From assembly GCA_019750465.1 (NCBI GenBank), contig JAIEOP010000147.1:1-64000 (forward strand): a stretch of 64,000 bases of DNA. The letters run 5' to 3'. The notes beneath the pieces were generated by a model. That model was not told the origin of the DNA. It did no database searches and worked only from the letters and a program-made list of their open reading frames with translations. Position 1 is the first letter of the stretch, and each line of letters begins with the position of its first letter. Shown here in pieces: positions 1 to 64,000 of this stretch. Origin of the DNA: Acetobacteraceae bacterium (GTDB lineage Bacteria; Pseudomonadota; Alphaproteobacteria; Acetobacterales; Acetobacteraceae). Made by a program: the position numbers and the translations under genes.

Positions 1-447
1 CGCCCGCGCGCCACGACGCCGCGACCGTCGGCGCGCCCGGCACAGGCGCAGCGGCCGGGTACGCATGGCGGTGCCCACCGGCCCGCACCCCCGGCCGAGG
101 CCCCGAGCCCCTACACCGTGTCGCGGCCGCACCTGACCGGGGTCGCGTCCTACTACGCGCGCCACTTCAACGGCCGGCGCATGGCCAATGGCCAGGCCTT
201 CGACCCGCATTCGGACACCATCGCGCATCGCACCCTGCCCTTCGGCACGCGGGTGCGCATCACCAACCTGGCCAATGGCCGCAGCGTCTACGGCACGGTG
301 CGCGATCGCGGACCCTACGCGCGTGGTCGGCTGCTGGATGTCAGCCCGCGCATCGCCGGCGACCTCGGGATGCTGCACAGCGGCCTGGCGACGGTGTCGG
401 TGTGGCGCGCGGGCGGCGAGGCGCTGGAGATCGCCGAGGCGCAGTAG
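1..447 (+). CDS. RlpA-like double-psi beta-barrel protein (5' truncated by window edge)
   Basis: The reading frame is open from base 1 to the stop at 445-447, so the gene probably begins outside the window. A proline/alanine-rich linker comes first, then an RlpA-type double-psi beta-barrel from about base 139 with the family pattern GVASYYA, RVRITNLANGRSV, VRDRGPY and LLDVSP. Family members bind or cleave denuded peptidoglycan in the periplasm, often at the septum. The signal peptide cannot be seen. A GTG at 118 is an alternative start, but it would leave only the barrel without an export signal, so I prefer the truncated reading. The SPOR domain found in some RlpA proteins is absent. Confidence 0.8.
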   Translation, partial: RPRATTPRPSARPAQAQRPGTHGGAHRPAPPAEAPSPYTVSRPHLTGVASYYARHFNGRRMANGQAFDPHSDTIAHRTLPFGTRVRITNLANGRSVYGTVRDRGPYARGRLLDVSPRIAGDLGMLHSGLATVSVWRAGGEALEIAEAQ

Positions 448-463
448 CGCGGGCGCCGGCGGG

Positions 464-835
464 TCAGCCTCGCCGCGCCAGCGCCCAGCCCAGCGCAAAT
501 CCGGCCAGGCCGAGCCCGACGCTTGCTGTCACGTACAGCGCCGCCAGCGCGACCGAGCGCTCGGCCAGCGCGCCGGTCTCCAGGCTGAAGGCGCTGAAGG
601 TGGTGAAGCCGCCGAGCAGCCCCGTCACCAGCAGCAGCCGCAGCTCGCCCTGGACGCCGAGGCCGCCCAGCACGCCGATGGCCAGGCTGCCGATCACGTT
701 CACCGCCAGCGTGCCCCAGGGAAAGCCGGCGCCCAGCGCCTCCAGCGCGAGCACCGACACCAGGTAGCGCAGCACCGATCCCGCGGCGCCGCCCGCAGCG
801 ACCAGCAGCACCGCGGTCGGCCCAAGCGCGCTCAC
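464..835 (-). CDS. crcB: CrcB/FluC fluoride ion channel
   Basis: This 123-residue protein has four hydrophobic segments and the FluC signatures GSVLRYLVS near the N-terminus, GTLAVNVIGS in the second helix and GGFTTFSAFSLET in the third. FluC proteins form dual-topology dimers in the inner membrane that export fluoride. The length is normal for the family. Its ATG overlaps the stop of the upstream rarA by four bases (ATGA at 832-835), so the two are probably co-transcribed and translationally coupled. No fluoride riboswitch is visible, and the short overlap leaves no room for one directly before this gene. Confidence 0.93.
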   Translation of the reverse strand: MSALGPTAVLLVAAGGAAGSVLRYLVSVLALEALGAGFPWGTLAVNVIGSLAIGVLGGLGVQGELRLLLVTGLLGGFTTFSAFSLETGALAERSVALAALYVTASVGLGLAGFALGWALARRG

Positions 836-2226
836 CGCGGCGCGCGACCTCCGCGCAGGGCGGCGTAGCGGGCCAGGCGCTCGGCGATGGCGGCCTCGGC
901 GCCGCGGTCGGTGGGGCGGTAGAATTGCGGCCGCGCCATGCCGTCGGGGAAGTAGTCCTGGCCCGAGAAGCCCCCCTCCTCGTCATGGTCGTAGGCATAG
1001 CCGGCACCGTAGCCGATCTCCTTCATCAGCTTCGTCGGCGCGTTGAGGATGTGCGCCGGCGGCATCAGGCTGCCGGTCTCCTTCGCCGCGCGCATCGCCT
1101 CGCCGAAGGCCGTGTAGAGCGCGTTGCTGCGCGGCGCCGTCGCCAGGTGCACGACCACCTGGGCCAGCGCCAGCTCCCCCTCCGGCGAGCCGAGGCGCTC
1201 ATAGGCTTCCCACCCGGCCAGCGCGATCGGCAGCGCGCGCGGATCGGCCATGCCGACATCCTCGGAGGCGAAGCGGGCGAGCCGGCGGGCGATGTAGCGC
1301 GGCTCCTCGCCGCCGGTCAGCATGCGCGCGAACCAGTACAGCGCCGCATCCGGGTCCGATCCGCGCAGCGACTTGTGCAGTGCGGAGATCAGGTTGAAGT
1401 GCTCCTCGCGGTCCTTGTCGTAGAGCGCGGCGCGGCGCGCCAGCAGCGCGGCCAGCCCGGCGGGATCCAGCACGGGCTGGTCGGGCGGCAGCGCCAGCAG
1501 CTGCTCGGCCATGTTGAGCAGGGTGCGGCCATCGCCATCGGCCATGGCGCGCAGCGCGGCGCGCGCCGCCTCGTCCAGCGGCAGGGCGCGCCCTGCCTCG
1601 GCTTCGGCCCGCGCCACCAGCAGATCGAGCGCCGCATCATCGAGCCTGCGCAGCACCACCACCTGGCAGCGCGACAGCAGCGCGCCGTTCAGCGCGAAGC
1701 TCGGGTTCTCCGTGGTGGCGCCGACCAGGGTGACGGTGCCGTCCTCCACCACGGGCAGGAAGCCGTCCTGCTGGGCGCGGTTGAAGCGGTGGATCTCATC
1801 GACGAAGAGCAGCGTGCCATGCCCGGCGCGCCGGCGCGCGCGCGCCTCGTCGAAGGCGCGCTTCAGGTCGGCAACGCCCGAGAACACGGCGGAGAGCTGC
1901 ACGAAGACCAGCCCGGCCCGTTCCGCCAGCAGCCGCGCGATGGTGGTCTTGCCCACCCCTGGCGGCCCCCAGAGGATCAGCGAGGCCAGGCTGCCGCGCG
2001 CCAGCATGCGCGTCAGCGCGCCCTCCGGCCCCAGCAGGTGGTCCTGGCCCACCACCGCCTCCAGCGCGCGCGGCCGCAGGCGGTCGGCCAGCGGGCGCGC
2101 TCCGCTGGGCTCCGGCTGCGGTGCGGGGAGCGGCGGTGCAGCGGCGCCGAACAGGTCGGCGGGCGCGGCGGCGGGCTCCTCGGCGAAGCCGCGAGCGGGG
2201 ATGCTGGCAGGGCGGCGGGCAACCAT
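832..2226 (-). CDS. rarA: Replication-associated recombination protein A (RarA/MgsA AAA+ ATPase)
   Basis: This 464-residue clamp-loader-like AAA+ ATPase acts at stalled replication forks. The Walker A motif GPPGVGKTT is at residues 87-95 and Walker B with FVDEIH at 141-146. The sensor region GATTENPSF follows. The C-terminus holds the RarA-specific tetramerisation region ending with GGFSGQDYFPDGM. The N-terminal 45 residues are a low-complexity Ala/Pro extension, longer than in enteric RarA. The ATG at 2224-2226 is the first in frame after the divergent 99-base spacer shared with the LLM gene at 2326. It heads a two-gene unit with crcB. Confidence 0.95.
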   Translation of the reverse strand: MVARRPASIPARGFAEEPAAAPADLFGAAAPPLPAPQPEPSGARPLADRLRPRALEAVVGQDHLLGPEGALTRMLARGSLASLILWGPPGVGKTTIARLLAERAGLVFVQLSAVFSGVADLKRAFDEARARRRAGHGTLLFVDEIHRFNRAQQDGFLPVVEDGTVTLVGATTENPSFALNGALLSRCQVVVLRRLDDAALDLLVARAEAEAGRALPLDEAARAALRAMADGDGRTLLNMAEQLLALPPDQPVLDPAGLAALLARRAALYDKDREEHFNLISALHKSLRGSDPDAALYWFARMLTGGEEPRYIARRLARFASEDVGMADPRALPIALAGWEAYERLGSPEGELALAQVVVHLATAPRSNALYTAFGEAMRAAKETGSLMPPAHILNAPTKLMKEIGYGAGYAYDHDEEGGFSGQDYFPDGMARPQFYRPTDRGAEAAIAERLARYAALRGGRAPR

Positions 2227-2325
2227 GGCGGCGAGTATAGACCCGGACGCGTCCGCACGCTTGCGCCAGCCACGCGCCCGTCCCAGCCTGGACGGCGGGA
2301 GAAGCGTTCAGGAAGGATCACGGCC

Positions 2326-3396
2326 ATGGATTTCGGCATCGGCATCGCGACGTCCAGCGACAGCTGGAAACTCGCCCAGCGCGCCGAGGCGGCGGGCTTC
2401 ACCCACGCCTGGTTCTACGACACCCAGATGATCACGGCCGATCCCTTCACCGCCATGGGCGCCGCGGCCATGAAGACGGAGCGCATCCGCCTCGGCACCG
2501 GCGTTCTCGTGCCGTCCAACCGCATCGCCGCCGTCACCGCCAATGCCTTCGCCACGCTGAACGGGCTGGCGCCGGGACGGATCGATTTCGGCGTCGGCAC
2601 CGGCTTCTCCGCCCGCCGCGCCATGGGGCTGGGGGCCTTGAAGCTCTCCGAGATGGAGGAGTACATCCGCGTCGTCTATGGCCTGCTGCGCGGGGAGACG
2701 GTGGAGACGGCCATCGAGGGCAAGCGCCGCAGGATCCGCTTCCTCAACCCCGATGCGGGGCTGTTCAACCTGAAGGACCCGATCCGCCTGCACGTCTCCG
2801 CCTACGGCCCGAAATCCCAGGCGCTGACAGCACGGCTCGGCGCCGCCTGGAAGACCTTCATCTCCGACGTGCCCGGCGCGCTCGGCGCGCTGGAGGGCAT
2901 GCAGGGGTCCTGGGCCGCTTCCGGGCGGCCGGCGGGCGAGCTCTACGCCACCGCCTGGGTCTGCGGCTGCGTGCTCGCCCCCGACGAGCCGGCGGACAGC
3001 CCGCGCGCCATGCGCCAGGCCGGGCCGCGCGCCGCTGTGCTGCTGCACCGCGCCGCCGACCTCGACATGGAGGGCTGGCAGAACACCTCGCCGGTGCCGC
3101 CCTCCGTGCAGGAGAGCATCGACGGCTACATCGAGATGGCGCGCCGCTTCGAGCCCGCCGATGCGCGCTACCTGATGAACCACCGCGGCCACTTCGTCTT
3201 CGTCAAGCCCGAGGAGCAGCGCTTCGTCACCGCCGAGCTGATCCGCCGCACCACCTTCACCGCCTCGGAACAGGAGCTGAAGCAGCGCATCGAGGCGCTG
3301 CGGGGCGCGGGGTGGAGCCAGATCGTCTTCCCGATCACCCCGGGCGAGGAAGGCGCCATCGAGGACTGGGCGCGCATCGCCAGGGCCTTCCGCTGA
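2326..3396 (+). CDS. LLM class flavin-dependent oxidoreductase
   Basis: This 356-residue protein has the bacterial-luciferase-like TIM barrel. It starts MDFGIGIATSS, followed by AEAAGFTHAWFYDTQM, RIRLGTGVLVPSNR and GRIDFGVGTGF, the usual order of LLM strands 1 to 4. Such enzymes use FMN or F420 to oxidise or reduce small organic substrates; the substrate cannot be read from sequence. The ATG at 2326 is chosen because the frame upstream is antisense to rarA. A purine-rich GGAAGG lies about ten bases before it. It is transcribed divergently from rarA and is convergent with the CaiB gene. Confidence 0.85.
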   Translation: MDFGIGIATSSDSWKLAQRAEAAGFTHAWFYDTQMITADPFTAMGAAAMKTERIRLGTGVLVPSNRIAAVTANAFATLNGLAPGRIDFGVGTGFSARRAMGLGALKLSEMEEYIRVVYGLLRGETVETAIEGKRRRIRFLNPDAGLFNLKDPIRLHVSAYGPKSQALTARLGAAWKTFISDVPGALGALEGMQGSWAASGRPAGELYATAWVCGCVLAPDEPADSPRAMRQAGPRAAVLLHRAADLDMEGWQNTSPVPPSVQESIDGYIEMARRFEPADARYLMNHRGHFVFVKPEEQRFVTAELIRRTTFTASEQELKQRIEALRGAGWSQIVFPITPGEEGAIEDWARIARAFR

Positions 3397-3407
3397 CGCG
3401 GCGACGA

Positions 3408-4601
3408 CTACGGCGCCAGCACCGCCTTCGCCTCGATCAGCGCGGCGATGCCGGCCTCGTCGTAGCCTGCCTCGCGCAGCACCTCCCGCGTGTGCTCGCC
3501 GAGGTTGGGCGCCATGCGATGGAGGCCGGCGGGACTGGCGGAGAAGCGCGCCGGCGGCCGGGCCTGGCGCAGCCTGCCCTCGGTCGGGTGCTCGATCTCG
3601 GGAAACATGCCCACCGCCTTCAGGTGCGGCTGCTCGTGCACCTCGGTCAGCTTCGTGAAGCCGGTGTGCGGCACGTCGATGGAGAGCAGCAGCCTCTCCC
3701 ACTCGGCGGTCGTGCGGCTCGGCGCGATCTCGCGCATCCGGTCATAGATGCGGTCGATGTTGCGGGCGCGCGCCACCGGGTCGCGCACCCCGAATTCCTC
3801 GATGCATTCCGGGCGGCCCACCGCCTCGAAGAAGGCGCACCAGTTCTCCCCCGAGTAGGGCAGCATGGTCAGCCAGCCATCCTTCGTCCTGACCGGCTTC
3901 CTGGCCCGCATGCGCTGGTAGCCGGAGGGCCCGATGGGCGGGACGAAGGCGTAGCCGCCGAACATCTCGATGCTGTTGAAGGCCGCCAGCGTCTCCAGCA
4001 TCGGCACCTCGACCATCTGGCCCTCGCCGGTGCGCTCGCGGTGCAGCAGCGCCGCCGTCACCGCGGAGGTGAGCGCCATGCCGCAGAGCTTGTCGCCGAT
4101 CAGGCTTGGGACGAAGGCGGGCTCCTCATCGGTGCCCATCGCGGAGGCGAAGCCGGAGGCCGCCTGGATGATCTCGTCGAAGGCGGGGCGCGCGGCCCAG
4201 GGCCCGTCCTGGCCGAAGCCGGTAGCCACCGCATAGACGATCCGCGGGTTCAGCACGCGGCAGTCCTCGTAGCCGAAGCCGAGCCGACCCAGGCCGGCGG
4301 GGCGGATGTTGCTGACCAGCGCGTCGGCCGTCGGGATCAGCCGGCGCAGCACCGCCTTTCCCTCCGCGTGCTTCAGGTCGAGGGCGATGCTGCGCTTGTT
4401 GCGGTTGGCCGCCATGAACTGGCCGCTCATGCCGCGGTTGCGGAACTGGCCGGAGTTGCGCCAGGTGTCGCCGGCCAGGGTCTCCACCTTGATCACCTCG
4501 GCGCCCCAGTCGCCGAGCGTCTGCGTGCCGAAGGGGCCGAACAGCACCGTGGTCAGGTCGAGGATGCGGAAGCCCTTCAGCGGGCCGGTTGGAGCAGTCA
4601 T
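3408..4601 (-). CDS. CaiB/BaiF family CoA-transferase
   Basis: This 397-residue protein is a family III CoA-transferase. The N-terminus GFRILDLTTVLFGPFGTQ and LGDWGAEVIKVE is typical. NRNKRSIALDLK follows, and the catalytic aspartate is expected in LIGDKLCGM. These enzymes move CoA between organic acids through an aspartyl-CoA thioester. The substrate is unknown. It lies 63 bases downstream of a decayed TauD-type gene on the same strand. A second CaiB homologue is at 60169-61302. Confidence 0.92.
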   Translation of the reverse strand: MTAPTGPLKGFRILDLTTVLFGPFGTQTLGDWGAEVIKVETLAGDTWRNSGQFRNRGMSGQFMAANRNKRSIALDLKHAEGKAVLRRLIPTADALVSNIRPAGLGRLGFGYEDCRVLNPRIVYAVATGFGQDGPWAARPAFDEIIQAASGFASAMGTDEEPAFVPSLIGDKLCGMALTSAVTAALLHRERTGEGQMVEVPMLETLAAFNSIEMFGGYAFVPPIGPSGYQRMRARKPVRTKDGWLTMLPYSGENWCAFFEAVGRPECIEEFGVRDPVARARNIDRIYDRMREIAPSRTTAEWERLLLSIDVPHTGFTKLTEVHEQPHLKAVGMFPEIEHPTEGRLRQARPPARFSASPAGLHRMAPNLGEHTREVLREAGYDEAGIAALIEAKAVLAP

Positions 4602-4664
4602 CGCGGCGCGGTCCCTGGACGTTTGCGACAGGATAATCGGGACCGCGCCGGCTGGCGACCGGGG

Positions 4665-5017
4665 CTACCGCGCCGTGCCCTGCTTCCGGGAACGACCGGT
4701 TGCCGCCGACCGCCACATGGTGGCGGGAACGCGGCGCCCCGCGATGGTGTCCGCCTCGAGGACCAGGATCTCGGGGTGCCCGGGGATGCCGTGCTTCGCA
4801 TCGGGATGGATGTGCCGCGCACCGAGCCGGCGGCCGAAATCCTTGTGCTGCTTGATGGTCAGGTGCCGGTCGCGGAAGAGGATCACGCAGTGGCGCATCA
4901 GCGCGTCGTAGATTTCGGCAAACCGCTCGTTGTCGGAATCGCGCGCGAGATCGGCGCCGGCGATCTCGGCACGCAGGCCGGCGTCAGCGGGCGCACGCCG
5001 ATGGTCCGATAGGTCAT
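4665..5017 (-). pseudogene. TauD/TfdA-family dioxygenase pseudogene (frameshift and C-terminal loss)
   Basis: An ATG at 5015-5017 opens MTYRTIGVRPLTPA, the usual N-terminus of taurine dioxygenase-like proteins. The frame is then lost near 4975-4980 by what looks like a one-base deletion. The match resumes in another frame as LRAEIAGADLARD, NERFAEIYDALMRHCV and KHGIPGHPEILVLEAD. Where the family has W-H-S-D with the iron-binding His and Asp, this copy reads MWRSAAT, and it stops about 15 residues later. The two thirds of the protein holding the distal His and the 2-oxoglutarate Arg are missing. It is therefore a non-functional remnant upstream of the CaiB gene. Confidence 0.75.
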
Positions 5018-5100
5018 GTGCGTCACTCTCCCCGGCGGGCCTCCGCCGCGGCCAGGATGCCATGTCCGCCTGACACCCCGTCACAACCGCCGGCCCGGGG

Positions 5101-7533
5101 TCAGGGCAGCAGCAGAATCCGTCCCTCGACGCTGTCCGGCTCCCGTCCCAGCCGCAAGGTGCCGCCGCCGCGCCAGGGCTCCAGCAGGTCGCCCCAATGC
5201 AGGGAGAGCGGATGGCCGGACTGCCCCGTCGCGATGATCACCAGCGTTGCGTCCGGATCCGCGAGGTCGGCCACCAGCCGCAGCCCGGCGCCGTGCACGT
5301 GCTGGAAGCGCCCGCCGCCCGGGCCGCCATCGCGGTAGCCGCCGCGGTTGACTGTCTCGCCATCGCCGCCGGTCGGCGCCTCCAGGCGGATCAGCGGGCC
5401 GAGGATGGGGACGAAGCGCAGCAGCGGATGCTCGAACCGCGCGACATGCAGCGCATCCCAGCGCCAGGCGGCGGGGTCGGCGCCCTGCGTGGCGGCAAGG
5501 CCGTCCACCGCCTGGACCAGCGCGCGGCCCGCCAGCGCCGCGCAGTCGCCGCCGCACCACCAGGCCCCGCGGCCATCGGGGTGCAGCAGGAAGGCGAGGA
5601 ATTCCGCGGTGCCCGCCGGCCGCGCCGCCTCCGCCACCCCGGCCCCGGCGAAGGCCAGCGCCAGCACCGCCTCCCGCCAGGCGGCGAAGATCAACGGCTC
5701 GGGCCGGTCGGGCGCGGCGTTGCCATCCCAGGCCAGCAGCAGATCGAGCGCCCGGGCCGCCGCCGTCCCCTCCGGCCTCGGCACCCGCCGCAGCACGGCG
5801 TCCGCCGGCATCACCAGCGCGCGGGCGAGCAGCGAGACCGTGTCCATCTGCATTGCCGCGAACCCTGCCGCGTCGTGCTGCGGTGCCGCCCCCAGCAGCT
5901 CGCCGATGCGCCGGAACCGCCAGTCGCCGGGCCATTCGCGGCCGAGGAAGGGGCCGCCCTCCGGCGCCACCCGGTTGTTGGCGTTCACCAGCGCACCGGA
6001 GGGCGGGTCCTCGACATGCGGCATGTCCTCGAAGGGCACGAAGCCCGTCCAGTCCTGGCTGCCATCCCAGCCGCGCGCCGGCCGGCTGCCGTCGCCGGCG
6101 CGGCGGACCGGGGTGCGGCCGGTCAGGTAGAGGGCGATGCGGCCCGCGCGGTCCGCGGCCAGCAGGTTCTGCGGCGGGCTGCTGATCAGCGCCGCCGCGG
6201 CGCGCACCTCATCCAGGTCGCGCGCGCGGTTCACCGCCAGCAGGCCAGGCGCCGCGGTATCGTTGGGCGCCAGGTTCGCCATCGCCGCGGCCACCACCGT
6301 GCCGGGGGCGGCGCGCGCCAGCTCGGCAAGGTCGGACAGCACGGGACCGTGCCGCGTCTCGCGCACGCGCAGGATCTCGGGCGCGTCGCGGCCGCGCACG
6401 CGGATCGCCTCCTCGCGCACCGCGAAAGGGCGAGGGCCCTCCGGCGTCTCATAGGCATCCGTGCCGGCCAGCCGCTCGACGAAGAGGTCCTGGGTGTCAG
6501 AATGCGTGGTGGTGAAGCTCCAGGCCACGCTCTCGTTGCGGCCCAGCACGATCAGCGGCACGCCCGGGCTGGTCGCGCCGGCGCGCATCCGCCCGCCGGG
6601 CAGGTCGATGCGCACCAGGTACCACAGCACCGGCGCCTGGAAGCCGAGATGCGGGTCGGTTGCCAGCAGCGGCGCCCCGCTCTCGGAGCGCGCCGACGCC
6701 ACCACCCAGGCATTGCTGGCGGAGCCGGGCAGCGCGCCGGGATCCTGCGGAAAGCCGGGCAGCGCCGCCGCCAGCCGGGCCCAGAGCGCGGGATCGACTA
6801 CGGCCGCGCCGCGGACCTCGGGGATCGCGAGGTCAGGGCGCCCGGCGGTCTCGTCGGCGGGCCAGAGCTCGGCGATGCGCGCCTCGGCCAGCCCGGCGGC
6901 GGCCAGGCGCTCGCGCGCCAGCTCGTCGCGCCAGCCGACGGAGAGCCAGAGCCCCATCACCTTGGCCCAGAGCAGGCTGTGCTCCGGCCGCCAGGGTTCC
7001 GGCGCGCCGAGCGCGAGGAATTCCGGTGCCGCCAGTCGCCCGCGGGCGGCGATCCAGGCGTTCACTCCCGCGGCATAGGCCTCCAGCAGCGCGCGCGTCC
7101 CGGCCGGCAGGGCAGCGAGGTCCTCCTCCGCCCGGCGCGCCAGGCCGAGGGTGCGCACGAAGCGGTCGGCGCGCAGGGCGGCGGGGCCGGCGACCTCGGC
7201 CAGGCGCCCCTGCGCGCCGCGGCGCATCACCTCCATCTGGAACATCCGGTCGCGCGCGTGCAGGACGCCCAGCGCGACGGCGGCGTCATGCTCGGAACCC
7301 GCGGCGATGCGCGGGATGCCATGCGCATCGAGGCTGATCGAGACGGGGTTCTCCAGCGCCGCGAGGGTCAGGGTCTCCTCCTCCGGCGGCAGCGTGCCGC
7401 GCAGCATGCCGGCCAGCACCAGGGCGGCGACCACGGCGAGCATACCCAGTGCCGCGAAGACACGCGCCGCCCAGCGCAACGGCCCGGCGCGGCGCGACAG
7501 GGCACGGCGGTTGGGACGGCGGCGCGGCGGCAT
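5101..7533 (-). CDS. Penicillin acylase family protein (Ntn-hydrolase)
   Basis: This 810-residue precursor belongs to the penicillin/acyl-homoserine-lactone acylase family of N-terminal nucleophile hydrolases. A hydrophobic segment at about residues 23-43 anchors or exports it. The alpha-chain part has SISLDAHGIPRI and ARDRMFQMEVMRRGAQGRL. The autocatalytic site is SASNAW, with the new N-terminal nucleophile Ser about residue 273. The beta chain then has TDPHLGFQAPVLWYLV and NNRV. The ATG at 7531-7533 is chosen because the upstream in-frame extension is Pro/Arg-rich and lacks family similarity. The amide substrate (beta-lactam, AHL or other) cannot be told from sequence. Confidence 0.9.
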   Translation of the reverse strand: MPPRRRPNRRALSRRAGPLRWAARVFAALGMLAVVAALVLAGMLRGTLPPEEETLTLAALENPVSISLDAHGIPRIAAGSEHDAAVALGVLHARDRMFQMEVMRRGAQGRLAEVAGPAALRADRFVRTLGLARRAEEDLAALPAGTRALLEAYAAGVNAWIAARGRLAAPEFLALGAPEPWRPEHSLLWAKVMGLWLSVGWRDELARERLAAAGLAEARIAELWPADETAGRPDLAIPEVRGAAVVDPALWARLAAALPGFPQDPGALPGSASNAWVVASARSESGAPLLATDPHLGFQAPVLWYLVRIDLPGGRMRAGATSPGVPLIVLGRNESVAWSFTTTHSDTQDLFVERLAGTDAYETPEGPRPFAVREEAIRVRGRDAPEILRVRETRHGPVLSDLAELARAAPGTVVAAAMANLAPNDTAAPGLLAVNRARDLDEVRAAAALISSPPQNLLAADRAGRIALYLTGRTPVRRAGDGSRPARGWDGSQDWTGFVPFEDMPHVEDPPSGALVNANNRVAPEGGPFLGREWPGDWRFRRIGELLGAAPQHDAAGFAAMQMDTVSLLARALVMPADAVLRRVPRPEGTAAARALDLLLAWDGNAAPDRPEPLIFAAWREAVLALAFAGAGVAEAARPAGTAEFLAFLLHPDGRGAWWCGGDCAALAGRALVQAVDGLAATQGADPAAWRWDALHVARFEHPLLRFVPILGPLIRLEAPTGGDGETVNRGGYRDGGPGGGRFQHVHGAGLRLVADLADPDATLVIIATGQSGHPLSLHWGDLLEPWRGGGTLRLGREPDSVEGRILLLP

Positions 7534-7683
7534 CACCCCCCCCGCATGGCGGCCGCCGGGGCGGATGTCCACTGCGGGTTGCGCAGGGCGGCCGCACTCT
7601 CCCCGGCGTGAGCGTAGGGGTGGGGGCGGGGCAGGCAATGCAGGCGCCCCGCCGCCGTGCTGCTCGCAACCGGTCGCCCCCCG

Positions 7684-8326
7684 TCAGCCCTCCACCACCA
7701 CCCAGGCGCTGGCCCCGCCGACGGTGCGCCCGGCCTCGTCGCGCTGCGCGACGGACAGCAGATGGCCCTCGCCCGGTGCCGCGCCGGCCGGCATGGTCAC
7801 CTCCGCACGCAGGGCGTAGCGCTGGCCGGGCTGCTTCGGCCTCGAATCGGACATCGGCGATCTGCTCGCCGAAGCGGCCGCGCAACTGGTCACGCAACGC
7901 GTAGACGGTGCCGCCGCGCGGCGTCTGCAGCCGGAAATAGCGCCATGGCGCGAGCAGCCTGGAGCGCTCGGGGTCCTCGAACAGGGGCATCTGCTGCGTC
8001 ACGGCGGCAAGCGGGGCGGCGCCGCCCTCCGGCCGCTCGAGCTCCGCGTCGAGATCATGCTCGATACGGGCCAGGTGCTCGTCCGAGATCGGCACCTCGG
8101 CGGCGCTGCGCACCCAGGCCATCCGGTCGGCATGGTTGACCCTGGGTGCCGGGGTCGGCGCGGGCTTGTCTGCCCAGTCCTCCAGGACCAGGGTCAGCGC
8201 CGCGAGCCGGCGCAGGATGTCCTCGCGTCCGCGCCACTCGATGTTGAAGGCCAGCAGCAGCCGTGCGCGGTCGCGACTCATCCAGCCGTGCCCGCCGTGG
8301 AGCAGGCGGTCGGGAAAGTCGGGCAT
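7684..8326 (-). pseudogene. Unknown protein, reading frame interrupted by a frameshift
   Basis: An ATG at 8324-8326 opens MPDFPDRLLHGGHGWMSRDR and runs about 160 residues to EQIADVRFEA. Near 7837-7843 the coding potential moves to another frame, continuing KQPGQRYALRAEVTMPAG to a stop at 7684. Together they give about 213 residues. The join suggests one extra base, or two missing. I do not recognise the family. The first part is Arg/Glu-rich and helical-looking; the last 55 residues look like a beta-rich domain. The shift may be a sequencing error or a real mutation. The gene is convergent with nothing and divergent from the alcohol dehydrogenase. Confidence 0.5.
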
Positions 8327-8576
8327 GGTCCATCCCCTTCCAGGGATCGCGCCGCGCGGCATGCGCGGCGGGTTCGGGGCGGCGTGGGTCGGCGAAGGCG
8401 GCGCGCAGCCCCGTGCGGCGCGCATGCCGACCCGGAGATGTCGGCCGGTGCATCCGTCGCGTCGAACGCTAGGCCGCCGGCGCGGCGCATCCTCCAAACA
8501 GGCGAGCGGTCGCGTGGCATTGCCCCATGGCGCGATCTGCCCGACGCTGCGGCACGGATTTGAGGGAGGCGCAGCC

Positions 8577-9626
8577 ATGCAGGGCGTGGTGTTCACCGGC
8601 GATCGCACGCTGGAGCTGATGCGCTTCGACGATCCCACCCCGGGCTTCGGCGAGGTGGTGCTGCAGATGAAGGCCAGCGGCATGTGCGGCTCGGACCTGA
8701 AGCATTACCGCCGGCCCAGGGGCGTGCGGCAGGCCAGCGGCATCCCCGCCGCCGCCGGTCCCGTGATCGCGGGGCACGAGCCCTGCGGCGTGGTCGCCGC
8801 GGTCGGGCCGGGGGTCGATCCGCGGCAGGCCCGGGTCGGGGATCGCGTGATGGTGCACCACTACCAGGGCTGCACCACCTGCGGGCATTGCCGCACGGGA
8901 TGGCAGCAGCTCTGCCAGAGGACCGCCATCAAGGTCTATGGCAACAACAGCCATGGCGGGCATGCCGAGTACATGGCGGTGCCCGCCAACACGCTGGTGC
9001 CCCTGCCCGAGGACCTCAGCTTCGCCGCGGGCGCCGCGATCTCCTGTGGCACCGGCACGGCCTATGGCGCGCTGCGCCGGCTGAACGTGTCGGGCAACGA
9101 CACCATCGCGATCTTCGGCCAGGGGCCGGTGGGTCTCTCGGCGACGCAGCTCGCGGCCGCGATGGGGGCGCGGGTCATCGCGCTCGACATCAGCCCGGAG
9201 CGGCTGGCGCGGGCGCGGGAATTCGGCGCGGCGGAGGTGATCAACCCCGGCTCCAACGATCCCGTGGCGGCGATCCGCGAGCTGACGCATGGCGAGGGGG
9301 CGGATCTCACCCTCGACAGCTCGGCCGCCCCCGAGGCGCGCATCGCCGCGATCCGCGCGCTGAAGGTCTGGGGCACCTGCTGCTTCGTCGGCGAGGGGGG
9401 CGAGGTCACCATCGACGTCAGCCCCGACATGCTGCGGCGGCAGGCGACGGTCATCGCCTCCTGGACCTTCTCCACCATCGGCCAGGCGGAATGCGCACGC
9501 TTCGTGGTGGATCGCGGCATCGACGTGGACGCGCTGTTCACCGAGCAGTGGCGGCTGGACCAGGCGGCCGAAGCCTACGGGCTGTTCGACCGGCAGACCG
9601 GCGGCAAGGGCGTGTTCCTGCTGTAG
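8577..9626 (+). CDS. Zinc-dependent alcohol dehydrogenase (MDR superfamily)
   Basis: This 349-residue medium-chain dehydrogenase has the catalytic zinc Cys37 in GMCGSDLKHY and GHE at 66-68. Structural-zinc cysteines are at 99, 102, 105 and 113 in GCTTCGHCRTGWQQLC. The nucleotide-binding motif is GQGPVG. Family members oxidise alcohols or polyols with NAD(P). The ATG at 8577 is preceded by GAGGGAGG; the frame upstream overlaps the divergent unknown gene's leader and has no family match. The presence of both zinc sites argues for a true dehydrogenase rather than a quinone oxidoreductase. Confidence 0.9.
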   Translation: MQGVVFTGDRTLELMRFDDPTPGFGEVVLQMKASGMCGSDLKHYRRPRGVRQASGIPAAAGPVIAGHEPCGVVAAVGPGVDPRQARVGDRVMVHHYQGCTTCGHCRTGWQQLCQRTAIKVYGNNSHGGHAEYMAVPANTLVPLPEDLSFAAGAAISCGTGTAYGALRRLNVSGNDTIAIFGQGPVGLSATQLAAAMGARVIALDISPERLARAREFGAAEVINPGSNDPVAAIRELTHGEGADLTLDSSAAPEARIAAIRALKVWGTCCFVGEGGEVTIDVSPDMLRRQATVIASWTFSTIGQAECARFVVDRGIDVDALFTEQWRLDQAAEAYGLFDRQTGGKGVFLL

Positions 9627-9647
9627 CGGCCGGGGCCGGGATCCGGC

Positions 9648-10667
9648 TCAGGGCTGCAGGCGGATCCCGGTGCGCTCGACCATCTGGCGCACCGTGGCGA
9701 GTTCGCGCTCGACGAAGGCCCGGGTGGTTTCCAGCGTGTTCTCGCCCTGCACCGGCAGGTGCCCCGCGAGGAGCATCCGCTCGCGCACGCCGGGATCGCG
9801 CAACGCCGCGACCAGTGCGCGGTTCAGCGCCTCGGCCGCGGGGCGGGGAATGCCGGCGGGGCCGATCAGGGTAAACCAACCACCGCTTTCGAAGCCCGGC
9901 ACGCCGAGTTCGGACAGGGTCGGCACCTCGGGCAGGGCGGGAAAGCGCGCGGTGCCCATCACCGCCACGGCGCGCACCCGGTTGTCGCGCAGGAAGGGCA
10001 AGGCGGATGCGATGGCGGCGATGCCGAATTGCGCATCGCCCTGCATGATGCTGGTGACCATCTGCGCGCCGCTGCGGTAGGGCACGTGGACGAAGCCGGT
10101 GCCCAGCGCCTTGGCCAGCATCTCCGACTTCAAGTGGAGCACGCCGCCGAAGCCGGAGGTGGCGTAGGTGATGCTGTCGCGCGGGGCGGTGCGCAGCTGC
10201 GCCAGCACCGCCGCCGGCGGGGTTCCGGCGGGGACGAAACCGGGGCTGATCACCAGCACCTCAGGCGGCGTCGAGATCACGCCGAGCTGGGTGAAGTCGG
10301 TCAGCGGGTCGTAGCGCGTGCCGCCGATGGTGGCGATCGGGGCGACGGCGCCGGCGCCGGTTTCCTGGATCATGATGGTGGTGCCGTCGGCAGGGCGGTT
10401 CTTCACCCACTCGGTGGCGACGGTGCCGGCGGCGCCGGGACGGTTCTCCACCAGGATGCGCACCTCCGGCCCGAGCACGGCCGCCATCGGGTCGGCGAGC
10501 AGCCGCGCGCCGATATCGGTGCTGCCGCCGGGCGCGTAGCCGCTGACGAAGACGATCGGGCGCTCCGGAACCCAGCGCGCCGCGCCGGCCTGCTGGGCAC
10601 GGGCCAAACGCGGCCTGGCGAGGGGCAGCAGGGTCGTGGCGGCAAGGATGCTGCGGCGGTTGGGCAT
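9648..10667 (-). CDS. Tripartite tricarboxylate transporter substrate-binding protein (Bug family)
   Basis: This 339-residue periplasmic binding protein starts MPNRRSILAATTLLPLARP, a twin-Arg-like export signal ending around ARAQQ. The mature part has the Bug-family order RPIVFVSGYAPGGSTDIGARLLA, VENRPGAAGTVA, ATSGFGG and the C-terminal FESGGWFTLIGPAG. Bug proteins deliver carboxylates to TctA/TctB-type carriers or act as sensors. No tctA or tctB is nearby, so this is an orphan receptor as often seen in Acetobacteraceae and Burkholderiales. The ATG at 10665-10667 is chosen because the signal peptide begins there. Confidence 0.92.
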   Translation of the reverse strand: MPNRRSILAATTLLPLARPRLARAQQAGAARWVPERPIVFVSGYAPGGSTDIGARLLADPMAAVLGPEVRILVENRPGAAGTVATEWVKNRPADGTTIMIQETGAGAVAPIATIGGTRYDPLTDFTQLGVISTPPEVLVISPGFVPAGTPPAAVLAQLRTAPRDSITYATSGFGGVLHLKSEMLAKALGTGFVHVPYRSGAQMVTSIMQGDAQFGIAAIASALPFLRDNRVRAVAVMGTARFPALPEVPTLSELGVPGFESGGWFTLIGPAGIPRPAAEALNRALVAALRDPGVRERMLLAGHLPVQGENTLETTRAFVERELATVRQMVERTGIRLQP

Positions 10668-10818
10668 GGCGTGACGTCTCCCGGAGCACGTGTTCGTTGC
10701 CGCCCCTATAGCGCGACGGCACGCCGTGCGGCGAGCCGCTTCGCGCCGGCGCCGCGCGCGCTGGACAGCGCCTCGCCGCGCCCCCAGCATCCCAACCGTC
10801 GTGGAGGGGATCGGCGCC

Positions 10819-11502
10819 ATGGCGGTGAACACGGCGGATGCGGGGCCCGGGCGGCTGGTGCTGTTCGGCAGCTTCACCTCCTCCTCCAGCTACAAGCCGA
10901 TGCTCTACCTGGCGCTGGCCGGCCTGCCGTTCAGCTTCCGCACGGTGAACCTGAAGAACGGCGTGCAGCGCACGCCCGAATACCTGGCGGTGAACCGCTA
11001 CGGCCAGGTGCCGGCGCTGCGCCACGGCGGGCTCACCCTCGTGCAGTCGAACGTGATCCTGGACTACCTGGCCCGCGCCACCGGCCACTTCGCCGGCGCC
11101 ACCGAGGGGGAACGCTGGACCGCGCGCGAATGGCTGAGCTGGGAGTCCGACCAGATCACCAACGTCGCCAAGGTTCGGCACTACAGCCGCTTCCGCGCCG
11201 TCGACCCGGCGGTGATGGCGTATTTCCGGCCGCTGGCGGAGGCCGCGCTCGGCTTCGTCGATTCGGTGCTGGCCGATGGCCGCGATTGGCTGGCGGGCGG
11301 CCCCGGCCCGACCACCGCCGATATCGGCTGCTGGGGCCGCATGGTGTTCATGGCCGAGGGCGGCATCGCGATCACCACCTTTCCGCACCTGGCGCGCTGG
11401 GCGGAGCGGCTGCGCGCCCTGCCCGGCTTCGCCCTGCCCTATGACCTGATCCCGAAGCGGGACACCGAGTTCGCCGGGCGCGGCGTCGCGCCCGCCTTGT
11501 AG
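10819..11502 (+). CDS. Glutathione S-transferase family protein
   Basis: This 227-residue protein has a thioredoxin-like N-terminal domain with LVLFGSFTSSSSYKPMLYL, GLPFSFRTVNLK, then the cis-Pro motif QVPALRHGG and the gamma-Glu-binding VQSNVILDYLA. An all-alpha C-terminal domain follows. The serine-rich SFTSSSSYKP occupies the catalytic-residue position. The ATG at 10819 lies after GTGGAGGGGAT, a good ribosome-binding stretch; the longer frame upstream is Arg-rich and unlike the family. The substrate is unknown. Confidence 0.85.
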   Translation: MAVNTADAGPGRLVLFGSFTSSSSYKPMLYLALAGLPFSFRTVNLKNGVQRTPEYLAVNRYGQVPALRHGGLTLVQSNVILDYLARATGHFAGATEGERWTAREWLSWESDQITNVAKVRHYSRFRAVDPAVMAYFRPLAEAALGFVDSVLADGRDWLAGGPGPTTADIGCWGRMVFMAEGGIAITTFPHLARWAERLRALPGFALPYDLIPKRDTEFAGRGVAPAL

Positions 11503-11553
11503 CCGGCGCAGCGCGGCGACTACCCTGGCCCGACCCCTCGGCGGGAGCCCGTC

Positions 11554-12453
11554 ATGGCCTTCCAACCTCGCTTCTCCGTCCTGGTGCTGCCGACCCTGCC
11601 CTGGCCGGAGCTGCTGCGCCGCTGCCGCCGGGTGGAGGCGCTGGGCTTCGATGCCTTGTGCCTGGCCGACCACTTCACCGACTGGACCGGCCGTACGGGC
11701 CCCTGGTACGAGATGTGGACGCATCTCGCCGCCATCGCCCAGGCGACATCCCGCATCCGCATCGCCACGCTGGTCGCGCAGATCCCGCTGCGGGAGCCGG
11801 CGATGTTCGCGCTGCAGGCGCTGACGGCGGACCACATCTCCGGCGGTCGGCTGGAGATCGGCCTCGGCACGGGCCTCGAGGTGGATCCGAGCTACCGCAT
11901 GATGGGCATCGAGAACTGGCCGGCTGGGCAGCGCGTCGCGCGCTTCCCCGAATATGTCGAGATCGTGCACCGCCTGCTGACCGAGGAGGTGGTGACCCAT
12001 CAGGGCCGCTTCCACCGGCTTGAGGGCGCGACGCTGGGCCAGCGCCCGATCCAGGCGCCGCGGCCGCCGATCACCATCGCGGCGCTCGGCCCGGTGATGC
12101 TGCGCCACGCGGCGCGCTGGGCGGATACCTGGAACAGCCTGAGCTTCGCGCGCGACTCCGAGGCGCAGCTTGCCGAGACGCGGCAGCGCATCGCCACGCT
12201 GGACGCCGCCTGCGCCGCCATCGGCCGCGATCCCGCCAGCCTGCGCCGCTCCTACCTGATGTTCGACCCCACGGCGCGGGCAGGCGGCGGGCGCATCGCC
12301 TACTACGAGAGCGAGCGGGCTTTCCGCGACATGGCGGGCCGCGTCCTCGCCCTCGGCATCACCGACATCGTGCTCTACCACCCCATCGCCGAGGACCAGA
12401 TGGCGGTGTTCGAGCGCATCGCCGCCACCCTGCTGCCGATGCTGCGCGGATAG
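11554..12453 (+). CDS. LLM class flavin-dependent oxidoreductase
   Basis: This 299-residue luciferase-like protein has the signatures RRVEALGFDALCLADHF, RIRIATLVAQIPLREPAM and GGRLEIGLGTGL, and the late GRVLALGITDIVLYHP. It belongs to the F420/FMN-dependent LLM group. It is 9 bases upstream of an SDR gene on the same strand, so the two probably form an operon handling a common small-molecule substrate. The ATG follows a GGCGGGAG stretch. The actual cofactor is not distinguishable by eye. Confidence 0.87.
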   Translation: MAFQPRFSVLVLPTLPWPELLRRCRRVEALGFDALCLADHFTDWTGRTGPWYEMWTHLAAIAQATSRIRIATLVAQIPLREPAMFALQALTADHISGGRLEIGLGTGLEVDPSYRMMGIENWPAGQRVARFPEYVEIVHRLLTEEVVTHQGRFHRLEGATLGQRPIQAPRPPITIAALGPVMLRHAARWADTWNSLSFARDSEAQLAETRQRIATLDAACAAIGRDPASLRRSYLMFDPTARAGGGRIAYYESERAFRDMAGRVLALGITDIVLYHPIAEDQMAVFERIAATLLPMLRG

Positions 12454-12462
12454 GAGAGGGCC

Positions 12463-13233
12463 ATGCCACGCGGGCTGCAGGACAGGGCGGCGATCGTCAC
12501 CGGCGCCGCGCGCGGCATCGGCGGCGCCACGGCGGCACGGCTGGCGGAGGAAGGCGCGCGCGTGCTGCTGGTGGACCGGCAACCGGTGGTGGAGGCAACC
12601 GCGGCCGCGCTCGGTGCCCCCGCCCTGGTGCTGGACGTGGCGGAGCCCGGCGCCGGCGAGCGCATGGTGCAGGCGGCGCTGTCCGCCTTCGGCCGGCTCG
12701 ATATCCTGGTGAACAATGCCGGCATCTCGGGCTCCCGCCCGCTGGCGGAGTGCGACGACGCGCTGCTGGAGCGCATCATCGGCACCAACCTGACCGCGGT
12801 GCTGCGCGTGACGCGCGCCGCCATGCCGCACCTGACCCGCCCCGGCGGGCGCATCGTCAGCGTCGCCTCGGTGTTCGGGATGGCGGGGTATCCGCTCTCG
12901 ACGCCCTATGCGGTGGCGAAGGCCGGCGTGGCGCAGATGACGCGCCAGCTCGCCGCCGACCTGACGCCCGAGGGGATCAACGTGAACGCCGTGGCGCCCG
13001 GTCTCATCGAGACGGCAATGACGGAGGCGCGGCTGCGCGGCGACGCCTATTTCCAGCGCGCCATGCGCGATGCGACGCCGGCCCGCCGGGCGGCGCGGCC
13101 CGAGGAAGTCGCGGCGGTGATCGCCTTCCTCGCGTCCGGGGATGCCTCCTTCGTCTCCGGCCAGGTGGTGGCGGTGGATGGCGGCTGGGAGGTGGCGCGG
13201 CACCCGCCGCGGCCGGGCGAGACCATGTCCTGA
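12463..13233 (+). CDS. SDR family oxidoreductase
   Basis: This 256-residue classical short-chain dehydrogenase has the cofactor motif TGAARGIGG at about residues 13-21, NNAG at the end of strand 4, a Ser in VSVASVFGMAG and the catalytic STPYAVAKAG (Y-x3-K). The C-terminal FVSGQVVAVDGGWEV is typical. The D in LLVDRQP suggests NAD rather than NADP. Spacing of nine bases behind the LLM gene and a GGAGAGGGCC stretch before the ATG support co-expression. The substrate is unknown. Confidence 0.92.
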   Translation: MPRGLQDRAAIVTGAARGIGGATAARLAEEGARVLLVDRQPVVEATAAALGAPALVLDVAEPGAGERMVQAALSAFGRLDILVNNAGISGSRPLAECDDALLERIIGTNLTAVLRVTRAAMPHLTRPGGRIVSVASVFGMAGYPLSTPYAVAKAGVAQMTRQLAADLTPEGINVNAVAPGLIETAMTEARLRGDAYFQRAMRDATPARRAARPEEVAAVIAFLASGDASFVSGQVVAVDGGWEVARHPPRPGETMS

Positions 13234-13312
13234 GTCCGCACGTGCCGCAACAGCAGGCTCATGCGGCAGTCCTGCCGAGAACAGTGGCCTCGATTTATTT
13301 TCTTCGCGTGAT

Positions 13313-13330
13313 TGAAATCCGCGGATTTCA
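13313..13330. repeat. 18-bp perfect palindrome in AT-rich spacer
   Basis: TGAAATCCGCGGATTTCA is a perfect inverted repeat in the 208-base spacer between the SDR gene and the small membrane protein at 13442. The flanking DNA (GATTTATTTTCTTC) is clearly more AT-rich than the genome. It has no T-tract, so an operator for a dimeric regulator of the downstream small-gene cluster is more likely than an intrinsic terminator. The AAATCCG half-site also occurs in the hairpin at 52021-52074. Confidence 0.5.
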
Positions 13331-13441
13331 TGGCCATCTGCAATCCCGCGTCGATACACAGCAGATGACCTCAAGGCCTGACAGCCGCATCATCTGTTCC
13401 GGCGCGGGTGCCGCCGCGTGCCCCACCGCAAGGATCGCACC

Positions 13442-13807
13442 ATGTCCAGCTCCACCGCCGCCAAGCCCGGCATGCGCGACCGCCTGGTCGAGCGCTGGGA
13501 GCGATCCAAGCCGGTCGCCCTTGCCCTGATCGGCGGGCTCATCGCCGGGCCGATCCTCACCGGGATGCTGGGATTCCAGACTCGCACCAGCGCCGCCGAG
13601 GCGGCGATGCGCGCCAGCGTGGTCGAGCAGCAGGCGATGTTCTGCAGCGAGCGCGCCCGCGCCACCCTGCCCGCCGGCACCACGCACCTCGACTGGAACC
13701 GCGGCTACGACCTGGCCAAGCAGTGGGCCGCCATGCCGGGCGCCGCCGCCGGCGCAGCCGTCGATCCCGACGTGCAGCAGGCCTGCGCCCGCCGCCTGAG
13801 CTCCTGA
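13442..13807 (+). CDS. Small protein of unknown function with one N-terminal membrane segment
   Basis: The 121-residue product has a basic N-terminus, then one hydrophobic segment PVALALIGGLIAGPILTGML at about residues 21-40. A periplasmic domain follows with two cysteines, in QQAMFCSERAR and VQQACARRL, that could form a disulfide. I recognise this only as a type of small protein common in Acetobacteraceae and Rhizobiales, with no assigned function. The ATG at 13442 is preferred over the GTG at 13418. It leads a run of four small same-strand genes (13442-14621). Confidence 0.7.
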   Translation: MSSSTAAKPGMRDRLVERWERSKPVALALIGGLIAGPILTGMLGFQTRTSAAEAAMRASVVEQQAMFCSERARATLPAGTTHLDWNRGYDLAKQWAAMPGAAAGAAVDPDVQQACARRLSS

Positions 13808-13816
13808 CCGCGCACG

Positions 13817-14077
13817 ATGCTGACACGCACGCGCCTGGACCTGGTGGTGTTCCGCCGGCCCTTCCACCTGCGCGGGGAGGAGGCTGCCTGCCCCGCGGGC
13901 ACCTGGGTCGTGCAGACCGAGGAGGATTTGCTGCAATCCCTCTCCTTCCCGGCCTGGCGGCGTACCGCCACCACGATACGGCTGCGTGACGCACCGCCCG
14001 GCCGCACGCTGCGCACGATTCCGGTGGACCCCGTCGGACTGGCGGCGGCCCTGACCGCCGACGCGGTGCCGGCATGA
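13817..14077 (+). CDS. Hypothetical protein, 86 residues
   Basis: No family is recognised. The protein is soluble-looking, begins MLTRTRLDLVVFRRPFHLRG and has an acidic middle containing QTEEDLLQSLSFPAWRR. It starts nine bases after the upstream small membrane protein. Its TGA overlaps the ATG of the next gene (ATGA at 14074-14077). This tight packing and the sensible composition are the grounds for calling it real. Confidence 0.6.
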   Translation: MLTRTRLDLVVFRRPFHLRGEEAACPAGTWVVQTEEDLLQSLSFPAWRRTATTIRLRDAPPGRTLRTIPVDPVGLAAALTADAVPA

Positions 14078-14421
14078 CCGGTACCCCCGCACCGACGAAA
14101 CCCGTGCAGCGCGCCCGCAAGCCGGCCCCCGCACGGGATCCGAACGAGCCGCGCTCGGACGGGCGGCGCGTGTTGTTCACCGTGCTGCTCGATGGGCGCG
14201 AGATCCCCTGCGCGATCGCCCAGCATGCGCTGCGCGACATCGCCTCGGGCGGCAAGCGGCCGAATGCGGGTGACCTGCTGCAGTGCTTCGCCACGGCGCG
14301 CCCGCAGATCGAGGCGCTGGCGCTGCGCAAGCTGCGGGCCCGCCGCGGGGACCCGCTGGGCGTGCTCTACATCTGGCCCGAGGATGCGGAGGAGGATGCG
14401 GCGGAACCCGCCGACTCCTGA
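14074..14421 (+). CDS. Small conserved protein, DUF1488-like
   Basis: The 115-residue protein has a charged N-terminal tail, then RRVLFTVLLDGREIPCAIAQHAL. That pattern resembles the DUF1488 family of small alphaproteobacterial proteins (a VLFTV-x-DG-x-x-I-x-C-AIS core). An acidic C-terminal tail follows. No catalytic residues are apparent. It is translationally coupled to the preceding gene by a four-base overlap. The family assignment is from memory of the core pattern. Confidence 0.6.
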   Translation: MTGTPAPTKPVQRARKPAPARDPNEPRSDGRRVLFTVLLDGREIPCAIAQHALRDIASGGKRPNAGDLLQCFATARPQIEALALRKLRARRGDPLGVLYIWPEDAEEDAAEPADS

Positions 14422-14459
14422 TCCGCGCCGCTGTAGCCGCAACCGCAGGAGAGGCATCG

Positions 14460-14621
14460 ATGGCCAAGGGCCAGAAGCGCGGCAACCGCGAGACGAAGAA
14501 ACCGAAGACCGCGGTGAAGGCCGCGCCGGCGCATGGCGCGACCTCGTTCCTGCGGCCGGGACCGGTCTCGGCGCCGGGGCCGGGCAGCGCCACGCCGGCA
14601 GGTCGCGGCGGCAAGCGCTGA
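14460..14621 (+). CDS. Small basic protein, 53 residues
   Basis: The ATG at 14460 follows a clear ribosome-binding site, AGGAGAGG, seven bases upstream. The product begins MAKGQKRGNRETKKPK, a lysine/arginine-rich start that recurs in small conserved alphaproteobacterial proteins of unknown role. A Pro/Ala/Gly-rich, probably disordered tail follows. It is the last member of the small-gene run that starts at 13442. Nucleic-acid binding is possible from the charge but is only a guess. Confidence 0.65.
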   Translation: MAKGQKRGNRETKKPKTAVKAAPAHGATSFLRPGPVSAPGPGSATPAGRGGKR

Positions 14622-14636
14622 ACGCGGCGGGCGGCG

Positions 14637-16145
14637 TCAGTCCTCGCCGCCCAGCCTCTCGCGCGCCCAGGCGGCGAGCTGTGCCTTGTCGATCTTGTTC
14701 GTGCCCATCAGCGGCAGCGCATCCAGGAACCAGACCCGGCGCGGGTGCATGAAGGCCGGCGCATGCGCCAGCGCATGCGCCTTGACCGCGGCCTCGTCGA
14801 TGGCAGCGCCGGACGTGCTGCGCACGATGAACGCGACGGGCTTGGTACCCTTGATCTCGTCGGGCAACGGGATGACGGCCGACTGCTCCACGCCCGGGTG
14901 CATCTCCAGCACCTTCTCGACCTCGCTCGGGAAGATGTTCTCGCCGCCCGAGATGAACATGTCGTCCACCCGGCCCGCCACGGTGTGGAAGCCGTGCTCG
15001 TCGCGGCGGAACACGTCGCCCGTCACGTAGAATCCGTCCGGCGTGATTGGCGGCGTGATGTCCGGGCGGTTCCAGTAGCCGTTCATCATCGCCGGGCAGC
15101 GCTGCTCCAGCACGCCCTCGTCGCCGATCGAGCCGCCCGCGGCGCGCAGGCGCAGCTCCACGGCCGGGTGCGGATAGCCGACCGAAAGCGGCGGCGTGGC
15201 CAGGCCGCCGGGGTGCGGGCCGAAGACCACGGGACCGGCTTCCGTGGTGCCGTAGCCGTTGACGAACCGCGCCTGCGGGAAGGCTGCGCGGATCGCCTCC
15301 AGCAGTGCCGGCGAGGTTGGGGCGGAGCCGCAGCGGACGTGGCGGACGCTGGAGGTGTCGGTCTCCGCCAGCAGCGCGCGTTCCTGCAGCAGCATCGCGA
15401 TCATCGGCGGCACGCCGGTGATCCAGGTGACGCGGTGCTCGCCGATGGCGCGCAGGTAGGCGCGCGCGTCGAATTGCGGCAGCAGCACCACGGTGACGTG
15501 CGCGGCGCAGCAGAGCTGGGCCAGGGCCAGCCCGTTCATGTGGTAGAGCGGGGCCGCGATCAGCGCGCGCTCCCGGCCTATGTCGGCGCCCTTGAGGCGC
15601 TGCTCGACCACCCAGAGATGCGACTGGTGCGACAGCACCACGCCCTTCGGCCGTCCTGTGGAGCCGGAGGTGTAGAGGAAAAGCGCGGGCTCGGCCGGTT
15701 CCGGCACCACGGGTGCGAAGGGGCCGGGATCCAGCAGCGCATCCCATTCCGCGCTGCCCATCTCCACGGCCGCGACGCCTTCCGGCACGGTGGCGCGGCG
15801 AGCGGCATCGCAGAACACCAGCACGGCGCCGCTGTTGCGCAGCACGTAGCCCACCGTGGCCGGCGGGAAGCGCCAGTTCACCGGCACCGCCACCAGCCCC
15901 GCGCGCTGCGCGCCATAAAGGGCGGCGAGGAACTCCGCGCTGTTCGCCGCCAGGATGCCGATGCGGTCGCCGCGCATGAGGCCGCGCTTCAGCAGCCCGC
16001 GCGCCACGGCGTTGGCCATCGCATCCAGCGCCGCATAGCTGATGTGGCGCGGCGCCGCGCCCGAGAGGTCGATCAGCGCCGTCGCGCCCGGATCCCGTCC
16101 GGATCCGATCAGCGCGCCCTGGTTGAAGAACGGAAAGCCGCTCAT
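14637..16145 (-). CDS. AMP-binding acyl-CoA synthetase
   Basis: This 502-residue ANL-superfamily ligase activates a carboxylic acid with ATP and CoA. The phosphate-binding A3 motif is LYTSGSTGRPKGVVLSHQ, followed by NGYGTTEAGPVV (A5). The hinge and adenosine motifs are FYVTGDVFRRDEHGF, RVDDMFISGGENIFPSEVE, with the C-terminal catalytic Lys in GTNKIDKAQL. It is the last gene of a three-gene leftward operon with a hotdog thioesterase (1-base gap) and an MDR dehydrogenase. This suggests a CoA-thioester degradation or interconversion module. Confidence 0.93.
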   Translation of the reverse strand: MSGFPFFNQGALIGSGRDPGATALIDLSGAAPRHISYAALDAMANAVARGLLKRGLMRGDRIGILAANSAEFLAALYGAQRAGLVAVPVNWRFPPATVGYVLRNSGAVLVFCDAARRATVPEGVAAVEMGSAEWDALLDPGPFAPVVPEPAEPALFLYTSGSTGRPKGVVLSHQSHLWVVEQRLKGADIGRERALIAAPLYHMNGLALAQLCCAAHVTVVLLPQFDARAYLRAIGEHRVTWITGVPPMIAMLLQERALLAETDTSSVRHVRCGSAPTSPALLEAIRAAFPQARFVNGYGTTEAGPVVFGPHPGGLATPPLSVGYPHPAVELRLRAAGGSIGDEGVLEQRCPAMMNGYWNRPDITPPITPDGFYVTGDVFRRDEHGFHTVAGRVDDMFISGGENIFPSEVEKVLEMHPGVEQSAVIPLPDEIKGTKPVAFIVRSTSGAAIDEAAVKAHALAHAPAFMHPRRVWFLDALPLMGTNKIDKAQLAAWARERLGGED

Positions 16146-16146
16146 C

Positions 16147-16569
16147 CTATTTCGGCGGCGCCGTCATGTAGACGCCGCGGCCGGAGGCGCAGAGCTTGCC
16201 GTCCAGGTCGTGGATGAAGGCCTCGGCGGTCGAGAGCGTGCCGCCCATGCGCACGACCTTGCCCTTGCAGACCAGGTCGCCCGGCATGGCGGCGCGGTGG
16301 TAATCGACGCGCATGTCCACGGTCGGGACGCCCCGCCCGAGCGTCGCGCCGATCGCCCAGTCGGCCGCGAGATCAACCAGCGCCCCAAGGATGCCGCCAT
16401 GGGTGTAACGGCGATCCGGGTTCACCACCCACTCCTCGCGCCAGGTCGCGCGGATCTCGATCTCGCCCTCGGCGAAGGAGATGACCTTCAGGCCCAGCCA
16501 CTGGTGGAAGGGGGCACGGGTGACCAGCGCCTGGACCTGCTCCAGCGTGAGCTTCGCGTTCCCGCTCAT
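16147..16569 (-). CDS. PaaI-family hotdog thioesterase
   Basis: The 140-residue protein has the hotdog-fold core RRYTHGGILGALVDLAADWA followed by VDMRVDYHRAAMPGDLVCKG, the usual PaaI/YbgC-type arrangement. Such enzymes hydrolyse aryl- or acyl-CoA thioesters. Its start overlaps the end of the upstream dehydrogenase by four bases and its stop is one base from the acyl-CoA ligase, so the three genes form one operon. A ligase and a thioesterase together could control the CoA pool for one substrate. Confidence 0.88.
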   Translation of the reverse strand: MSGNAKLTLEQVQALVTRAPFHQWLGLKVISFAEGEIEIRATWREEWVVNPDRRYTHGGILGALVDLAADWAIGATLGRGVPTVDMRVDYHRAAMPGDLVCKGKVVRMGGTLSTAEAFIHDLDGKLCASGRGVYMTAPPK

Positions 16570-17582
16570 GGCGTCACCACCACCTTGCCCATCACGCGGC
16601 GGTCGCGGATCAGCGCCAGGCCCTCGGCCGCGCCTTCCAGCGGCACGACGCTGTCGATCACCGGCCGCATCTCGCCGCGCTCGATCATGCCGAGCAGCGA
16701 CGAAAAATCCTCATTGTAGAAGCTGTTCGATCCGATCACCTGCAGCTCGAAGGTCCAGATGAAGCGCAGATCCTCCTTCGGATCGAAGCCTGCCGTGGCG
16801 CCGCAGACCAGGATCTTCCCGCCGCGCTTCACGCAGCGCAGGCCCGGCCCCCAGGTGTCGCCGCCGGTGTAGTTGATCAGGACATCGACGCCGCCCTCGT
16901 AGCTGCGGCGCTGCGGCTTGCCGAAGCGCTCGATGGCCCATTTGCTGAAATCGACCTCGTTGTAGTTGATCGCCTCGTCGGCGCCGATCTCCAGCAGGCG
17001 CCGGCACTTCTCGGTGCTGCCGGCGGCCGCGACCACATGCGCGCCGAGCCCCTTGCAGAGCAGCACGCAGCCCGTGCCCACGCCGCCCGAGGCGCCGAGG
17101 ATCAGCACCTTGTCGCCGCGCCTCACCGTGTTGTGCGTCACGATCATGCGGTGCGCCGTGCCGTAGGCCACCGGCAGCGACGCTGCCTGCTCGAAGCTCA
17201 CCGCATCGGGGATGGCGGTGAGCTGGTCGGCGCCGACGAGGCAGTATTCCGCCATGCCGCCGTCCAGCATCTCCCCCATCAGCCCCTTCTTCCGGTTGAT
17301 CGGGTTGACCATGACGCGCTGCCCGGCCTCCCAGCCGGTCACGCCCGGCCCGACCTCGTGCACGGTGCCAGCCATGTCGAGGCCGATCACCACCGGCATC
17401 GGCACCTTGATGCCCGGCATGCCCTTCACGGTGAAGACATCATGGTAGTTGAAGGAGGCGGCGCCGACGCGGATCACCACATGCCCCTCCGCGGCGGTCG
17501 GCTGCGGGTAGTCCTCCTCCAGCGCGAGCTGGTCGAGATCCCCGTGGCTCCGCAGCACCAGGGCGCGCATCGTCCCGGCCAT
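16566..17582 (-). CDS. Zinc-type MDR alcohol dehydrogenase / quinone oxidoreductase-like
   Basis: This 338-residue medium-chain reductase begins MAGTMRALVLRSHGDLDQL. It has SFNYHDVFTVKGMPG, VIGLDMAGTV and the Rossmann motif ILGASGGVGTGCV. It lacks the catalytic Cys and the four structural Cys seen in the enzyme at 8577, so it is nearer the quinone-oxidoreductase/crotonyl-CoA-reductase branch. The ATG at 17580-17582 is the family start. It heads the operon with the thioesterase and acyl-CoA ligase, so an enoyl-CoA substrate is plausible. Confidence 0.87.
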   Translation of the reverse strand: MAGTMRALVLRSHGDLDQLALEEDYPQPTAAEGHVVIRVGAASFNYHDVFTVKGMPGIKVPMPVVIGLDMAGTVHEVGPGVTGWEAGQRVMVNPINRKKGLMGEMLDGGMAEYCLVGADQLTAIPDAVSFEQAASLPVAYGTAHRMIVTHNTVRRGDKVLILGASGGVGTGCVLLCKGLGAHVVAAAGSTEKCRRLLEIGADEAINYNEVDFSKWAIERFGKPQRRSYEGGVDVLINYTGGDTWGPGLRCVKRGGKILVCGATAGFDPKEDLRFIWTFELQVIGSNSFYNEDFSSLLGMIERGEMRPVIDSVVPLEGAAEGLALIRDRRVMGKVVVTP

Positions 17583-17704
17583 TCCTGTCCTCCGTCCGGC
17601 TTTGGCGCCGAGAGTGGGGCAGCGGCCGGAGGGCGTCAAACCCGCGGAATCCGGCCTTGTTGCCGGGCACGAAGCGGGACAAGCTTCGCCCAGGGAGCAG
17701 CGGG

Positions 17705-18460
17705 ATGGACCAGACGGAGCAGATCGCCGCGCTGCGGCGCATGATTGGCGAGGCAAGCGGCGCCGTGGTGTTCACCGGCGCCGGCATCAGCACGGAATCG
17801 GGCATCCCCGACTTCCGCAGCCCGGGCGGCATCTGGCAGCAGATGCGGCCGATCCACTACCAGGATTTCGTCGCCTCGGCCGAGGCGCGGCGCGAGGCCT
17901 GGCGCCGCCGCTTCGTCCAGGACCCTACCCTGCGGGCAGCCGAGCCGAACCGCGGCCACCGCGCCGTCGCCCGCCTGGTGCGGGAAGGCAAGGTCACGGC
18001 CGTGATCACCCAGAACATCGACGGGCTGCACCAGGCCAGCGGCGTGCCGGACCGCCAGGTCATCGAGTTGCACGGCAACACCACCTACGCCACCTGCCTC
18101 GACTGCGCCGAGCGTTACGAGATCGGGGATCTGCGCGCCGCCTTCGAGCGCGACGGCGACGTGCATGACTGCCGCGCCTGCGGCGGGCTGATCAAGACCG
18201 CGACCATCTCCTTCGGCCAGCAGATGCCGGAGGTGCCGATGCTGCGCGCCACCCTGGCCATCGAGGCCTGCGACCTCTGCATCGTGCTGGGCTCCTCGCT
18301 GGTGGTCTATCCGGCGGCGGGCTTCCCCGAGACGGCGAAGCGCCGCGGCGCCAGGCTGGCCATCGTGAACCGCGAGGAGACGGGGCTCGACGCCATCGCC
18401 GACCTGGTGATCCATCGCGGCATCGGCGACGTGCTGGGCGAGGCGGTGGGGGTGAACTGA
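17705..18460 (+). CDS. NAD-dependent protein deacylase (sirtuin, SIR2 family)
   Basis: This 251-residue sirtuin has the NAD-binding motifs FTGAGISTESGIPDFRS at residues 23-39 and TQNIDGLHQ at 102-110. The catalytic His123 is in ELHGN. The zinc module has Cys131/134 and Cys156/159. It removes acyl groups from lysine using NAD. The presence of all four zinc cysteines supports an active enzyme. The ATG at 17705 follows GGAGCAGCGGG. Targets are unknown; the acyl-CoA ligase operon on the opposite strand is a tempting but unproven partner, since sirtuins often regulate such ligases. Confidence 0.93.
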   Translation: MDQTEQIAALRRMIGEASGAVVFTGAGISTESGIPDFRSPGGIWQQMRPIHYQDFVASAEARREAWRRRFVQDPTLRAAEPNRGHRAVARLVREGKVTAVITQNIDGLHQASGVPDRQVIELHGNTTYATCLDCAERYEIGDLRAAFERDGDVHDCRACGGLIKTATISFGQQMPEVPMLRATLAIEACDLCIVLGSSLVVYPAAGFPETAKRRGARLAIVNREETGLDAIADLVIHRGIGDVLGEAVGVN

Positions 18461-18559
18461 GGACGCGGCGGCACGCCCGGCACGTCCTTGTGGGCCCTGA
18501 TCCGGCCATGACGAACCAGGAGAGCAGCGCGGGCCGTCGCCTGCGCCACGAGGAGACCG

Positions 18560-19465
18560 ATGATGCGACTGGGTGTGATGATGCCGCTGGGCGATATCGG
18601 CGGCTACCCGCGGACGGTGCGCGAATTCGCCCTCGCCGCGGAGGAGATCGGCTTCACCAACCTCGGCCTGCCCGACCACGTGCTGGGCGGCAACCCGGCT
18701 GCCGCGACGCCGGGGCCGGAGCAGCGCTCGCTCTCCTCAGGCCTGTACCATGATCCCTTCGTCGCCTTCGGCTACCTGGCCGCCCTGTGCCGGCCGACGA
18801 CGGAGTTCTCCACCCAGGTGCTGATCCTGGCGCAGCGCCAGGCCGCGCTGGTGGCGAAGCAGGCGGCCTGCCTCGACGTGCTGTGCGAGGGGCGGTTCCG
18901 GCTCGGCGTCGGCGTCGGCTGGAACCCGGTGGAGTTCACCGGGCTGAACGAGAACTTCCACAACCGCGGCCGCCGCAGCGTGGAGCAGGTGGTGGTGATG
19001 CAGAAGCTCTGGGCCGACCCCTACGTCTCCTTCGAGGGCAAGTGGCACCGCATCGAGGATGCCGGGATCAACCCCCTGCCGGTGCGCCGCAGCATTCCCG
19101 TCTGGTTCGGCGGTCATGTCGAGCAGACGCTGGAGCGCATCGCCACGATCGGCGACGGCTGGATCATGAACGCCTACCCGCCGGGCCGCGAGATCGAGGC
19201 CGAATGGGGCAAGATCCGCGGCATGGCAGAGCGCGCCGGGCGCGATCCGGCCGCCATCGGCCTCGAGGTCTGGATCAGCGGCGGGGCCGGCGACGAGCGG
19301 AGCTGGGCGGAGGAGGCGCGCTACTGGAAGCGCCAGGGCGCGACGCACCTGACGCTGACCAACACCTTCGGCCGCCGGCACCACAAGCGCATCGCCGGCA
19401 GGACCATGGCCGATCATCTCGCGGCGATGCGGCGGTTCCAGGCCGCGGTGGCGGACGCGCTGTGA
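18560..19465 (+). CDS. LLM class F420/FMN-dependent oxidoreductase
   Basis: This 301-residue luciferase-like enzyme begins MMRLGVMMPLGDIGGYPRT. It has GFTNLGLPDHVLGG, EFSTQVLILAQRQ and GRFRLGVGVGWNPVEF. It carries RSIPVWFGGH later, the pattern of the TIGR03619-type F420-dependent group. ATG codons at 18560 and 18563 are both possible, with GAGGAG just before them. Its TGA overlaps the GTG start of a second LLM gene (GTGA at 19462-19465), so the two paralogues are coupled. Confidence 0.88.
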   Translation: MMRLGVMMPLGDIGGYPRTVREFALAAEEIGFTNLGLPDHVLGGNPAAATPGPEQRSLSSGLYHDPFVAFGYLAALCRPTTEFSTQVLILAQRQAALVAKQAACLDVLCEGRFRLGVGVGWNPVEFTGLNENFHNRGRRSVEQVVVMQKLWADPYVSFEGKWHRIEDAGINPLPVRRSIPVWFGGHVEQTLERIATIGDGWIMNAYPPGREIEAEWGKIRGMAERAGRDPAAIGLEVWISGGAGDERSWAEEARYWKRQGATHLTLTNTFGRRHHKRIAGRTMADHLAAMRRFQAAVADAL

Positions 19466-20430
19466 CCGGCGCCGCGGCGGGGCGGCACATCGCCGTCGGT
19501 CTCGGCCTGGCGGAGTTCCCCTTCGCCGCCGTGGCCGGTTTCTGGCGCTGGGTCGATCTCTGCGAGGGGGGCGGGGTGGACAGCCTGTGGCAGACCGACC
19601 GCCTGATCAGCCGCGAGCCGATCCTGGAATGCATGGCGGCGATGGCGGCGATCGCCGGCCGCACGCGCCGCGTGAAATTCGGCATGAACGTGGTGTCGCT
19701 CGCCATGCGCGACCCCGTGGTGCTGGCCAAGCAGTGCGCGACGATCGACGCGCTGTCGGAGGGGCGGCTGCTGCCCGGCTTCGGCATCGGTAGCCCGCTG
19801 GCGCCGGAATGGCAGGCCATGGCGCTCGACGTGAAGGAACGCGGCCGCCGCACCGACGAGGCCCTGGAGGTGATCCGCCTGCTCTGGACCGGGGAGCGGG
19901 TGGATTTCACGGGGCGGCACTACACCCTGCGCGGCGCCTCCATCGCGCCCGTGCCGGCGCAGGCGGAGCTGCCGATGTGGATCGGCGGCTCCTCCGACGC
20001 GGCGGTCAGGCGCACCGCGCGCAGCGGCACCGGCTGGCAGGGCGGGCCGGAGACGCCGGCGGAGGCGGGCGCGGTGATCGCCGGCATCAAGGCAGCCCTG
20101 CCGGAGGCCGGCCGGACCATCGAGGAGGACCACTACGGCGCCGCCTTCGCCTACCGCTTCGGTTCCGCCGACGATCCGGGCGTCGCACGCGCGATGGAAA
20201 GCTATCGCCGCCGCACCGGCCGCGATCCGTCCGAGCGCTTCGTCGTCGGCGGGGCGGAGCAGGTGCTCGCGCGCATCGCGGACTACGTGGCGGCGGGGGT
20301 GTCCAAGTTCATCCTGCGCCCGGCGGCGTCGGGCGAGGAGGAGATGCTGACGCAGTCACGCCTGCTGATCGAGCAGGTGCTGCCGGCCGTAGCCGCGCGC
20401 TGGCCCCGGCCGCGGAAGGTCGCGGCCTAG
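19462..20430 (+). CDS. LLM class flavin-dependent oxidoreductase (second of coupled pair)
   Basis: The 322-residue protein starts at GTG 19462 inside the stop of the preceding gene. It shows GLGLAEFPF, SLWQTDRLI, RRVKFGMNVVSLAMRDPVVLA, LLPGFGIGSPL and ELPMWIGGSSDAA, all LLM hallmarks. It is clearly paralogous to, but diverged from, its upstream partner. The TAG stop lies in the left terminus of the 104-bp repeat at 20429-20532. Substrate unknown. Confidence 0.87.
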   Translation: MTGAAAGRHIAVGLGLAEFPFAAVAGFWRWVDLCEGGGVDSLWQTDRLISREPILECMAAMAAIAGRTRRVKFGMNVVSLAMRDPVVLAKQCATIDALSEGRLLPGFGIGSPLAPEWQAMALDVKERGRRTDEALEVIRLLWTGERVDFTGRHYTLRGASIAPVPAQAELPMWIGGSSDAAVRRTARSGTGWQGGPETPAEAGAVIAGIKAALPEAGRTIEEDHYGAAFAYRFGSADDPGVARAMESYRRRTGRDPSERFVVGGAEQVLARIADYVAAGVSKFILRPAASGEEEMLTQSRLLIEQVLPAVAARWPRPRKVAA

Positions 20431-20532
20431 AGCGTATTGCGTTCGCGTGCGCTTACGCAACACGCTCCAGCCTTTGCTGGGTCGCGGGATTCAGCGTTTG
20501 CGGCGATTCTGCCTCAGCGCATCCCGCTCTAG
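20429..20532. repeat. 104-bp dispersed repeat, copy 1
   Basis: This element is 104 bp long and about 93% identical (7 differences) to 31547-31650. Both copies begin AGAGCG and end CGCTCTAG, so the ends are inverted. The first 40 bases form an imperfect hairpin (about 12 of 13 paired positions here). It lies exactly between convergent genes. The TAG stop of the rightward LLM gene and the TAG stop of the leftward 49-residue gene both fall in its terminal CTAG sequences. It may be a MITE-like element and could also act as a bidirectional terminator. Confidence 0.85.
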
Positions 20533-20678
20533 CGATCGTCGCGCGATTGGTCCTGGATGCGCCTCGCCTCCTCCTGGCGACTGCGCCGCGCGTTGTTCTG
20601 CCGGATCTCGCGCGCGAGCATGAACACCATGACGACACCGAACAGGATGACGAGCGCGGTGACCCAGGCCGGCGCCAT
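20529..20678 (-). CDS. Small single-pass membrane protein, 49 residues
   Basis: The ATG at 20676-20678 is three bases after the stop of the isochorismatase-fold gene, and CGGAGCTGAGCC precedes it as a possible ribosome-binding site. The product begins MAPAWVTALVILFGVVMVFM, one transmembrane helix, followed by a strongly charged cytoplasmic tail REIRQNNARRSRQEEARRIQ. The stop TAG is supplied by the end of the 104-bp repeat. Position at the end of the transporter operon suggests co-expression. No family is recognised. Confidence 0.6.
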   Translation of the reverse strand: MAPAWVTALVILFGVVMVFMLAREIRQNNARRSRQEEARRIQDQSRDDR

Positions 20679-20681
20679 GGC

Positions 20682-21350
20682 TCAGCTCCGGATCGCGGTG
20701 AGCTCCGCGGCGACCTCCTCCACCGGCAGCACGTCCGCGTACTTCACCGCCATGTCATAGAGATTCGCGAAGTGCGGGCTCTCGTGCCTGTCGGCGACGC
20801 ACTCGATGGGCACGACCATGCGGAAGCCGCAGGACAACCCCTCCACCACCGTCGCCCGCACGCATCCGGAGGTGGAACCGCCCGTCACCACCACCGTGTC
20901 CACGCCGTGGAAGGCCAGCAGCGAGCGCAGGTTGGTCTCGAAGAAGGACGAGGCCATGCGCTTGCGCATCACCACATCGCCCGCCGCCACGTCCAGCCGC
21001 GGATCGAGCGCCGCGCGGGGCGAGCCTTCCTTGATGTTCTGCAGGCTGTCCGGCGTATCGGTGCGCGTGCCCCAGACGCCGCAGTCCGATCCGTCCGGCA
21101 GGTAGGCCACGTAGGTCCACACCACCGGCAGGCCGCGTGCGCGGCACAGCGCCGCCAGGTTGTTGACATGCTCGGCCTGGCGCGGGTCGGTCTCATAGGC
21201 CGTCGCGGGGAAGGTCGCCGGCTCCGTGTAGGCGCGCTGCAGGTCGACGTTCACCAGCGCGGGCCGGCGGCCGAAGCCGAAGCGCGGCCGTCGCGGCCCG
21301 GCCAGCAGCGCCCCGAACATCTGCCGCGCGGTGAGGCTGCTTTCCTGCAT
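20682..21350 (-). CDS. Isochorismatase-fold cysteine hydrolase (N-carbamoylsarcosine amidase-like)
   Basis: The 222-residue protein has the Asp-Lys-Cys triad of the isochorismatase superfamily: Asp36 in VNVDLQRAY, Lys130 in RKRMASSF and Cys163 in TGGSTSGCVRAT. The C-terminal pattern SGCVRAT followed by VADRHESPHFANLYD is closest to N-carbamoylsarcosine amidase-type amidohydrolases, though RutB is in the same fold. It probably hydrolyses a carbamoyl or amide bond. It is the penultimate gene of the RutA-like/ABC operon, 35 bases downstream of the solute-binding protein, so its substrate is likely what the importer brings in or the oxygenase forms. Confidence 0.85.
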   Translation of the reverse strand: MQESSLTARQMFGALLAGPRRPRFGFGRRPALVNVDLQRAYTEPATFPATAYETDPRQAEHVNNLAALCRARGLPVVWTYVAYLPDGSDCGVWGTRTDTPDSLQNIKEGSPRAALDPRLDVAAGDVVMRKRMASSFFETNLRSLLAFHGVDTVVVTGGSTSGCVRATVVEGLSCGFRMVVPIECVADRHESPHFANLYDMAVKYADVLPVEEVAAELTAIRS

Positions 21351-21385
21351 GACCTTCCTCCGGCTCGACCCAGGCGGCGCCTGCG

Positions 21386-22546
21386 CTACGCCGCCAGGAA
21401 CTCGTTCCACTTCTCGGTGTAGTATTCGAGGTTCTTCGGACGCGTGTTCCACACATAGACCTTCGCGGTGCGGTCGCCGAGCGACCCGCCATCCCGCCCC
21501 TTGCCCTCATAGACCGATTCGATCAACGCCGGATCGAGGTAGGGGCGGAAAGTGTCCACGGTGGAGTAGTAGCCGATCTCCGACTGACGCGCCCCGGCGA
21601 AGCCGTCCATCCAGAAATTCAGCCACTCGTAGGCGAGATCGATGTCCCGGCAATTGTGGCTGATCGCCTGGCCGACGCACCAGGCGCGGTAGCCCTCCTT
21701 GGCCACGGCGTAGCGCACGGGAATGCCCTTGCCGGCGACCTCGACGACAACCGGCCACCAGGCGTCGGCGATCACCACCTCCTGTGCCGCCATCAGGTTC
21801 ACCAGCTCGCCATAGGCGCGCCACAGGGCGCGGAAATGACCCTCCCGCTTCTTCTCGATGAGGAAGGCGACGACGGTGTCGACCTCCTTGTCCGTCAGGC
21901 CGGTGGGATTGGTCTCCGGCGGCAGCAGGCCGAGCGCCTTCATCCCCAGCGCCGCATCCAGCATGCCCAGCCAGTCGATCCCGAACAGGGCGACGCGGCC
22001 GCGGTACTTCGGATTGAACAGCTCGCCCCAGGAGAGCTCGTTGTCCGGCGCATCCACGAAGGCGCTGTTGTAGCCGATGGAATCCATCTGGAAGAACATG
22101 GGCGCGTAGGTGGTCCGGCTGCGGCCCTCGTCGATGTACATGGTCCGGCCCGGATTGGCGCCGAGGCCGAGCGGCGAGGTCGGGCTGGCGCGGCCCTCGC
22201 GCAGCAGCGGATGCAGCTTGTCCCAGTTGCGCAGCCGCGTGGTGTCCACGGGCTGGATCAGCTTCTCCTCCCAGGCGAAGAGCGAGAAGGGTGCATCCAG
22301 CGTCGCGCAGTCCACCTGCGCGACCCGCAGCCGATCGACCCGCGCCTGGGTGGAGGGATTGAGCCAGGGCCGCGGGGTCACGCGGGTGCGGCGCTGGAAT
22401 TCGCGCAGGATCGGCTCGCGCATGTCGAAGCTCGCGCCGGCGAGGTTGATGGTGCGCGATTGCGCCATCACCGGCGGGATGTGGAACGCGGGCGCGCCAA
22501 GGCCGGCGGCGGCGCCCCCGATCAGGTGGCGGCGGCTGATGGGCAT
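21386..22546 (-). CDS. ABC transporter extracellular solute-binding protein (PotD/spermidine-type)
   Basis: The 386-residue protein begins MPISRRHLIGGAAAGLGAPAF, a twin-arginine-like signal peptide with cleavage expected near VMAQS. The mature domain carries PMFFQMDSIGYNSAFV, WGELFNPKYRGRVAL and the late TVDTFRPYLDP, typical of family 1/PotD-like receptors. It belongs with the two permeases and ATPase immediately upstream in transcription. The start ATG at 22544-22546 is fixed by the signal peptide. Ligand class cannot be set by eye; polyamine, amide or pyrimidine-derived compounds are candidates. Confidence 0.9.
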   Translation of the reverse strand: MPISRRHLIGGAAAGLGAPAFHIPPVMAQSRTINLAGASFDMREPILREFQRRTRVTPRPWLNPSTQARVDRLRVAQVDCATLDAPFSLFAWEEKLIQPVDTTRLRNWDKLHPLLREGRASPTSPLGLGANPGRTMYIDEGRSRTTYAPMFFQMDSIGYNSAFVDAPDNELSWGELFNPKYRGRVALFGIDWLGMLDAALGMKALGLLPPETNPTGLTDKEVDTVVAFLIEKKREGHFRALWRAYGELVNLMAAQEVVIADAWWPVVVEVAGKGIPVRYAVAKEGYRAWCVGQAISHNCRDIDLAYEWLNFWMDGFAGARQSEIGYYSTVDTFRPYLDPALIESVYEGKGRDGGSLGDRTAKVYVWNTRPKNLEYYTEKWNEFLAA

Positions 22547-22616
22547 GTCGTGGCTCCCCTCGGGTTCGGTCGGTTGGTCCGGCCGTGCGGGGGCGTTGTC
22601 CGTCCCTGGTACCGAT

Positions 22617-23489
22617 CTACCTGCGCTGCGCGCGCCGCAATCCCCAGAGCGCAAAGGTGCAGGCGAGAATGGCCAGCAGCGAGGTCACCGTGGTGGCCGC
22701 GCCGATGGCAAAGAGTTCCGGCGTCAACTGCCGGTCGAGCTGCGCCATCACCGCCAGCGGCAGGGTGATGTCGGCGCCCGTGGTGAACATGCTGCGGGCG
22801 AACTCGTCATAGGACAGCGAGAAGCCGAACAGCAGCGACCCGATCACGCCGGGCAGCACGATCGGCAGGGTGATCCGGCGGAAGGCGGTCCAGCGGCTGG
22901 CGCCGAGGGTGAGCGCCGCCTCCTCCAGCTTCGGGTCGAAGCGGTTGAAGATCGCCAGCATGGTCAGGAAGCCGAAGGGCAGCGTCCAGGAGACGTGCAC
23001 GAGGAAGGCGGTGGTGTTCCAGGCCGTCTCGATGCCGAGGATGCGGCAGACCAGCGCGAAGCCGAAGCCCACCAGAAGGCCGGGCGCCATGATGCCGAGC
23101 AGGATCAGGTAGAAGAACAGGCCTTGCCCGCGGAACCGCCCGCGCATCGCCTGGGCCGAGGCGACCGAGAGCAGGCAGGTGGTCACCGCGCAGGCGATGG
23201 CCAGCACGAAGGACCGTCCCAGCGGGGGCTTGAAATCGTTCATGATCGAGGCGTCCCAGAGCTCGCGGTACCAGTGCAGCGAGACGCCGTTCATCGGGAA
23301 GGTCGTGCCGCCGGTCGGGCCGCTGAACGACAGCAGCGAGAGCGTCAGGATCGGCAGCCACTGGTACAGCAGGAAGCCGACCGTGAGCGTGCCCAGCACC
23401 CAGGCGGTCAGGCGCGAGCGGGCGCGGTGATCGAGCAGCGGCCGCCGCGCGGCGCGTGCCCGGCCGGGCGCGTAGGCAGTCCCGTCCAT
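22617..23489 (-). CDS. ABC transporter permease (PotC-type)
   Basis: The 290-residue inner-membrane protein has about six hydrophobic segments and the EAA-type cytoplasmic loop EEAALTLGASRWTAFRRITLP. N-terminal periplasmic loop FPMNGVSLHWYRELWD is characteristic of PotC-like subunits. It starts two bases after the stop of the partner permease, so the genes are tightly linked. It forms the channel with the product of 23492-24358 and is energised by the ATPase at 24355-25485. Confidence 0.92.
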   Translation of the reverse strand: MDGTAYAPGRARAARRPLLDHRARSRLTAWVLGTLTVGFLLYQWLPILTLSLLSFSGPTGGTTFPMNGVSLHWYRELWDASIMNDFKPPLGRSFVLAIACAVTTCLLSVASAQAMRGRFRGQGLFFYLILLGIMAPGLLVGFGFALVCRILGIETAWNTTAFLVHVSWTLPFGFLTMLAIFNRFDPKLEEAALTLGASRWTAFRRITLPIVLPGVIGSLLFGFSLSYDEFARSMFTTGADITLPLAVMAQLDRQLTPELFAIGAATTVTSLLAILACTFALWGLRRAQRR

Positions 23490-23491
23490 CG

Positions 23492-24358
23492 TCAGGTCGC
23501 CCCCAGCCGGCGCACATCCACCACGCGCAGCGCCGCGGCGACGCCGGCCAGCATGCAGAGCATCAGCAGCACCGCGACCACCGCCGCGGCGCGGATCTGC
23601 GCGCCCTCGTAGAAGTTGATCACGAGGTTCGGCAGCAGCGCGATCTTGTTGCCGCCGATCGTCTGCACCGTGGCGAAGTCCGCCATGACATTGAGGAAGA
23701 CCAGCACCTGGCCGATGACCACGCCCGGCAGGGTCAGCGGGAAGATCACGCGCCGGAACACGGTGACCGGCTCCGCCTTCAGGGTCATCGCCGCCTCGAG
23801 CAGGGCGGGCGGGATCTGCGCCAGCATGTACACCACGGGCCCGCTCGCCATCAGCGTATAGAGCGAGACCTGCGCCATGGAGATGCCGGTGCGCGAGTAG
23901 AGGAAGACCTCCACCGGCTTCTCGGCCAGGCCCGTCGCCAGCAGCGCCTGGTTGATCACGCCGTTGACGCCAAGGAAGGGCACCCAGGCGATCGCGCGGA
24001 TCAGCGCGCTGGTCCAGAACGGGATGACGAAGGCCAGGAACAGCACGGTGCGCCAGCCCGGGCTGCGCACCTTCACCACCAGGAAATAGGCGATGCAGTA
24101 GCCGAGCACGCCGCAGATCAGCATCATCGTGGCGGTGTGGCGCAGCGTCTCAAGCACGAGGGCCAGGTAGGTCCGGTTGGCGAAGAAGCGCTGGTAGTTG
24201 TCGAGGCTCAGCGGGCTGTCGGGGGAGAAGGCGCGGCCGCCCCAGAACGAGACCCAGACGATCATGCCGACCGGCACCACCACCGCGGCCATCATCCAAA
24301 GCGTCGCGGGCAGGGCGAGCCAGTAGGCGGCGGGGGAGCCGGGGCGGATGCTGCTCAC
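23492..24358 (-). CDS. ABC transporter permease (PotB-type)
   Basis: This 288-residue membrane protein has six predicted helices, PAAYWLALPATLWMMAAVVV at the N-terminus, and the EAA loop LLEAAMTLKAEPVTVFRRVI. The arrangement matches PotB, the partner of PotC in polyamine-type importers. The ATG overlaps the stop of the ATPase gene by four bases (24355-24358). Confidence 0.92.
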   Translation of the reverse strand: MSSIRPGSPAAYWLALPATLWMMAAVVVPVGMIVWVSFWGGRAFSPDSPLSLDNYQRFFANRTYLALVLETLRHTATMMLICGVLGYCIAYFLVVKVRSPGWRTVLFLAFVIPFWTSALIRAIAWVPFLGVNGVINQALLATGLAEKPVEVFLYSRTGISMAQVSLYTLMASGPVVYMLAQIPPALLEAAMTLKAEPVTVFRRVIFPLTLPGVVIGQVLVFLNVMADFATVQTIGGNKIALLPNLVINFYEGAQIRAAAVVAVLLMLCMLAGVAAALRVVDVRRLGAT

Positions 24359-25485
24359 GCCGGCACCACCTCGCGTGCCGGCGCGGCGGAGGACGCCGGT
24401 GCCGCTTCCTCGGGAACGGCGTGCAGGACGCAGTCCTCCGCCGCCCAGCCGATCTCGGCCGCCTCGCCCTGGCGCAGCCAGGCGGGCTCCGCGCCGAACT
24501 GGTCGAGCTTCAGCAGCGCGCCGCCGGCGCGTTCCAGGATGTAGCGGCGGATCGAACCGAAGTACTCGACGGTCACGCAGCGCACGGCAAGGCGGTTCGC
24601 ATGCGCCGCCGCGGCCGGCCCGATGCGCTCGGCGCGCACGGAGAAGCTGGCGGCGCTGCCGGGCGCACGCGATGCACCCGGCACCAGGAAGCTGCCCGCC
24701 TCCCCGGCGATGCGCAGCATGCCGCCCTCGGCGCCGGCGATCCTGCCGTGGAAGCTGTTGTTGCCCTGCACGAAGCCGGCGACGAAGGGCGTGCGCGGAC
24801 GATGGAGGATGTCCTCCGGCGCGCCCTGCTGCTCGATGCGTGCGTGGTTCATCACCACCACATGGTCGCCGAGCGAGAAGGCCTCGTTCTGGTCGTGCGT
24901 CACCCAGATGAAGCTGATGCCGACGCGGCGCTGCAGCTGCTTGAGCTCGATCATCACGGTCTCGCGCAGGGAGTAGTCGAGCGCGCCGATCGGCTCGTCG
25001 AGCAGCAGGATCCGCGGCTCGGTGATCATGGCGCGCGCGAGCGCCACGCGCTGGCGCTGCCCGCCCGAAAGGCTGGCCGGCTTGCGATCGGCCAGCGCGG
25101 TGATCTCGAACGCCGCCAGCACCTCGGCCACGCGGGCGGCGATCTCCGCCCTGGGCTTGCGCAGCATCTCCAGGCCGAAGCCAACCTGCCGCGCCACCGT
25201 CATGTGCGGAAAGAGGGCGAAGTCCTGGAACATCATGGCGATGTCGCGCCGCCAGGGCGGATCGCGTGTCACCTCCCGGCCGCCGATGAGGATGTCGCCG
25301 CCATCGGGCTCCTCGAGGCCGGCGACGCAGCGCAGCGTGGTGGTCTTGCCGCAGCCGGAGGGGCCGAGCAGGCAGACGAACTGCCCCTTGCCCACCTGCA
25401 GCGAAACGCCGTCCACGGCGGTGAAGCCGCCGTAGCGCTTGCGGAGCGAACGGATCTCGAGGTCGAGCTGCGGCAGGCGATCCAT
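24355..25485 (-). CDS. ABC transporter ATP-binding protein (PotA-type)
   Basis: The 376-residue ATPase has Walker A GPSGCGKTT at residues 41-49, the signature LSGGQRQRVALARAM, Walker B ILLLDEPIGALD and the H-loop WVTHDQNEA. A C-terminal TOBE-like regulatory domain covers about residues 250-350. It powers the two permeases encoded downstream. It lies 13 bases after the RutA-like gene. All motifs are intact. Confidence 0.93.
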   Translation of the reverse strand: MDRLPQLDLEIRSLRKRYGGFTAVDGVSLQVGKGQFVCLLGPSGCGKTTTLRCVAGLEEPDGGDILIGGREVTRDPPWRRDIAMMFQDFALFPHMTVARQVGFGLEMLRKPRAEIAARVAEVLAAFEITALADRKPASLSGGQRQRVALARAMITEPRILLLDEPIGALDYSLRETVMIELKQLQRRVGISFIWVTHDQNEAFSLGDHVVVMNHARIEQQGAPEDILHRPRTPFVAGFVQGNNSFHGRIAGAEGGMLRIAGEAGSFLVPGASRAPGSAASFSVRAERIGPAAAAHANRLAVRCVTVEYFGSIRRYILERAGGALLKLDQFGAEPAWLRQGEAAEIGWAAEDCVLHAVPEEAAPASSAAPAREVVPA

Positions 25486-25498
25486 GGTGGATCCCGCC

Positions 25499-26575
25499 CT
25501 ACGCGGCGATCGAGAGATTGGCGCGGCTGCGCATCAGCGGCTGGATGCGGGTGCCGAATTTCTCCAGCCCTTCGCGGTAGTCGTCGAAGGTCAGCATCAC
25601 GCCCTGCAGCCCCGGCATGGCGGCGCATTCGTCGAGCAGCCGCGCCACGGTCTCAAAGGAGCCGACGAGGCGCAGCATGTTCGTTGGCAGGCGCTCGGAG
25701 CGCACCATGCGGCCGACGGTCGAATGGCTCTCGGCCGCCACGTCCTGCGCCGCCTGGGAATCGCGCCACGCCAGGGCCTCGAGATCGGTGCCGGCGACGT
25801 AGTGCTCCCACCTCTTCATGGCGAGCTCGTCGGCCTCGTCGGCGATGATCATCGTCAGCGCGAGGGCGCCGCAGCTGCGGCCGGAGAGTGCGGTCGCCGC
25901 GCGCAGGCGCTCGACATGGGGTGCCAGGGATTGCGGCGTGTTCATGCCGCCGCCGGAGAGGAAGTTGTAGTCGGCGTATTCGGCTGCGAACTTCATGCCG
26001 CGGTTCGACTGCCCGGCGGCGATGATCTGGATCGGTGCCGTCGGCATCGGCTCCATGCGGCAGTCCTCCATCTGGAAGAACTCGCCCTTGTGGTTGGAGA
26101 CGCCGCTCGACCAGAGGTCCCGCATGACGGTGACGTATTCCTCGCAGTATTCGTAGCGGCGGGCGAAGTGGCGCTCGCCGGGCCAGATGCCCATCTGCGT
26201 GTACTCGGCCTTCTGCCAGCCAGAGACCATGTTCACGCCGAACCGGCCATGGCTGATGGAATCGCAGGTGGCGGCCATCCGCGCGACGATGGCCGGCGGG
26301 ATCGACAGCACGGCGATGGAGGCAAACAGCTTGATGCGCGAGGTCACGGCGCCGAGGCCGGCCATCAGGGTGAAGCTCTCCAGGTTGAAGTCCCAGTAGC
26401 GGCTCGGCCCGCCGAAGCCGCGGAGCTTGATCATGGAGAGCGCGAAATCGAAGCCGATGGCCTCGGCTTTCTGGGTGACGGCGCGGTTGAGGTCGAAGCT
26501 CGGCTTGTACTGCGGCGAGGTGGTCGAGATCAGCCATCCATTGTTGCCGATGGGGATGAACACGCCGATCTGCAT
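25499..26575 (-). CDS. RutA-like pyrimidine oxygenase (LLM flavin monooxygenase)
   Basis: The 358-residue enzyme shows features I associate with RutA: PIGNNGWLISTTSPQ at the start, FDFALSMIKLRGFGG, ESFTLMAGLGAVTSRI, RFGVNMVSGWQKAEY and AGQSNRGM. RutA uses FMN and O2 to open the uracil ring at N3-C4. The ATG at 26573-26575 begins the family N-terminus. The frame remains open upstream to 26704, but that stretch is AT-rich and unlike the family, so I treat it as leader DNA. No rutC-F genes are present here. Instead the gene leads an ABC importer operon with an isochorismatase-fold hydrolase, so a uracil-like ring or related amide is the likely substrate. Confidence 0.85.
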   Translation of the reverse strand: MQIGVFIPIGNNGWLISTTSPQYKPSFDLNRAVTQKAEAIGFDFALSMIKLRGFGGPSRYWDFNLESFTLMAGLGAVTSRIKLFASIAVLSIPPAIVARMAATCDSISHGRFGVNMVSGWQKAEYTQMGIWPGERHFARRYEYCEEYVTVMRDLWSSGVSNHKGEFFQMEDCRMEPMPTAPIQIIAAGQSNRGMKFAAEYADYNFLSGGGMNTPQSLAPHVERLRAATALSGRSCGALALTMIIADEADELAMKRWEHYVAGTDLEALAWRDSQAAQDVAAESHSTVGRMVRSERLPTNMLRLVGSFETVARLLDECAAMPGLQGVMLTFDDYREGLEKFGTRIQPLMRSRANLSIAA

Positions 26576-26639
26576 CGCCTTGCCCTTGGCTGCGTGGTTG
26601 CCGCCCATGGTGCGGCGCAGCATTATGAGCATGCTTTGA

Positions 26640-26700
26640 GCAAAGCGGAAAGCGAGATCTTTGGCTGGCAAGTTTTTAATCAGAATAGTATAAATCATAG
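26640..26700. promoter_or_regulatory. AT-rich divergent promoter region
   Basis: This stretch of about 60 bases in a roughly 350-base spacer is strikingly AT-rich against the 70% GC background. It lies between the leftward RutA-like operon and the rightward cold-shock gene. On the minus strand TATACT at 26687-26692 could be a -10 element, though no good -35 is placed 16-18 bases upstream. A 7-bp hairpin, CGCGCTT-TCG-AAGCGCG at 26724-26740, lies beside it. Exact start sites are not determinable by eye. Confidence 0.4.
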
Positions 26701-26929
26701 GCAATTGGAGTAGCAGGTGGCTCCGCGCTTTCGAAGCGCGTGAAGGAAACGCAACCGCGCCTTGTCCCGCGGCAACCGCAAGCCCATATTGCCGTCGTCA
26801 ACCCTGTCCGGTTCGGCCGCCCGCCCAGCTCGTGATCGAGCCCCGAGCCCGCTGCCCGCTCCCTTCAGACGATTGTCCCGCCACGCATCCCGCGCGGCGG
26901 CTCCACCTATTGCGAACGGATTTCCATCC

Positions 26930-27136
26930 ATGGCCACCGGCACCATCAAGTGGTTCAACCCCACCAAGGGCTTCGGCTTCATCCAGCCCGATGACGGCTC
27001 CAAGGACGTCTTCGTGCACATCACCGACGTCCAGCGCGCCGGCATCGACGGCCTGCGCGAGGGCGACAAGCTCAGCTACGACCTCCAGCAGGGCCAGCAG
27101 GGCAAGACGTCGGCGACCAACCTGCGCCTTTCCTGA
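26930..27136 (+). CDS. Cold-shock protein (CspA family)
   Basis: The 68-residue single cold-shock domain begins MATGTIKWFNPTKGFGFIQP and contains RNP1 KGFGFI and RNP2 DVFVHI. These small OB-fold proteins bind single-stranded RNA and DNA as chaperones. The length is normal. The long leader between the AT-rich patch and the ATG (over 200 bases) fits the structured 5' leaders typical of csp mRNAs. A GC-rich perfect palindrome 15 bases after the stop probably terminates it. Confidence 0.96.
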   Translation: MATGTIKWFNPTKGFGFIQPDDGSKDVFVHITDVQRAGIDGLREGDKLSYDLQQGQQGKTSATNLRLS

Positions 27137-27151
27137 GACCGGCTCGACCGG

Positions 27152-27171
27152 GCCGGCCCCGCGGGGCCGGC
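27152..27171 (+). terminator. Probable terminator hairpin of the csp gene
   Basis: GCCGGCCCCGCGGGGCCGGC is a perfect 20-base palindrome 15 bases past the csp stop. It has no T-tract, as is common for GC-rich alphaproteobacteria, so its terminator role is inferred from position and stability. Confidence 0.5.
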
Positions 27172-27295
27172 AACTGGATGGGCGCCACGGCGCCCCTCCT
27201 CCTGCCTGGCCGGTTTCGACGGCCTGGGGCATCACACCCAACTACCGAGGACTGCGCCGACGGCACCTTTCAGGCCGTGGCGCCTTATCGCAATC

Positions 27296-27466
27296 ATGCG
27301 TATCCCACTCGAGATCGCGTGCGACAGCTTCGCGCCGCTCTCTCCGGTCCCGAACCGCCGCAAGCCCGCTGATCCACGCGACAACCGGCCCGAGCCCCGC
27401 GGTCCGGAACCGTGCCCGCTGTCAGGCACGGAACTGCGCCAGCTCGTGCTGGACGTGCTGGGCTAG
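27296..27466 (+). CDS. Small hypothetical protein, 56 residues
   Basis: An ATG at 27296 opens a 57-codon frame, MRIPLEIACDSF, with a proline/arginine-rich disordered middle and a compact C-terminus LSGTELRQLVLDVLG. That ending resembles the C-terminus of small conserved Acetobacteraceae proteins of unknown function. It fills most of the 400-base gap between csp and the EamA transporter. There is no strong ribosome-binding site, so the call is moderate. Confidence 0.45.
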   Translation: MRIPLEIACDSFAPLSPVPNRRKPADPRDNRPEPRGPEPCPLSGTELRQLVLDVLG

Positions 27467-27537
27467 CCGGCCCTCGACCCCTCCCCTACACCAGAGCAGG
27501 CGTCCGAGACCGGCCGCGACGGCCGCGCGACGGGCCC

Positions 27538-28491
27538 ATGCGTCTTCCTGCTCCGGTGCGGATGGCCTGCTTGCCCGCTTCCCAACGCGTGACCTGGCCA
27601 CTGCTGCTGACCGTCTGGATGTGCTGGGGCTTCAGCTATCCCTTCATGTACTGGACGCTGGAGGCGGTTGATCTCGTCTCCGCCCGGCTCTGCGCCAATG
27701 CCGGGGCGGGATTGCTCCTGCTGCTGCTCTGCGCCCGCGCACCCGGTGCGCGGCTGCTGCCGCACCGCGGGGAATGGCGCGGCATCGCCGCGCTCAGCCT
27801 GCTCATCATGGTGCTCTTCCCCTTCGCCCTGATCGCCGGCGTGATGCTGGTGGGACCGGGGCAGGCGGCGATCCTGAACTACACCATGCCGCTCTGGGCC
27901 TCGCTGCTCGCCGTGCCTGTGCTGGGCGAGCGCCTGGACCGGCGCACGGCGACGGCGCTTGGCCTTGGCCTTGTGGCGGTGCTGCTGGTGCTCGCCGGGC
28001 AGCGCGCCAGTGGCGCGCCCAACCTGCATGGCATGCTGCTCGGGCTGACGGCGGGGGCGACCTTCGGCGCCGGCACGGTGCTGAGCAAGCGGCTGCGCTT
28101 CCGCAGCCCGGTGCTGCTGATCACCACCTGGCAGCTGCTGCTGGGCACGCCGCCGATCCTGCTGGTCTGGCTCGTGCTGCAGGGGCACACCTACCTGAAT
28201 CCCGATGCGACGCGCGGGCTGGTCGGGCTGTTCTACATGGTCGTCTTCGCCAATGCCCTGGCCTATGCTGCCTGGTTTCCCCTGGTCGCGCGCCTGAAGG
28301 CCAGCGTCGCCAGCCTGTCCCTGCTGGTGGTGCCCTGCATCGGCCTGGCCGCCAGCGCGCTGTTCGTGGCACGCCCGGTGGGGGCGATGGACGTGGCGGC
28401 GCTGGTTTGCGTTCTCATCGCCATCACGCTGGTCCTGCGCCGGCCGGCGGCAGCGGTGCCGGCCGCGACGGCGGAGCGGCACGCGCGCTGA
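27538..28491 (+). CDS. DMT-superfamily (EamA) transporter
   Basis: The 317-residue protein has about ten hydrophobic segments in two EamA repeats. The first contains WMCWGFSYPFMYWTLEAVD and the second LGLTAGATFGAGTVLSKR. Such transporters export metabolites or amino acids from the inner membrane. ATG at 27538 is used; an ATG at 27562 is equally possible. Another EamA transporter of a different subgroup is at 55716-56633. The substrate is unknown. Confidence 0.87.
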   Translation: MRLPAPVRMACLPASQRVTWPLLLTVWMCWGFSYPFMYWTLEAVDLVSARLCANAGAGLLLLLLCARAPGARLLPHRGEWRGIAALSLLIMVLFPFALIAGVMLVGPGQAAILNYTMPLWASLLAVPVLGERLDRRTATALGLGLVAVLLVLAGQRASGAPNLHGMLLGLTAGATFGAGTVLSKRLRFRSPVLLITTWQLLLGTPPILLVWLVLQGHTYLNPDATRGLVGLFYMVVFANALAYAAWFPLVARLKASVASLSLLVVPCIGLAASALFVARPVGAMDVAALVCVLIAITLVLRRPAAAVPAATAERHAR

Positions 28492-28513
28492 CCTTATGCT
28501 ATGCTGGCACGCC

Positions 28514-29197
28514 ATGCGCCGCCCCCTGATCCTCGCCGCCACTCTTCTGTTCGTGGCGTCATTCCCGCTCCACGCCGCCGAGGACCCGCTGGAGGGGATG
28601 AACCGCCGCGTCCACGCCTTCAACGAGGCGGTCCGCGGCAATCTCGTCGCCCCCCTGGCGCGGCTCACCCTGCGGCACATGCCGGCGGGGGTGCGGCGCG
28701 GTGCCGCCCAGGCGCTGGCGACGCTGGGCGAGCCGGTCGCCACCGTCGCCGCCCTGGCTGCCGGAGAGGTCGATCTCGCCAAGAACGCCGCGGCGCGCTT
28801 CGCCATCAACGCCACGCTGGGATGGGCCGGCACGCGGGACGTCGCGACGGGGATGGGCTATCCGCGCCACGCCTTCGGCTTCGCCGACACCGCCTGCCGC
28901 TGGGGTATCCCGAGCGGCCCCTACCTGGTGCTGCCGCTGCTGGGTCCCGCGACCCTGCGCGATGCCAGCGCGCAGGCGCTCTCCGCCACCGCCCTGGCAC
29001 AGCTTGTGGGCTCCGAGGCGCTGCTGGCCTGGAGCGGCGCCGAGACCTTCCTCGGCTACGCCGCCCTGCACCCGGACATCGAGCGGCTGCAGGCCGAATC
29101 GCTGGACGCCTACGCGGTCCTGCGCAGCGCCTACCTGCAGCGCCGCGCCGCCGCCTGTCCGGTGGACCGCACCATCGGGGACGACGCGGAGCGGTAA
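28514..29197 (+). CDS. mlaA: MlaA (VacJ) family protein
   Basis: The 227-residue protein has an N-terminal signal peptide (MRRPLILAATLLFVASFPLHA) and then the MlaA core EDPLEGMNRRVHAFNEAV, FAINATLGWAGTRDVATGMG, FGFADTACRWGIPSGPYLVL and GPATLRDAS. MlaA removes misplaced phospholipids from the outer leaflet of the outer membrane and passes them to MlaC. The usual lipobox cysteine is missing: the signal ends SFPLHAAED, so it may be a soluble or non-lipidated form. No mlaBCDEF genes lie beside it. The start at 28514 keeps the signal peptide; 28496 is an alternative. Confidence 0.88.
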   Translation: MRRPLILAATLLFVASFPLHAAEDPLEGMNRRVHAFNEAVRGNLVAPLARLTLRHMPAGVRRGAAQALATLGEPVATVAALAAGEVDLAKNAAARFAINATLGWAGTRDVATGMGYPRHAFGFADTACRWGIPSGPYLVLPLLGPATLRDASAQALSATALAQLVGSEALLAWSGAETFLGYAALHPDIERLQAESLDAYAVLRSAYLQRRAAACPVDRTIGDDAER

Positions 29198-29300
29198 CCT
29201 TCGCCCGCGGCGGGTCCTGTGCGAAATCGCGCAGCCGATCCCGCGCGGCGGCAGCAACCTCTCGTCACACAACGGGCAAAGCCCGGACGAGGAGGCCAGG

Positions 29301-29426
29301 ATGCCGACCCTATCCCCTGCGCTGCGTGACGCCATCGCCGACCTGCTGCCCCGCATCGTCGGCGTGATCTGGACCGGCGGCTTCTTCGTGGCCGTCGAGG
29401 CCGCCATCCTGAAGCTGGCGCAGTAG
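29301..29426 (+). CDS. Small membrane protein, 41 residues
   Basis: The ATG at 29301 has a strong ribosome-binding site GAGGAGG nine to fifteen bases upstream. The product MPTLSPALRDAIADLLPRIV continues into one hydrophobic segment, GVIWTGGFFVAVEAAILKLA. The composition and good translation signal support a real gene. It stops one base before the convergent MFS gene's end. Function unknown. Confidence 0.6.
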   Translation: MPTLSPALRDAIADLLPRIVGVIWTGGFFVAVEAAILKLAQ

Positions 29427-29427
29427 C

Positions 29428-30645
29428 TCAGCCGAGACGGCGGGCGAGCAGCCCGGCCAGCACCAGCGCCACCCCGATGCCGGCGACGCAGCCGGCCCAT
29501 CCCAGCGTCCCGAAGGCCAGCCCCAGCATCGCGCTGCCTGCCATGCCGCCGGCGAAATAGGCCGCCAGGTAGAGCCCGCTGGCCGCGCCGCGATCCTGCC
29601 GCGCCGCGCGGCCGACGAAGCCGGTCGCCGTCGCCTGTGCCAGGAAGGTGCCCACCGCGACCATCGCCAGCCCCGCCAGCACCGCGGGCAGCGTCGGCAG
29701 CAGCAGCAGCGGCAGCGCCAGCACCGCCATGCCGAGACCGAGCAGCACCGCGCCCCGCGCCCCGATCCGCGCCACCACCCGCCCGGCCAGCGGCGTCGTC
29801 ACCACCGAGGGCAGGAACACTAGATAGACCAGCCCCAGCGCCATCGGATCGAGCCCGAAGGGCGGACCCACCAGCACGAAGTTCACGTAGGTGAAGGTGC
29901 CGATGAACGCGAAGAGGATGCAGAAGCCGATGCCGAAGGCGGCGCGCAGGCGCGGGTCGGCGAGCTCCGTTCGCCAGGCGGCGCGCATCGCCGGCGCGTC
30001 CATCGGCGCCGCCATGCCTGCCGGCCCTGGCCCGGCGCTGCGGATCGTTGCCAGCGCGAGCGCGGCGCCGGCCAGGTTCAGCAGGGCGAAGCCGAGGAAA
30101 TTCGCGGCCAGCCCGAGATGGTCGGCCAGCGTCGCCGATACCAGGCGCCCGACCAGGTTGCTGGCGACATTGCCGGTGACATAGGCAGCAAAGGCGCCGG
30201 CGGCCTCGGCCATGCCGAAGCGCTCGCCCAGATGGGCCAGCATCAGGGTGAAGGCAGCGGCCATCAGCATGCCCTGGACGACGCGCAGCGCGGCAAAGGT
30301 CGGCAGGTCCGGCGCCACAGCCAGCAGCGCCGTCGGCAGCGACAGCAGTGCCAGGCTGATGGCGACGCCGCGGCGCCGGTCAAGATGCCGGCTGAACAGC
30401 GCCACCGCCAGCCCGGCCACGGCCATGCCCAGGGTGCAGGCATTCACGGCCGTGCCCATCGTGCCCGGCCCCGCGCCGTAGCGCGCCGCGAGCGAGGGCA
30501 GGATCGCCTGGGTGGCAAAGAGGTCGACCAGCGTCAGGAAGGCGGTCAGCGCGATGACGGCGCCCCGCCCGAACGAGGCCCGGGCAGGCGGCATGGCCTC
30601 GCCCAGACCCGTCGCCGGTGGCACGCTGCGCTCGATGCCGGTCAT
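29428..30645 (-). CDS. MFS transporter
   Basis: The 405-residue protein has twelve hydrophobic segments. The MFS A-like loop is FSRHLDRRRGVAISLA and a second loop is AGRVVARIGARGAVLLG. It resembles the Bcr/AraJ-like drug/sugar efflux branch. Its start overlaps the stop of the sigma-factor gene by four bases (30642-30645), so it is probably co-transcribed with it. The substrate is unknown. Confidence 0.88.
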   Translation of the reverse strand: MTGIERSVPPATGLGEAMPPARASFGRGAVIALTAFLTLVDLFATQAILPSLAARYGAGPGTMGTAVNACTLGMAVAGLAVALFSRHLDRRRGVAISLALLSLPTALLAVAPDLPTFAALRVVQGMLMAAAFTLMLAHLGERFGMAEAAGAFAAYVTGNVASNLVGRLVSATLADHLGLAANFLGFALLNLAGAALALATIRSAGPGPAGMAAPMDAPAMRAAWRTELADPRLRAAFGIGFCILFAFIGTFTYVNFVLVGPPFGLDPMALGLVYLVFLPSVVTTPLAGRVVARIGARGAVLLGLGMAVLALPLLLLPTLPAVLAGLAMVAVGTFLAQATATGFVGRAARQDRGAASGLYLAAYFAGGMAGSAMLGLAFGTLGWAGCVAGIGVALVLAGLLARRLG

Positions 30646-31253
30646 GCCGGCATGGCCTCGCCGGCACCCTCCAGCGTCACGCCAAGCCGCTTGCGCAGCG
30701 TGCGCACGGCCCGGTGCGTCGCCACCTTCAGCGCCGCGACGCTGAGGCCGCTCTGCGCCGAGGCCTCCGCCAGCGGCAGATCCTGCAGCTTCGCCAGGGT
30801 CAATGCCTGGCGCTGCGTGGGCGGCAGCAGGGCGATGGCGCGCCGCAGCTCCGCCGCGGCAAGGCGGCGCTCCGCTTCCGGCGCGCGGTCGCCCTCGACG
30901 GCATGGGTGAGCGCGGACTCGTCGTAGTCATCGATGGCGCTGTGCCGCGCCGCCAGCCGGCCGCGCGAGCGCAGGCGGTCGACGCAGCGCCGCTCGCACA
31001 GCGCGACCAGCCAGGGGCGCAGCGGTCGCGCCGGGTCGTAGCTGTGCAGCAGGCGGTGGACGGTCAGCAGCGTGTCCTGCACCGCATCCTCGGCCTCCGC
31101 GGCGTCGGCGATGCGGCGACGGGCGATGCCGCGCAGCATCGGCAGGATGTCGCGCAGCAGCCGGTCGTAGGCGCGCGCATCGCCGGCCATGGCGGCTGCC
31201 ATGCGGGCTTCCCAGGGCCTCTCGTCGTGCGTGGCCGTGTCCATGTTCGGCAT
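30642..31253 (-). CDS. ECF-type RNA polymerase sigma factor
   Basis: This 203-residue sigma-70 family protein has region 2 (ARAYDRLLRDILPML, EDAVQDTLLTVHRLL) and region 4 (LLPPTQRQALTLAKL, SVAALKVATHRAVRTLRKRL). Regions 1 and 3 are absent, as in ECF factors. The ATG at 31251-31253 gives the family length. No anti-sigma gene lies next to it; the downstream partner is an MFS transporter, so it may control that transporter's expression or a distant regulon. Confidence 0.88.
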   Translation of the reverse strand: MPNMDTATHDERPWEARMAAAMAGDARAYDRLLRDILPMLRGIARRRIADAAEAEDAVQDTLLTVHRLLHSYDPARPLRPWLVALCERRCVDRLRSRGRLAARHSAIDDYDESALTHAVEGDRAPEAERRLAAAELRRAIALLPPTQRQALTLAKLQDLPLAEASAQSGLSVAALKVATHRAVRTLRKRLGVTLEGAGEAMPA

Positions 31254-31546
31254 CCCTCCGCGCCGGCCGCCGTGCACCGGCAACCCGCGATGGGGGCAGT
31301 GTCCGCTGGAGCCGGGCACGCGCGCCAAGCCCGTTCAGGCATCGATGCGATGCGGCTGGGTCATCGCGCCAGCGTGCGGGCCGTGCCTGACGCATGGAAC
31401 GCCGGCGGATTTCGCCGACAGTCATTGGTGCCTCGGGGCAACCCACCGGGCTTCTCATGCCGGCACCTGGTCGCGCCCCCGGCCTCCCGCGCTCGGCGGA
31501 GGAGGGTTGGCATGGCGGCCTGACGGCGGCCGCTGCCGGCGCGCCC
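31254..31546. other. Intergenic stretch with nothing recognisable
   Basis: About 290 bases lie between the sigma-factor start and the second copy of the 104-bp repeat. Frames are open by GC bias but none matches a known family, and no hairpin with a T-tract is seen. It should contain the sigma gene's promoter, which I could not locate. Confidence 0.4.
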
Positions 31547-31650
31547 AGAGCGCATTGCGTTCGCATGCGCTCACGCATCCCGCTCCAGCCTTTGCCGGGT
31601 CGCGGGATTCAGCGTTTGCGGCGATTCTGCCTCAACGCATCCCGCTCTAG
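31547..31650. repeat. 104-bp dispersed repeat, copy 2
   Basis: This copy aligns end to end with 20429-20532 with seven substitutions and no gaps. It begins AGAGCGCATTGCG and ends CGCATCCCGCTCTAG. As in copy 1, the terminal CTAG supplies the TAG stop of the leftward gene next to it, here the LysR regulator. The matching length and inverted ends point to a discrete element, not to chance similarity. Confidence 0.85.
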
Positions 31651-32573
31651 TCCGCGGCCGGCGAGAGCACTGGCAGCCGGTCCGCCGCGCCATCCTGCTC
31701 CGGCCACCGGTAGCGCCGCAGCGACTGCACGAAGGTGGCGACCGCCGGCGACCAGCGGCGGCCGGCGACGGTGACCAGCGCGACCTCCCGCACCACTTCC
31801 GGCTCGGTCACGGGGCGGGTGACGACGCCGGGATGCGTCGCCGAGAATTCCGGCAGGAAGCAGACCCCCATGCCGGCGGCGACCATGGTCTGGATCCAGT
31901 CCTCGCGCTCGCTGCGGTAGGAGCGCAGGATGTTGGCGCCGCAGGCTTCGCACTGCTCGCGCAGCGCGTCGCGATACTCGCAGTTGATGCGCTGCAGATA
32001 GTGCTGGCCGTCCATGTCGCGCAGCGCCACCGCGTTGCGCCGTGCGAAGGGATGGCCGATCGAGCAGGCCGCGACGAAGCGCTCGCGATACAGCGGCTCC
32101 GCGCGCAGCCGCTCATCCCGCGGGCCGGGCTGCGCCATGACGGCGATGTCGATGTCATCGGCGATGAGCGCCCCTGCCAGGCGCGCCGGCACGGCTTCGG
32201 TCATCGTCAGCTCGACGCCGGGGTGGTCCGTGCGGAACCGGTTGAGGAAGCCGACGAAGCGCAGCGGGCCGATCGTGCACATGACGCCGAGCCGCAGATG
32301 CGCGCTCTCCAGCCGCAGGAAGCGCTGCGCCTGCTCCTTCGCCGCCGCGGTGCGCGCCAGCACTTCCTCGAGGTGCGGCTGCATCAGCCGGCCCAGCTCG
32401 GTAAGGTGGATGTTGCCGCGCTCGCGCGAGAAGAGCAGGCCGCCCAGCTCGCCCTCCAGCTTCTGGATGGCACGGGTCAGCGCAGGCTGCGTCACGTTGC
32501 ACTGCTCCGCCGCGCGCGTGAAATTCAGCGCCTGGCTGACGGCCAGGAAGTAGCGGATCTCGTGAATCTCCAC
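31647..32573 (-). CDS. LysR-family transcriptional regulator
   Basis: The 308-residue protein has the LysR winged helix at residues 1-60 (IRYFLAVSQALNFTRAAEQC, TQPALTRAIQKLEGELG) and a periplasmic-binding-like effector domain. GTG at 32571-32573 is chosen because it gives VEIHEIRYFLAV, the family start; an ATG 16 codons upstream is an alternative. It is divergent from the 3-hydroxybutyrate dehydrogenase gene across a spacer of 197 bases, so it may regulate that pair. Its TAG stop lies in the repeat. Confidence 0.92.
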   Translation of the reverse strand: MEIHEIRYFLAVSQALNFTRAAEQCNVTQPALTRAIQKLEGELGGLLFSRERGNIHLTELGRLMQPHLEEVLARTAAAKEQAQRFLRLESAHLRLGVMCTIGPLRFVGFLNRFRTDHPGVELTMTEAVPARLAGALIADDIDIAVMAQPGPRDERLRAEPLYRERFVAACSIGHPFARRNAVALRDMDGQHYLQRINCEYRDALREQCEACGANILRSYRSEREDWIQTMVAAGMGVCFLPEFSATHPGVVTRPVTEPEVVREVALVTVAGRRWSPAVATFVQSLRRYRWPEQDGAADRLPVLSPAAD

Positions 32574-32770
32574 GGCAAGCTCCCCGATAGGCACCCGCGC
32601 GCTCCGGGCGGCGGCATGCATGCGTCCCGGCATTGCCGAGGGCAGGCTAGCACGCGCGCCGCACGGCCGTCTGCATGACCGGAGGGCATCGCCGCGCAGC
32701 CCTGAGGGCACCGCGAAACCGGAGGGGCCGGCCGAACGAACAAGGCGGCGGAAGATGAAGGAGCGGACGG

Positions 32771-33619
32771 ATGACCGGCACCATGATAGCCCCGGCGGGG
32801 CTTGCTGCCGCAGCGGCCCCGCCGGCTATGGCGCGGGAGCTCGAAGGCCGCGTCGCCATCGTCACGGGCTCCACCGGCGGGATCGGCCTTGGCATCGCCG
32901 AGGCGCTGGCGGCGCGCGGCGCAGCGGTGGCGCTGAACGGGCTCGGCGATGCCGAGGAGATCGCCGCCACCTGCCGGCGCCTGGGCGAGGCGCACGACGT
33001 GCCGGTGCGATACGACGACGCCGACCTGCGGCAGCCCGAGGCGGTGGCGGCGCTGGTGGAGCGTACGCGCCGCGCCATGGGCCAGGTGGACATCCTGGTG
33101 AACAATGCCGGCATCCAGCATGTGGCGCCGCTGGAGGAGTTCCCGCCGGAGAAGTGGGATGCGATCCTCGCGCTCAACCTCTCCGCCGTGTTCCACGCGA
33201 CCCGCGCGGCGATCGGGCCGATGAAGCAGCGGCGCTGGGGCCGCATCGTCAACATCGCCTCGGCGCATGGCTTGGTCGCCTCGCCCTTCAAGTCGGCCTA
33301 TGTCGCCGCCAAGCACGGCGTGGTAGGCTTGACCAAGGTGGCCGCGCTGGAAGCCGCCGAGAGCGGCGTCACCTGCAACGCCGTCTGTCCCGGCTATGTC
33401 TGGACGCCGTTGGTGGCCGGCCAGGTGGCGCAGCAGGCGGCGGCCCACGGCCTGTCCGAGGAGGAGGTGGTGCGCAAGGTCTTCCTGGCCGAGCAGCCGA
33501 CCCGTCGCTTCGCCACGGTGGAGGAGATCGGCGCCACCGTCGCGTTCCTCTGTTCGCCGGGCGCGGCCTCCATCACCGGCACGGCGCTGCCGGTCGATGG
33601 CGGCTGGACGGCGCACTAG
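32771..33619 (+). CDS. bdhA: 3-hydroxybutyrate dehydrogenase (SDR)
   Basis: The 282-residue SDR shows the 3-hydroxybutyrate dehydrogenase pattern: TGSTGGIGLGIAEALA, LNGLGDAEEI, NNAGIQHVAPLEEFP, SAHGLVASPFKSAYVAAKHG (Y-x3-K) and the ending ITGTALPVDGGWTAH. It converts (R)-3-hydroxybutyrate to acetoacetate with NAD in polyhydroxybutyrate turnover. An N-terminal extension of about 20 Ala-rich residues could be removed by starting at the ATG at 32828. A patatin-like gene begins one base after its stop, a pairing I know from other alphaproteobacteria. Confidence 0.88.
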   Translation: MTGTMIAPAGLAAAAAPPAMARELEGRVAIVTGSTGGIGLGIAEALAARGAAVALNGLGDAEEIAATCRRLGEAHDVPVRYDDADLRQPEAVAALVERTRRAMGQVDILVNNAGIQHVAPLEEFPPEKWDAILALNLSAVFHATRAAIGPMKQRRWGRIVNIASAHGLVASPFKSAYVAAKHGVVGLTKVAALEAAESGVTCNAVCPGYVWTPLVAGQVAQQAAAHGLSEEEVVRKVFLAEQPTRRFATVEEIGATVAFLCSPGAASITGTALPVDGGWTAH

Positions 33620-33620
33620 C

Positions 33621-34691
33621 ATGGACGGAACCCTGCCACAGCGCCCGGCCGCAGTTGGCGGCGCCACGGCCGCCTCCATCCGCATCGTCAACCTGGCGTT
33701 GCAGGGCGGCGGCGCGCACGGCGCCTTCGCCTGGGGCGTGCTGGACCGCCTGCTGGAGAACGCCGGCCGCATCGCCATCGAGGGCATCAGCGCGACCTCG
33801 GCCGGCGCCATGAACGCGGCCTGCGTCGCCTATGGCATGGCCGAGGGTGGACCGGAGAGGGCACGCGCGGTGCTGGAGCGTTTCTGGATGCGCATCAGCG
33901 ACAGCGCCGCGATGAGCCCATTGCAGCCGAGCTGGATCGACAGGCTGCAGGCGAATTGGGGCCTGCAATGGTCGCCGAGCTACCTGGCCTTCGACCTGGT
34001 GACGCGGCTGTTCAGCCCGTACGAGTTCAATCCCTTCAACCTGAACCCGCTGCGCGACGTGCTGGAGCGGACGGTGGATTTCGCCGTGCTGCGCGATGCC
34101 CCCTGCCCGGTGAAGCTGTTCCTCTCCGCCACCAACGTGCGCACCGGCAGGGTGAAGGTGTTCGAGAAGGGAGAGCTCTCGGCCGATGCCGTGCTTGCCT
34201 CCGCCTGCCTGCCCTTCCTGTTCCACGCCGTGGAGATCGGCGGCGAGGCATACTGGGATGGCGGCTACATGGGCAACCCGGCGATCTTCCCGCTGATCTA
34301 CGGCTGCGAGAGCCGCGACGTCGTGGTGGTGCACATCAACCCGACGATGCGCGCCGAGGTGCCGCGCACCGCCCGGGACATCCTGAACCGGGTGAACGAG
34401 ATCAGCTTCAACTCCTCGCTCATGCGGGAGATGCGCGCGATCCAATTCGTCACCGACCTGATCGACCAGGGCCGCGTGCCGGACGGCAAGCTGAAGCGCA
34501 TGCTGGTCCATGCCATCGCGGCCGACGAGGTGATGGGGCGGCTCGGCGTCAACTCCAAGCTGAACGCGGACCGTGCCTTCCTGTGCGAGCTGCGCGATGC
34601 CGGGCGCCGGCACGCGGCATTGTGGCTGGACGCGAACTGGGCCGATCTCGGCGAGCGCTCCACGACGGACCTGCGCGCCGCCTATCTTTGA
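33621..34691 (+). CDS. Patatin-like phospholipase/esterase
   Basis: The 356-residue protein has the patatin oxyanion motif LQGGGAHGAFAWGV. The nucleophile region ATSAGAMNA has an Ala where the usual G-x-S-x-G has its first Gly. The catalytic Asp is in YWDGGYMGNP. It forms a unit with bdhA (one base apart), so an acyl-ester substrate in polyhydroxybutyrate or lipid metabolism is likely. Its end overlaps the convergent topoisomerase gene by ten bases. Confidence 0.88.
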   Translation: MDGTLPQRPAAVGGATAASIRIVNLALQGGGAHGAFAWGVLDRLLENAGRIAIEGISATSAGAMNAACVAYGMAEGGPERARAVLERFWMRISDSAAMSPLQPSWIDRLQANWGLQWSPSYLAFDLVTRLFSPYEFNPFNLNPLRDVLERTVDFAVLRDAPCPVKLFLSATNVRTGRVKVFEKGELSADAVLASACLPFLFHAVEIGGEAYWDGGYMGNPAIFPLIYGCESRDVVVVHINPTMRAEVPRTARDILNRVNEISFNSSLMREMRAIQFVTDLIDQGRVPDGKLKRMLVHAIAADEVMGRLGVNSKLNADRAFLCELRDAGRRHAALWLDANWADLGERSTTDLRAAYL

Positions 34692-35785
34692 GCCGCGGCT
34701 GCGCCACCGCCCTGCAGCCGCCGCGCCAGCAGCGCAAGCACGGCGGCTTCCTCGGGAGGCAGCGCGCCGATGCCGTCGCGCAGCTCGGCCATGGCTTCCT
34801 CGCCCGCCTCCAGGACCAGGCCGCCATCAAGGTAGCCGTCCAGCACCGCGGGGTGGATGTAGCATTGGCGGCAGACGGTGGGTGTATTGCCCAGTCGCGC
34901 CGCCACGCGCTCGATGGCCGCGCGCATGTTGCGCTTCGCCGCCGCCTGCTTGTCCACCGCCTCGAACTCGCGCAGCGCGAGGGCCGCCAGCACGGTGCCG
35001 GCCCAGGTGCGGAAATCCTTGGCCGTGACCGGCTGGCCGGCGATCTCGCGCAGGTAGGCGTTCACGTCGGCCGATCCGACGTCGCGCACCACGCCGTCCG
35101 CATCGCGGTACTGGAACAGCTCCTGCCCCGGCAGGTCCTGGCAGGCCTTGACGATGCGCGCCACCCGCCGGTCGCGGATGCCGAGCTGCCAGGTGCGGCC
35201 GCTCTTGCCCTTGAAGGCGAAGCGCAGCTCCGCCCCTTCGACGCTGACATGGCGGTTGCGCAGGGTGGTCAGGCCATAGCTGCGATTCTGCTTCGCGTAG
35301 TCGTCGTTCCCGACACGGATCAGCGTCGTGTCGAGCAGGTGCACGATGGTGGCGAGCACCTTCTCCCGCGGCAGGCCAGGGCGGCCCATGTCCTCGGCCA
35401 CGCGGGCGCGAATGCCCGGCAGGGCGCGGGCGAAGTCGAGCATCCGATCGTATTTCGCGGCGTCGCGCACCGCGCGCCATTGCGGGTGGTAGCGGTACTG
35501 CTTGCGCCCCTTCTGGTCCCGGCCGGTCGCCTGGATATGGCCATCCGCGTACGGGCAGATCCAGACCTGCGTCCAGGCCGGCGGGATGGCGAGCGCGCGG
35601 ATGCGCCGCAGCGTCGCGGCATCCTTCACCGCTCTGCCCTTCGGCAACCGGTAGCTGAACCCGCTGCCGGCCCGCCGCCGGCCGATTCCCGGCCCCTCGT
35701 CCGAGACGTAGCGCAGGCCTGCCTCCTCCGCGGCCTGGCGGGGATCGATGATGGCGGCCGACTGCGTGTCGTCGTCGAAGGGCAT
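34682..35785 (-). CDS. DNA topoisomerase IB (poxvirus-type)
   Basis: The 367-residue protein matches bacterial type IB topoisomerases. It has IPPAWTQVWICPYADGHIQA, RDQKGRKQYRYHPQWR, then the catalytic region with RVGNDDYAKQNRSYGLTTLR, KDFRTWAGTVLAAL and the nucleophile Tyr in TPTVCRQCYIHPAV. It relaxes supercoils through a 3'-phosphotyrosine intermediate. The ATG at 35783-35785 is the likely start; the longer frame adds 11 unmatched residues. It is convergent with the patatin gene and their ends overlap by ten bases. Confidence 0.94.
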   Translation of the reverse strand: MPFDDDTQSAAIIDPRQAAEEAGLRYVSDEGPGIGRRRAGSGFSYRLPKGRAVKDAATLRRIRALAIPPAWTQVWICPYADGHIQATGRDQKGRKQYRYHPQWRAVRDAAKYDRMLDFARALPGIRARVAEDMGRPGLPREKVLATIVHLLDTTLIRVGNDDYAKQNRSYGLTTLRNRHVSVEGAELRFAFKGKSGRTWQLGIRDRRVARIVKACQDLPGQELFQYRDADGVVRDVGSADVNAYLREIAGQPVTAKDFRTWAGTVLAALALREFEAVDKQAAAKRNMRAAIERVAARLGNTPTVCRQCYIHPAVLDGYLDGGLVLEAGEEAMAELRDGIGALPPEEAAVLALLARRLQGGGAAAAQR

Positions 35786-35866
35786 GGGCGGGGACCGGCG
35801 CTCACCGGCCTCAAGCACGCCGCCCCGCCGCTGGTTGCATCGGGCGGCCGATATCGCCGCGTCCGG

Positions 35867-36781
35867 TCAGCCCGGTTCGGACGACGAGGCCGAGCGTGCC
35901 GCGTAGCGCGCCACCATAGAGGCGCAGAACGCCGCGAATTCCTCCGGATTCAGGGGCGGGCTGGTGTGGTGGGGCGCAATGCCGCGGTGCTCCGGCGTGA
36001 AGCAGAAGGTCACTGTGACATCGAAATCCGCGAGCGCCGCCATCTGCCGGTCGAACCAATGCAGCGCATCGGGCCGGAAGCTGTCCGCCCATGACAGCCC
36101 GGTCCGCAGGTGCCGTACGCCGAGGCGGCGCATCCACGCCACCGCCTCGTCCAGCCGGTGGTCCAGGAAATGGAACCATTGGCAAAGGCCGAGTGCCGGC
36201 GTTTGGCGGGCGAACTCTTCAAGGGCCAGCTTCGGCGTCCCGTCCTCCCGCAGCAGACCCATGGCGAAGTGGCGGTAGTAGGAGGACCCCTCCGCCTCGC
36301 GGTGGCGGGTCGTCGCTTCCCAGGCGCGCGGCAGGTCGTAAAGGCTGTACCAGTGGATGCGCGGCGCGCGGCCCGTCAGCAAGGCAGCCGTCCGCGCAAG
36401 GCCCCAAAGCTGCACCTCCTCGGCGCCGAAGGAGGACACCCCGACTTCCGAGACCCAGACCGGCAACGTCGTCACCGCCTCGATCTCGGCGATCTTTTCC
36501 GGCCACTCGTCGATCTGCCAGAGGTTCCAGTCGAGCGGAAAGCCGTGCACGGCAACGGCATCGACATGATCCAGCACGCCGCGGCCGGCCATGTTGCGGA
36601 TGAAGCCGGGATCGATGGGGGAGATCCCGCCAAGCACGCGCGGCAGCGTCGGATGCGTCGCGCGGATGGCCTTCGCGGCGCCGGTCGCCATCTCCGCGAA
36701 CCGCGCCCAGTCGGGGTCGATTTCCGGGTCCCAGTGCGACTTGTTGTTCGGCTCGTTCCAGATCATGGCTGCTTCGATCAT
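35867..36781 (-). CDS. Glycoside-hydrolase-like TIM barrel, apparently circularly permuted
   Basis: The 304-residue protein starts at the strand that normally lies mid-barrel: MIWNEPNNKSHW (acid/base candidate Glu10). The second candidate Glu112 is in VWVSEVGVSSFG. After the C-terminal half-barrel comes LGVRHLRTGLSWADSF (220-235) and FDVTVTFCFTPEHRG (253-267), then EEFAAFCASMVARYA. These match the first strands that usually precede W-N-E-P in clan A glycosidases such as GH39. No signal peptide is present, so it acts in the cytosol. It is the last gene of the leftward half of the glycan cluster. The four-base overlap with the methyltransferase supports its start. Confidence 0.75.
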   Translation of the reverse strand: MIEAAMIWNEPNNKSHWDPEIDPDWARFAEMATGAAKAIRATHPTLPRVLGGISPIDPGFIRNMAGRGVLDHVDAVAVHGFPLDWNLWQIDEWPEKIAEIEAVTTLPVWVSEVGVSSFGAEEVQLWGLARTAALLTGRAPRIHWYSLYDLPRAWEATTRHREAEGSSYYRHFAMGLLREDGTPKLALEEFARQTPALGLCQWFHFLDHRLDEAVAWMRRLGVRHLRTGLSWADSFRPDALHWFDRQMAALADFDVTVTFCFTPEHRGIAPHHTSPPLNPEEFAAFCASMVARYAARSASSSEPG

Positions 36782-37569
36782 GGACCGCCGCTCCCGCCGT
36801 CCTTCAAGGATGACGCCGCTGCCGCCGGATACACTGCCGCGCCGTCATCCGGCGCCGCCGTCCTGTGGCAGAGATAGACCTCTTCCTCCGGATGGGCCGT
36901 GATCTCGAACCCGGCAGCACGCAGCATGGCCTCCGCGCAGGCACGATTCGGCACCCACCAGTTCGTCGGATCCCCGGCATATCGGCGCTCGACGAAGTGC
37001 AACTTCGGCCAGCCCGGATGATCGAACGCGGCGATGTCCTCGAACGCATAGTCGGCCTGCACCGGCGCCAATTCCGTGCCGCCCCGTTGCATGGACTGGA
37101 ACACCAGCTTGTCGCGCGCGACATGCTCATGGATCAGGTCGAGCGCAAGCAGAGGGTGGCGCAGGTGGTAGAGCACGCCCATGAACAGCACGATGTCGAA
37201 GCGTTCGCCCAGGCGCGCGACGTCGTAGACCGAGAGCCTGTGGAACTCGATGTCCTGTCCGGTCACCTGCGCGGCAAACCGCGCCTGCTCGAGGTATCGC
37301 TCGTCCGAATCGATGCCGACGACGCGCGTCGCACCCCGTCTTTTCATCTCGATGGCATAGAAACCGCCGTTGCAACCGATGTCGAGAACGCTGCGGCCGG
37401 TCAGGTCCGGCGCGATGGCGTGCTCGAAGCGGCGCCACTTCACGGCGGGGTAGTCGCCAAGAAAGTGCGCCGGCGCCGTGGCGACGCCGGCAAGATCGAT
37501 GTTGTGGAACCAGGGGCCGAGCGCCTCGACACGCTGCCGGATGGCGCTCCTGTCCTGCCAGCTGCTCAT
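36778..37569 (-). CDS. SAM-dependent methyltransferase (TIGR04290-like)
   Basis: The 263-residue class I methyltransferase has motif I VLDIGCNGGFYAIEM at 61-75 and the acidic VVGIDSDERYLEQA. FDIVLFMGVLYHLRHPL comes later, then the substrate-domain residues NWWVPNRACAEAML. From memory it resembles the TIGR04290 family, found beside glycosyltransferases and a radical SAM protein. It overlaps both neighbours (histidine phosphatase and GH-like gene) by four bases. O-methylation of inositol or a sugar is the natural guess. Confidence 0.82.
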   Translation of the reverse strand: MSSWQDRSAIRQRVEALGPWFHNIDLAGVATAPAHFLGDYPAVKWRRFEHAIAPDLTGRSVLDIGCNGGFYAIEMKRRGATRVVGIDSDERYLEQARFAAQVTGQDIEFHRLSVYDVARLGERFDIVLFMGVLYHLRHPLLALDLIHEHVARDKLVFQSMQRGGTELAPVQADYAFEDIAAFDHPGWPKLHFVERRYAGDPTNWWVPNRACAEAMLRAAGFEITAHPEEEVYLCHRTAAPDDGAAVYPAAAASSLKDGGSGGP

Positions 37570-38165
37570 GCGACTGTCTCGTTCACCTGGAGAACCTTGG
37601 CGCCGCCCTCCCACAGTGCGACGGCGCTGATGGACGCCGGCGCGATCTCGAAGCGGGCATGGCAGTCGAGCGACAGGCCCAGGATGCCGGCGAGTGCCGC
37701 CTTGATCACGTCGGCATGGCTCACCGCAACCACGGTTCCGCCAGGGTGGCGTGCCCGCAGGCACCAGGCCCACCGCAGCACACGGTCCTGCGCCTCCGCC
37801 ATGCTCTCGCCGCGCGGCGGTCGCACGGTCGCCCGCGCGTCGTTCCACCGCTGCCAGAGCGGATCGTCGTGCAGGGTTGCGAAGGTGAGACCGGTCCAGT
37901 CGCCGAAGTCGATCTCGTCGATATCCGGCGCGACCGCTGCCGGAAGCCCGCAGCGCAATGCGACAACTTCAGCGGTCTCGCACGCGCGCCGCTGCGGACT
38001 CGCATACAAGGCCCGAGGGCTCTCGCGCATCAGTCGATCGGCGAGGCGCGCGGCCTGCGCATGCCCGGCCTCGTCCAACCCGACGTCCGCCATCCGGCCA
38101 CAGAGGACGCTGGCCAAGCGCGTATGCGTCGCATGCCGCACGAGCCAGAGAAGCGTCGAAGCCAC
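37566..38165 (-). CDS. Histidine phosphatase family protein
   Basis: The 199-residue protein starts at GTG 38163-38165 with LWLVRHATHTRLASVLCGR, the RHG-type catalytic motif with the phospho-accepting His, and GLDEAGHAQAARLADRL. LYASPQRRACETAE and GESMAEAQDRV follow, with the second catalytic His in VVAVSHADVIKAAL. Such enzymes remove phosphate from sugars or small phosphoesters. It starts 11 bases after the inositol-phosphate synthase, so dephosphorylation of inositol-phosphate is a reasonable proposal. Confidence 0.87.
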   Translation of the reverse strand: MASTLLWLVRHATHTRLASVLCGRMADVGLDEAGHAQAARLADRLMRESPRALYASPQRRACETAEVVALRCGLPAAVAPDIDEIDFGDWTGLTFATLHDDPLWQRWNDARATVRPPRGESMAEAQDRVLRWAWCLRARHPGGTVVAVSHADVIKAALAGILGLSLDCHARFEIAPASISAVALWEGGAKVLQVNETVA

Positions 38166-38176
38166 CTGCCCGACCC

Positions 38177-39256
38177 TCAGGGCATACCGCGAATGAAGCG
38201 CAGCGTCCGCTCCCGGGCCTCCTGATCGGTGAACTGCACGGGCGGTGACTTCATGAAATAGCCGGCCGGCCCCTCCAGCACGCCGCCGATGCCGCGATCC
38301 ATCGCCAACTTGGCGCAGCGCACGGCGTCGATCACCACCCCGGCCGAATTGGGCGAATCCCAGACTTCCAGTTTCAGCTCAATGTTGAGTGGAACGCCGC
38401 CGAAAGCCGTTCCCTCCATGCGGATGTACGCCCATTTGCGATCGGTCAGCCACGGGACGAAGTCGCTGGGGCCGACATGCACGTCGCCCTCGGCCATCGG
38501 CGCGTCGAGCTGGCTGGTCACGGCCCGCGTCTTGGACAGCTTCTTGGATTCCAGCCGGTCGCGCTCCAGCATGTTCAGGAAATCGGCGTTGCCGCCGAAA
38601 TTCAACTGATACGTGCGATCGAGGCGCACGCCCCGTTCGCGGAACAGGTTCGTGAGGACACGGTGCAGGATGGTGGCACCGACCTGGCTCTTGATATCGT
38701 CGCCGAGCAGCGGCAGCCCACGTGCCCCGAAGCGTTGCGCCCACCCCGCATCGGACGCGATGAACACCGGCACACAATTGACGAAGGCGCAGCCCGCGGC
38801 CAGCGCCTGTTCCGCATACCATTCCGTTGCGCGCTGCGCGCCGACCGGCAGATACGATACCAGCACGTCCGTACGCGTCCGGCGCAGTTCGCCGGCCACG
38901 TCCGCCAGGTGTCCATCCGCTTCTGAAACGGCACCAGAGACGTAGCGGCCGAGACCGTCCAGGGTGGGGCCGCGCAGCACCTCCACACCGGATACCGCGG
39001 GGCTGGCGAAGCGATGGGTGTTGTTCGGCGCCGCGAAGATGGCATCCGCGAGATCGCGGCCAACCTTGGAAGCCGAAACGTCGAAGGCTGCGGAGACGAT
39101 CACGTCGCCGATGCAGTACCCGCCGATCTCGGCACTCATCAGCCCTGGCGGCGCTTCGGACGGCGAGACGTCACGGTAGAATTCGAGCCCCTGCACGAAG
39201 GAAGAGGCACAATTGCCGATGCCGACAAGACCAACGCGCAGCGACCTCGCTCCCAA
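38177..39256 (-). CDS. myo-Inositol-1-phosphate synthase (Ino1 family)
   Basis: The 359-residue protein matches the prokaryotic Ino1 family: [84 protein letters not shown] and [13 protein letters not shown]. It isomerises glucose 6-phosphate to inositol 1-phosphate using NAD. The start is TTG at 39254-39256 with GGAGG nine bases upstream; a stop codon lies two codons before it in frame, so no upstream ATG is possible. It leads the leftward operon of the glycan cluster. Confidence 0.92.
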
Positions 39257-39559
39257 GGGTCATCCTCCAGTGGGCGATGCGGCGACCAGCAAAGGTCGCC
39301 GGGCAGGCGATGAACCCGCCGATCCTGTCATCGTTCCAAGCCCTGTGGAGGTGCGTCGGCGAGACACCGGAATGTGACGAGAACGGTGTCCGCACCGGAG
39401 CGGGGAAGCCACGTTCTTCCGGCACGAGGTGGGCGCATCCCACTGAACACCGCGCCGCAACGGCCATCAGGTAGCGGAATCGCGCGGAACTCAGAAGCCG
39501 GAGTGTTGCGCTGATGAGAACAGGAACACGGTGCCGCTTCGTCGGCAGGACGGGCACGC
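39257..39559. promoter_or_regulatory. Divergent promoter region of the glycan cluster
   Basis: This 303-base spacer separates the leftward inositol-phosphate synthase operon from the rightward epimerase/glycosyltransferase operon and should carry promoters for both. I cannot place convincing -35/-10 pairs by eye. No ORF here has family similarity. Confidence 0.5.
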
Positions 39560-40690
39560 GTGGCTGACAGAATCCTCGTCACCGGCGGTGCCGGCTTCAT
39601 CGGTCGGCATCTTGCTCACGCGTTGTTGCGCCGGGGATATCACGTACGGGTCCTCGACAACCTCATTGAGCAGGTGCACGGCAGCCGGCCCGCGGTCGGC
39701 ACCCGCGATGCAGACGGCGAAATCGACCTCGTGATCGGTGACGTGCGGGACGATGCGGCAGTCGGCCGCGCGCTCCGCGGCATCGACATGGTGGTGCATC
39801 TGGCCGCGGAGGTCGGCGTCGGCCAGAGCATGTATGCCGTCGATCGCTATGTCTCGGTCAATGACCACGGCACGGCCGTGCTCTTCCAGCACCTCATTGC
39901 GGCGCCGGTACGGCGCGTTGTTGTTGCGTCCTCGATGAGCATCTACGGCGAGGGCCTGTATCGCGACGCGGAAGGCCGGGTTGTGGCGCAGGCGGCGCGG
40001 CTGCCGCGCAGCGGTGCCGCGCACGGCTCGGCCTGGGACCCGCTCGACGAGCAGGGGCGGCCGCTGACGCCGATCCCGACGCCCGAGTGGAAGCAGCCTG
40101 CGCTCGCCTCGGTCTATGCGATCTCGAAATTCGTGCAGGAGCGCCTGACCCTGACGCTCGCCCCCGCCTACGGCATGGAAGGCGTCGCATTGCGTCTGTG
40201 GAACGCCTATGGACCGGGGCAGGCCCTGTCCAACCCCTATACGGGTGTGCTGGCGATCTTCGCATCGCGGCTCCTCAACGGGCAACGGCCGCTGGTCTTC
40301 GAGGACGGCAACCAGCGGCGCGACTTCGTGCATGTCGAGGACGTGGCGGCGGCCTTCGTCCTTGCGCTGGAACATCCGCGGGCGCCCGGCGGGGTCTTCA
40401 ACATCGCCAGCGGCGAGGACCGCAGCGTGCGGGACGTGGCAATGTTGCTCGCCTCCGCGATGGGGCGACCGAACTTGGCACCGGAGATCACCGGGCAGGC
40501 GCGCGCGGGCGACGTCCGCCATTGCATCCCGGATCTCACCCTTGCACGCGAAGTGCTGGGTTATGCGCCGCGGCGCGCCTTCACAGACGGTCTGCGGGAG
40601 CTGTCCGACTGGGTGGCGCGTCAGCGGGCCGCCGAGGATCGAGTGCAGCAGGCGCGGCAGGAACTCGAAGCGCGGGGGCTGGTCGCGTGA
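39560..40690 (+). CDS. NAD-dependent nucleotide-sugar epimerase/dehydratase
   Basis: The 376-residue extended SDR begins at GTG 39560 with ADRILVTGGAGFIGRHLA. It has VVHLAAEVGVGQSMYAV, ASSMSIYGEG and the catalytic VYAISKFVQERL (Y-x3-K), then LWNAYGPGQALSNPYTGV. This is the UDP-glucose 4-epimerase-like group. The central insert LDEQGRPLTPIPTPEWK is unusual but fits members of similar clusters. It is the first gene of the rightward operon; its stop overlaps the next GTG (40687-40690). Confidence 0.88.
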   Translation: MADRILVTGGAGFIGRHLAHALLRRGYHVRVLDNLIEQVHGSRPAVGTRDADGEIDLVIGDVRDDAAVGRALRGIDMVVHLAAEVGVGQSMYAVDRYVSVNDHGTAVLFQHLIAAPVRRVVVASSMSIYGEGLYRDAEGRVVAQAARLPRSGAAHGSAWDPLDEQGRPLTPIPTPEWKQPALASVYAISKFVQERLTLTLAPAYGMEGVALRLWNAYGPGQALSNPYTGVLAIFASRLLNGQRPLVFEDGNQRRDFVHVEDVAAAFVLALEHPRAPGGVFNIASGEDRSVRDVAMLLASAMGRPNLAPEITGQARAGDVRHCIPDLTLAREVLGYAPRRAFTDGLRELSDWVARQRAAEDRVQQARQELEARGLVA

Positions 40691-41766
40691 CCGCGCGGAG
40701 CATCGGCGCGCCCGGGTTGCGCCTGCGGAACCCGGTTCTGGTGACGGGGGGCGCCGGCTTCATCGGCTGCAACCTGGCCAACCGCCTGGCGGAGCAGGGC
40801 GAGGATGTCCTGGTGCTGGACGCCCTGCTGCGCCCCGGCGTGGACGCGAACCTCGCCTGGCTGCGTGCCCGCCATCCACGCAAGATCTCCGTCCTCATCG
40901 CCGACGTCCGCGATCAGGCCGCTATGGAGGCTGCCGTCCGGGACGCGAGCGCCGTCTTCCACCTGGCGGCGCAGGTCGCGGTCACGACCAGCCTCGTCGA
41001 TCCGTGCGACGACTTCTCCACGAACCTCCAGGGGACGCTGCTGGTCCTCGATGCCATACGCCGGCAGGGCCGCCCGGTGCCGGTGCTGTTCGCCAGCACG
41101 AACAAGGTGTACGGCGATCTCGCCGATGTCCCGCTACGCCTCGAGAACGAGGCCTACATGCCCTGTGACGCGGCAATCCGTGCGCATGGTGTCGCGGAGG
41201 ACCGGCCGCTGGCCTTCCACACGCCCTATGGTTGCTCGAAGGGCGCAGCGGATCAGTACGTACTGGACTGGGCGCGCAGCTACGGCGTGCCGACGGCGGT
41301 CTTTCGCATGAGCTGCATCTATGGTCCGCACCAGATGGGAACGGAGGACCAGGGCTGGGTCGCGCACTTCCTCATCAGCGCGATGCGGGGCGAGCACATC
41401 ACCATCTTCGGCGATGGCTGCCAGGTGCGCGACGTGCTGCACGTGGATGATGCCGTGGATGCCTACGTCGCCGCGTGGCAGCGCATCGAACAGGTGTCCG
41501 GCCACGCCTTCAACCTCGGCGGTGGCCCGCAGAACGCGGTCAGCCTGCGCCAGGTCCTCATGCTGATCGGCGAACACCTCGGGCGCCGTCCGCAGGTGGA
41601 GCACGCCGCCTGGCGTGCCGGCGACCAGCGCTACTATGTCTCTGACACGCGCCGGGCCGCGCACGCCCTTGGTCTGGGCCCACCGCGCCGATGGCACGAC
41701 GGCATCATCGGGCTGGCACGCTGGCTGGCGGCGGAGCGGGTGCTGGTGGAGGAGGCGGCGCCGTGA
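40687..41766 (+). CDS. NAD-dependent nucleotide-sugar epimerase (CDP-paratose 2-epimerase-like)
   Basis: The 359-residue extended SDR has PVLVTGGAGFIGCNLANRL, VFHLAAQVAVTTSLVDPCDD, FASTNKVYGDLADVP, HTPYGCSKGAADQYVLDWA and MSCIYGPHQMGTEDQGWVAHF. The NKVYGD and YGCSKGAADQY motifs are those of CDP-paratose/CDP-tyvelose 2-epimerases, though substrate assignment is uncertain. GTG at 40687 sits in the previous gene's stop. It supplies a rearranged nucleotide sugar for the glycosyltransferases that follow. Confidence 0.87.
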   Translation: MTARSIGAPGLRLRNPVLVTGGAGFIGCNLANRLAEQGEDVLVLDALLRPGVDANLAWLRARHPRKISVLIADVRDQAAMEAAVRDASAVFHLAAQVAVTTSLVDPCDDFSTNLQGTLLVLDAIRRQGRPVPVLFASTNKVYGDLADVPLRLENEAYMPCDAAIRAHGVAEDRPLAFHTPYGCSKGAADQYVLDWARSYGVPTAVFRMSCIYGPHQMGTEDQGWVAHFLISAMRGEHITIFGDGCQVRDVLHVDDAVDAYVAAWQRIEQVSGHAFNLGGGPQNAVSLRQVLMLIGEHLGRRPQVEHAAWRAGDQRYYVSDTRRAAHALGLGPPRRWHDGIIGLARWLAAERVLVEEAAP

Positions 41767-43058
41767 AGGTCGCGCTGGCCAACCCGCCCTGGAGCTTCGA
41801 GGGAAGCATCTACTTCGGATGCCATGAGCCGCACCTGCCGCTTGAGCTGGGCTACAGCCGTGACCTGCTGATGGCCGCAGGCCATGAGGTCCTGCTGCTG
41901 GACGCCCATCTCTGCGCCATCCCCGCACAGCAGGCGGCCGACATCATCGCCGGCTTCGCGCCGGACATGACCGTCGTCACCACTGCGCCGAGCTACCTGT
42001 TCTGGCGCTGCGCGCCGCCGGAGTTGCGGGTCGCGCGGGAATTCCTCGATGCGTTGGCGGGTCGCGGCGGGCGCAGCGTTGCCGTTGGGCCGCACGGATC
42101 GGCGACGCCGCGTGCCGTGCTTCGCAAGCTCGATGTCGACATCGTGGTACGCGGCGAGTGCGAGGAGGTCGTCGCACGCCTGGCCGACGCAGATGATGGC
42201 CTGGCAGGCCTGCATGCCATAGCATACCGCTCGGGCGAAGGCATCCATGTCACGGGCGGGCCGCATGCGGGACGGTTCACGGACCTCGCCGCACTGCGCT
42301 GGCCGGACGAGTGGGTCGCGCGGCATCGCCACCACCATCATCGCTTCGAGGCGCAACCGGACGTACCCGGGGCCGAGGTCGAGGCGTCGCGCGGTTGCCC
42401 GTATCACTGCAGCTTCTGCGCCAAGCTCGACTTCCGCGACTCCTACCGTCGGCGGAACCTCGACACGCTGCTGGACGAGATCGACGGCCTTCGCACACAG
42501 GGTGTCGGCTATCTCTACTTCATCGACGAGATTTTCCTGCCGCAACGCGCGCTGCTGCAGGCGCTGGTCGGCCGCGGCCTGAGCTTCGGAATCCAGACCC
42601 GCATCGATCTCTGGAAGCCGGAGATGCTGGATCTCCTCGGTGAGGCGGGATGCGTCTCCATCGAGGCCGGCGTGGAGAGCCTGACCGAGGCCGGCCGCGC
42701 CGCCCTCGACAAGGATTGCCGCATGTCGACGGACGGCCTCGCCGAACGGCTACTCTATGCGCGGCGCCGCGTTCCCTTCGTGCAGGCGAACCTCATCCGG
42801 ACCGATGGGGATGATGCCACGATGGTCGCCGCGTGGCGTGAGCAGCTGCAGCGCGGCGGGGTCTGGGCCAATGATCCGGTGCCGCTCTACCCCTATCCGA
42901 GTTCACCCGACTACCACCGGCTGTTCGGTCCGCCCGACGATGCCGCCTGGGAGCGCGCGCACGCGCATTACGCAGGGCAGTTCGGAGCGGCACTCAGCGA
43001 CATCCAGGATTCGCGCCCGCTTCCGCTGGAGGCGTTGGAGGCGGCGTGCAGGGCATGA
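41763..43058 (+). CDS. B12-binding-domain radical SAM protein (TIGR04295-like)
   Basis: The 431-residue protein has an N-terminal Rossmann-like cobalamin-type domain (VKVALANPPWSFEG, DMTVVTTAPSYLFWR), then the radical SAM cluster motif with Cys212, Cys216 and Cys219 in SRGCPYHCSFCAKLDF. GVGYLYFIDEIFLP and GCVSIEAGVESL follow. Such enzymes do methylation or rearrangement of unactivated carbons. From memory it resembles TIGR04295, linked to oligosaccharide-type clusters. No DxHxxG motif is visible, as in many members. GTG at 41763 overlaps the stop before it. Confidence 0.87.
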   Translation: MKVALANPPWSFEGSIYFGCHEPHLPLELGYSRDLLMAAGHEVLLLDAHLCAIPAQQAADIIAGFAPDMTVVTTAPSYLFWRCAPPELRVAREFLDALAGRGGRSVAVGPHGSATPRAVLRKLDVDIVVRGECEEVVARLADADDGLAGLHAIAYRSGEGIHVTGGPHAGRFTDLAALRWPDEWVARHRHHHHRFEAQPDVPGAEVEASRGCPYHCSFCAKLDFRDSYRRRNLDTLLDEIDGLRTQGVGYLYFIDEIFLPQRALLQALVGRGLSFGIQTRIDLWKPEMLDLLGEAGCVSIEAGVESLTEAGRAALDKDCRMSTDGLAERLLYARRRVPFVQANLIRTDGDDATMVAAWREQLQRGGVWANDPVPLYPYPSSPDYHRLFGPPDDAAWERAHAHYAGQFGAALSDIQDSRPLPLEALEAACRA

Positions 43059-44182
43059 GCGGACCATCTCCGCGCCGCATCCTGATGACCGCCGATGCCG
43101 TCGGTGGCGTCTGGACGTACGCGGTCGGTCTGGCAGCGGGGTTGGCTGAACGCGGCGTCGAGACGGTGCTGGCGGTGCTGGGCCCGCAGCCCGGTACAGA
43201 ACAGCGCGCGGCCGCGGCATCGGTACCCGGGCTGGTCCTGCAATCGCTTCCCCTGCCTCTCGACTGGCTGGCAAGCTCGCCTGGAGAGATCACCCATGCC
43301 GGCGAGGCCATCGCTGACCTCGCGGCGCATGGGATGGGCATTGATCTCGTCCAGCTGAACACTCCTGCGCTTGCCGCTGCCGCGCGCTTCCGCGTTCCCG
43401 TCGTCGCCGTCAGCCACTCCTGCCTGGCAACCTGGTGGCGGGCGGTGCGCGGCGGCCCGATGCCGGACGACTTCCGCTGGCGCTCCTCGCTGGCGACCCG
43501 CGGGCTCGCTGCGGCCGATGCGCTGGTGGCGCCGACGGCCGCCTTTGCGCGCGCGACGGCGGTGGCCCACGGTTTGTCACGCAATCCCGCGACGGTGCAT
43601 AACGGCCTGCATCCGGCTGCTGTCCGTACCGCGAACGCCGCGGCGCCCTTCGCCTTCACCGCCGGCCGCCTGTGGGACATCGGCAAGGACGCCGCGACGC
43701 TCGATCGCGCTGCGGCACGGGGGCGGTTTCCGGTCATCGCCGCGGGGCCGATCGAAGGTCCGGACGGCTCGCGTGTCGCGCTGCCGCATCTGGAACTCCT
43801 GGGATCTCTCCCGGCGCGGGACGTCTCGGAATGGCTTGCACGGCGCCCGGTCTTCGTCTCCATGGCGCGATACGAGCCCTTCGGCCTCGCGGTACTCGAA
43901 GCGGCGCAGACCGGTTGCGCACTGGTGCTGTCCGATACGCCCGGCTTTCGAGAGCTGTGGGATGGCGCTGCGACCTTCGTTGCGCCCGGCGGCGACGAGG
44001 CCTTGGCCCGTGCGATCGCGCGTCTGCTGGAGAACGCGAAGCATCGTGCCGCCCTGGGCAGCGCGGCGCTTGCACGCTCGCGCCGCTACGGGGTGGCGGC
44101 GATGACCAGCGGCATGCTGGCAGTCTATGCCGCGGCCCTGTCCAGGACGCTTGCGATGAGACGCCGGGAGATGCAGGCGTGA
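43055..44182 (+). CDS. Glycosyltransferase family 4-like
   Basis: The 375-residue GT-B protein has an N-terminal GGVWTYAVGLAAGLAERGVE donor/acceptor domain. The C-terminal domain has AFTAGRLWDIGKDAATL and the EX7E-type motif ARYEPFGLAVLEAAQTGCAL. These are typical of retaining GT4 enzymes using nucleotide sugars. ATG at 43055 overlaps the radical SAM stop (ATGA). It is the first of four consecutive glycosyltransferases. Confidence 0.88.
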   Translation: MSGPSPRRILMTADAVGGVWTYAVGLAAGLAERGVETVLAVLGPQPGTEQRAAAASVPGLVLQSLPLPLDWLASSPGEITHAGEAIADLAAHGMGIDLVQLNTPALAAAARFRVPVVAVSHSCLATWWRAVRGGPMPDDFRWRSSLATRGLAAADALVAPTAAFARATAVAHGLSRNPATVHNGLHPAAVRTANAAAPFAFTAGRLWDIGKDAATLDRAAARGRFPVIAAGPIEGPDGSRVALPHLELLGSLPARDVSEWLARRPVFVSMARYEPFGLAVLEAAQTGCALVLSDTPGFRELWDGAATFVAPGGDEALARAIARLLENAKHRAALGSAALARSRRYGVAAMTSGMLAVYAAALSRTLAMRRREMQA

Positions 44183-45306
44183 AGTTCGTCTACTTCACCC
44201 ACTCCCTCGCCTCCTGTTGGAATCACGGCAACGCGCATTTCCTGCGCGGCGTGCTGCGCGCGCTGCACGCGCACGGCCATGCGACCGCTGCCTGGGAGCC
44301 GGCGAAGGGCTGGAGCCGCGAAAACCTGCTGCGCGACCATGGCGTGGCGGGGATGGCGGCATTCCACGCCGCCTATCCCGACCTCCACGCGCGGACCTAC
44401 ACCATGCCGGCCGAGGTCGAGGCCGCGCTTGACGGCGCCGATGTGGTCATCGCGCATGAATGGAACGAGCCCTGGCTGATCGCGACGCTCGGCCGCGTGC
44501 GGCGTCGGGCCGGCAGCCGCTTCCTGCTGCTGTTCCATGACACCCATCACCGCGCCGTCAGCGACCCTGACACACTCCGTACCTTCGACCTCGAGGACTA
44601 TGACGGAATCCTGGCCTTTGGTGAGGCGCTGGCCGCGGTCTATCGGCGCTGGGGCTGGGGCGGCCGCGCCTTCGTCTGGCACGAGGCGGCGGACATCACG
44701 CTGTTCCGGCCACCGATGCCGGCGGATGCGCCGCGACATGGCCTGGTATGGATCGGCAATTGGGGCGATGACGAGCGCAGCGCGGAACTCGAGACCTTCC
44801 TGCTGCGTCCGGCGCGCGCCCTGGGCATGGGGCTGGACATCCATGGCGTACGCTACCCGCCCTACGCCCTTGCGACGCTCGCGTCATATGGCGCGCGATA
44901 TCGTGGCTGGGTGCCGAATGTGCACGTACCGAAGATCTTCGCCCGCCACGCTGCGACGGTGCACGTTCCCCGCCGCTTCTATGTCGACGCCCTGCCGGGC
45001 ATTCCCACGATCCGGGTCTTCGAGGCGCTTGCATGCGGGATTCCGCTGGTATCCGCGCCGTGGCGCGACGATGAGGGCCTGTTCCGCGCCGGCGAGCACT
45101 ACCTCGCTGCGCCCGACGAGGCGGGCATGATCCGCCACCTGCGCGACCTCCGCGATGATCCCATCCTGCGGGTCACGCTTGCCGACGCGGGCCGGCGCGC
45201 CATCGAGGCGGGACACAGTTGCGCGCATCGCGCGGCGGAATTGCTCGACATCGTGGCCGCGATCGGCGGCGACCGCCGCAGCGCCCTTCCGGAGACTGCA
45301 GCATGA
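44179..45306 (+). CDS. Glycosyltransferase (CgeB/GT-B-like)
   Basis: The 375-residue protein begins at GTG 44179 with KFVYFTHSLASCWNHGNAHF. It has an N-terminal VVIAHEWNEPWLIATLG and a C-terminal GT-B domain with HVPRRFYVDALPGIPTIRVFEALACGIPLV. This is the CgeB-type spore-maturation-like glycosyltransferase group. GTGA overlaps both the previous and next genes. The specificity is unknown. Confidence 0.82.
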   Translation: MKFVYFTHSLASCWNHGNAHFLRGVLRALHAHGHATAAWEPAKGWSRENLLRDHGVAGMAAFHAAYPDLHARTYTMPAEVEAALDGADVVIAHEWNEPWLIATLGRVRRRAGSRFLLLFHDTHHRAVSDPDTLRTFDLEDYDGILAFGEALAAVYRRWGWGGRAFVWHEAADITLFRPPMPADAPRHGLVWIGNWGDDERSAELETFLLRPARALGMGLDIHGVRYPPYALATLASYGARYRGWVPNVHVPKIFARHAATVHVPRRFYVDALPGIPTIRVFEALACGIPLVSAPWRDDEGLFRAGEHYLAAPDEAGMIRHLRDLRDDPILRVTLADAGRRAIEAGHSCAHRAAELLDIVAAIGGDRRSALPETAA

Positions 45307-46400
45307 GGATCGCCTTCTACGGATCAAGCCTGCTGTCGTCCTACTGGAACGGGGCGGCGACCTACTATCGCGGGCTGCTCCGCGACCTTGCACGGAGGGG
45401 CCACCACATCACGTTCTTCGAGCCCGACGCCTTCGACCGTCAGTTCCACCGGGACATGGAGCCGCCGGACTGGGCCGCGGTGCAAGTCTGGCCGGCGACC
45501 GAAATGGGCGCGCGCAGCGCCATCGCGCAGGCCGCGGCCGCCGACGTCGTCGTGAAGGCCAGCGGCGTCGGCGTCTTCGATGATCTCCTGCTGGAAGGCG
45601 TGATGGCAGCGGCACGGCCGCACGCGATCCGCATTTTCTGGGATGTCGATGCGCCGGCGACACTGGCCGAGTTGCGCGCCGCCGGGCCGACGCACCCGCT
45701 GCGCCGGCTGCTGCCGAGCCTCGATTTTGTGCTTACCTATGGCGGAGGGCCGCCGGTGGTGGCGGCTTACGAGGAATTCGGCGCGCGGCGCTGCGTGCCG
45801 ATCTACAATGCGCTTGATCCGGCAACCCATCATTCCGTCGCGCCAGAACCACGGTTCGAGGCGGACCTTGCCTTCCTCGGGAATCGACTGCCGGATCGCG
45901 AGGCCCGGGTGGAGGAGTTCCTGTTCCATCCGGCCACGCTGCTGCCCCGCCGGCGGTTCCTGATCGGCGGCAATGGCTGGGACAGTCGCGCGCTCCCCGC
46001 CAACGTCGTCCGGCTCGGCCATGTCTATACGCGTGAGCACAATGCCTTCAACTCCACGCCGCTCGCTGTCCTCAACATCGCCCGCGACAGCATGGCAGCC
46101 GTCGGCTTCTCGCCGGCGACGCGCGTCTTCGAAGCGGCCGGCGCGGGCGCGTGCCTGATCACCGATGCCTGGGAAGGGCTCGAGCTGTTCCTCGAGCCGG
46201 AGGAGGAGGTGCTGGTCGCGCGCAACGGCGCCGAGGTGGCCGCGCAACTCTCCGCCCTCACGCCGGCGCGGTCGCGGGCTGTCGGCGCAGCCGCGCGCGC
46301 GCGCATCCTGGCCCAGCATACCTACGCCAGGCGCGGCGCCGCGGTGGACGCCCTCCTGCAAGAGGAACATGCACGCCGGCGGGAAAGGAGCGCGGCGTGA
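45303..46400 (+). CDS. Glycosyltransferase (CgeB-like)
   Basis: The 365-residue protein shares the layout of its neighbours: MRIAFYGSSLLSSYWNGAAT at the start, FWDVDAPATLAEL, FVLTYGGGPPVV and the donor-site FSPATRVFEAAGAGACLITD. The three tandem CgeB-type genes look like old duplicates. The ATG overlaps the previous stop and its own stop overlaps the next GTG. Signals for secretion are absent, so it acts in the cytosol. Confidence 0.82.
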   Translation: MRIAFYGSSLLSSYWNGAATYYRGLLRDLARRGHHITFFEPDAFDRQFHRDMEPPDWAAVQVWPATEMGARSAIAQAAAADVVVKASGVGVFDDLLLEGVMAAARPHAIRIFWDVDAPATLAELRAAGPTHPLRRLLPSLDFVLTYGGGPPVVAAYEEFGARRCVPIYNALDPATHHSVAPEPRFEADLAFLGNRLPDREARVEEFLFHPATLLPRRRFLIGGNGWDSRALPANVVRLGHVYTREHNAFNSTPLAVLNIARDSMAAVGFSPATRVFEAAGAGACLITDAWEGLELFLEPEEEVLVARNGAEVAAQLSALTPARSRAVGAAARARILAQHTYARRGAAVDALLQEEHARRRERSAA

Positions 46401-47566
46401 CACCGGCATCGGCACCGCTTCGGATCGTCGTCATGGGGCTCAGCATTTCCTCGTCCTGGGGAAACGGCCATGCCACGACCTGGCGCGCCCTGCTGCGCGC
46501 CTGCGCGGCACGCGGGCACGACGTGCTGTTCCTTGAGCGTGATGTGCCCTGGTACGCGGCGCACCGCGACCTGCCGCAACCGGACTTCTGCCGCTTTGAC
46601 CTCTATGGAGACCTGCAGGAGCTTGCGCAGCGCTGGGGTGCCGCCATCGCCGAGGCCGATGTGGTTATCGTCGGCTCGTACGTTCCGGACGGCGTTGCCG
46701 TCGGAGACCTGGTGCAGCGCCTCGCCCGCGGTGCGACCGCCTTCTACGACATCGACACGCCGGTGACGCTGGCGAAGCTCGCGCGCGGAGAGCACGAGTA
46801 TCTCGTCCCGGAGCAGATCGCCCGGTACGATCTCTACCTCTCCTTCACCGGCGGGCCCGTGCTCGATGTGCTGCGTGATCGCTATGGCGCCCGGCGGGCG
46901 CGGGTACTGTTCTGCTCGGTCGATGAACAGGCCTATCGACCGCTTGATACCGGCTGGCGGTGGGATCTCGGTTATCTCGGCACCTACAGCGCGGACCGGC
47001 AGCCGACGTTGGAGCGACTTCTGATGGAGCCGGCAAGGCGCGCACCGCAGCTGCGCTTCGCCGTCGCAGGTCCGCAATACCCGCCGCAGATCCTCTGGCC
47101 GCCGAATGTCGAGCGCATCGAGCACCTGCCTCCCGCGGAGCACGCCGGCTTCTACGCGTCCTGCCGCTACACGCTGAACGTCACGCGGGACGACATGATC
47201 CGCGCCGGCCACAGCCCGAGCGTGCGGCTGTTCGAGGCGGCCGCCTGCGCAACGCCGGTGATCTCCGATATCTGGAATGGGCTGTCAGACCTTTTCAGGC
47301 CAGGCGAGGAGATCGTGCTCGCCGACGATGCGGAGACGGTTGTGGAGCAATTGCTCGGCGACCAGGACGGCGCCGCGGCGAAACGCATAGGACGGGCGGC
47401 GCGGGCGCGCGTGCTGGCCGCGCACACCGCCGGTCACCGCGCGTCGGAGCTGGAGGCACATATCGTCGAGGCAGCACGGCAGCGGCAAATGCCGGCCGCG
47501 CACGGTCGGCGGCGGCTTCAACGGGAGGTCCTGCCGCAAGATGCGGCAACCCAGGACCATCCGTGA
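46397..47566 (+). CDS. Glycosyltransferase (CgeB-like)
   Basis: The 389-residue protein starts at GTG 46397. It has LSISSSWGNGHATTWRALLR, FYDIDTPVTLAKL and LYLSFTGGPVLDVL. It has the C-terminal HSPSVRLFEAAACATPVISD, matching its two upstream neighbours. The last 30 residues (from about QMPAAHGRRR) are charged and unlike the family, so the natural end may have been extended. It closes the rightward operon, and a GT9-like gene converges on it. Confidence 0.82.
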   Translation: MTPASAPLRIVVMGLSISSSWGNGHATTWRALLRACAARGHDVLFLERDVPWYAAHRDLPQPDFCRFDLYGDLQELAQRWGAAIAEADVVIVGSYVPDGVAVGDLVQRLARGATAFYDIDTPVTLAKLARGEHEYLVPEQIARYDLYLSFTGGPVLDVLRDRYGARRARVLFCSVDEQAYRPLDTGWRWDLGYLGTYSADRQPTLERLLMEPARRAPQLRFAVAGPQYPPQILWPPNVERIEHLPPAEHAGFYASCRYTLNVTRDDMIRAGHSPSVRLFEAAACATPVISDIWNGLSDLFRPGEEIVLADDAETVVEQLLGDQDGAAAKRIGRAARARVLAAHTAGHRASELEAHIVEAARQRQMPAAHGRRRLQREVLPQDAATQDHP

Positions 47567-47726
47567 GGCTGTGGCTGCGGGTTCCCCGGTTCGCGCCTCA
47601 CCGGCGCCGTACTGGCCGAAGGCGTCGGGTCAGCTGCCTTCGCCACCTGGACGACAGCCGGCAGCGGAGCGTCATGGGGCGCGCCCCGTATCGGCTCCAG
47701 ACAACGACGGAGCGCACGCAGCACCA

Positions 47727-48704
47727 TCATGGCTGGGATCGGCCGGCGCCGTCACGGGACGAGGCCGCAGGTGATCGTCGCCCAGCGCCGCCAACCTGCC
47801 GGCGCAACGCTGCACGCACCTGCCCCACGACATCCGCCCAGTCCCCGGGGCGCGGTTGGCGGAACAGCCGCATGGTTGGGTACCAGGGCGAATCCGCACG
47901 CCCCTCCATCCAGCGCCAGTCCGCATCGTGCTGCAGCAGCGTCCATACCGGGATGCCAAGTGCGCCGGCGAGGTGCGCCGGCATCGAGTCGACGGTCACG
48001 ACGAGGTCGAGATCCAGCATCGCGCTCGCGGCCTCCAGCACATCGTCGGAGCCGGCGGGGAGGCCAAAGCCGTGCGGGATCTCCCCGAGGGCGGGGCCAC
48101 GCTGCAGGATGTGCAGCGCGATCCCCGGCATGCTCGAGAGAGGGACCAGCAGCGCAGGCGGAATCGAACGCCTGGGGTCCCAGCCGCCGGCCTGCCAGAC
48201 AAGGCCGACGGCGAGGCCAGGACGGCCGCCTGGCAGGCGACCCCGACGAGGCGGATGCAGGTAGGGAACGCTCGATGGCAGCGTATCGGGCGTGCTGCGG
48301 AAGACGTGCGGCAGTTCCATCACCTCGACATCGACGTCATGCGACACGTCGGGCACGCCGTCATGCAGCGGCAGCAGGCGGCCAACGCGCGGCAATGATT
48401 GTAGCAGCGGGATCAGCGACGGCTGCGCCCATACTGTCACGCTTGCGGCGATCGCGGCGACGAGCGGAGCATACCGGATGAATTGCAACGTATCGCCCAA
48501 TCCGTGGTAGCAGCGGATGAGAACGTGGCGGCCGTGCAGCGGTGTTCCGTCCCAGATCGGCTGTTCGTGACGCGGCAGGCTCCACCGCTGGTCGCTCCGC
48601 CCCGAGGCGAGCGCGAGGTCGCTGAGGCGCCATGCACGCTCCCACTCGCCGCGGCGCATGTGGCGGACCCAGCGCGCACTTGGCTCGGCATCCGGATTCC
48701 GCAT
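47727..48704 (-). CDS. GT9/heptosyltransferase-like glycosyltransferase
   Basis: The 325-residue protein begins MRNPDAEPSARWVRHMRRGE and has HVLIRCYHGLGDTLQFIRYA and VTVWAQPSLIPLLQSLPRV. The conserved VTVDSMPAHLAGALGIPVWT is followed by DADWRWMEGRADSPWYP. This is the C-terminal part of TPR-linked glycosyltransferase family 9-like proteins; here the TPR repeats are mostly gone. It converges on the glycan operon, 160 bases from its end, and may belong functionally with it. Confidence 0.8.
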   Translation of the reverse strand: MRNPDAEPSARWVRHMRRGEWERAWRLSDLALASGRSDQRWSLPRHEQPIWDGTPLHGRHVLIRCYHGLGDTLQFIRYAPLVAAIAASVTVWAQPSLIPLLQSLPRVGRLLPLHDGVPDVSHDVDVEVMELPHVFRSTPDTLPSSVPYLHPPRRGRLPGGRPGLAVGLVWQAGGWDPRRSIPPALLVPLSSMPGIALHILQRGPALGEIPHGFGLPAGSDDVLEAASAMLDLDLVVTVDSMPAHLAGALGIPVWTLLQHDADWRWMEGRADSPWYPTMRLFRQPRPGDWADVVGQVRAALRRQVGGAGRRSPAASSRDGAGRSQP

Positions 48705-49049
48705 CGCGACGTGCGTTGCCTTCGTCCTGCTTCAAGCCACCATGGCCCAGCGGTCATGCGACCACCGGGCGGCTCCGCGTACGGTAGTGGCCGCTCCAGG
48801 TTTGCCCGGCGCTGAACCCACGGCCGGCGGTTCGATGTGCCGGGCCGAACACATTCGCAGTGGCAATGGAGCCCCCGTGTTGGTTACGCAGCCGCCGCCA
48901 CTTGCCGTGACGGTGAGATGCCGGGTGCGGCAACGTCCGGTTCGAGGCGGTGGTTGCCCCGGGCACGCGGCCGCTGTGTCGCGGCGCGACAACCGGAATG
49001 GCTATGCTGCGGTGACGCCCATCGTGGCACGGGCCTCTCGGGATCCGGC
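48705..49049. other. Gene-poor spacer
   Basis: About 345 bases between the GT9-like gene and the istB remnant. No frame here has recognisable similarity and no tRNA or repeat is seen. Confidence 0.4.
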
Positions 49050-49220
49050 GGATGTCCCGTGGTAGCCCTCGACGTCCATCTCGGTGACGTCGATCTCGGC
49101 GATGACGGCGTGGTGAACGAGGCGGTCGCGCCGGCAAGCGTCATGACGAGGCCCGAGAACAGGAACCCCGCTCGCCGAAGGGCAGGTTGGCGCCCTTCTC
49201 GATCCAGCCGGTGCCGCACG
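49050..49220 (-). pseudogene. IstB (IS21-type transposition helper) C-terminal remnant
   Basis: Three minus-strand frames together spell the end of an IstB ATPase. ANLPFGER is at about 49170-49193, MTLAGA at about 49127-49144, and DRLVHHAVIAE followed by EMDVEGYHG at about 49056-49120. The family reads A-N-Q-P-F-G-E-W, M-T-x-A-A-x-D-R-L-V-H-H-x-x-I. At least two frameshifts separate the blocks, and the ATPase core and IstA are missing. It marks a past IS21-type insertion at the right edge of the glycan cluster. Confidence 0.6.
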
Positions 49221-49330
49221 CAGCAGCAGACTTCCGTTCGCACGGCACTCCCCGGACCATCCAGGCGATCGCCTTCCACGTCCCGCCCGTGCTTGGCGTC
49301 CCGGCGCAACGGGGTATAGGCTGCGCCCGG

Positions 49331-49377
49331 GCGGGGGCGGTGCCGGCGCCGGCGCCGCGTGCCGGCACCGCCCCCGC
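49331..49377 (+). promoter_or_regulatory. Long GC-rich hairpin before the cupin gene
   Basis: Perfect 17-bp arms GCGGGGGCGGTGCCGGC (49331-49347) and GCCGGCACCGCCCCCGC (49361-49377) flank a 13-base loop. It ends 33 bases before the ATG at 49411, with an AGGAGAGGA ribosome-binding site in between. It could be a leader structure or an upstream terminator; no T-tract follows. Confidence 0.5.
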
Positions 49378-49410
49378 GGGCGACGCAACCGCAGGAGAGG
49401 ACTGACGCCG

Positions 49411-49917
49411 ATGGCCATGACGCTCGAGGAATTCACCGCCCGCTGCCGCGCCGCGCTCCTAGCGAAGCCGGGCCGCGAGGGCCGCGAGCAGGTGCGCGAC
49501 CTGGTACGCGACGCCCTCAAGGACCCCGGCTTCGTCGCCACCTACATCCCGGAGACCACGCCAGAGCGGCAGGTGCTGTTCGAGGATCCGGAGCTCGGCT
49601 TCGCCGTCCTCGCGCACCGCTATGTCGGCGCCAAGAACAGCAAGCCGCACGACCATGGCCCGTCCTGGGCGATCTACGGCCAGGCGGAGGGCGAGACCAT
49701 CATGACGGACTGGGATTGCGTCGCTCGCCCGACCGATGGCGCGCCCGGCAAGGCGAAGCACGTGCGCGACTACACGCTGAAGCCCGGCGACGCCTACCTC
49801 TACGAGCCGGGCGTGCTGCACTCGCCGCGCCGCGAAGCAACGACCCGCCTGCTGCGCATCGAGGGGCAGAACATGGATCGCGTAAGGCGCCTGCCCTACG
49901 AGGCCGTTGCCGCCTGA
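49411..49917 (+). CDS. Cupin-fold protein (cysteine-dioxygenase-like metal site)
   Basis: The 168-residue protein has a cupin core: SKPHDHGPSWAIYGQAEGET supplies two His ligands, and later YLYEPGVLHSPRR supplies a third His. This pattern occurs in cysteine dioxygenase-type and related small-molecule oxygenases. The N-terminal 40 residues are helical. A strong ribosome-binding site AGGAGAGGA precedes the ATG. The substrate is unknown. The large hairpin just upstream may affect its expression. Confidence 0.72.
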   Translation: MAMTLEEFTARCRAALLAKPGREGREQVRDLVRDALKDPGFVATYIPETTPERQVLFEDPELGFAVLAHRYVGAKNSKPHDHGPSWAIYGQAEGETIMTDWDCVARPTDGAPGKAKHVRDYTLKPGDAYLYEPGVLHSPRREATTRLLRIEGQNMDRVRRLPYEAVAA

Positions 49918-50030
49918 CGATGCCCGTCGGGCGGACCGTTCCGTCCGATGCGCGGCGCGGCCTGGCGGTCGGCGCCGCACAGCGCGGGCGCGTATGGCCG
50001 CCACGGCGCCGGCCGGCTAGCCTGCGGCCG

Positions 50031-50540
50031 ATGGCCATGCCGCGCGATCCGTCGCCGACCACGCCCGCTCCGGGGACGGATACCACCGTGCCAGGGCCCG
50101 CGACGGACGACGCCGCAACGCCCGCATCCATCACCGCCGAGCCGGGCGGCGCGAAGCGCGTCGCGCTGCTCGGCCTCGGCTATGCCTGCCTGGGCATGGC
50201 CGCCCTTGGCGCGGTGCTGCCGCTGCTGCCGACCACGGTCTTCCTCATCATCGCAGCCTGGGCCTTCGGCAGTGCCTCGCCGGCGCTGCGCGCCCGCCTG
50301 CTCTCCGACCCGCGTGTCGGCCCGACGCTGCGCGACTGGCAGCAGCACCGCACCGTCAGCCGCCGCGCAAAGCGGGCAGCCGCGGTGGCGATGGCGATAA
50401 GCTGGACGCTGGCGACCGTGCTGGTCCGCGACCTGGCGGTCGCGATCATTTCCGGCACCTGCCTGCTGCTGGTCGCTGCCTGGCTGCTGACCCGGCCCTC
50501 GGCTCCGCCGCCGGCGCGCTGCGGCAAGGGACCGGCATGA
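50031..50540 (+). CDS. YbaN (DUF454) family membrane protein
   Basis: The 169-residue protein has a disordered Thr/Pro-rich first 40 residues, then the DUF454 core: LGLGYACLGMAALGAVLPLLP, TTVFLIIAAWAFGSASPALR and two C-terminal membrane segments. YbaN proteins are inner-membrane proteins of unknown function. The ATG at 50031 is the first plausible start. Its stop overlaps the next gene (ATGA at 50537-50540). Confidence 0.87.
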   Translation: MAMPRDPSPTTPAPGTDTTVPGPATDDAATPASITAEPGGAKRVALLGLGYACLGMAALGAVLPLLPTTVFLIIAAWAFGSASPALRARLLSDPRVGPTLRDWQQHRTVSRRAKRAAAVAMAISWTLATVLVRDLAVAIISGTCLLLVAAWLLTRPSAPPPARCGKGPA

Positions 50541-50779
50541 GTACGGCGACGGCAACGCCGGCCGCGCCGCGCATGCGTGCCGGCCGCGTGGCGCTGGTGC
50601 TCCTGCTGCTCGCGCTCTCCACCGGCTGCGGGCGCGTCCAGTTCGGCGACACCGACCAGCGCCCCTACTGGCGCCACCCCGCCCCCGCCCCGGTCGAGCC
50701 GCAGGAACGCTACCGCGTGCCGGATGACGGCTTCCTCGACCACCTGGCGGTGAGGCATCGCGGCCCCGTGATGGGGTAG
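50537..50779 (+). CDS. Small putative lipoprotein, 80 residues
   Basis: The product starts MSTATATPAAPRMRAGRVAL, then a hydrophobic LVLLLLALSTGCGRV, which looks like a lipoprotein signal with Cys about residue 31, though the lipobox is imperfect. The rest is Pro/Arg-rich. It is coupled to the DUF454 gene by a four-base overlap. No family is recognised. Confidence 0.6.
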   Translation: MSTATATPAAPRMRAGRVALVLLLLALSTGCGRVQFGDTDQRPYWRHPAPAPVEPQERYRVPDDGFLDHLAVRHRGPVMG

Positions 50780-50848
50780 CGCCGCGCAGCCATGTCTGGG
50801 CGCGCCAGCCGCGGCGTGCTTGCATCCCATGTGAAGCGGAACGGCGGG

Positions 50849-51946
50849 ATGGCGACGATGCGCGAGCCGATGCACAGCAATGAGCGGGTAGCCTGGTCGG
50901 CGCCCTGGCTGCGCGACGACCGCGGCTGGATCTTCCCGCTGGAGGACCGCGCGCGACGCGACCTGCTGGCCCTGGCGCGATCGCTGCGCGACCCTGATCG
51001 CCCGCTCTTCGACTGGAGGCCGGAGGAGTTCGACCTCGGCGCCGCGCTCCCCGTGCTGCGCGCCGCCTTCGCCGAGGCGCGCGACGGCACCGGCGTCGCG
51101 CTGGTGCGCGGCCTGCCGCGCGAGGATGTGACCGCCGAGCGGTTCCGTGCCCTGGTCTGGGGCATCGGGCTGCATTTCGGCGTGGCGCGGCCGCAGGGCA
51201 GGATGAGCGGGTACCTCTCCGCCGTGCGCGACGAGGGCACCGACTACCGCAGCGCGACGGGGCGCGGCTACTCCTCGAATGCCGGGCTCGACTTCCATGT
51301 CGATGGCTGCGACGTCGTCGCGCTGGCCTGCTGGAACGTCGCGCGCGCCGGCGGGCAGAGCATGTTCACCTCCGCGGTCAGCGCGCACAACGCGATGCTG
51401 GCGGAGCGTCCGGACCTGGTGGACCCCCTCTACGAGCCCTTCTGCTACTCCCGCCAGGGCGAGCAGGCGCCGGACGAGCCGCCCTTCCTGCGCTGCCCGA
51501 TCTACGGCGTGGCGGATGGCCGGCTGTTCGGCCGCTGGAACCGCAACCGGGTGAAGAGCGCGCAGGCCCTCCCCGGCGTGCCGAAGCTGACGCCCTTGCA
51601 GTGGGAGGCGCTCGACATGCTGGACGGGCTGCTGCGCCGCCCGGACCTGATGGCGGAGATGTGGCTGGCGCCGGGCGACCTGCAGCTGATGAACAACCAC
51701 GTGGTGCTGCACTCCCGCACGCCCTTCGAGGACCATGCGGAGCCGGAGCGGAAGCGCCTGCTCTGGCGGCTCTGGCTGGCGACGCCGGACAGCCCCCGCC
51801 TGCCGCCCGGCTGGGCCGAACCCTTCAAGAGCGCCGAGCCCGGCACGGTGCGCGGCGGCATCCGCGGCTGGCACTGGGATGATGCGTGTCGGGCCTGGGA
51901 GCGGCGGCAGGCGGCGGCGCTCGGGATGACGGTGCCGGCGGGATAG
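50849..51946 (+). CDS. TauD/TfdA-family 2-oxoglutarate-dependent dioxygenase
   Basis: The 365-residue protein has the iron ligands H-x-D in LDFHVDGCDVVAL, the distal His in MNNHVVLHSRTPFEDH and the 2-oxoglutarate Arg in RKRLLWRLWLAT. GTGVALVRGLPRE is typical of the N-terminal part. It is intact, unlike the TauD remnant at 4665-5017. Start codons at 50792, 50849 or 50858 are possible; 50849 is used as a compromise. Two hairpins follow the stop. Substrate unknown. Confidence 0.85.
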   Translation: MATMREPMHSNERVAWSAPWLRDDRGWIFPLEDRARRDLLALARSLRDPDRPLFDWRPEEFDLGAALPVLRAAFAEARDGTGVALVRGLPREDVTAERFRALVWGIGLHFGVARPQGRMSGYLSAVRDEGTDYRSATGRGYSSNAGLDFHVDGCDVVALACWNVARAGGQSMFTSAVSAHNAMLAERPDLVDPLYEPFCYSRQGEQAPDEPPFLRCPIYGVADGRLFGRWNRNRVKSAQALPGVPKLTPLQWEALDMLDGLLRRPDLMAEMWLAPGDLQLMNNHVVLHSRTPFEDHAEPERKRLLWRLWLATPDSPRLPPGWAEPFKSAEPGTVRGGIRGWHWDDACRAWERRQAAALGMTVPAG

Positions 51947-51960
51947 AGCAGCCTGCGTCC

Positions 51961-51986
51961 TGATGGAGCGCGGATGCGCTCCATCA
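51961..51986 (+). terminator. Hairpin after the dioxygenase gene
   Basis: Arms TGATGGAGCG and CGCTCCATCA pair perfectly over 10 bp with a six-base loop, 14 bases after the stop. No T-tract follows. Confidence 0.45.
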
Positions 51987-52020
51987 GGGCGGCGACAAGC
52001 TGCTCCAGCTCCCGTATTTT

Positions 52021-52074
52021 CCAGGGCAAGAAATCCGATCGGGTGATTCCAACTGATCGGATTTCTTGCTCTGG
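52021..52074. repeat. Long inverted repeat (20-bp arms) between convergent genes
   Basis: Arms CCAGGGCAAGAAATCCGATC (52021-52040) and GATCGGATTTCTTGCTCTGG (52055-52074) pair with a single mismatch around a 14-base loop. It sits between the rightward dioxygenase and a leftward methyltransferase remnant. The position suggests a bidirectional terminator or a small mobile hairpin element. Its AT-rich core differs from the surroundings, and GAAATCCG also occurs in the palindrome at 13313-13330. Confidence 0.6.
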
Positions 52075-52079
52075 CCGCC

Positions 52080-52567
52080 CTACGCCGCGCCGCGCACCAT
52101 CCCGGTCCGCGCCGAGAGCGGGATGCGGCCATCCGGCGCCACCGGCAGTGTCGCGCGCAACCGCTCCCGCAACACTGCCCTGCGCGCCGCATCGAGCGAC
52201 ATGCAATAGGCCGGCGCCGGCGCACCGCCCGCCAGGAAGGGCGACCAGTAGTCGTCGAAGTCGCGGAACACCGTCGGCACCGCGATGGCGTCCACCGCCA
52301 CGTTGCGCAGCCCGGTGCCCTCGAACAGCGCGCGCAGCGGCTCGGGCCGGCACAGCGCGAAGCGCAGCGCCTCGTCCTTGCCGCGGGCGCCCGCGGGATC
52401 GAGCGCGGCGGCGGCGTCCCAGAAGCAGCGCATCATCTGCATGCCCCCGGCATAGTCCCGGACATCGGCGGCGATGGTCGCGCCAGGGCGCGCGACGCGG
52501 CGCAGTAGGGCTCATAGGCCTCGCCCGCTGCCCGGAGGCGGTCCGGGCCCGGCTGCTCGGCTGGCAT
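52080..52567 (-). pseudogene. SAM-dependent methyltransferase pseudogene (internal deletion)
   Basis: An ATG at 52565-52567 opens MPAEQPGPDRLRAAGEAYEP, a typical methyltransferase N-terminus. After about 25 residues the reading jumps, in a different frame, to IAADVRDYAGGMQMMRCFWD and a normal C-terminal region (RFALCRPEPLRALFEGTGL, FRDFDDYWSPFLAG, stop at 52080). The whole SAM-binding domain, about 120-150 residues in relatives, is absent. A deletion with frameshift explains this best. The remnant is 363 bases of C-terminus plus the start. Confidence 0.65.
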
Positions 52568-52650
52568 CCTGCATCCTCCACGTCGTGTGCGGAGTAGGAC
52601 AGTCGCGCGCGGCGGCGGCAAGTCGCATGGCGGCCCGCGTGCCACGCCCG

Positions 52651-54855
52651 CTACGGCCGCAGCTCCAGGACGCGCTCCACCCGCTCCCCGCCGAGCAGGT
52701 CGGTCACGCGCAGCGTCCAGGTGCCGGGCCGGTTCGCGGCGCCGACGGGCAGCGGCCAGTCCGCGGGCGCCCCGCCCCGCAGCACGAGGTTCCAGCCACG
52801 ATCCGGCCGCGCCGCTCCCTCCGGGTCGAGCAGCTCCACCCGCAGCACATGCGCGGCCGCCGGGCTCGGCCCGTCGAGGGAGAAGCGGAAGGCCGGCGCC
52901 TCGCCTTCCAGCACGGGCTTCGGCAGCGGCGCGGGCGACAGCACCAGCACGCGCGGCAGCACGGCATCCAGTTGCACCGCCACGCGCTGCGCCCGCGCCA
53001 TCCCCGGCGCACCGCCGAGCAGGCGCACGTGCACCGGCGCGGCCAACGCCAGCGTCGCCATGCCGGGCTGCGCCACGGGGAGGCGGTCGGCGCCGACCTC
53101 GCGCTGCACGCCAACCAGCCGCACCGCGCCGTTGCGCCAGCTGCGCATCTCCACGGCAGGCCCGTCGAAATGGAGATCGGGCGCCGCGGCGCCGGCATCG
53201 CGCAGCAGGGCGGCGAAGGCCTGGTGCGGCGCGGCCTCGGCATCGGCGGGGTCGCGCAGCAGGATCTCGGGGCGGTGCAGCGGCAGGCCCGCCAGCGCCG
53301 GCTGGTCGCGGCGGCGGCCACGCGCGTCGAAGGCACCGGGCTCCGCGGCATCGGCCAGCACCACACCGCCCCGCGCGGCGAAGTCACGCACCGCGGCGGC
53401 CTCCGCGTCCCCCAGCGCGAGGGCATGCGGCAGGATAAGCACGCGCAGCGCCGCGGGCACGCCCGCCGCCAGCATCGCCGGCGTCAGCCAGCGCGGCGTC
53501 ACCCCCTGCTGCGCCAGCGCGCGCAGCGAGCGGCGCAGCGCGGCGCGCCAGGCATTCTCCTCGACGTGCTCCCGCTCGGCGCCGCGCGCCGCCCAGGAGG
53601 CGCCGTCGCGCTGCCAGTCCGCGCGCCGGTCGAGCAGCCAGCGCAGCCGGAAATCCTGCTGCGCGTAGAGGATGCCGACCGGGCCGACCTCCACCTCGCT
53701 GGCCAGGAGTTGCGCCGGGATGCCCGCCCGCAGCGCCGCGAAGCGCTCCGCCGAGGCCAGGCCGCGCGGCCCCGGCGTGCCGTCCGCGGCGACCACCGCA
53801 TCGCCCTCCTCCCACACGATGGTGCCGCGCATGCCGCGCATCACCTGTCGCCACAGGCGGTGCCACTCGCGCGCATCGGCGCGGAAGCTCGTGGACAGGG
53901 TGACGAGGCCGGGGTTGAAGCCCTGCGCGACGGCGACGTTGCCGCCGAGGTCGTTGGTCTCCAGCACATCCACGGCATGCGGCAGCAGCGCGTAGTTCCA
54001 GCCGCCCCAGCCCGGCGCCTGGCCGCCGGCAATGCCAGCCAGCAGCGCCGGATCGGTCGCGGCCACGGCATCGCGCCCGGCCGCGACGGCCCGCGCGAAG
54101 GCAAGGTCCATCCAGGCCTTCATGTCGGACCAGGACGAGTGGTTGCCGTCGCCGCGCGCGAGCGCCGCGTCGGTGGTCTCGGGCAGCACCGCGCCCCAGG
54201 ACGCGAAGCCCGCGCCCCACTGTGCGTTCAGCGCATCCAGCGTGCCGTATTCTGCACGCAACCAGTCGCGGAACCCGGCGAGCGCGGGTGGCGACCAGTC
54301 GAAATCCCAGGCCGCCGAGAGGTCGGCGATGCCGGGCTCGTCGCCAAGGTTGAGGAACAGGGGCCGCCCCGGCGCGGCCAGTGCGGCGTGCACCCGCGCA
54401 TGTGCCGCCAGGCGGTCCCGGATACGGGCCAGCCAGCCCGGGTCGGACAGGCTGGGTTCGCGCAGCAGGAGCGCCGGATCGCGCGGGTTCTCGCGGTAGC
54501 GGCGCTGCAGGTCGAGGAAGCGCGCATTCACCGGGCGATCAGGGCCCTCCCAGCGATGGTAGGCGCTGTAGAAGTCGGTGGCGATGTTCTCCACGTACCA
54601 GCGCAGGCCGGTGGCGCGCAGCGGTGCAACGTCGTGCCGTGCTTCCGCCGCATCCACGCCGGCGTGGCGGCCGAAGACCACCGCGCCGGAGTAGCCGAGC
54701 CGTGGCAGGGTCGCGTAGGCCGCGTCCGACTGGCGTTGCCAGAGGATGATCTCGTAGTCGGGCCAATGCTCGGCGGGGGTACGGGCCCCTGCCGGCACGC
54801 CGGGCATGGCGGCGAGGAGTGCGGCGAGCAGGAGGCGGGCATGCATGGCAGCCAT
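52651..54855 (-). CDS. Secreted GH42-like glycoside hydrolase (beta-galactosidase fold)
   Basis: The 735-residue protein has a signal peptide (MHARLLLAALLAAMPGVPAG, starting at 54846 or 54855). A TIM-barrel with LFLNLGDEPGIADLSAAWDF and WNYALLPHAVDVLETNDLGG follows, then a beta-galactosidase trimerisation-like Rossmann domain (LRVLILPHALALGD, FAARGGVVLADAAEP) at about residues 440-560 and a C-terminal beta domain. GDEPG could be the acid/base and WEEGD the nucleophile site. The architecture is GH42-like but diverged, so the substrate is open. Confidence 0.65.
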   Translation of the reverse strand: MAAMHARLLLAALLAAMPGVPAGARTPAEHWPDYEIILWQRQSDAAYATLPRLGYSGAVVFGRHAGVDAAEARHDVAPLRATGLRWYVENIATDFYSAYHRWEGPDRPVNARFLDLQRRYRENPRDPALLLREPSLSDPGWLARIRDRLAAHARVHAALAAPGRPLFLNLGDEPGIADLSAAWDFDWSPPALAGFRDWLRAEYGTLDALNAQWGAGFASWGAVLPETTDAALARGDGNHSSWSDMKAWMDLAFARAVAAGRDAVAATDPALLAGIAGGQAPGWGGWNYALLPHAVDVLETNDLGGNVAVAQGFNPGLVTLSTSFRADAREWHRLWRQVMRGMRGTIVWEEGDAVVAADGTPGPRGLASAERFAALRAGIPAQLLASEVEVGPVGILYAQQDFRLRWLLDRRADWQRDGASWAARGAEREHVEENAWRAALRRSLRALAQQGVTPRWLTPAMLAAGVPAALRVLILPHALALGDAEAAAVRDFAARGGVVLADAAEPGAFDARGRRRDQPALAGLPLHRPEILLRDPADAEAAPHQAFAALLRDAGAAAPDLHFDGPAVEMRSWRNGAVRLVGVQREVGADRLPVAQPGMATLALAAPVHVRLLGGAPGMARAQRVAVQLDAVLPRVLVLSPAPLPKPVLEGEAPAFRFSLDGPSPAAAHVLRVELLDPEGAARPDRGWNLVLRGGAPADWPLPVGAANRPGTWTLRVTDLLGGERVERVLELRP

Positions 54856-54904
54856 GTGGGTGCCGATGCGCCGCCCGCACCCCTGCCCGCCGCAAGCGGG
54901 GGGA

Positions 54905-55493
54905 GATGACCTGCGCCGCGGCAAGTCGGGGTGCGAAGGCGTGCAGCGCGGCATGCTCATCCTGTGCCGTTGGCTGCGGCCACCAGCGGTCCTCCCACCC
55001 GGAGAACATGCCCTCGAACTGCGGCATCACCCCCTCGGCGAAGAGCCGCGTGTCGTCGCCTGGGCGCGCTTTGGACGTGGTGCCATACTGCAGCAGCATG
55101 ACGTGGCCGACGTTCAGGCGGGCGGCGACCTCGCGCACCTCCTCCGCCGCCTCGTTCGGGCGGCCGATGATGACATGGCCGCGGCGGATGATTCCCTGCA
55201 TGTCCCTGGCCGTGCCGGCGAAGCGCTCCTGCGTGCCCTTGCCGGGGGTGGTGTCGTCCTGCGGCGCGTCGCTGCGCGCGGCCTCGGGGACTTGGCTGTG
55301 CAGCCCGGCGCGCCGCGTCGCCTCCGTCATGTGGCCGGGCGGCGCGACCCGGCCTCCGTCCCTGCGCAGGCAGCGGCCGCAGAAGCACGTCGAACGGCGA
55401 ACTGCGGTTATCGACCCGAACCGCGGGGTACCGCTCCCGGAAATCCTCCGGCAGCTCAGCGCACAGCACAGGGCCGAACCACACGAGTTCCAT
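54905..55493 (-). pseudogene. LLM flavin monooxygenase pseudogene (internal deletion and frameshift)
   Basis: The ATG at 55491-55493 starts MELVWFGPVLCAELPEDFRE and RYPAVRVD, a luciferase-like N-terminus. Within about 50 residues the frame fails. The C-terminal part reappears in another frame as MTEATRRAGLHSQVPEAA, HVIIGRPNEAAEEVREVAARL, NVGHVMLLQYG and FAEGVMPQFEGMFSGWEDRW. About 200 residues of the barrel are missing. The end is uncertain because the frame runs on into the neighbouring GH42-like gene. It adds one more LLM locus to the five intact ones here. Confidence 0.65.
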
Positions 55494-55548
55494 GGCCGCC
55501 GATCCCTCCCTGGCTTGGCGCAAGGATAGCAGCCTGTCCAAGGGACCC

Positions 55549-55650
55549 CTAAGCAAACCTCTGGAGGTTTGCGCTCGAACGGGAGCCCGAGCAGGCTTGC
55601 AGTTCAGGAGCTTGGACCGCACGACGTGTGGGCTAGCTCGTGTCCCAGGA
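55549..55650. repeat. Dispersed double-hairpin repeat, copy A (reverse orientation)
   Basis: Read on the minus strand, this stretch matches 61951-62057 over about 85 bases. It shares CCCACAC-TCGTGCGGTCCAAGC, GCAAGCCTGCT and the terminal hairpin GCAAACCTCCAGAGGTTTGC followed by TTAG. The far end (55625-55650) is diverged. It lies between the LLM pseudogene and the EamA transporter. Confidence 0.8.
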
Positions 55651-55715
55651 CAATCCAGCGTCCGGCGATGCGGATCGGGCGGCGCCGACCGAGGAACTGC
55701 GCCGTACTGCTGCGC

Positions 55716-56633
55716 TCAGCGCGCCGCGCTCGCCGCCAGCAGCCCGCCGCCCGCCACCAGCGCCGCCGCGACCCCGGCCTGCCAGGTCAATGCGCCGAGG
55801 CCGAATCCTGCCAGCAGCAGGGTCGAGGCCACCGGCGTGGCATACCCCAGCGTGCCGAGCAGGCGCGGATCGCCACGCTTCATCCCGACATCCCACAGGA
55901 AGAAGGCGGCCCCCATGGGGCCCAGGCCGAGCAGGGCGATCGCCAGCCACTGGGTTGCGCCGATCGGCCCCGCGGCGGGCTCGAAGGCCGCATGCGCCAC
56001 CAGCGACAGCGCCGCCGAGGCCAGGCAGAACCCGGCCACCGCCTCGGTCGGCACGCCGGCGAAGCGGCGCGTGGCGGCCAGCACGGAATAGACCGCCCAG
56101 ATCACCGCGGACCCGAGCGCGGCGGCGAAGCCGAGCACCGCCGAAGCGTGGAAGGCGGCGCCGCCCCCGGCCATGAGCAGCGCCGCCCCTCCCGCGCCCA
56201 GCCCCACGCCCGCCAGCCGCCGCGCCCCCAGCGGCAGGCCGAGCACCGGCGCCGAGAGCAGCACGATCATCAGCGGCCACGTGTAGTTCAGCAGGTTCGC
56301 CTCGACCGGCGGCGCCAGGGCCAGGGCGGCGAAATAGAGCGCATGGAAGCCGAACAGCCCGGCGACGCCATGCACCCAGGCGGCGGGCGGCTGGCGCAGG
56401 GCGCGCAGCACCCGCCGCGCCGGACGGTCGCCGCGTGCCGCCACCAGCCCGAGCGCCAGCATCCCGCCGAGGCCGAAGGCCAGCCCGGTCAGCAGCAGCG
56501 ACGGCAGCGGCTGCGCCAGCCGCGACAGCGGCGCCAGGAACGCCCAGAGCACCAGCGCGCCGCTGCCGGCAAGCGTGGCGGCGCGGGTTGTCGCACGTGG
56601 CCCCTCCAGGCTGGCCCCTTCTGTCACGGACAT
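55716..56633 (-). CDS. DMT-superfamily (EamA) transporter
   Basis: The 305-residue protein has ten hydrophobic segments and two EamA repeats, with ALVLWAFLAPLSRLAQPLPS early and VIWAVYSVLAATRRFAG at the start of the second half. NLLNYTWPLMIVLLSAPVLG lies before the repeat junction, a YddG/RhaT-like trait. It probably exports small metabolites. The ATG at 56631-56633 follows AGGACCATG-free sequence, so translation signals are weak. It is divergent from the holin-family gene. Confidence 0.86.
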   Translation of the reverse strand: MSVTEGASLEGPRATTRAATLAGSGALVLWAFLAPLSRLAQPLPSLLLTGLAFGLGGMLALGLVAARGDRPARRVLRALRQPPAAWVHGVAGLFGFHALYFAALALAPPVEANLLNYTWPLMIVLLSAPVLGLPLGARRLAGVGLGAGGAALLMAGGGAAFHASAVLGFAAALGSAVIWAVYSVLAATRRFAGVPTEAVAGFCLASAALSLVAHAAFEPAAGPIGATQWLAIALLGLGPMGAAFFLWDVGMKRGDPRLLGTLGYATPVASTLLLAGFGLGALTWQAGVAAALVAGGGLLAASAAR

Positions 56634-56695
56634 GATGATGCGTCCCGGCAGCGTCGCACCCCATATAGCGCGGGTTCGTTGGCGGAGGTCTCGTC

Positions 56696-57052
56696 ATGGG
56701 GTTCTGGGCACGCACGGCCATCACCGCCTTCGCGCTCTGGGTGGCGACCGGGATCGTGCCGGGCATCCGCGTCTCCGGCCTCATCAGCCTGCTGCTGGCC
56801 GCGCTCGTCTTCGGGCTGGTGAACGCGGTGGTGCGCCCGCCGGCCTTCCTGCTCTCGCTGCCGCTGACAGTGATCACCTTCGGCCTGTTCCTGCTGGTGC
56901 TGAACGCCGCGATGCTCGGCCTGACCGCGTTGGTGCTGCCGGGTTTCTCGATCGCGGGCTTCTGGCCGGCGGTGTTCGGGTCGATCGTCGTCTCGGTGGT
57001 GAGCTGGGGCGCGCGGCGGCTCTTCGCCGGCCCGGCGGCCACGGCCCGGTGA
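56696..57052 (+). CDS. Four-TM phage-holin-IV-like membrane protein
   Basis: The 118-residue protein has four membrane segments and the motif LVNAVVRPPAFLLSLPLTVITFGLF split between helices 2 and 3, typical of the family PF04020 (mycobacterial phage holin IV-like). The name is historical: most members are chromosomal and not phage proteins, and no other phage genes are present. GGAGGTCTCGTC precedes the ATG. Function unknown. Confidence 0.87.
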   Translation: MGFWARTAITAFALWVATGIVPGIRVSGLISLLLAALVFGLVNAVVRPPAFLLSLPLTVITFGLFLLVLNAAMLGLTALVLPGFSIAGFWPAVFGSIVVSVVSWGARRLFAGPAATAR

Positions 57053-57064
57053 GCCGACGCCGCG

Positions 57065-57655
57065 CTAAAGCTTCGAAAAATCGAGCGTCCTGCGGATGCG
57101 GTGCGTGTTGCCCGAGTCGCTGGTGACGGCCTCGTCCACGCCGCGGAAGCGCGCATTGTTGCCGTGCAGGTTGCAGTGGTCCTGCGTCGCCTGCTCGTCG
57201 CCAAGCGGGGTGACCAGCACCTTGGACGTGCGCTTGACGCTGATGATCGGATCGTCATCCGCCTGCCGCTGCGCCGGCGTGCAGAGATCGGCCACGACCT
57301 TGCCGAAGCTGCGCGGCGCCCGGAAGGTCGCCGAGCCCCTCACGACCTTCGCGTTGGAGTAGTTGTAGGCATGGGTGTCCACGCCCTGGCAGCCCAGGGC
57401 GTTGCGGATCCGCGTGACGTCGTGGTTGGCGGCGTCGTCCAGCGTCCAGCCGAGGATGAACAGGCTGCGCACCGCCGCGCCGTTGATCAGCTCCAAGGCG
57501 TTGTTGAACAGCCGGTCCGCTATCGCATCCCAGCCCGCCGTCTTGTGGATGCCGACCAGCGTGGCATCGAGCCGCCAGATGATCGCCGAGCAGCTCGACA
57601 TCGTCGGGAAGGCGAGGAAATCGCCCGCCCCCGTCCCGTCGTCATGCAGGGTCAT
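57065..57655 (-). CDS. Hypothetical protein, 196 residues
   Basis: No family is recognised. The protein starts MTLHDDGTGAGDFLAFPT, is unusually rich in Asn, Asp, His and Thr for this genome, and has two hydrophobic patches but no signal peptide. CGVDTHAYNYSNAK is a distinctive central segment. The composition differs from its neighbours and suggests horizontal acquisition. A 10-bp direct repeat GTCATGCAGG occurs twice at the start codon (57641-57660). Its frame is clean, with a sensible length. Confidence 0.55.
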   Translation of the reverse strand: MTLHDDGTGAGDFLAFPTMSSCSAIIWRLDATLVGIHKTAGWDAIADRLFNNALELINGAAVRSLFILGWTLDDAANHDVTRIRNALGCQGVDTHAYNYSNAKVVRGSATFRAPRSFGKVVADLCTPAQRQADDDPIISVKRTSKVLVTPLGDEQATQDHCNLHGNNARFRGVDEAVTSDSGNTHRIRRTLDFSKL

Positions 57656-57740
57656 GCAGGTCCAGGTCGGGATCGCGTCGCCACCACAAGCTGTGCACCA
57701 TCCTCCATCGCCGCCGCGCGCCGGCGCAAGCTTCGGACCT

Positions 57741-58130
57741 CTACTCGAAGGCCGGATCCACCGGCACCCGCAGCGCCTCCGCCAGGCGGTTGGTCTCTGC
57801 GGCCATGCCGACCACCGCCAGCAACTCGCCGAACTGCGCCTCCGTCATGCCCTTCGCCTGCGCTGCCGCTGTATGGCTGGCGATGCAATAGGTGCAGCCC
57901 GCCGCCATGGAGGCGGCCAAATAAAGCATCTCCTTCACCAGCGGGTCGAGCGCCCCGCCCGGCGCCATCACCACGCGCAGGCTGTCCCAGGTCCGCCGCA
58001 GGGTGGCGGGGTCGACCGCCAGCGCCTTCCAGAAGTTGTTCACGTCCGCGATACCGCGCGCGGCCTTGATCTCGTCGAAGACGGCGCGGACCTCGGGCGC
58101 TGCCTCGGCATACTCCACCAGACGCCGCAT
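57741..58130 (-). CDS. Carboxymuconolactone decarboxylase / AhpD-like family protein
   Basis: The 129-residue protein has the AhpD-type core AAGCTYCIASHTAAAQAKG with the C-x2-C and His of the peroxidatic/alkylhydroperoxidase fold. The N-terminal helices (EYAEAAPEVRAVFDEIK) are typical. Members act as peroxidases or decarboxylases; the CxxC pair favours peroxidase-like chemistry. The ATG at 58128-58130 shares one base with the stop of the upstream YCII gene, so they are one operon. Confidence 0.87.
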   Translation of the reverse strand: MRRLVEYAEAAPEVRAVFDEIKAARGIADVNNFWKALAVDPATLRRTWDSLRVVMAPGGALDPLVKEMLYLAASMAAGCTYCIASHTAAAQAKGMTEAQFGELLAVVGMAAETNRLAEALRVPVDPAFE

Positions 58131-58789
58131 CACGCGGTACCCCCTGCGCCGGGGAGCGGATGGTGGGGCTGCGCGCCGATACGCCAGCGCTCGATGCGGA
58201 TGTCCTGCCAGGCTGCCTCGGCAACGGAGGGCTCCCCGGTCAGCCGGGCGCGCACCGCCGCCTCGTCCGGCATCGCAAGGGGGATAACGGAGCCAACCAT
58301 CCGCCCCTTCGGCGCGTCCGGGACCGCGCCGCCGGTCCGCACCCGGCCGGCCGCGACCTCCGGCGCCAGCCGCGCGAAATGCCGCGGGCGCGCTGCCAGG
58401 CGCCGCTGCCCGGCCTCCGCGTCGGCACCGTCGCGGGCAGTAATGGCGAAGCCATGCGCCGGGCCGGTCTCGCCGCCGGCGCGGCCGGCCTGCGGTTTCC
58501 AAGGCATCGGCGCAATGCGGAAATCCAGCGCCTGCCAGCCGGTCCAGATGCCCGTCTGCGCGAAGGGCTCGCTCGCCGGGCAGGCCGCCATCGCGGCCTC
58601 GTCGGCCAGACGGAAGACCTGCAGCGAACCTGTGGTAACGTCATCGGTGCGCAGCCGCGGCGCGGACATCACCAGCCGCCCGGCGGCGACGTTGGTGCGG
58701 ACCTTGGCGACCTGGCGCGGGCGCGCCGCCTCCCGCCGCGCCGGTGCGCCCGGGTCCTGGCCGTCATCGGCAAGCAGCACGAAATCCAT
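58130..58789 (-). CDS. Tandem YCII-like domain protein
   Basis: The 219-residue protein contains two copies of a YCII-like alpha/beta fold. The first begins MDFVLLADDGQDPGAPARRE and ends WTGWQALDFRIAPM, the second begins HGFAITARDGADAEAGQRRL and ends EAAWQDIRIERWRIG. Single-domain YCII proteins are about 95 residues, so this is a fused duplicate. Their chemistry is poorly defined; a His-Asp pair is often conserved. It is co-transcribed with the AhpD-like gene. Confidence 0.7.
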   Translation of the reverse strand: MDFVLLADDGQDPGAPARREAARPRQVAKVRTNVAAGRLVMSAPRLRTDDVTTGSLQVFRLADEAAMAACPASEPFAQTGIWTGWQALDFRIAPMPWKPQAGRAGGETGPAHGFAITARDGADAEAGQRRLAARPRHFARLAPEVAAGRVRTGGAVPDAPKGRMVGSVIPLAMPDEAAVRARLTGEPSVAEAAWQDIRIERWRIGAQPHHPLPGAGGTA

Positions 58790-59499
58790 GCCCGTTCCTC
58801 TCCCTGGTCCAGCACCATGCTGCGCCGTCCCGATCTGTCTGGCGACGTCGGTCAGGGCGGCCGGCGCCGGGCCGGCACTGAATCATCACGGAATTGTGAT
58901 TGAAAAGCGGCCGTTCCGGCGGGCGCCGATCACCGCATCGGCGCGGCGACAGGTTGCAGCGCGGAGCGTCGGCCCCGGATTGCTGCCATAACACCGTGAA
59001 CCCACCAAGGTCCGATGCGGCAGGGGGCGATCACCGGTCTGCGCCCCTGGCCGACCACCGGGGTCGCATCGCGGCGCGAACGCTGGGCGACCGGCCCGGC
59101 GGCCCGTTCGGAGATGCCACAACCGTCGAGGGAATCACCAGAAAGCCCTGAATTCAGGGCTGCCATCCTCGCGGAGCCGATGGCCTTGAACCGTCCGGAC
59201 GGCACCGGAGGCCGCATGCCATGCCGGCGCAGACCGCAAGGGCGCCGGTCCCCGCCGAGGCCGGATCCCTGTCGATCATTGTGCATCGGCGCCGGGGACC
59301 ACGCCAGGAGGCCCTGGTTCGGACCTCGCACGGCACCGCAGGGTTGGGGCAGTACGCGGCACGAAACCGGCGAGATCGGTGCCGCCGCACGATGCGTCGC
59401 GCCGAAAATCGCCACAGATACGCAATAATCCTGCCGTCTTGACCCCCAACACGAAACATGGGAGACACTTGGCCGCCCGGGTTCCTCCTGCCACAGGGC
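58790..59499. other. Long intergenic region upstream of the sRNA
   Basis: Some 700 bases hold no protein with recognisable similarity in any frame. It contains a short hairpin (ATCAC-GGAATT-GTGAT at 58885-58900) beside the promoter region of the YCII operon. It also holds a perfect 16-bp palindrome GCCCTGAATTCAGGGC at 59145-59160, neither followed by a T-tract. Confidence 0.4.
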
Positions 59500-59530
59500 A
59501 AAAAAAGGGCGGCACCCGAAGGGCGCCGCC
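59500..59530 (-). terminator. Intrinsic terminator of the small RNA
   Basis: On the minus strand GGCGGCGCCC-TTC-GGGTGCCGCC pairs over 10 bp with one G-U, followed by CTTTTTTT. It is the clearest rho-independent terminator in the window. Confidence 0.85.
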
Positions 59531-59588
59531 GAGTTTAGGGAGGAAACGTCCAAGAAAACAGCGGTCACGGCATGAACCGTGATGCTGC
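59500..59588 (-). ncRNA. Small RNA resembling the MmgR/alpha-r8 family
   Basis: On the minus strand a transcript of about 89 nt is predicted from near 59588. It has a 5' hairpin TCACGG-TTCATG-CCGTGA, an open stretch GTTTCCTCCCTAAAC, and a 10-bp intrinsic terminator ending in seven T. The decamer UUUCCUCCCU is complementary to Shine-Dalgarno sequences and, as I recall, is the conserved element of MmgR in Sinorhizobium, which limits polyhydroxybutyrate accumulation. A consensus-like promoter lies just upstream. It is too short to encode a protein and stands in a 980-base gene-free region. Confidence 0.72.
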
Positions 59589-59594
59589 ATCGCT

Positions 59595-59622
59595 CATCTA
59601 GCGGCGGACCTGAATCCGTCAA
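59595..59622 (-). promoter_or_regulatory. Promoter of the small RNA
   Basis: On the minus strand TTGACG (59617-59622) and TAGATG (59595-59600) are separated by 16 bases, a good housekeeping sigma match for an alphaproteobacterium. The predicted start is about seven bases further, near 59588. Confidence 0.6.
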
Positions 59623-59651
59623 GGCGTCGAGTGTCCGCTCGGCGCCTTTTT
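59622..59651 (+). terminator. Intrinsic terminator on the plus strand
   Basis: Arms AGGCGTCGAG and CTCGGCGCCT (one G-T pair) flank a six-base loop, followed by a run of T. It points rightward, but no rightward gene ends here. It may insulate the sRNA promoter or end an unseen transcript. Confidence 0.6.
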
Positions 59652-59769
59652 CGTATCCGCAGCACGCCGGCACCCGATACAGGCACCGGAACGGGGTGAC
59701 CGGGGAAGCCAACCCGCCGCGGCTTCCAACCGCGATGATGCCCCGAAGTTCCGTCGCCGCGGCGCCCCC

Positions 59770-60092
59770 TCAGCAGCCGGGCAGCGCGCCCATGGGCCCG
59801 GATAGCACGGGTACCACGTCGCGGCCGGCCAAGGGCCGCGGCAGCAGCGCCGCCACCGCCTCCTCGCTCAGGTAGGCGATTTCAGCAGGCTTGCGTGGCT
59901 TGGCACACACTTCCTGCGGCCCAAGCCACGAAAGCCTGCATAGGTCACCAACGCGATGTCCAGCGCATCGAGGACGTGGTGGATCTTGTTGGTGGAAGCA
60001 GTGTCGCCGCCAGCCGCAAGCAGGAGGCCGACCGGCCGGCGCACCGGATCCCAGGTCCGGCGGAGGGCCGCCCCGGCCATGGCGGTCGGCAA
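59770..60092 (-). pseudogene. Unidentified decayed gene interrupted by a repeat
   Basis: From an ATG near 60090 the minus strand reads MPTAMAGAALRRTWDPVRRP and LLLAAGGDTASTNKIHHVLDAL. Copy C of the double-hairpin repeat (59883-59944) then replaces the coding sequence. Past it, another frame gives EIAYLSEEAVAALLPRPLAG to a stop at 59770. Each flank looks coding but they are out of frame with each other. The family is not recognised; the first part is vaguely flavodoxin-like. Confidence 0.4.
59883..59944. repeat. Dispersed double-hairpin repeat, copy C (partial)
   Basis: This copy keeps only the first hairpin: CAGCAGGCTTGCGTGGCTTGG, loop, then CCAAGCCACG and AAAGCCTGCATAGG. GTGGCTTGG and CCAAGCCAC pair perfectly. 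It matches 61951-62020 at most positions. It lies inside a decayed reading frame, which indicates insertion. Confidence 0.7.
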
Positions 60093-60168
60093 CCGGATTG
60101 CTCCCCCGACGCAGGACTACGCATCGGCCGTTCGGGCGACGCTCGTCGCGGGGCACGCGCCGGCGGCC

Positions 60169-61302
60169 TCAGCGGCCGCCCAGCACCTCCGCATTGTGCT
60201 CGCCCACGCCGGGCGAGCCGCGTGCCGAGCGCGGGCGCGTCCGGTCGAAGGAGATCGGCAGTCCGACCACCCGCACGCCGCTGCCCGGCAGGGCCTGCAC
60301 CATGTCCACGGCCGCGAATTGGGCGCTGGCCGCGAGCTCGCCGATGTCGTTCACCGGGCTGCAGGGCACGCCGGCCGCCTCCAGCGCCTCGATCCAGTGG
60401 GCACGGGTGCGGCCGCGCAGCACCTCGGCGATCAGGGGGATCAGCGTGGCCTTGTGCTCCACCCGGTCGCGGCTGCGCGCGAAGCGCGGATCGCTGCCCC
60501 AGCCAGGGTGCCCGAGCACCGCCGCGCAGCGCGCCCAGAGCCGGTCGTTGCCGGCGGCGAGGCAGAGCGGCCGGTCGGCCGTCTCGAAGACCTGGTAGGG
60601 CACGATCACCGCGCCGCCCGTGCCGTGGCGCTTCGGCACCTCGCCGGTGGCGAGATGGTTGTTCACCTGCCCCTCCACCCAGTGCACCGCGGTCTCGAAC
60701 AGCGAGGTATCGACGATCGCGCCCTGGCCGGTGATGTCGCGCCGGCGCAGTGCCGCCAGCGCGCCGATGACGGTGAACATCCCCGTCGCCTTGTCGTTGA
60801 TCGAGGCGCCGCAGAAGGTCGGCGGGTCCTCCGGCCGGCCGGTCACGCTCATCATACCGCCATAGGCCTGCAGCAGCGGATCGAAGCCCGGGCGCAGGCG
60901 CATCGGGCCGGCCGCGCCGAAGGCCCAGATCGAGCAGTAGACCAGCCGCGGGTGGCGCGCCCGCATGGCATCGGGGCCGATGCCGAGGTCGTCCACCACG
61001 CCGGGGCGCAGGTTCTGCACCAGGATGTCGGCGGTCTCGCAGAGCCGGTGCAGCGCCTCAATGTCCGCGGGCGCCTTGAGATCCAGGGTGACGCTGCGCT
61101 TGTTGCGGTTCTGGCCGTAGAAGTAGAGCGAGGTCCCGCCGTCCGGCCCGAAGGGCGGACCCCAGAGGCGGGCATCGTCGCCGCCGTCCGGCTTCTCCAC
61201 CTTGATCACGTCGGCGCCCATGTCGGCCATCATCGCGCCGGCGAGCGGCCCGGCCAGCGCCTGGCCCACCTCGATCACCCGCACCCCTTCGAGCGGCAGC
61301 AT
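60169..61302 (-). CDS. CaiB/BaiF family CoA-transferase
   Basis: The 377-residue protein has LEGVRVIEVGQALAGPLAGA, MGADVIKVEKPDGG, QNRNKRSVTLDLK and the catalytic Asp expected in GASINDKATGMFT. It is a family III CoA-transferase of unknown substrate. The ATG at 61300-61302 (MLPLEG) is chosen because AGGAGGAACGG lies directly upstream; an ATG five codons earlier would overlap that ribosome-binding site. It is a paralogue of the protein at 3408-4601. Confidence 0.92.
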   Translation of the reverse strand: MLPLEGVRVIEVGQALAGPLAGAMMADMGADVIKVEKPDGGDDARLWGPPFGPDGGTSLYFYGQNRNKRSVTLDLKAPADIEALHRLCETADILVQNLRPGVVDDLGIGPDAMRARHPRLVYCSIWAFGAAGPMRLRPGFDPLLQAYGGMMSVTGRPEDPPTFCGASINDKATGMFTVIGALAALRRRDITGQGAIVDTSLFETAVHWVEGQVNNHLATGEVPKRHGTGGAVIVPYQVFETADRPLCLAAGNDRLWARCAAVLGHPGWGSDPRFARSRDRVEHKATLIPLIAEVLRGRTRAHWIEALEAAGVPCSPVNDIGELAASAQFAAVDMVQALPGSGVRVVGLPISFDRTRPRSARGSPGVGEHNAEVLGGR

Positions 61303-61373
61303 CCGTTCCTCCTGCATGGTTGCCCGCAGGATAGGGGTATGGCGCGCCCCCCGGAACCCGGCCGGCGCGCAAC

Positions 61374-61829
61374 CTATCCCCGGCCGCCGCTCCCGCTCGC
61401 CTGATCGCGCCGGTCCTGTTCGCGCACCAGCCAGTACACGCTGCCGAGCGCCCGCGCGGCGGCGGCGAGGCCGAGCAGCTTGAACGCCTCCGTCTCGGCG
61501 AGATCGAGGATCACGAATTTTCGTGCGATGGCCAGCAGCGCGATCCGCACGGTCAGGATCATGCCGAATATCGTCTGGAACACGGCAGTCTCGGCCGGAT
61601 CGATCACGCCGAGCACGAGCAGGCCGACGACCCGGATCAGCAGCACCGCGACGGCCGCCACCACCACGCCCGCTATGATCAGGGTGAGCACGAAGCAGAT
61701 CACCTGCTCGAACCGCTCGTAGAAGCCAAGGCCGGGCCAGGCCCGCCGGGCCTCCGCGAGGCTGTTGTGCAGCGTACGCAGGGGGTTGCTGCGAGCCGGC
61801 GACTCCGGCGGCGTTCGGCTCTCGGACAT
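61374..61829 (-). CDS. PsiE-like phosphate-starvation-inducible membrane protein
   Basis: The 151-residue protein has four hydrophobic segments beginning VICFVLTLIIAGVVVAAVAV and the segment FGMILTVRIALLAIARKFVILDL characteristic of the PsiE/PF06146 family when split across two helices. PsiE proteins are inner-membrane proteins of unknown function. The C-terminal tail is charged and Gly-rich. It is upstream of the CaiB gene on the same strand with a gap of 71 bases. Confidence 0.78.
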   Translation of the reverse strand: MSESRTPPESPARSNPLRTLHNSLAEARRAWPGLGFYERFEQVICFVLTLIIAGVVVAAVAVLLIRVVGLLVLGVIDPAETAVFQTIFGMILTVRIALLAIARKFVILDLAETEAFKLLGLAAAARALGSVYWLVREQDRRDQASGSGGRG

Positions 61830-61950
61830 GGCGCGGCGTTTCTCTTCGGTCCAGCACTTCGGGCCGGCCCCGAAGCGTGCTCGACCTGGCGGAGGTTCCG
61901 CCGACGGTGCGCCGGCACGGGGACGTCGCCCGCCGGGCCGGCGCTACATC

Positions 61951-62057
61951 CTAAGCAGGCTTTCGTGGCTTGGCCCACACTTCGTGCGGTCCAAGCGCCT
62001 GAAATGCAAGCCTGCTTAGGCTCCTGTTCGGGCGCAAACCTCCAGAGGTTTGCTTAG
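61951..62057. repeat. Dispersed double-hairpin repeat, copy B (most complete)
   Basis: The element begins CTAAGCAGGC and has the inverse GCCTGCTTAG at 62010-62019, forming a large first hairpin. A second hairpin follows in GCAAACCTCCAGAGGTTTGC, and the element ends TTAG. Copies A (55549-55650) and C (59883-59944) match parts of it. It lies in the spacer between the PsiE-like gene and the amidohydrolase. Confidence 0.85.
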
Positions 62058-62166
62058 CCCTGAACGCGCCGCCAAGTGCCGCGCGCCAGGCGCACTGGCG
62101 GCGCCGCGCCTGCCGTCTCCCACCCGCGAAGGATGTGTCGCGCGAGGCGCTCGAGGTGCCGCCGCC

Positions 62167-62304
62167 TCAGCACGAGGTGTCGTCGCGCGGCGCGGCGCAC
62201 GCCGGCAGGGCATGGGCGCGGATCACGGAGAACATCACCAGCCCGCCGCCGTCCTCGACCATACCGAGGACCGCGTCGAGCGCGTAGCGCACGCTGCGCA
62301 GCAT
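62167..62304 (-). CDS. Possible small protein, 45 residues
   Basis: MLRSVRYALDAVLGMVEDGG then LVMFSVIRAHALPACAAPRD looks protein-like, with a helical start and two cysteines. It lies in the 590-base gap before the amidohydrolase, on the opposite strand. There is no good ribosome-binding site and no recognised family, so it may be spurious. Confidence 0.35.
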   Translation of the reverse strand: MLRSVRYALDAVLGMVEDGGGLVMFSVIRAHALPACAAPRDDTSC

Positions 62305-62421
62305 GGCGTGCGGCAGGCCCACGCCGGCGGCGCAATGACGACGGCCAGGCGTCACGGACCGGCTTGGCGGGACCGGCAGGCAGTCTATCCTGCGACCGGA
62401 ACCGTCCAGGGAAACGCCCCC

Positions 62422-63459
62422 ATGAGCAGCACCACCCGGCACGCCCACTACATCCCGGTCCGCGACGACTGGCTGGCGCGCCGGGCCGAGCCGGCGCTCG
62501 ACCCCGCGCTGCCGATCGTCGATCCGCACCACCACCTGTGGGACCGGCCGGATTGGCGCTACCTGCTGGACGACCTGCTGGCGGACACCAACCAGGGCCA
62601 CAACGTGGTGGCCACCGTCTTCGTGCAGTGCCGCGCCATGCATCGCGCGGCGGGTCCGGAAGACTTCAAGCCGGTGGGCGAGACCGAGTTCGTCAACGGC
62701 GTCGCGGCGATGAGCGCCTCGGGCGGCTACGGCCCGACCAAGATCTGCGCCGGCATCGTCGGGCATGTGAACCTGATGATCGGCGCCAAGGCGGGGGCGG
62801 TGCTGGATGCGCACATCGCCGCCGGCGGCGGGCGCTTCCGCGGCATCCGCCACATCTCCGCCTGGGATCCCGACCCGGTGATCATGAACCCGGCCTATAC
62901 GCCGCCCGAGGACATGCTGGCGCGCCCCGAATTCCGCGCCGGCTTCGCCGAGCTGGGCAAGCGCGGGCTGAGCTTCGACGCCTGGCTCTACCACCCGCAG
63001 ATCCATTGGCTCACCGGCCTGGCGCGTGCCTTCCCCGGGACGCCGATCGTGCTGGACCATGTCGGCGGCCCGCTCGGCATCCGCGGCTACGAGGGCCGGC
63101 GCGACGAGGTCTTCGCGGCGTGGAAGGCCGGCATGACGGAGCTGGCCACCTGCCCGAACGTGCATGTGAAGCTCGGGGGCCTGGGCATGCGCATCAACGG
63201 CTTCGACTTCGAGCTGGCCGCGGAGCCGCCAGGCTCCGACGCGCTGGCCGCCGCCTGGAAGCCCTGGATCGACACCACGATCGATCTCTTCGGCGCACGC
63301 CGCTGCATGTTCGAGAGCAACTTCCCGGTGGACAAGGGCAGCTATTCGTACGGGGTGTTCTGGAACGCCTGCAAGAAGCTGGCGGCGGGGGCGAGCGCGG
63401 AGGAGCGGACCGCGCTGTTCAGCGGCACCGCGGCAAGGGTCTACAGGCTGGAGCTGTGA
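62422..63459 (+). CDS. Amidohydrolase family protein (amidohydrolase-2 type)
   Basis: The 345-residue metal-dependent hydrolase has the metal-binding motif IVDPHHHLWDRPDWRYL near residue 34, further His in LDHVGGPLGIRGY and the late Asp region CMFESNFPVDKGSY. This is the COG3618/amidohydrolase-2 group, which includes lactonases and decarboxylases. The ATG at 62422 is used because the longer upstream frame runs through the repeat and has no similarity. Its TGA overlaps a GTG that may start the FAD monooxygenase (GTGA at 63456-63459), so they may act on the same aromatic or lactone substrate. Confidence 0.9.
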   Translation: MSSTTRHAHYIPVRDDWLARRAEPALDPALPIVDPHHHLWDRPDWRYLLDDLLADTNQGHNVVATVFVQCRAMHRAAGPEDFKPVGETEFVNGVAAMSASGGYGPTKICAGIVGHVNLMIGAKAGAVLDAHIAAGGGRFRGIRHISAWDPDPVIMNPAYTPPEDMLARPEFRAGFAELGKRGLSFDAWLYHPQIHWLTGLARAFPGTPIVLDHVGGPLGIRGYEGRRDEVFAAWKAGMTELATCPNVHVKLGGLGMRINGFDFELAAEPPGSDALAAAWKPWIDTTIDLFGARRCMFESNFPVDKGSYSYGVFWNACKKLAAGASAEERTALFSGTAARVYRLEL

Positions 63460-64000
63460 CGACGAGGCACCTCCCGGGCCGGGGTGGGGGTGCGGCGCGT
63501 GTGCCCTCGGCCACCCCCACCCAACCCTCCCCCGCGCGCGGGGGAGGGCTTGCGCGCCGCACCACCCAGGTCCTCGTCGTCGGTGCCGGGCCGGTCGGGC
63601 TGACCCTGGCGATGGATCTCGCCTCGCGCGGCGTGCGCGTGATGGTCGCCGAGATCCGCCACCGCGGCGAGGCGCCGCCGGTCAAGTGCAACCACGTCGC
63701 CGCACGCAGCATGGAGATCTTCCGTCGCCTCGGCGTCGCGGCCGCGCTGCGCGATGCCGGCCTGCCGCCCGACTACCCGAACGACGTCGCCTACCGCATC
63801 ACCGCCACCGGCGCGGAGCTGGCGCGCATCCCCATCCCCTGCCGGCGCGACCGCTTCGCCGCCACCGGCGGCCCCGACACCTGGTGGCCCACGGCCGAGC
63901 CGCCGCACCGCATCAACCAGCTCTACCTCGAACCCATCCTGTTCGCGCATGCCGAGGCCATGCCGGGCATCACCATCCTCGAGCGCACGCGCGTGCTGGA
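63456..64000 (+). CDS. FAD-dependent monooxygenase (PheA/TfdB-type), 3' truncated
   Basis: The frame has the FAD-binding QVLVVGAGPVGLTLAMDLAS, then RVMVAEIRHRGEAPPVK, CNHVAARSMEIFRRLGV and PDTWWPTAEPPHRINQLYLE, typical of aromatic-ring hydroxylases. It runs off the right edge. The start is unclear: GTG at 63456 overlaps the amidohydrolase stop, but the first 30 codons are then made of a palindromic repeat. GTG at 63501 is the alternative. The true N-terminus should lie close before QVLVVG (about 63567). Confidence 0.82.
   Translation, partial: MTTRHLPGRGGGAARVPSATPTQPSPARGGGLARRTTQVLVVGAGPVGLTLAMDLASRGVRVMVAEIRHRGEAPPVKCNHVAARSMEIFRRLGVAAALRDAGLPPDYPNDVAYRITATGAELARIPIPCRRDRFAATGGPDTWWPTAEPPHRINQLYLEPILFAHAEAMPGITILERTRVL
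63482..63548. repeat. REP-like palindromic repeat inside the FAD monooxygenase start
   Basis: The first arm pair is GGGTGGGGGTG (from 63482) with CACCCCCACCC (to 63522). It is followed by a perfect 24-bp palindrome at 63525-63548, CCCTCCCCCGCG plus its complement. Such GC-rich palindromes are common intergenic repeats in Acetobacteraceae. Confidence 0.65.

Follow-up and report, generated by a model that had tools for sequence, protein, structure and literature searches.

Small RNAs of the alpha-r8 family share the core UUUCCUCCCU, and in most species a single copy lies beside the gene for N-formylglutamate amidohydrolase (FGase) (PMC12559287). In Sinorhizobium, the family member MmgR limits polyhydroxybutyrate (PHB) (PMC8401924). 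The mmgR gene of S. meliloti is repressed by PhaR, which senses PHB; the consensus core of PhaR sites is YGCRNYGCR, and the site bound at mmgR is CAATTGTGCACCGCAGCATTA (PMC12542648). According to the published coordinates, this box ends 13 nt before the RNA start (PMC12542648, PMC7143759). Caulobacter possesses four alpha-r8 siblings with unrelated promoters; SisA mainly represses transporter mRNAs, and its decamer-dependent repression has been demonstrated at a 5' UTR (PMC12559287). AbcR1 and AbcR2 belong to a separate family (alpha-r15) and control the mRNAs of substrate-binding proteins by an anti-Shine-Dalgarno mechanism (PMC7143759).

The DNA analysed here (the window) is a stretch of 64,000 nucleotides from an Acetobacteraceae bacterium related to Crenalkalicoccus. 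A first-pass annotation of the letters had proposed an MmgR/alpha-r8 small RNA gene with an RNA of 85-90 nt and had named no strand; all elements of the gene lie on the minus strand. It had also suggested a covariance search as a check. In this search, RF00519 (suhB/mmgR, alpha-r8) was matched at 59493..59566 (-) over the full model length with a score of 55.4 bits against a cut-off of 41 (window-wide E 1.1e-8). The predicted RNA comprises about 89 nt (59500..59588, -), as judged from promoter spacing, hairpin start and the end of the T run, and agrees with the proposed size; its start near 59588 is likewise a prediction from sequence.

The promoter-like boxes TTGACG-16-TAGATG are present between 59622 and 59595, as claimed. 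The -35 hexamer TTGACG (59617..59622, -) is separated by a 16-nt spacer from the -10 hexamer TAGATG (59595..59600, -), which is weak, with 3/6 matches to the Escherichia coli consensus. A generic sigma-70 scan of the region returned no promoter, as its rule is not satisfied by the -10 hexamer. The 5' hairpin was predicted by folding at 59558..59588 (-), and the intrinsic terminator (59500..59530, -) is composed of a 10-pair stem (59530-59508) and seven T (59506-59500); both were recovered where they had been placed. The whole predicted RNA folds with -40.4 kcal/mol (z -5.6). The decamer TTTCCTCCCT (59537..59546, -), corresponding to UUUCCUCCCU, represents the putative anti-Shine-Dalgarno seed and is present at one place only in the window, where 0.03 occurrences would be expected by chance. 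It is the alpha-r8 core described in PMC12559287, so that the first-pass annotation was right on this point, as it was on MmgR and PHB. The decamer had been assigned to an unpaired stretch, but in the predicted fold it is mostly, not wholly, single-stranded: the per-base unpaired probability was 0.36-0.98, and a 3-bp helix partly covers it.

The gene is flanked by a YCII-domain ORF (58130-58789, -) and a CoA-transferase family III ORF (60169-61857, -). A gene-free region of 980 bases had been described; no Pfam-recognisable gene was found among the ORFs tested between these flanking genes, but the gap is longer, at about 1,379 bases (58790-60168). On the plus strand, a terminator-like inverted repeat followed by T (59621-59648) abuts the -35 hexamer of the small RNA. 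The ortholog of genome G001 has a comparable inverted repeat in this position, which in sibling promoters is occupied by the upstream PhaR box. Furthermore, a hairpin with GGCCAAGCCACGAAAGCCTGC-like sequence was found twice in the window (59872-59952 and around 61964 (-)) and, in similar form, near another alpha-r8 copy of the host genome (C511, L003); it is probably a dispersed REP-like repeat.

The Rfam scan was run at the gathering threshold and reports the best family per clan only. Matches to mir-4803 and sot2652 in the region were far below cut-off and were rejected; the weak mir-4803 match corresponds to a hairpin of repeated sequence. The window element is a genuine alpha-r8 small RNA gene, and thus a known kind of regulator: its covariance score exceeds the curated cut-off, the decamer follows a 5' hairpin, and a Rho-independent terminator is present. 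Covariance model, decamer, 5' hairpin and terminator are common to the window RNA and S. meliloti MmgR. Membership in the AbcR/alpha-r15 transporter regulators was considered as well, since AbcR is partly similar to the SuhB model (PMC7143759) and likewise represses transporter mRNAs, a mode of control that is only predicted for the window RNA. It was rejected as highly improbable: the clan-best family over the full model length was suhB, and AbcR/alpha-r15 RNAs are longer (114-120 nt) and carry two CU-rich seeds, in contrast to one such seed and about 89 nt here.

Three alpha-r8 genes were found in the host genome (G000, 6.04 Mb, 522 contigs). The sole FGase gene adjoins the C455 copy and not the window copy. 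The C511 copy, termed type B for its distinct 5' stem, is located between the RNase J/DUF1467 and proS genes, a setting shared by those type B loci that were examined in relatives. The window copy is the third, a type A paralog. The window copy and copies in G001 (C102, same genus) and G022 (C50) share an upstream CoA-transferase gene with an amidohydrolase gene on its far side, and the downstream YCII and CMD genes are common to the window locus and G001; this arrangement was absent from every other locus examined. The window copy is an extra lineage-specific paralog and, because the FGase gene adjoins the C455 copy, not the positional ortholog of MmgR. The proposed MmgR/alpha-r8 identity was thus upheld for the family but not for the position. 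Relatives carry up to six alpha-r8 copies. In G001, a weak alpha-r8 match (L043, G001:C375:4378-4451; 34 bits, below cut-off) with the altered seed GTTACTCCCTCGACT is possibly a divergent fourth sibling. The window RNA resembles SisA-D of Caulobacter crescentus as one of several siblings that share the decamer and differ in their promoters.

Type A promoters of Acetobacteraceae were compared for PhaR-type boxes. The loose motif YGCRNYGCR was present in 37 of 39 promoters of Rfam-found loci (shuffle mean 7.6, maximum 16), and the stricter TGCRNYGCA in 33 of 39 (shuffle mean 1.8, maximum 8), against 0 or 1 in control segments of the same loci. A second scan of named genomes, which overlaps the first set in species and is not fully independent of it, gave the loose motif in 105/105 type A promoters; upstream controls contained it in 8/102 and 8/105 and downstream controls in 11/107 cases. 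Two positions are favoured: one set of boxes covers the -10/start site (TTGTGCATCGCAGCA), and the other lies upstream of the -35 hexamer. Since the predicted transcript includes neither the upstream box nor the upstream half of the proximal one, conservation of the RNA alone cannot explain these boxes. The motif of the sibling promoters is common to S. meliloti, where CAATTGTGCACCGCAGCATTA is the corresponding PhaR/AniA-type box, but its placement differs: upstream of the start at mmgR, over the -10/start site in Acetobacteraceae. Of the new observations made here, the most useful is that PhaR boxes are conserved across the Acetobacteraceae. This was not found in the papers searched, a set outside which fell the main comparative work on alpha-r8, that of Lagares et al. 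2016, to which PMC8401924 refers.

Two type A promoters of Acetobacteraceae lack the loose box, namely those of the window copy and of a G022 copy (L059). Over the -10 and start site of the window copy, a degenerate PhaR/AniA-type operator, recognised by motif only, was located (ATGAGCGATGCAGCA, 59583..59597, -). It has two mismatches to TTGTGCRNYGCAGCA (13/15 positions; chance 0.0004 in shuffles of the segment), does not fit the loose consensus, and in its TGC half-site A replaces the conserved T. The proximal operators of its orthologs have one and no mismatches to TTGTGCRNYGCAGCA (14 and 15 of 15), and that of the FGase-linked C455 copy is intact. The main phasin promoter of the host genome carries two PhaR-type boxes (L202). 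In 9/14 type B loci, not including that of the host genome, a PhaR-type box (e.g. TTGTGCGGCGCACAA) was also seen on the stretch from the RNA to proS and may mark another promoter; it was noted in relatives at L068, L081, L082, L083, L092 and L095.

Sequence comparison was employed to judge whether the gene has been maintained. In the two syntenic orthologs, the -35 hexamer reads TTGACG and TTGACC, and the aligned -10 hexamer TAAGTG and TAATTG. When the alignment was read by eye, the window RNA and the G001 ortholog were seen to differ in both partners of two 5' hairpin pairs (A-U to G-C; C-G to U-A) and of one terminator-stem pair (C-G to U-A). In the terminators of 23 type A RNAs, 97% of cells are paired, and changes on both sides were counted in 15 cells, a number reached in 0/500 shuffles; pairing was lost when partners were slid. 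The 5' segment folds more than one standard deviation better than shuffles in 99% of 104 type A RNAs. Loci L040-L099 come from the covariance model; loci from L293 on were fetched with the core as pattern, so that conservation of the core there is given by construction. These data bear on the alternative that the window copy is a duplicate that is decaying or silent, expressed weakly or not at all. The weak -10 hexamer, the lost operator and the narrow distribution would fit such a duplicate, and the two other, intact copies in the genome could make it redundant; decay is made very unlikely by an unchanged seed region, by the run of seven T at the terminator, and by hairpin and terminator pairs in which both partners were replaced after the divergence from the G001 ortholog. 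A maintained gene is preferred.

Targets were sought by pattern searches in the genome. The perfect complement of the decamer, AGGGAGGAAA, occurs six times. Three occurrences are the alpha-r8 genes themselves, and two form the ribosome-binding sites of genes for TctC-type substrate-binding proteins (L109, L111), at a distance of four bases from the ATG; these are the only start-linked perfect complements in the genome. The sixth (L107) lies inside a longer ORF, is not sponge-like and was rejected as a CrfA-like sponge; there was no such sponge among the perfect decamer complements in the genome. That both start-linked complements are TctC genes is suggestive, in a genome with a very large expansion of the family: at least 150 TctC matches (PF03401) were counted, an estimated few percent of host genes.

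Among start-linked sites in relatives, substrate-binding proteins accounted for 20/48, compared to 10/46 for the control Shine-Dalgarno pattern GAGGAGGAAA (two-sided p 0.048). With the small AAGGAGGAAA control added, 13/63 control sites were substrate-binding proteins (p 0.021). Target classes were assigned from protein starts and checked against Pfam tallies. The enrichment over strong Shine-Dalgarno controls is marginal and was taken as a weak signal, because the control patterns and the denominator of the small control were chosen after the first result. Start sites with AGGGAGGAAA outnumbered those with AAGGAGGAAA, but G+C content alone would give about this difference, and the observation was discarded. 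Transporter-type targets, as known for SisA, are likely also for the window RNA; they differ in kind, with TonB-dependent receptors in Caulobacter and TctC-type substrate-binding proteins predicted here.

A link of the alpha-r8 family to PHB is credible, because the repressor of S. meliloti mmgR, PhaR, is a sensor of PHB. Genes for Hfq, PhaC, PhaR and phasin are present in the host genome; Hfq was nearly universal among the genomes examined. In a set of 60 genomes, PhaR was found in 36/39 genomes with alpha-r8 and 3/21 without (p 1.5e-9), and PhaC in 33/39 and 5/21, respectively (p 8.5e-6), phylogeny and genome size being ignored in both tests; this co-occurrence is only supportive. The relevance of PHB is supported for the regulation of the alpha-r8 family, not for an effect of the window copy. 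That it is a functional MmgR in the strict sense, limiting PHB through lowered phasin under PhaR control, would be in line with the RF00519 match, the presence of PhaR-type operators in the promoters of siblings and of the main phasin, and the tracking of PhaR and PhaC by alpha-r8. So would the pairing of the seed with a second phasin, whose start codon is uncertain: at -19.2 kcal/mol, it ranks at about the strongest 5% of the background. The main phasin, however, reached only -13.8 kcal/mol, near the background median of -12.3. Unlike S. meliloti MmgR, moreover, the window copy is one of three, is not at the FGase locus, where the positional counterpart retains an intact proximal operator, and has a degenerate operator itself. 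A strict MmgR role was therefore judged unlikely.

The explanation preferred here, held with good confidence, is that the locus encodes a real lineage-specific alpha-r8 (MmgR/SisA) paralog, a minus-strand RNA of about 89 nt that represses by its decamer with the aid of Hfq and is less dependent on PHB. It draws on the family match, the paired substitutions, synteny, operator statistics and gene content. The RNA would be transcribed from its own promoter and most likely assisted by Hfq. Its exposed UUUCCUCCCU would pair with purine-rich ribosome-binding (Shine-Dalgarno) sites and lower the translation of a set of mRNAs, likely those of periplasmic substrate-binding proteins and possibly those of PHB-granule proteins. 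Siblings with a PhaR/AniA-type operator would probably be repressed by PhaR until PHB accumulates. The window copy retains only a damaged operator and is therefore probably less dependent on PHB status.

More tentatively, and at somewhat below an even chance, it is proposed that in Acetobacteraceae PHB sensed by PhaR controls the alpha-r8 family through paired phasin-type operators, and that the window copy has escaped this control. If this is true, the window copy would make part of the anti-Shine-Dalgarno repression independent of PHB. The host genome offers natural controls, with one sibling carrying an intact operator, a sibling of the other type without operator, and one copy with a damaged operator. 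A well-defined small RNA family is now placed in a poorly studied group. For the PhaR/PHB input known at S. meliloti mmgR, a matching motif was found at nearly every type A promoter examined in Acetobacteraceae, and it thereby becomes a testable question whether MmgR-type RNAs are primarily regulators of PHB or general regulators of carbon uptake.
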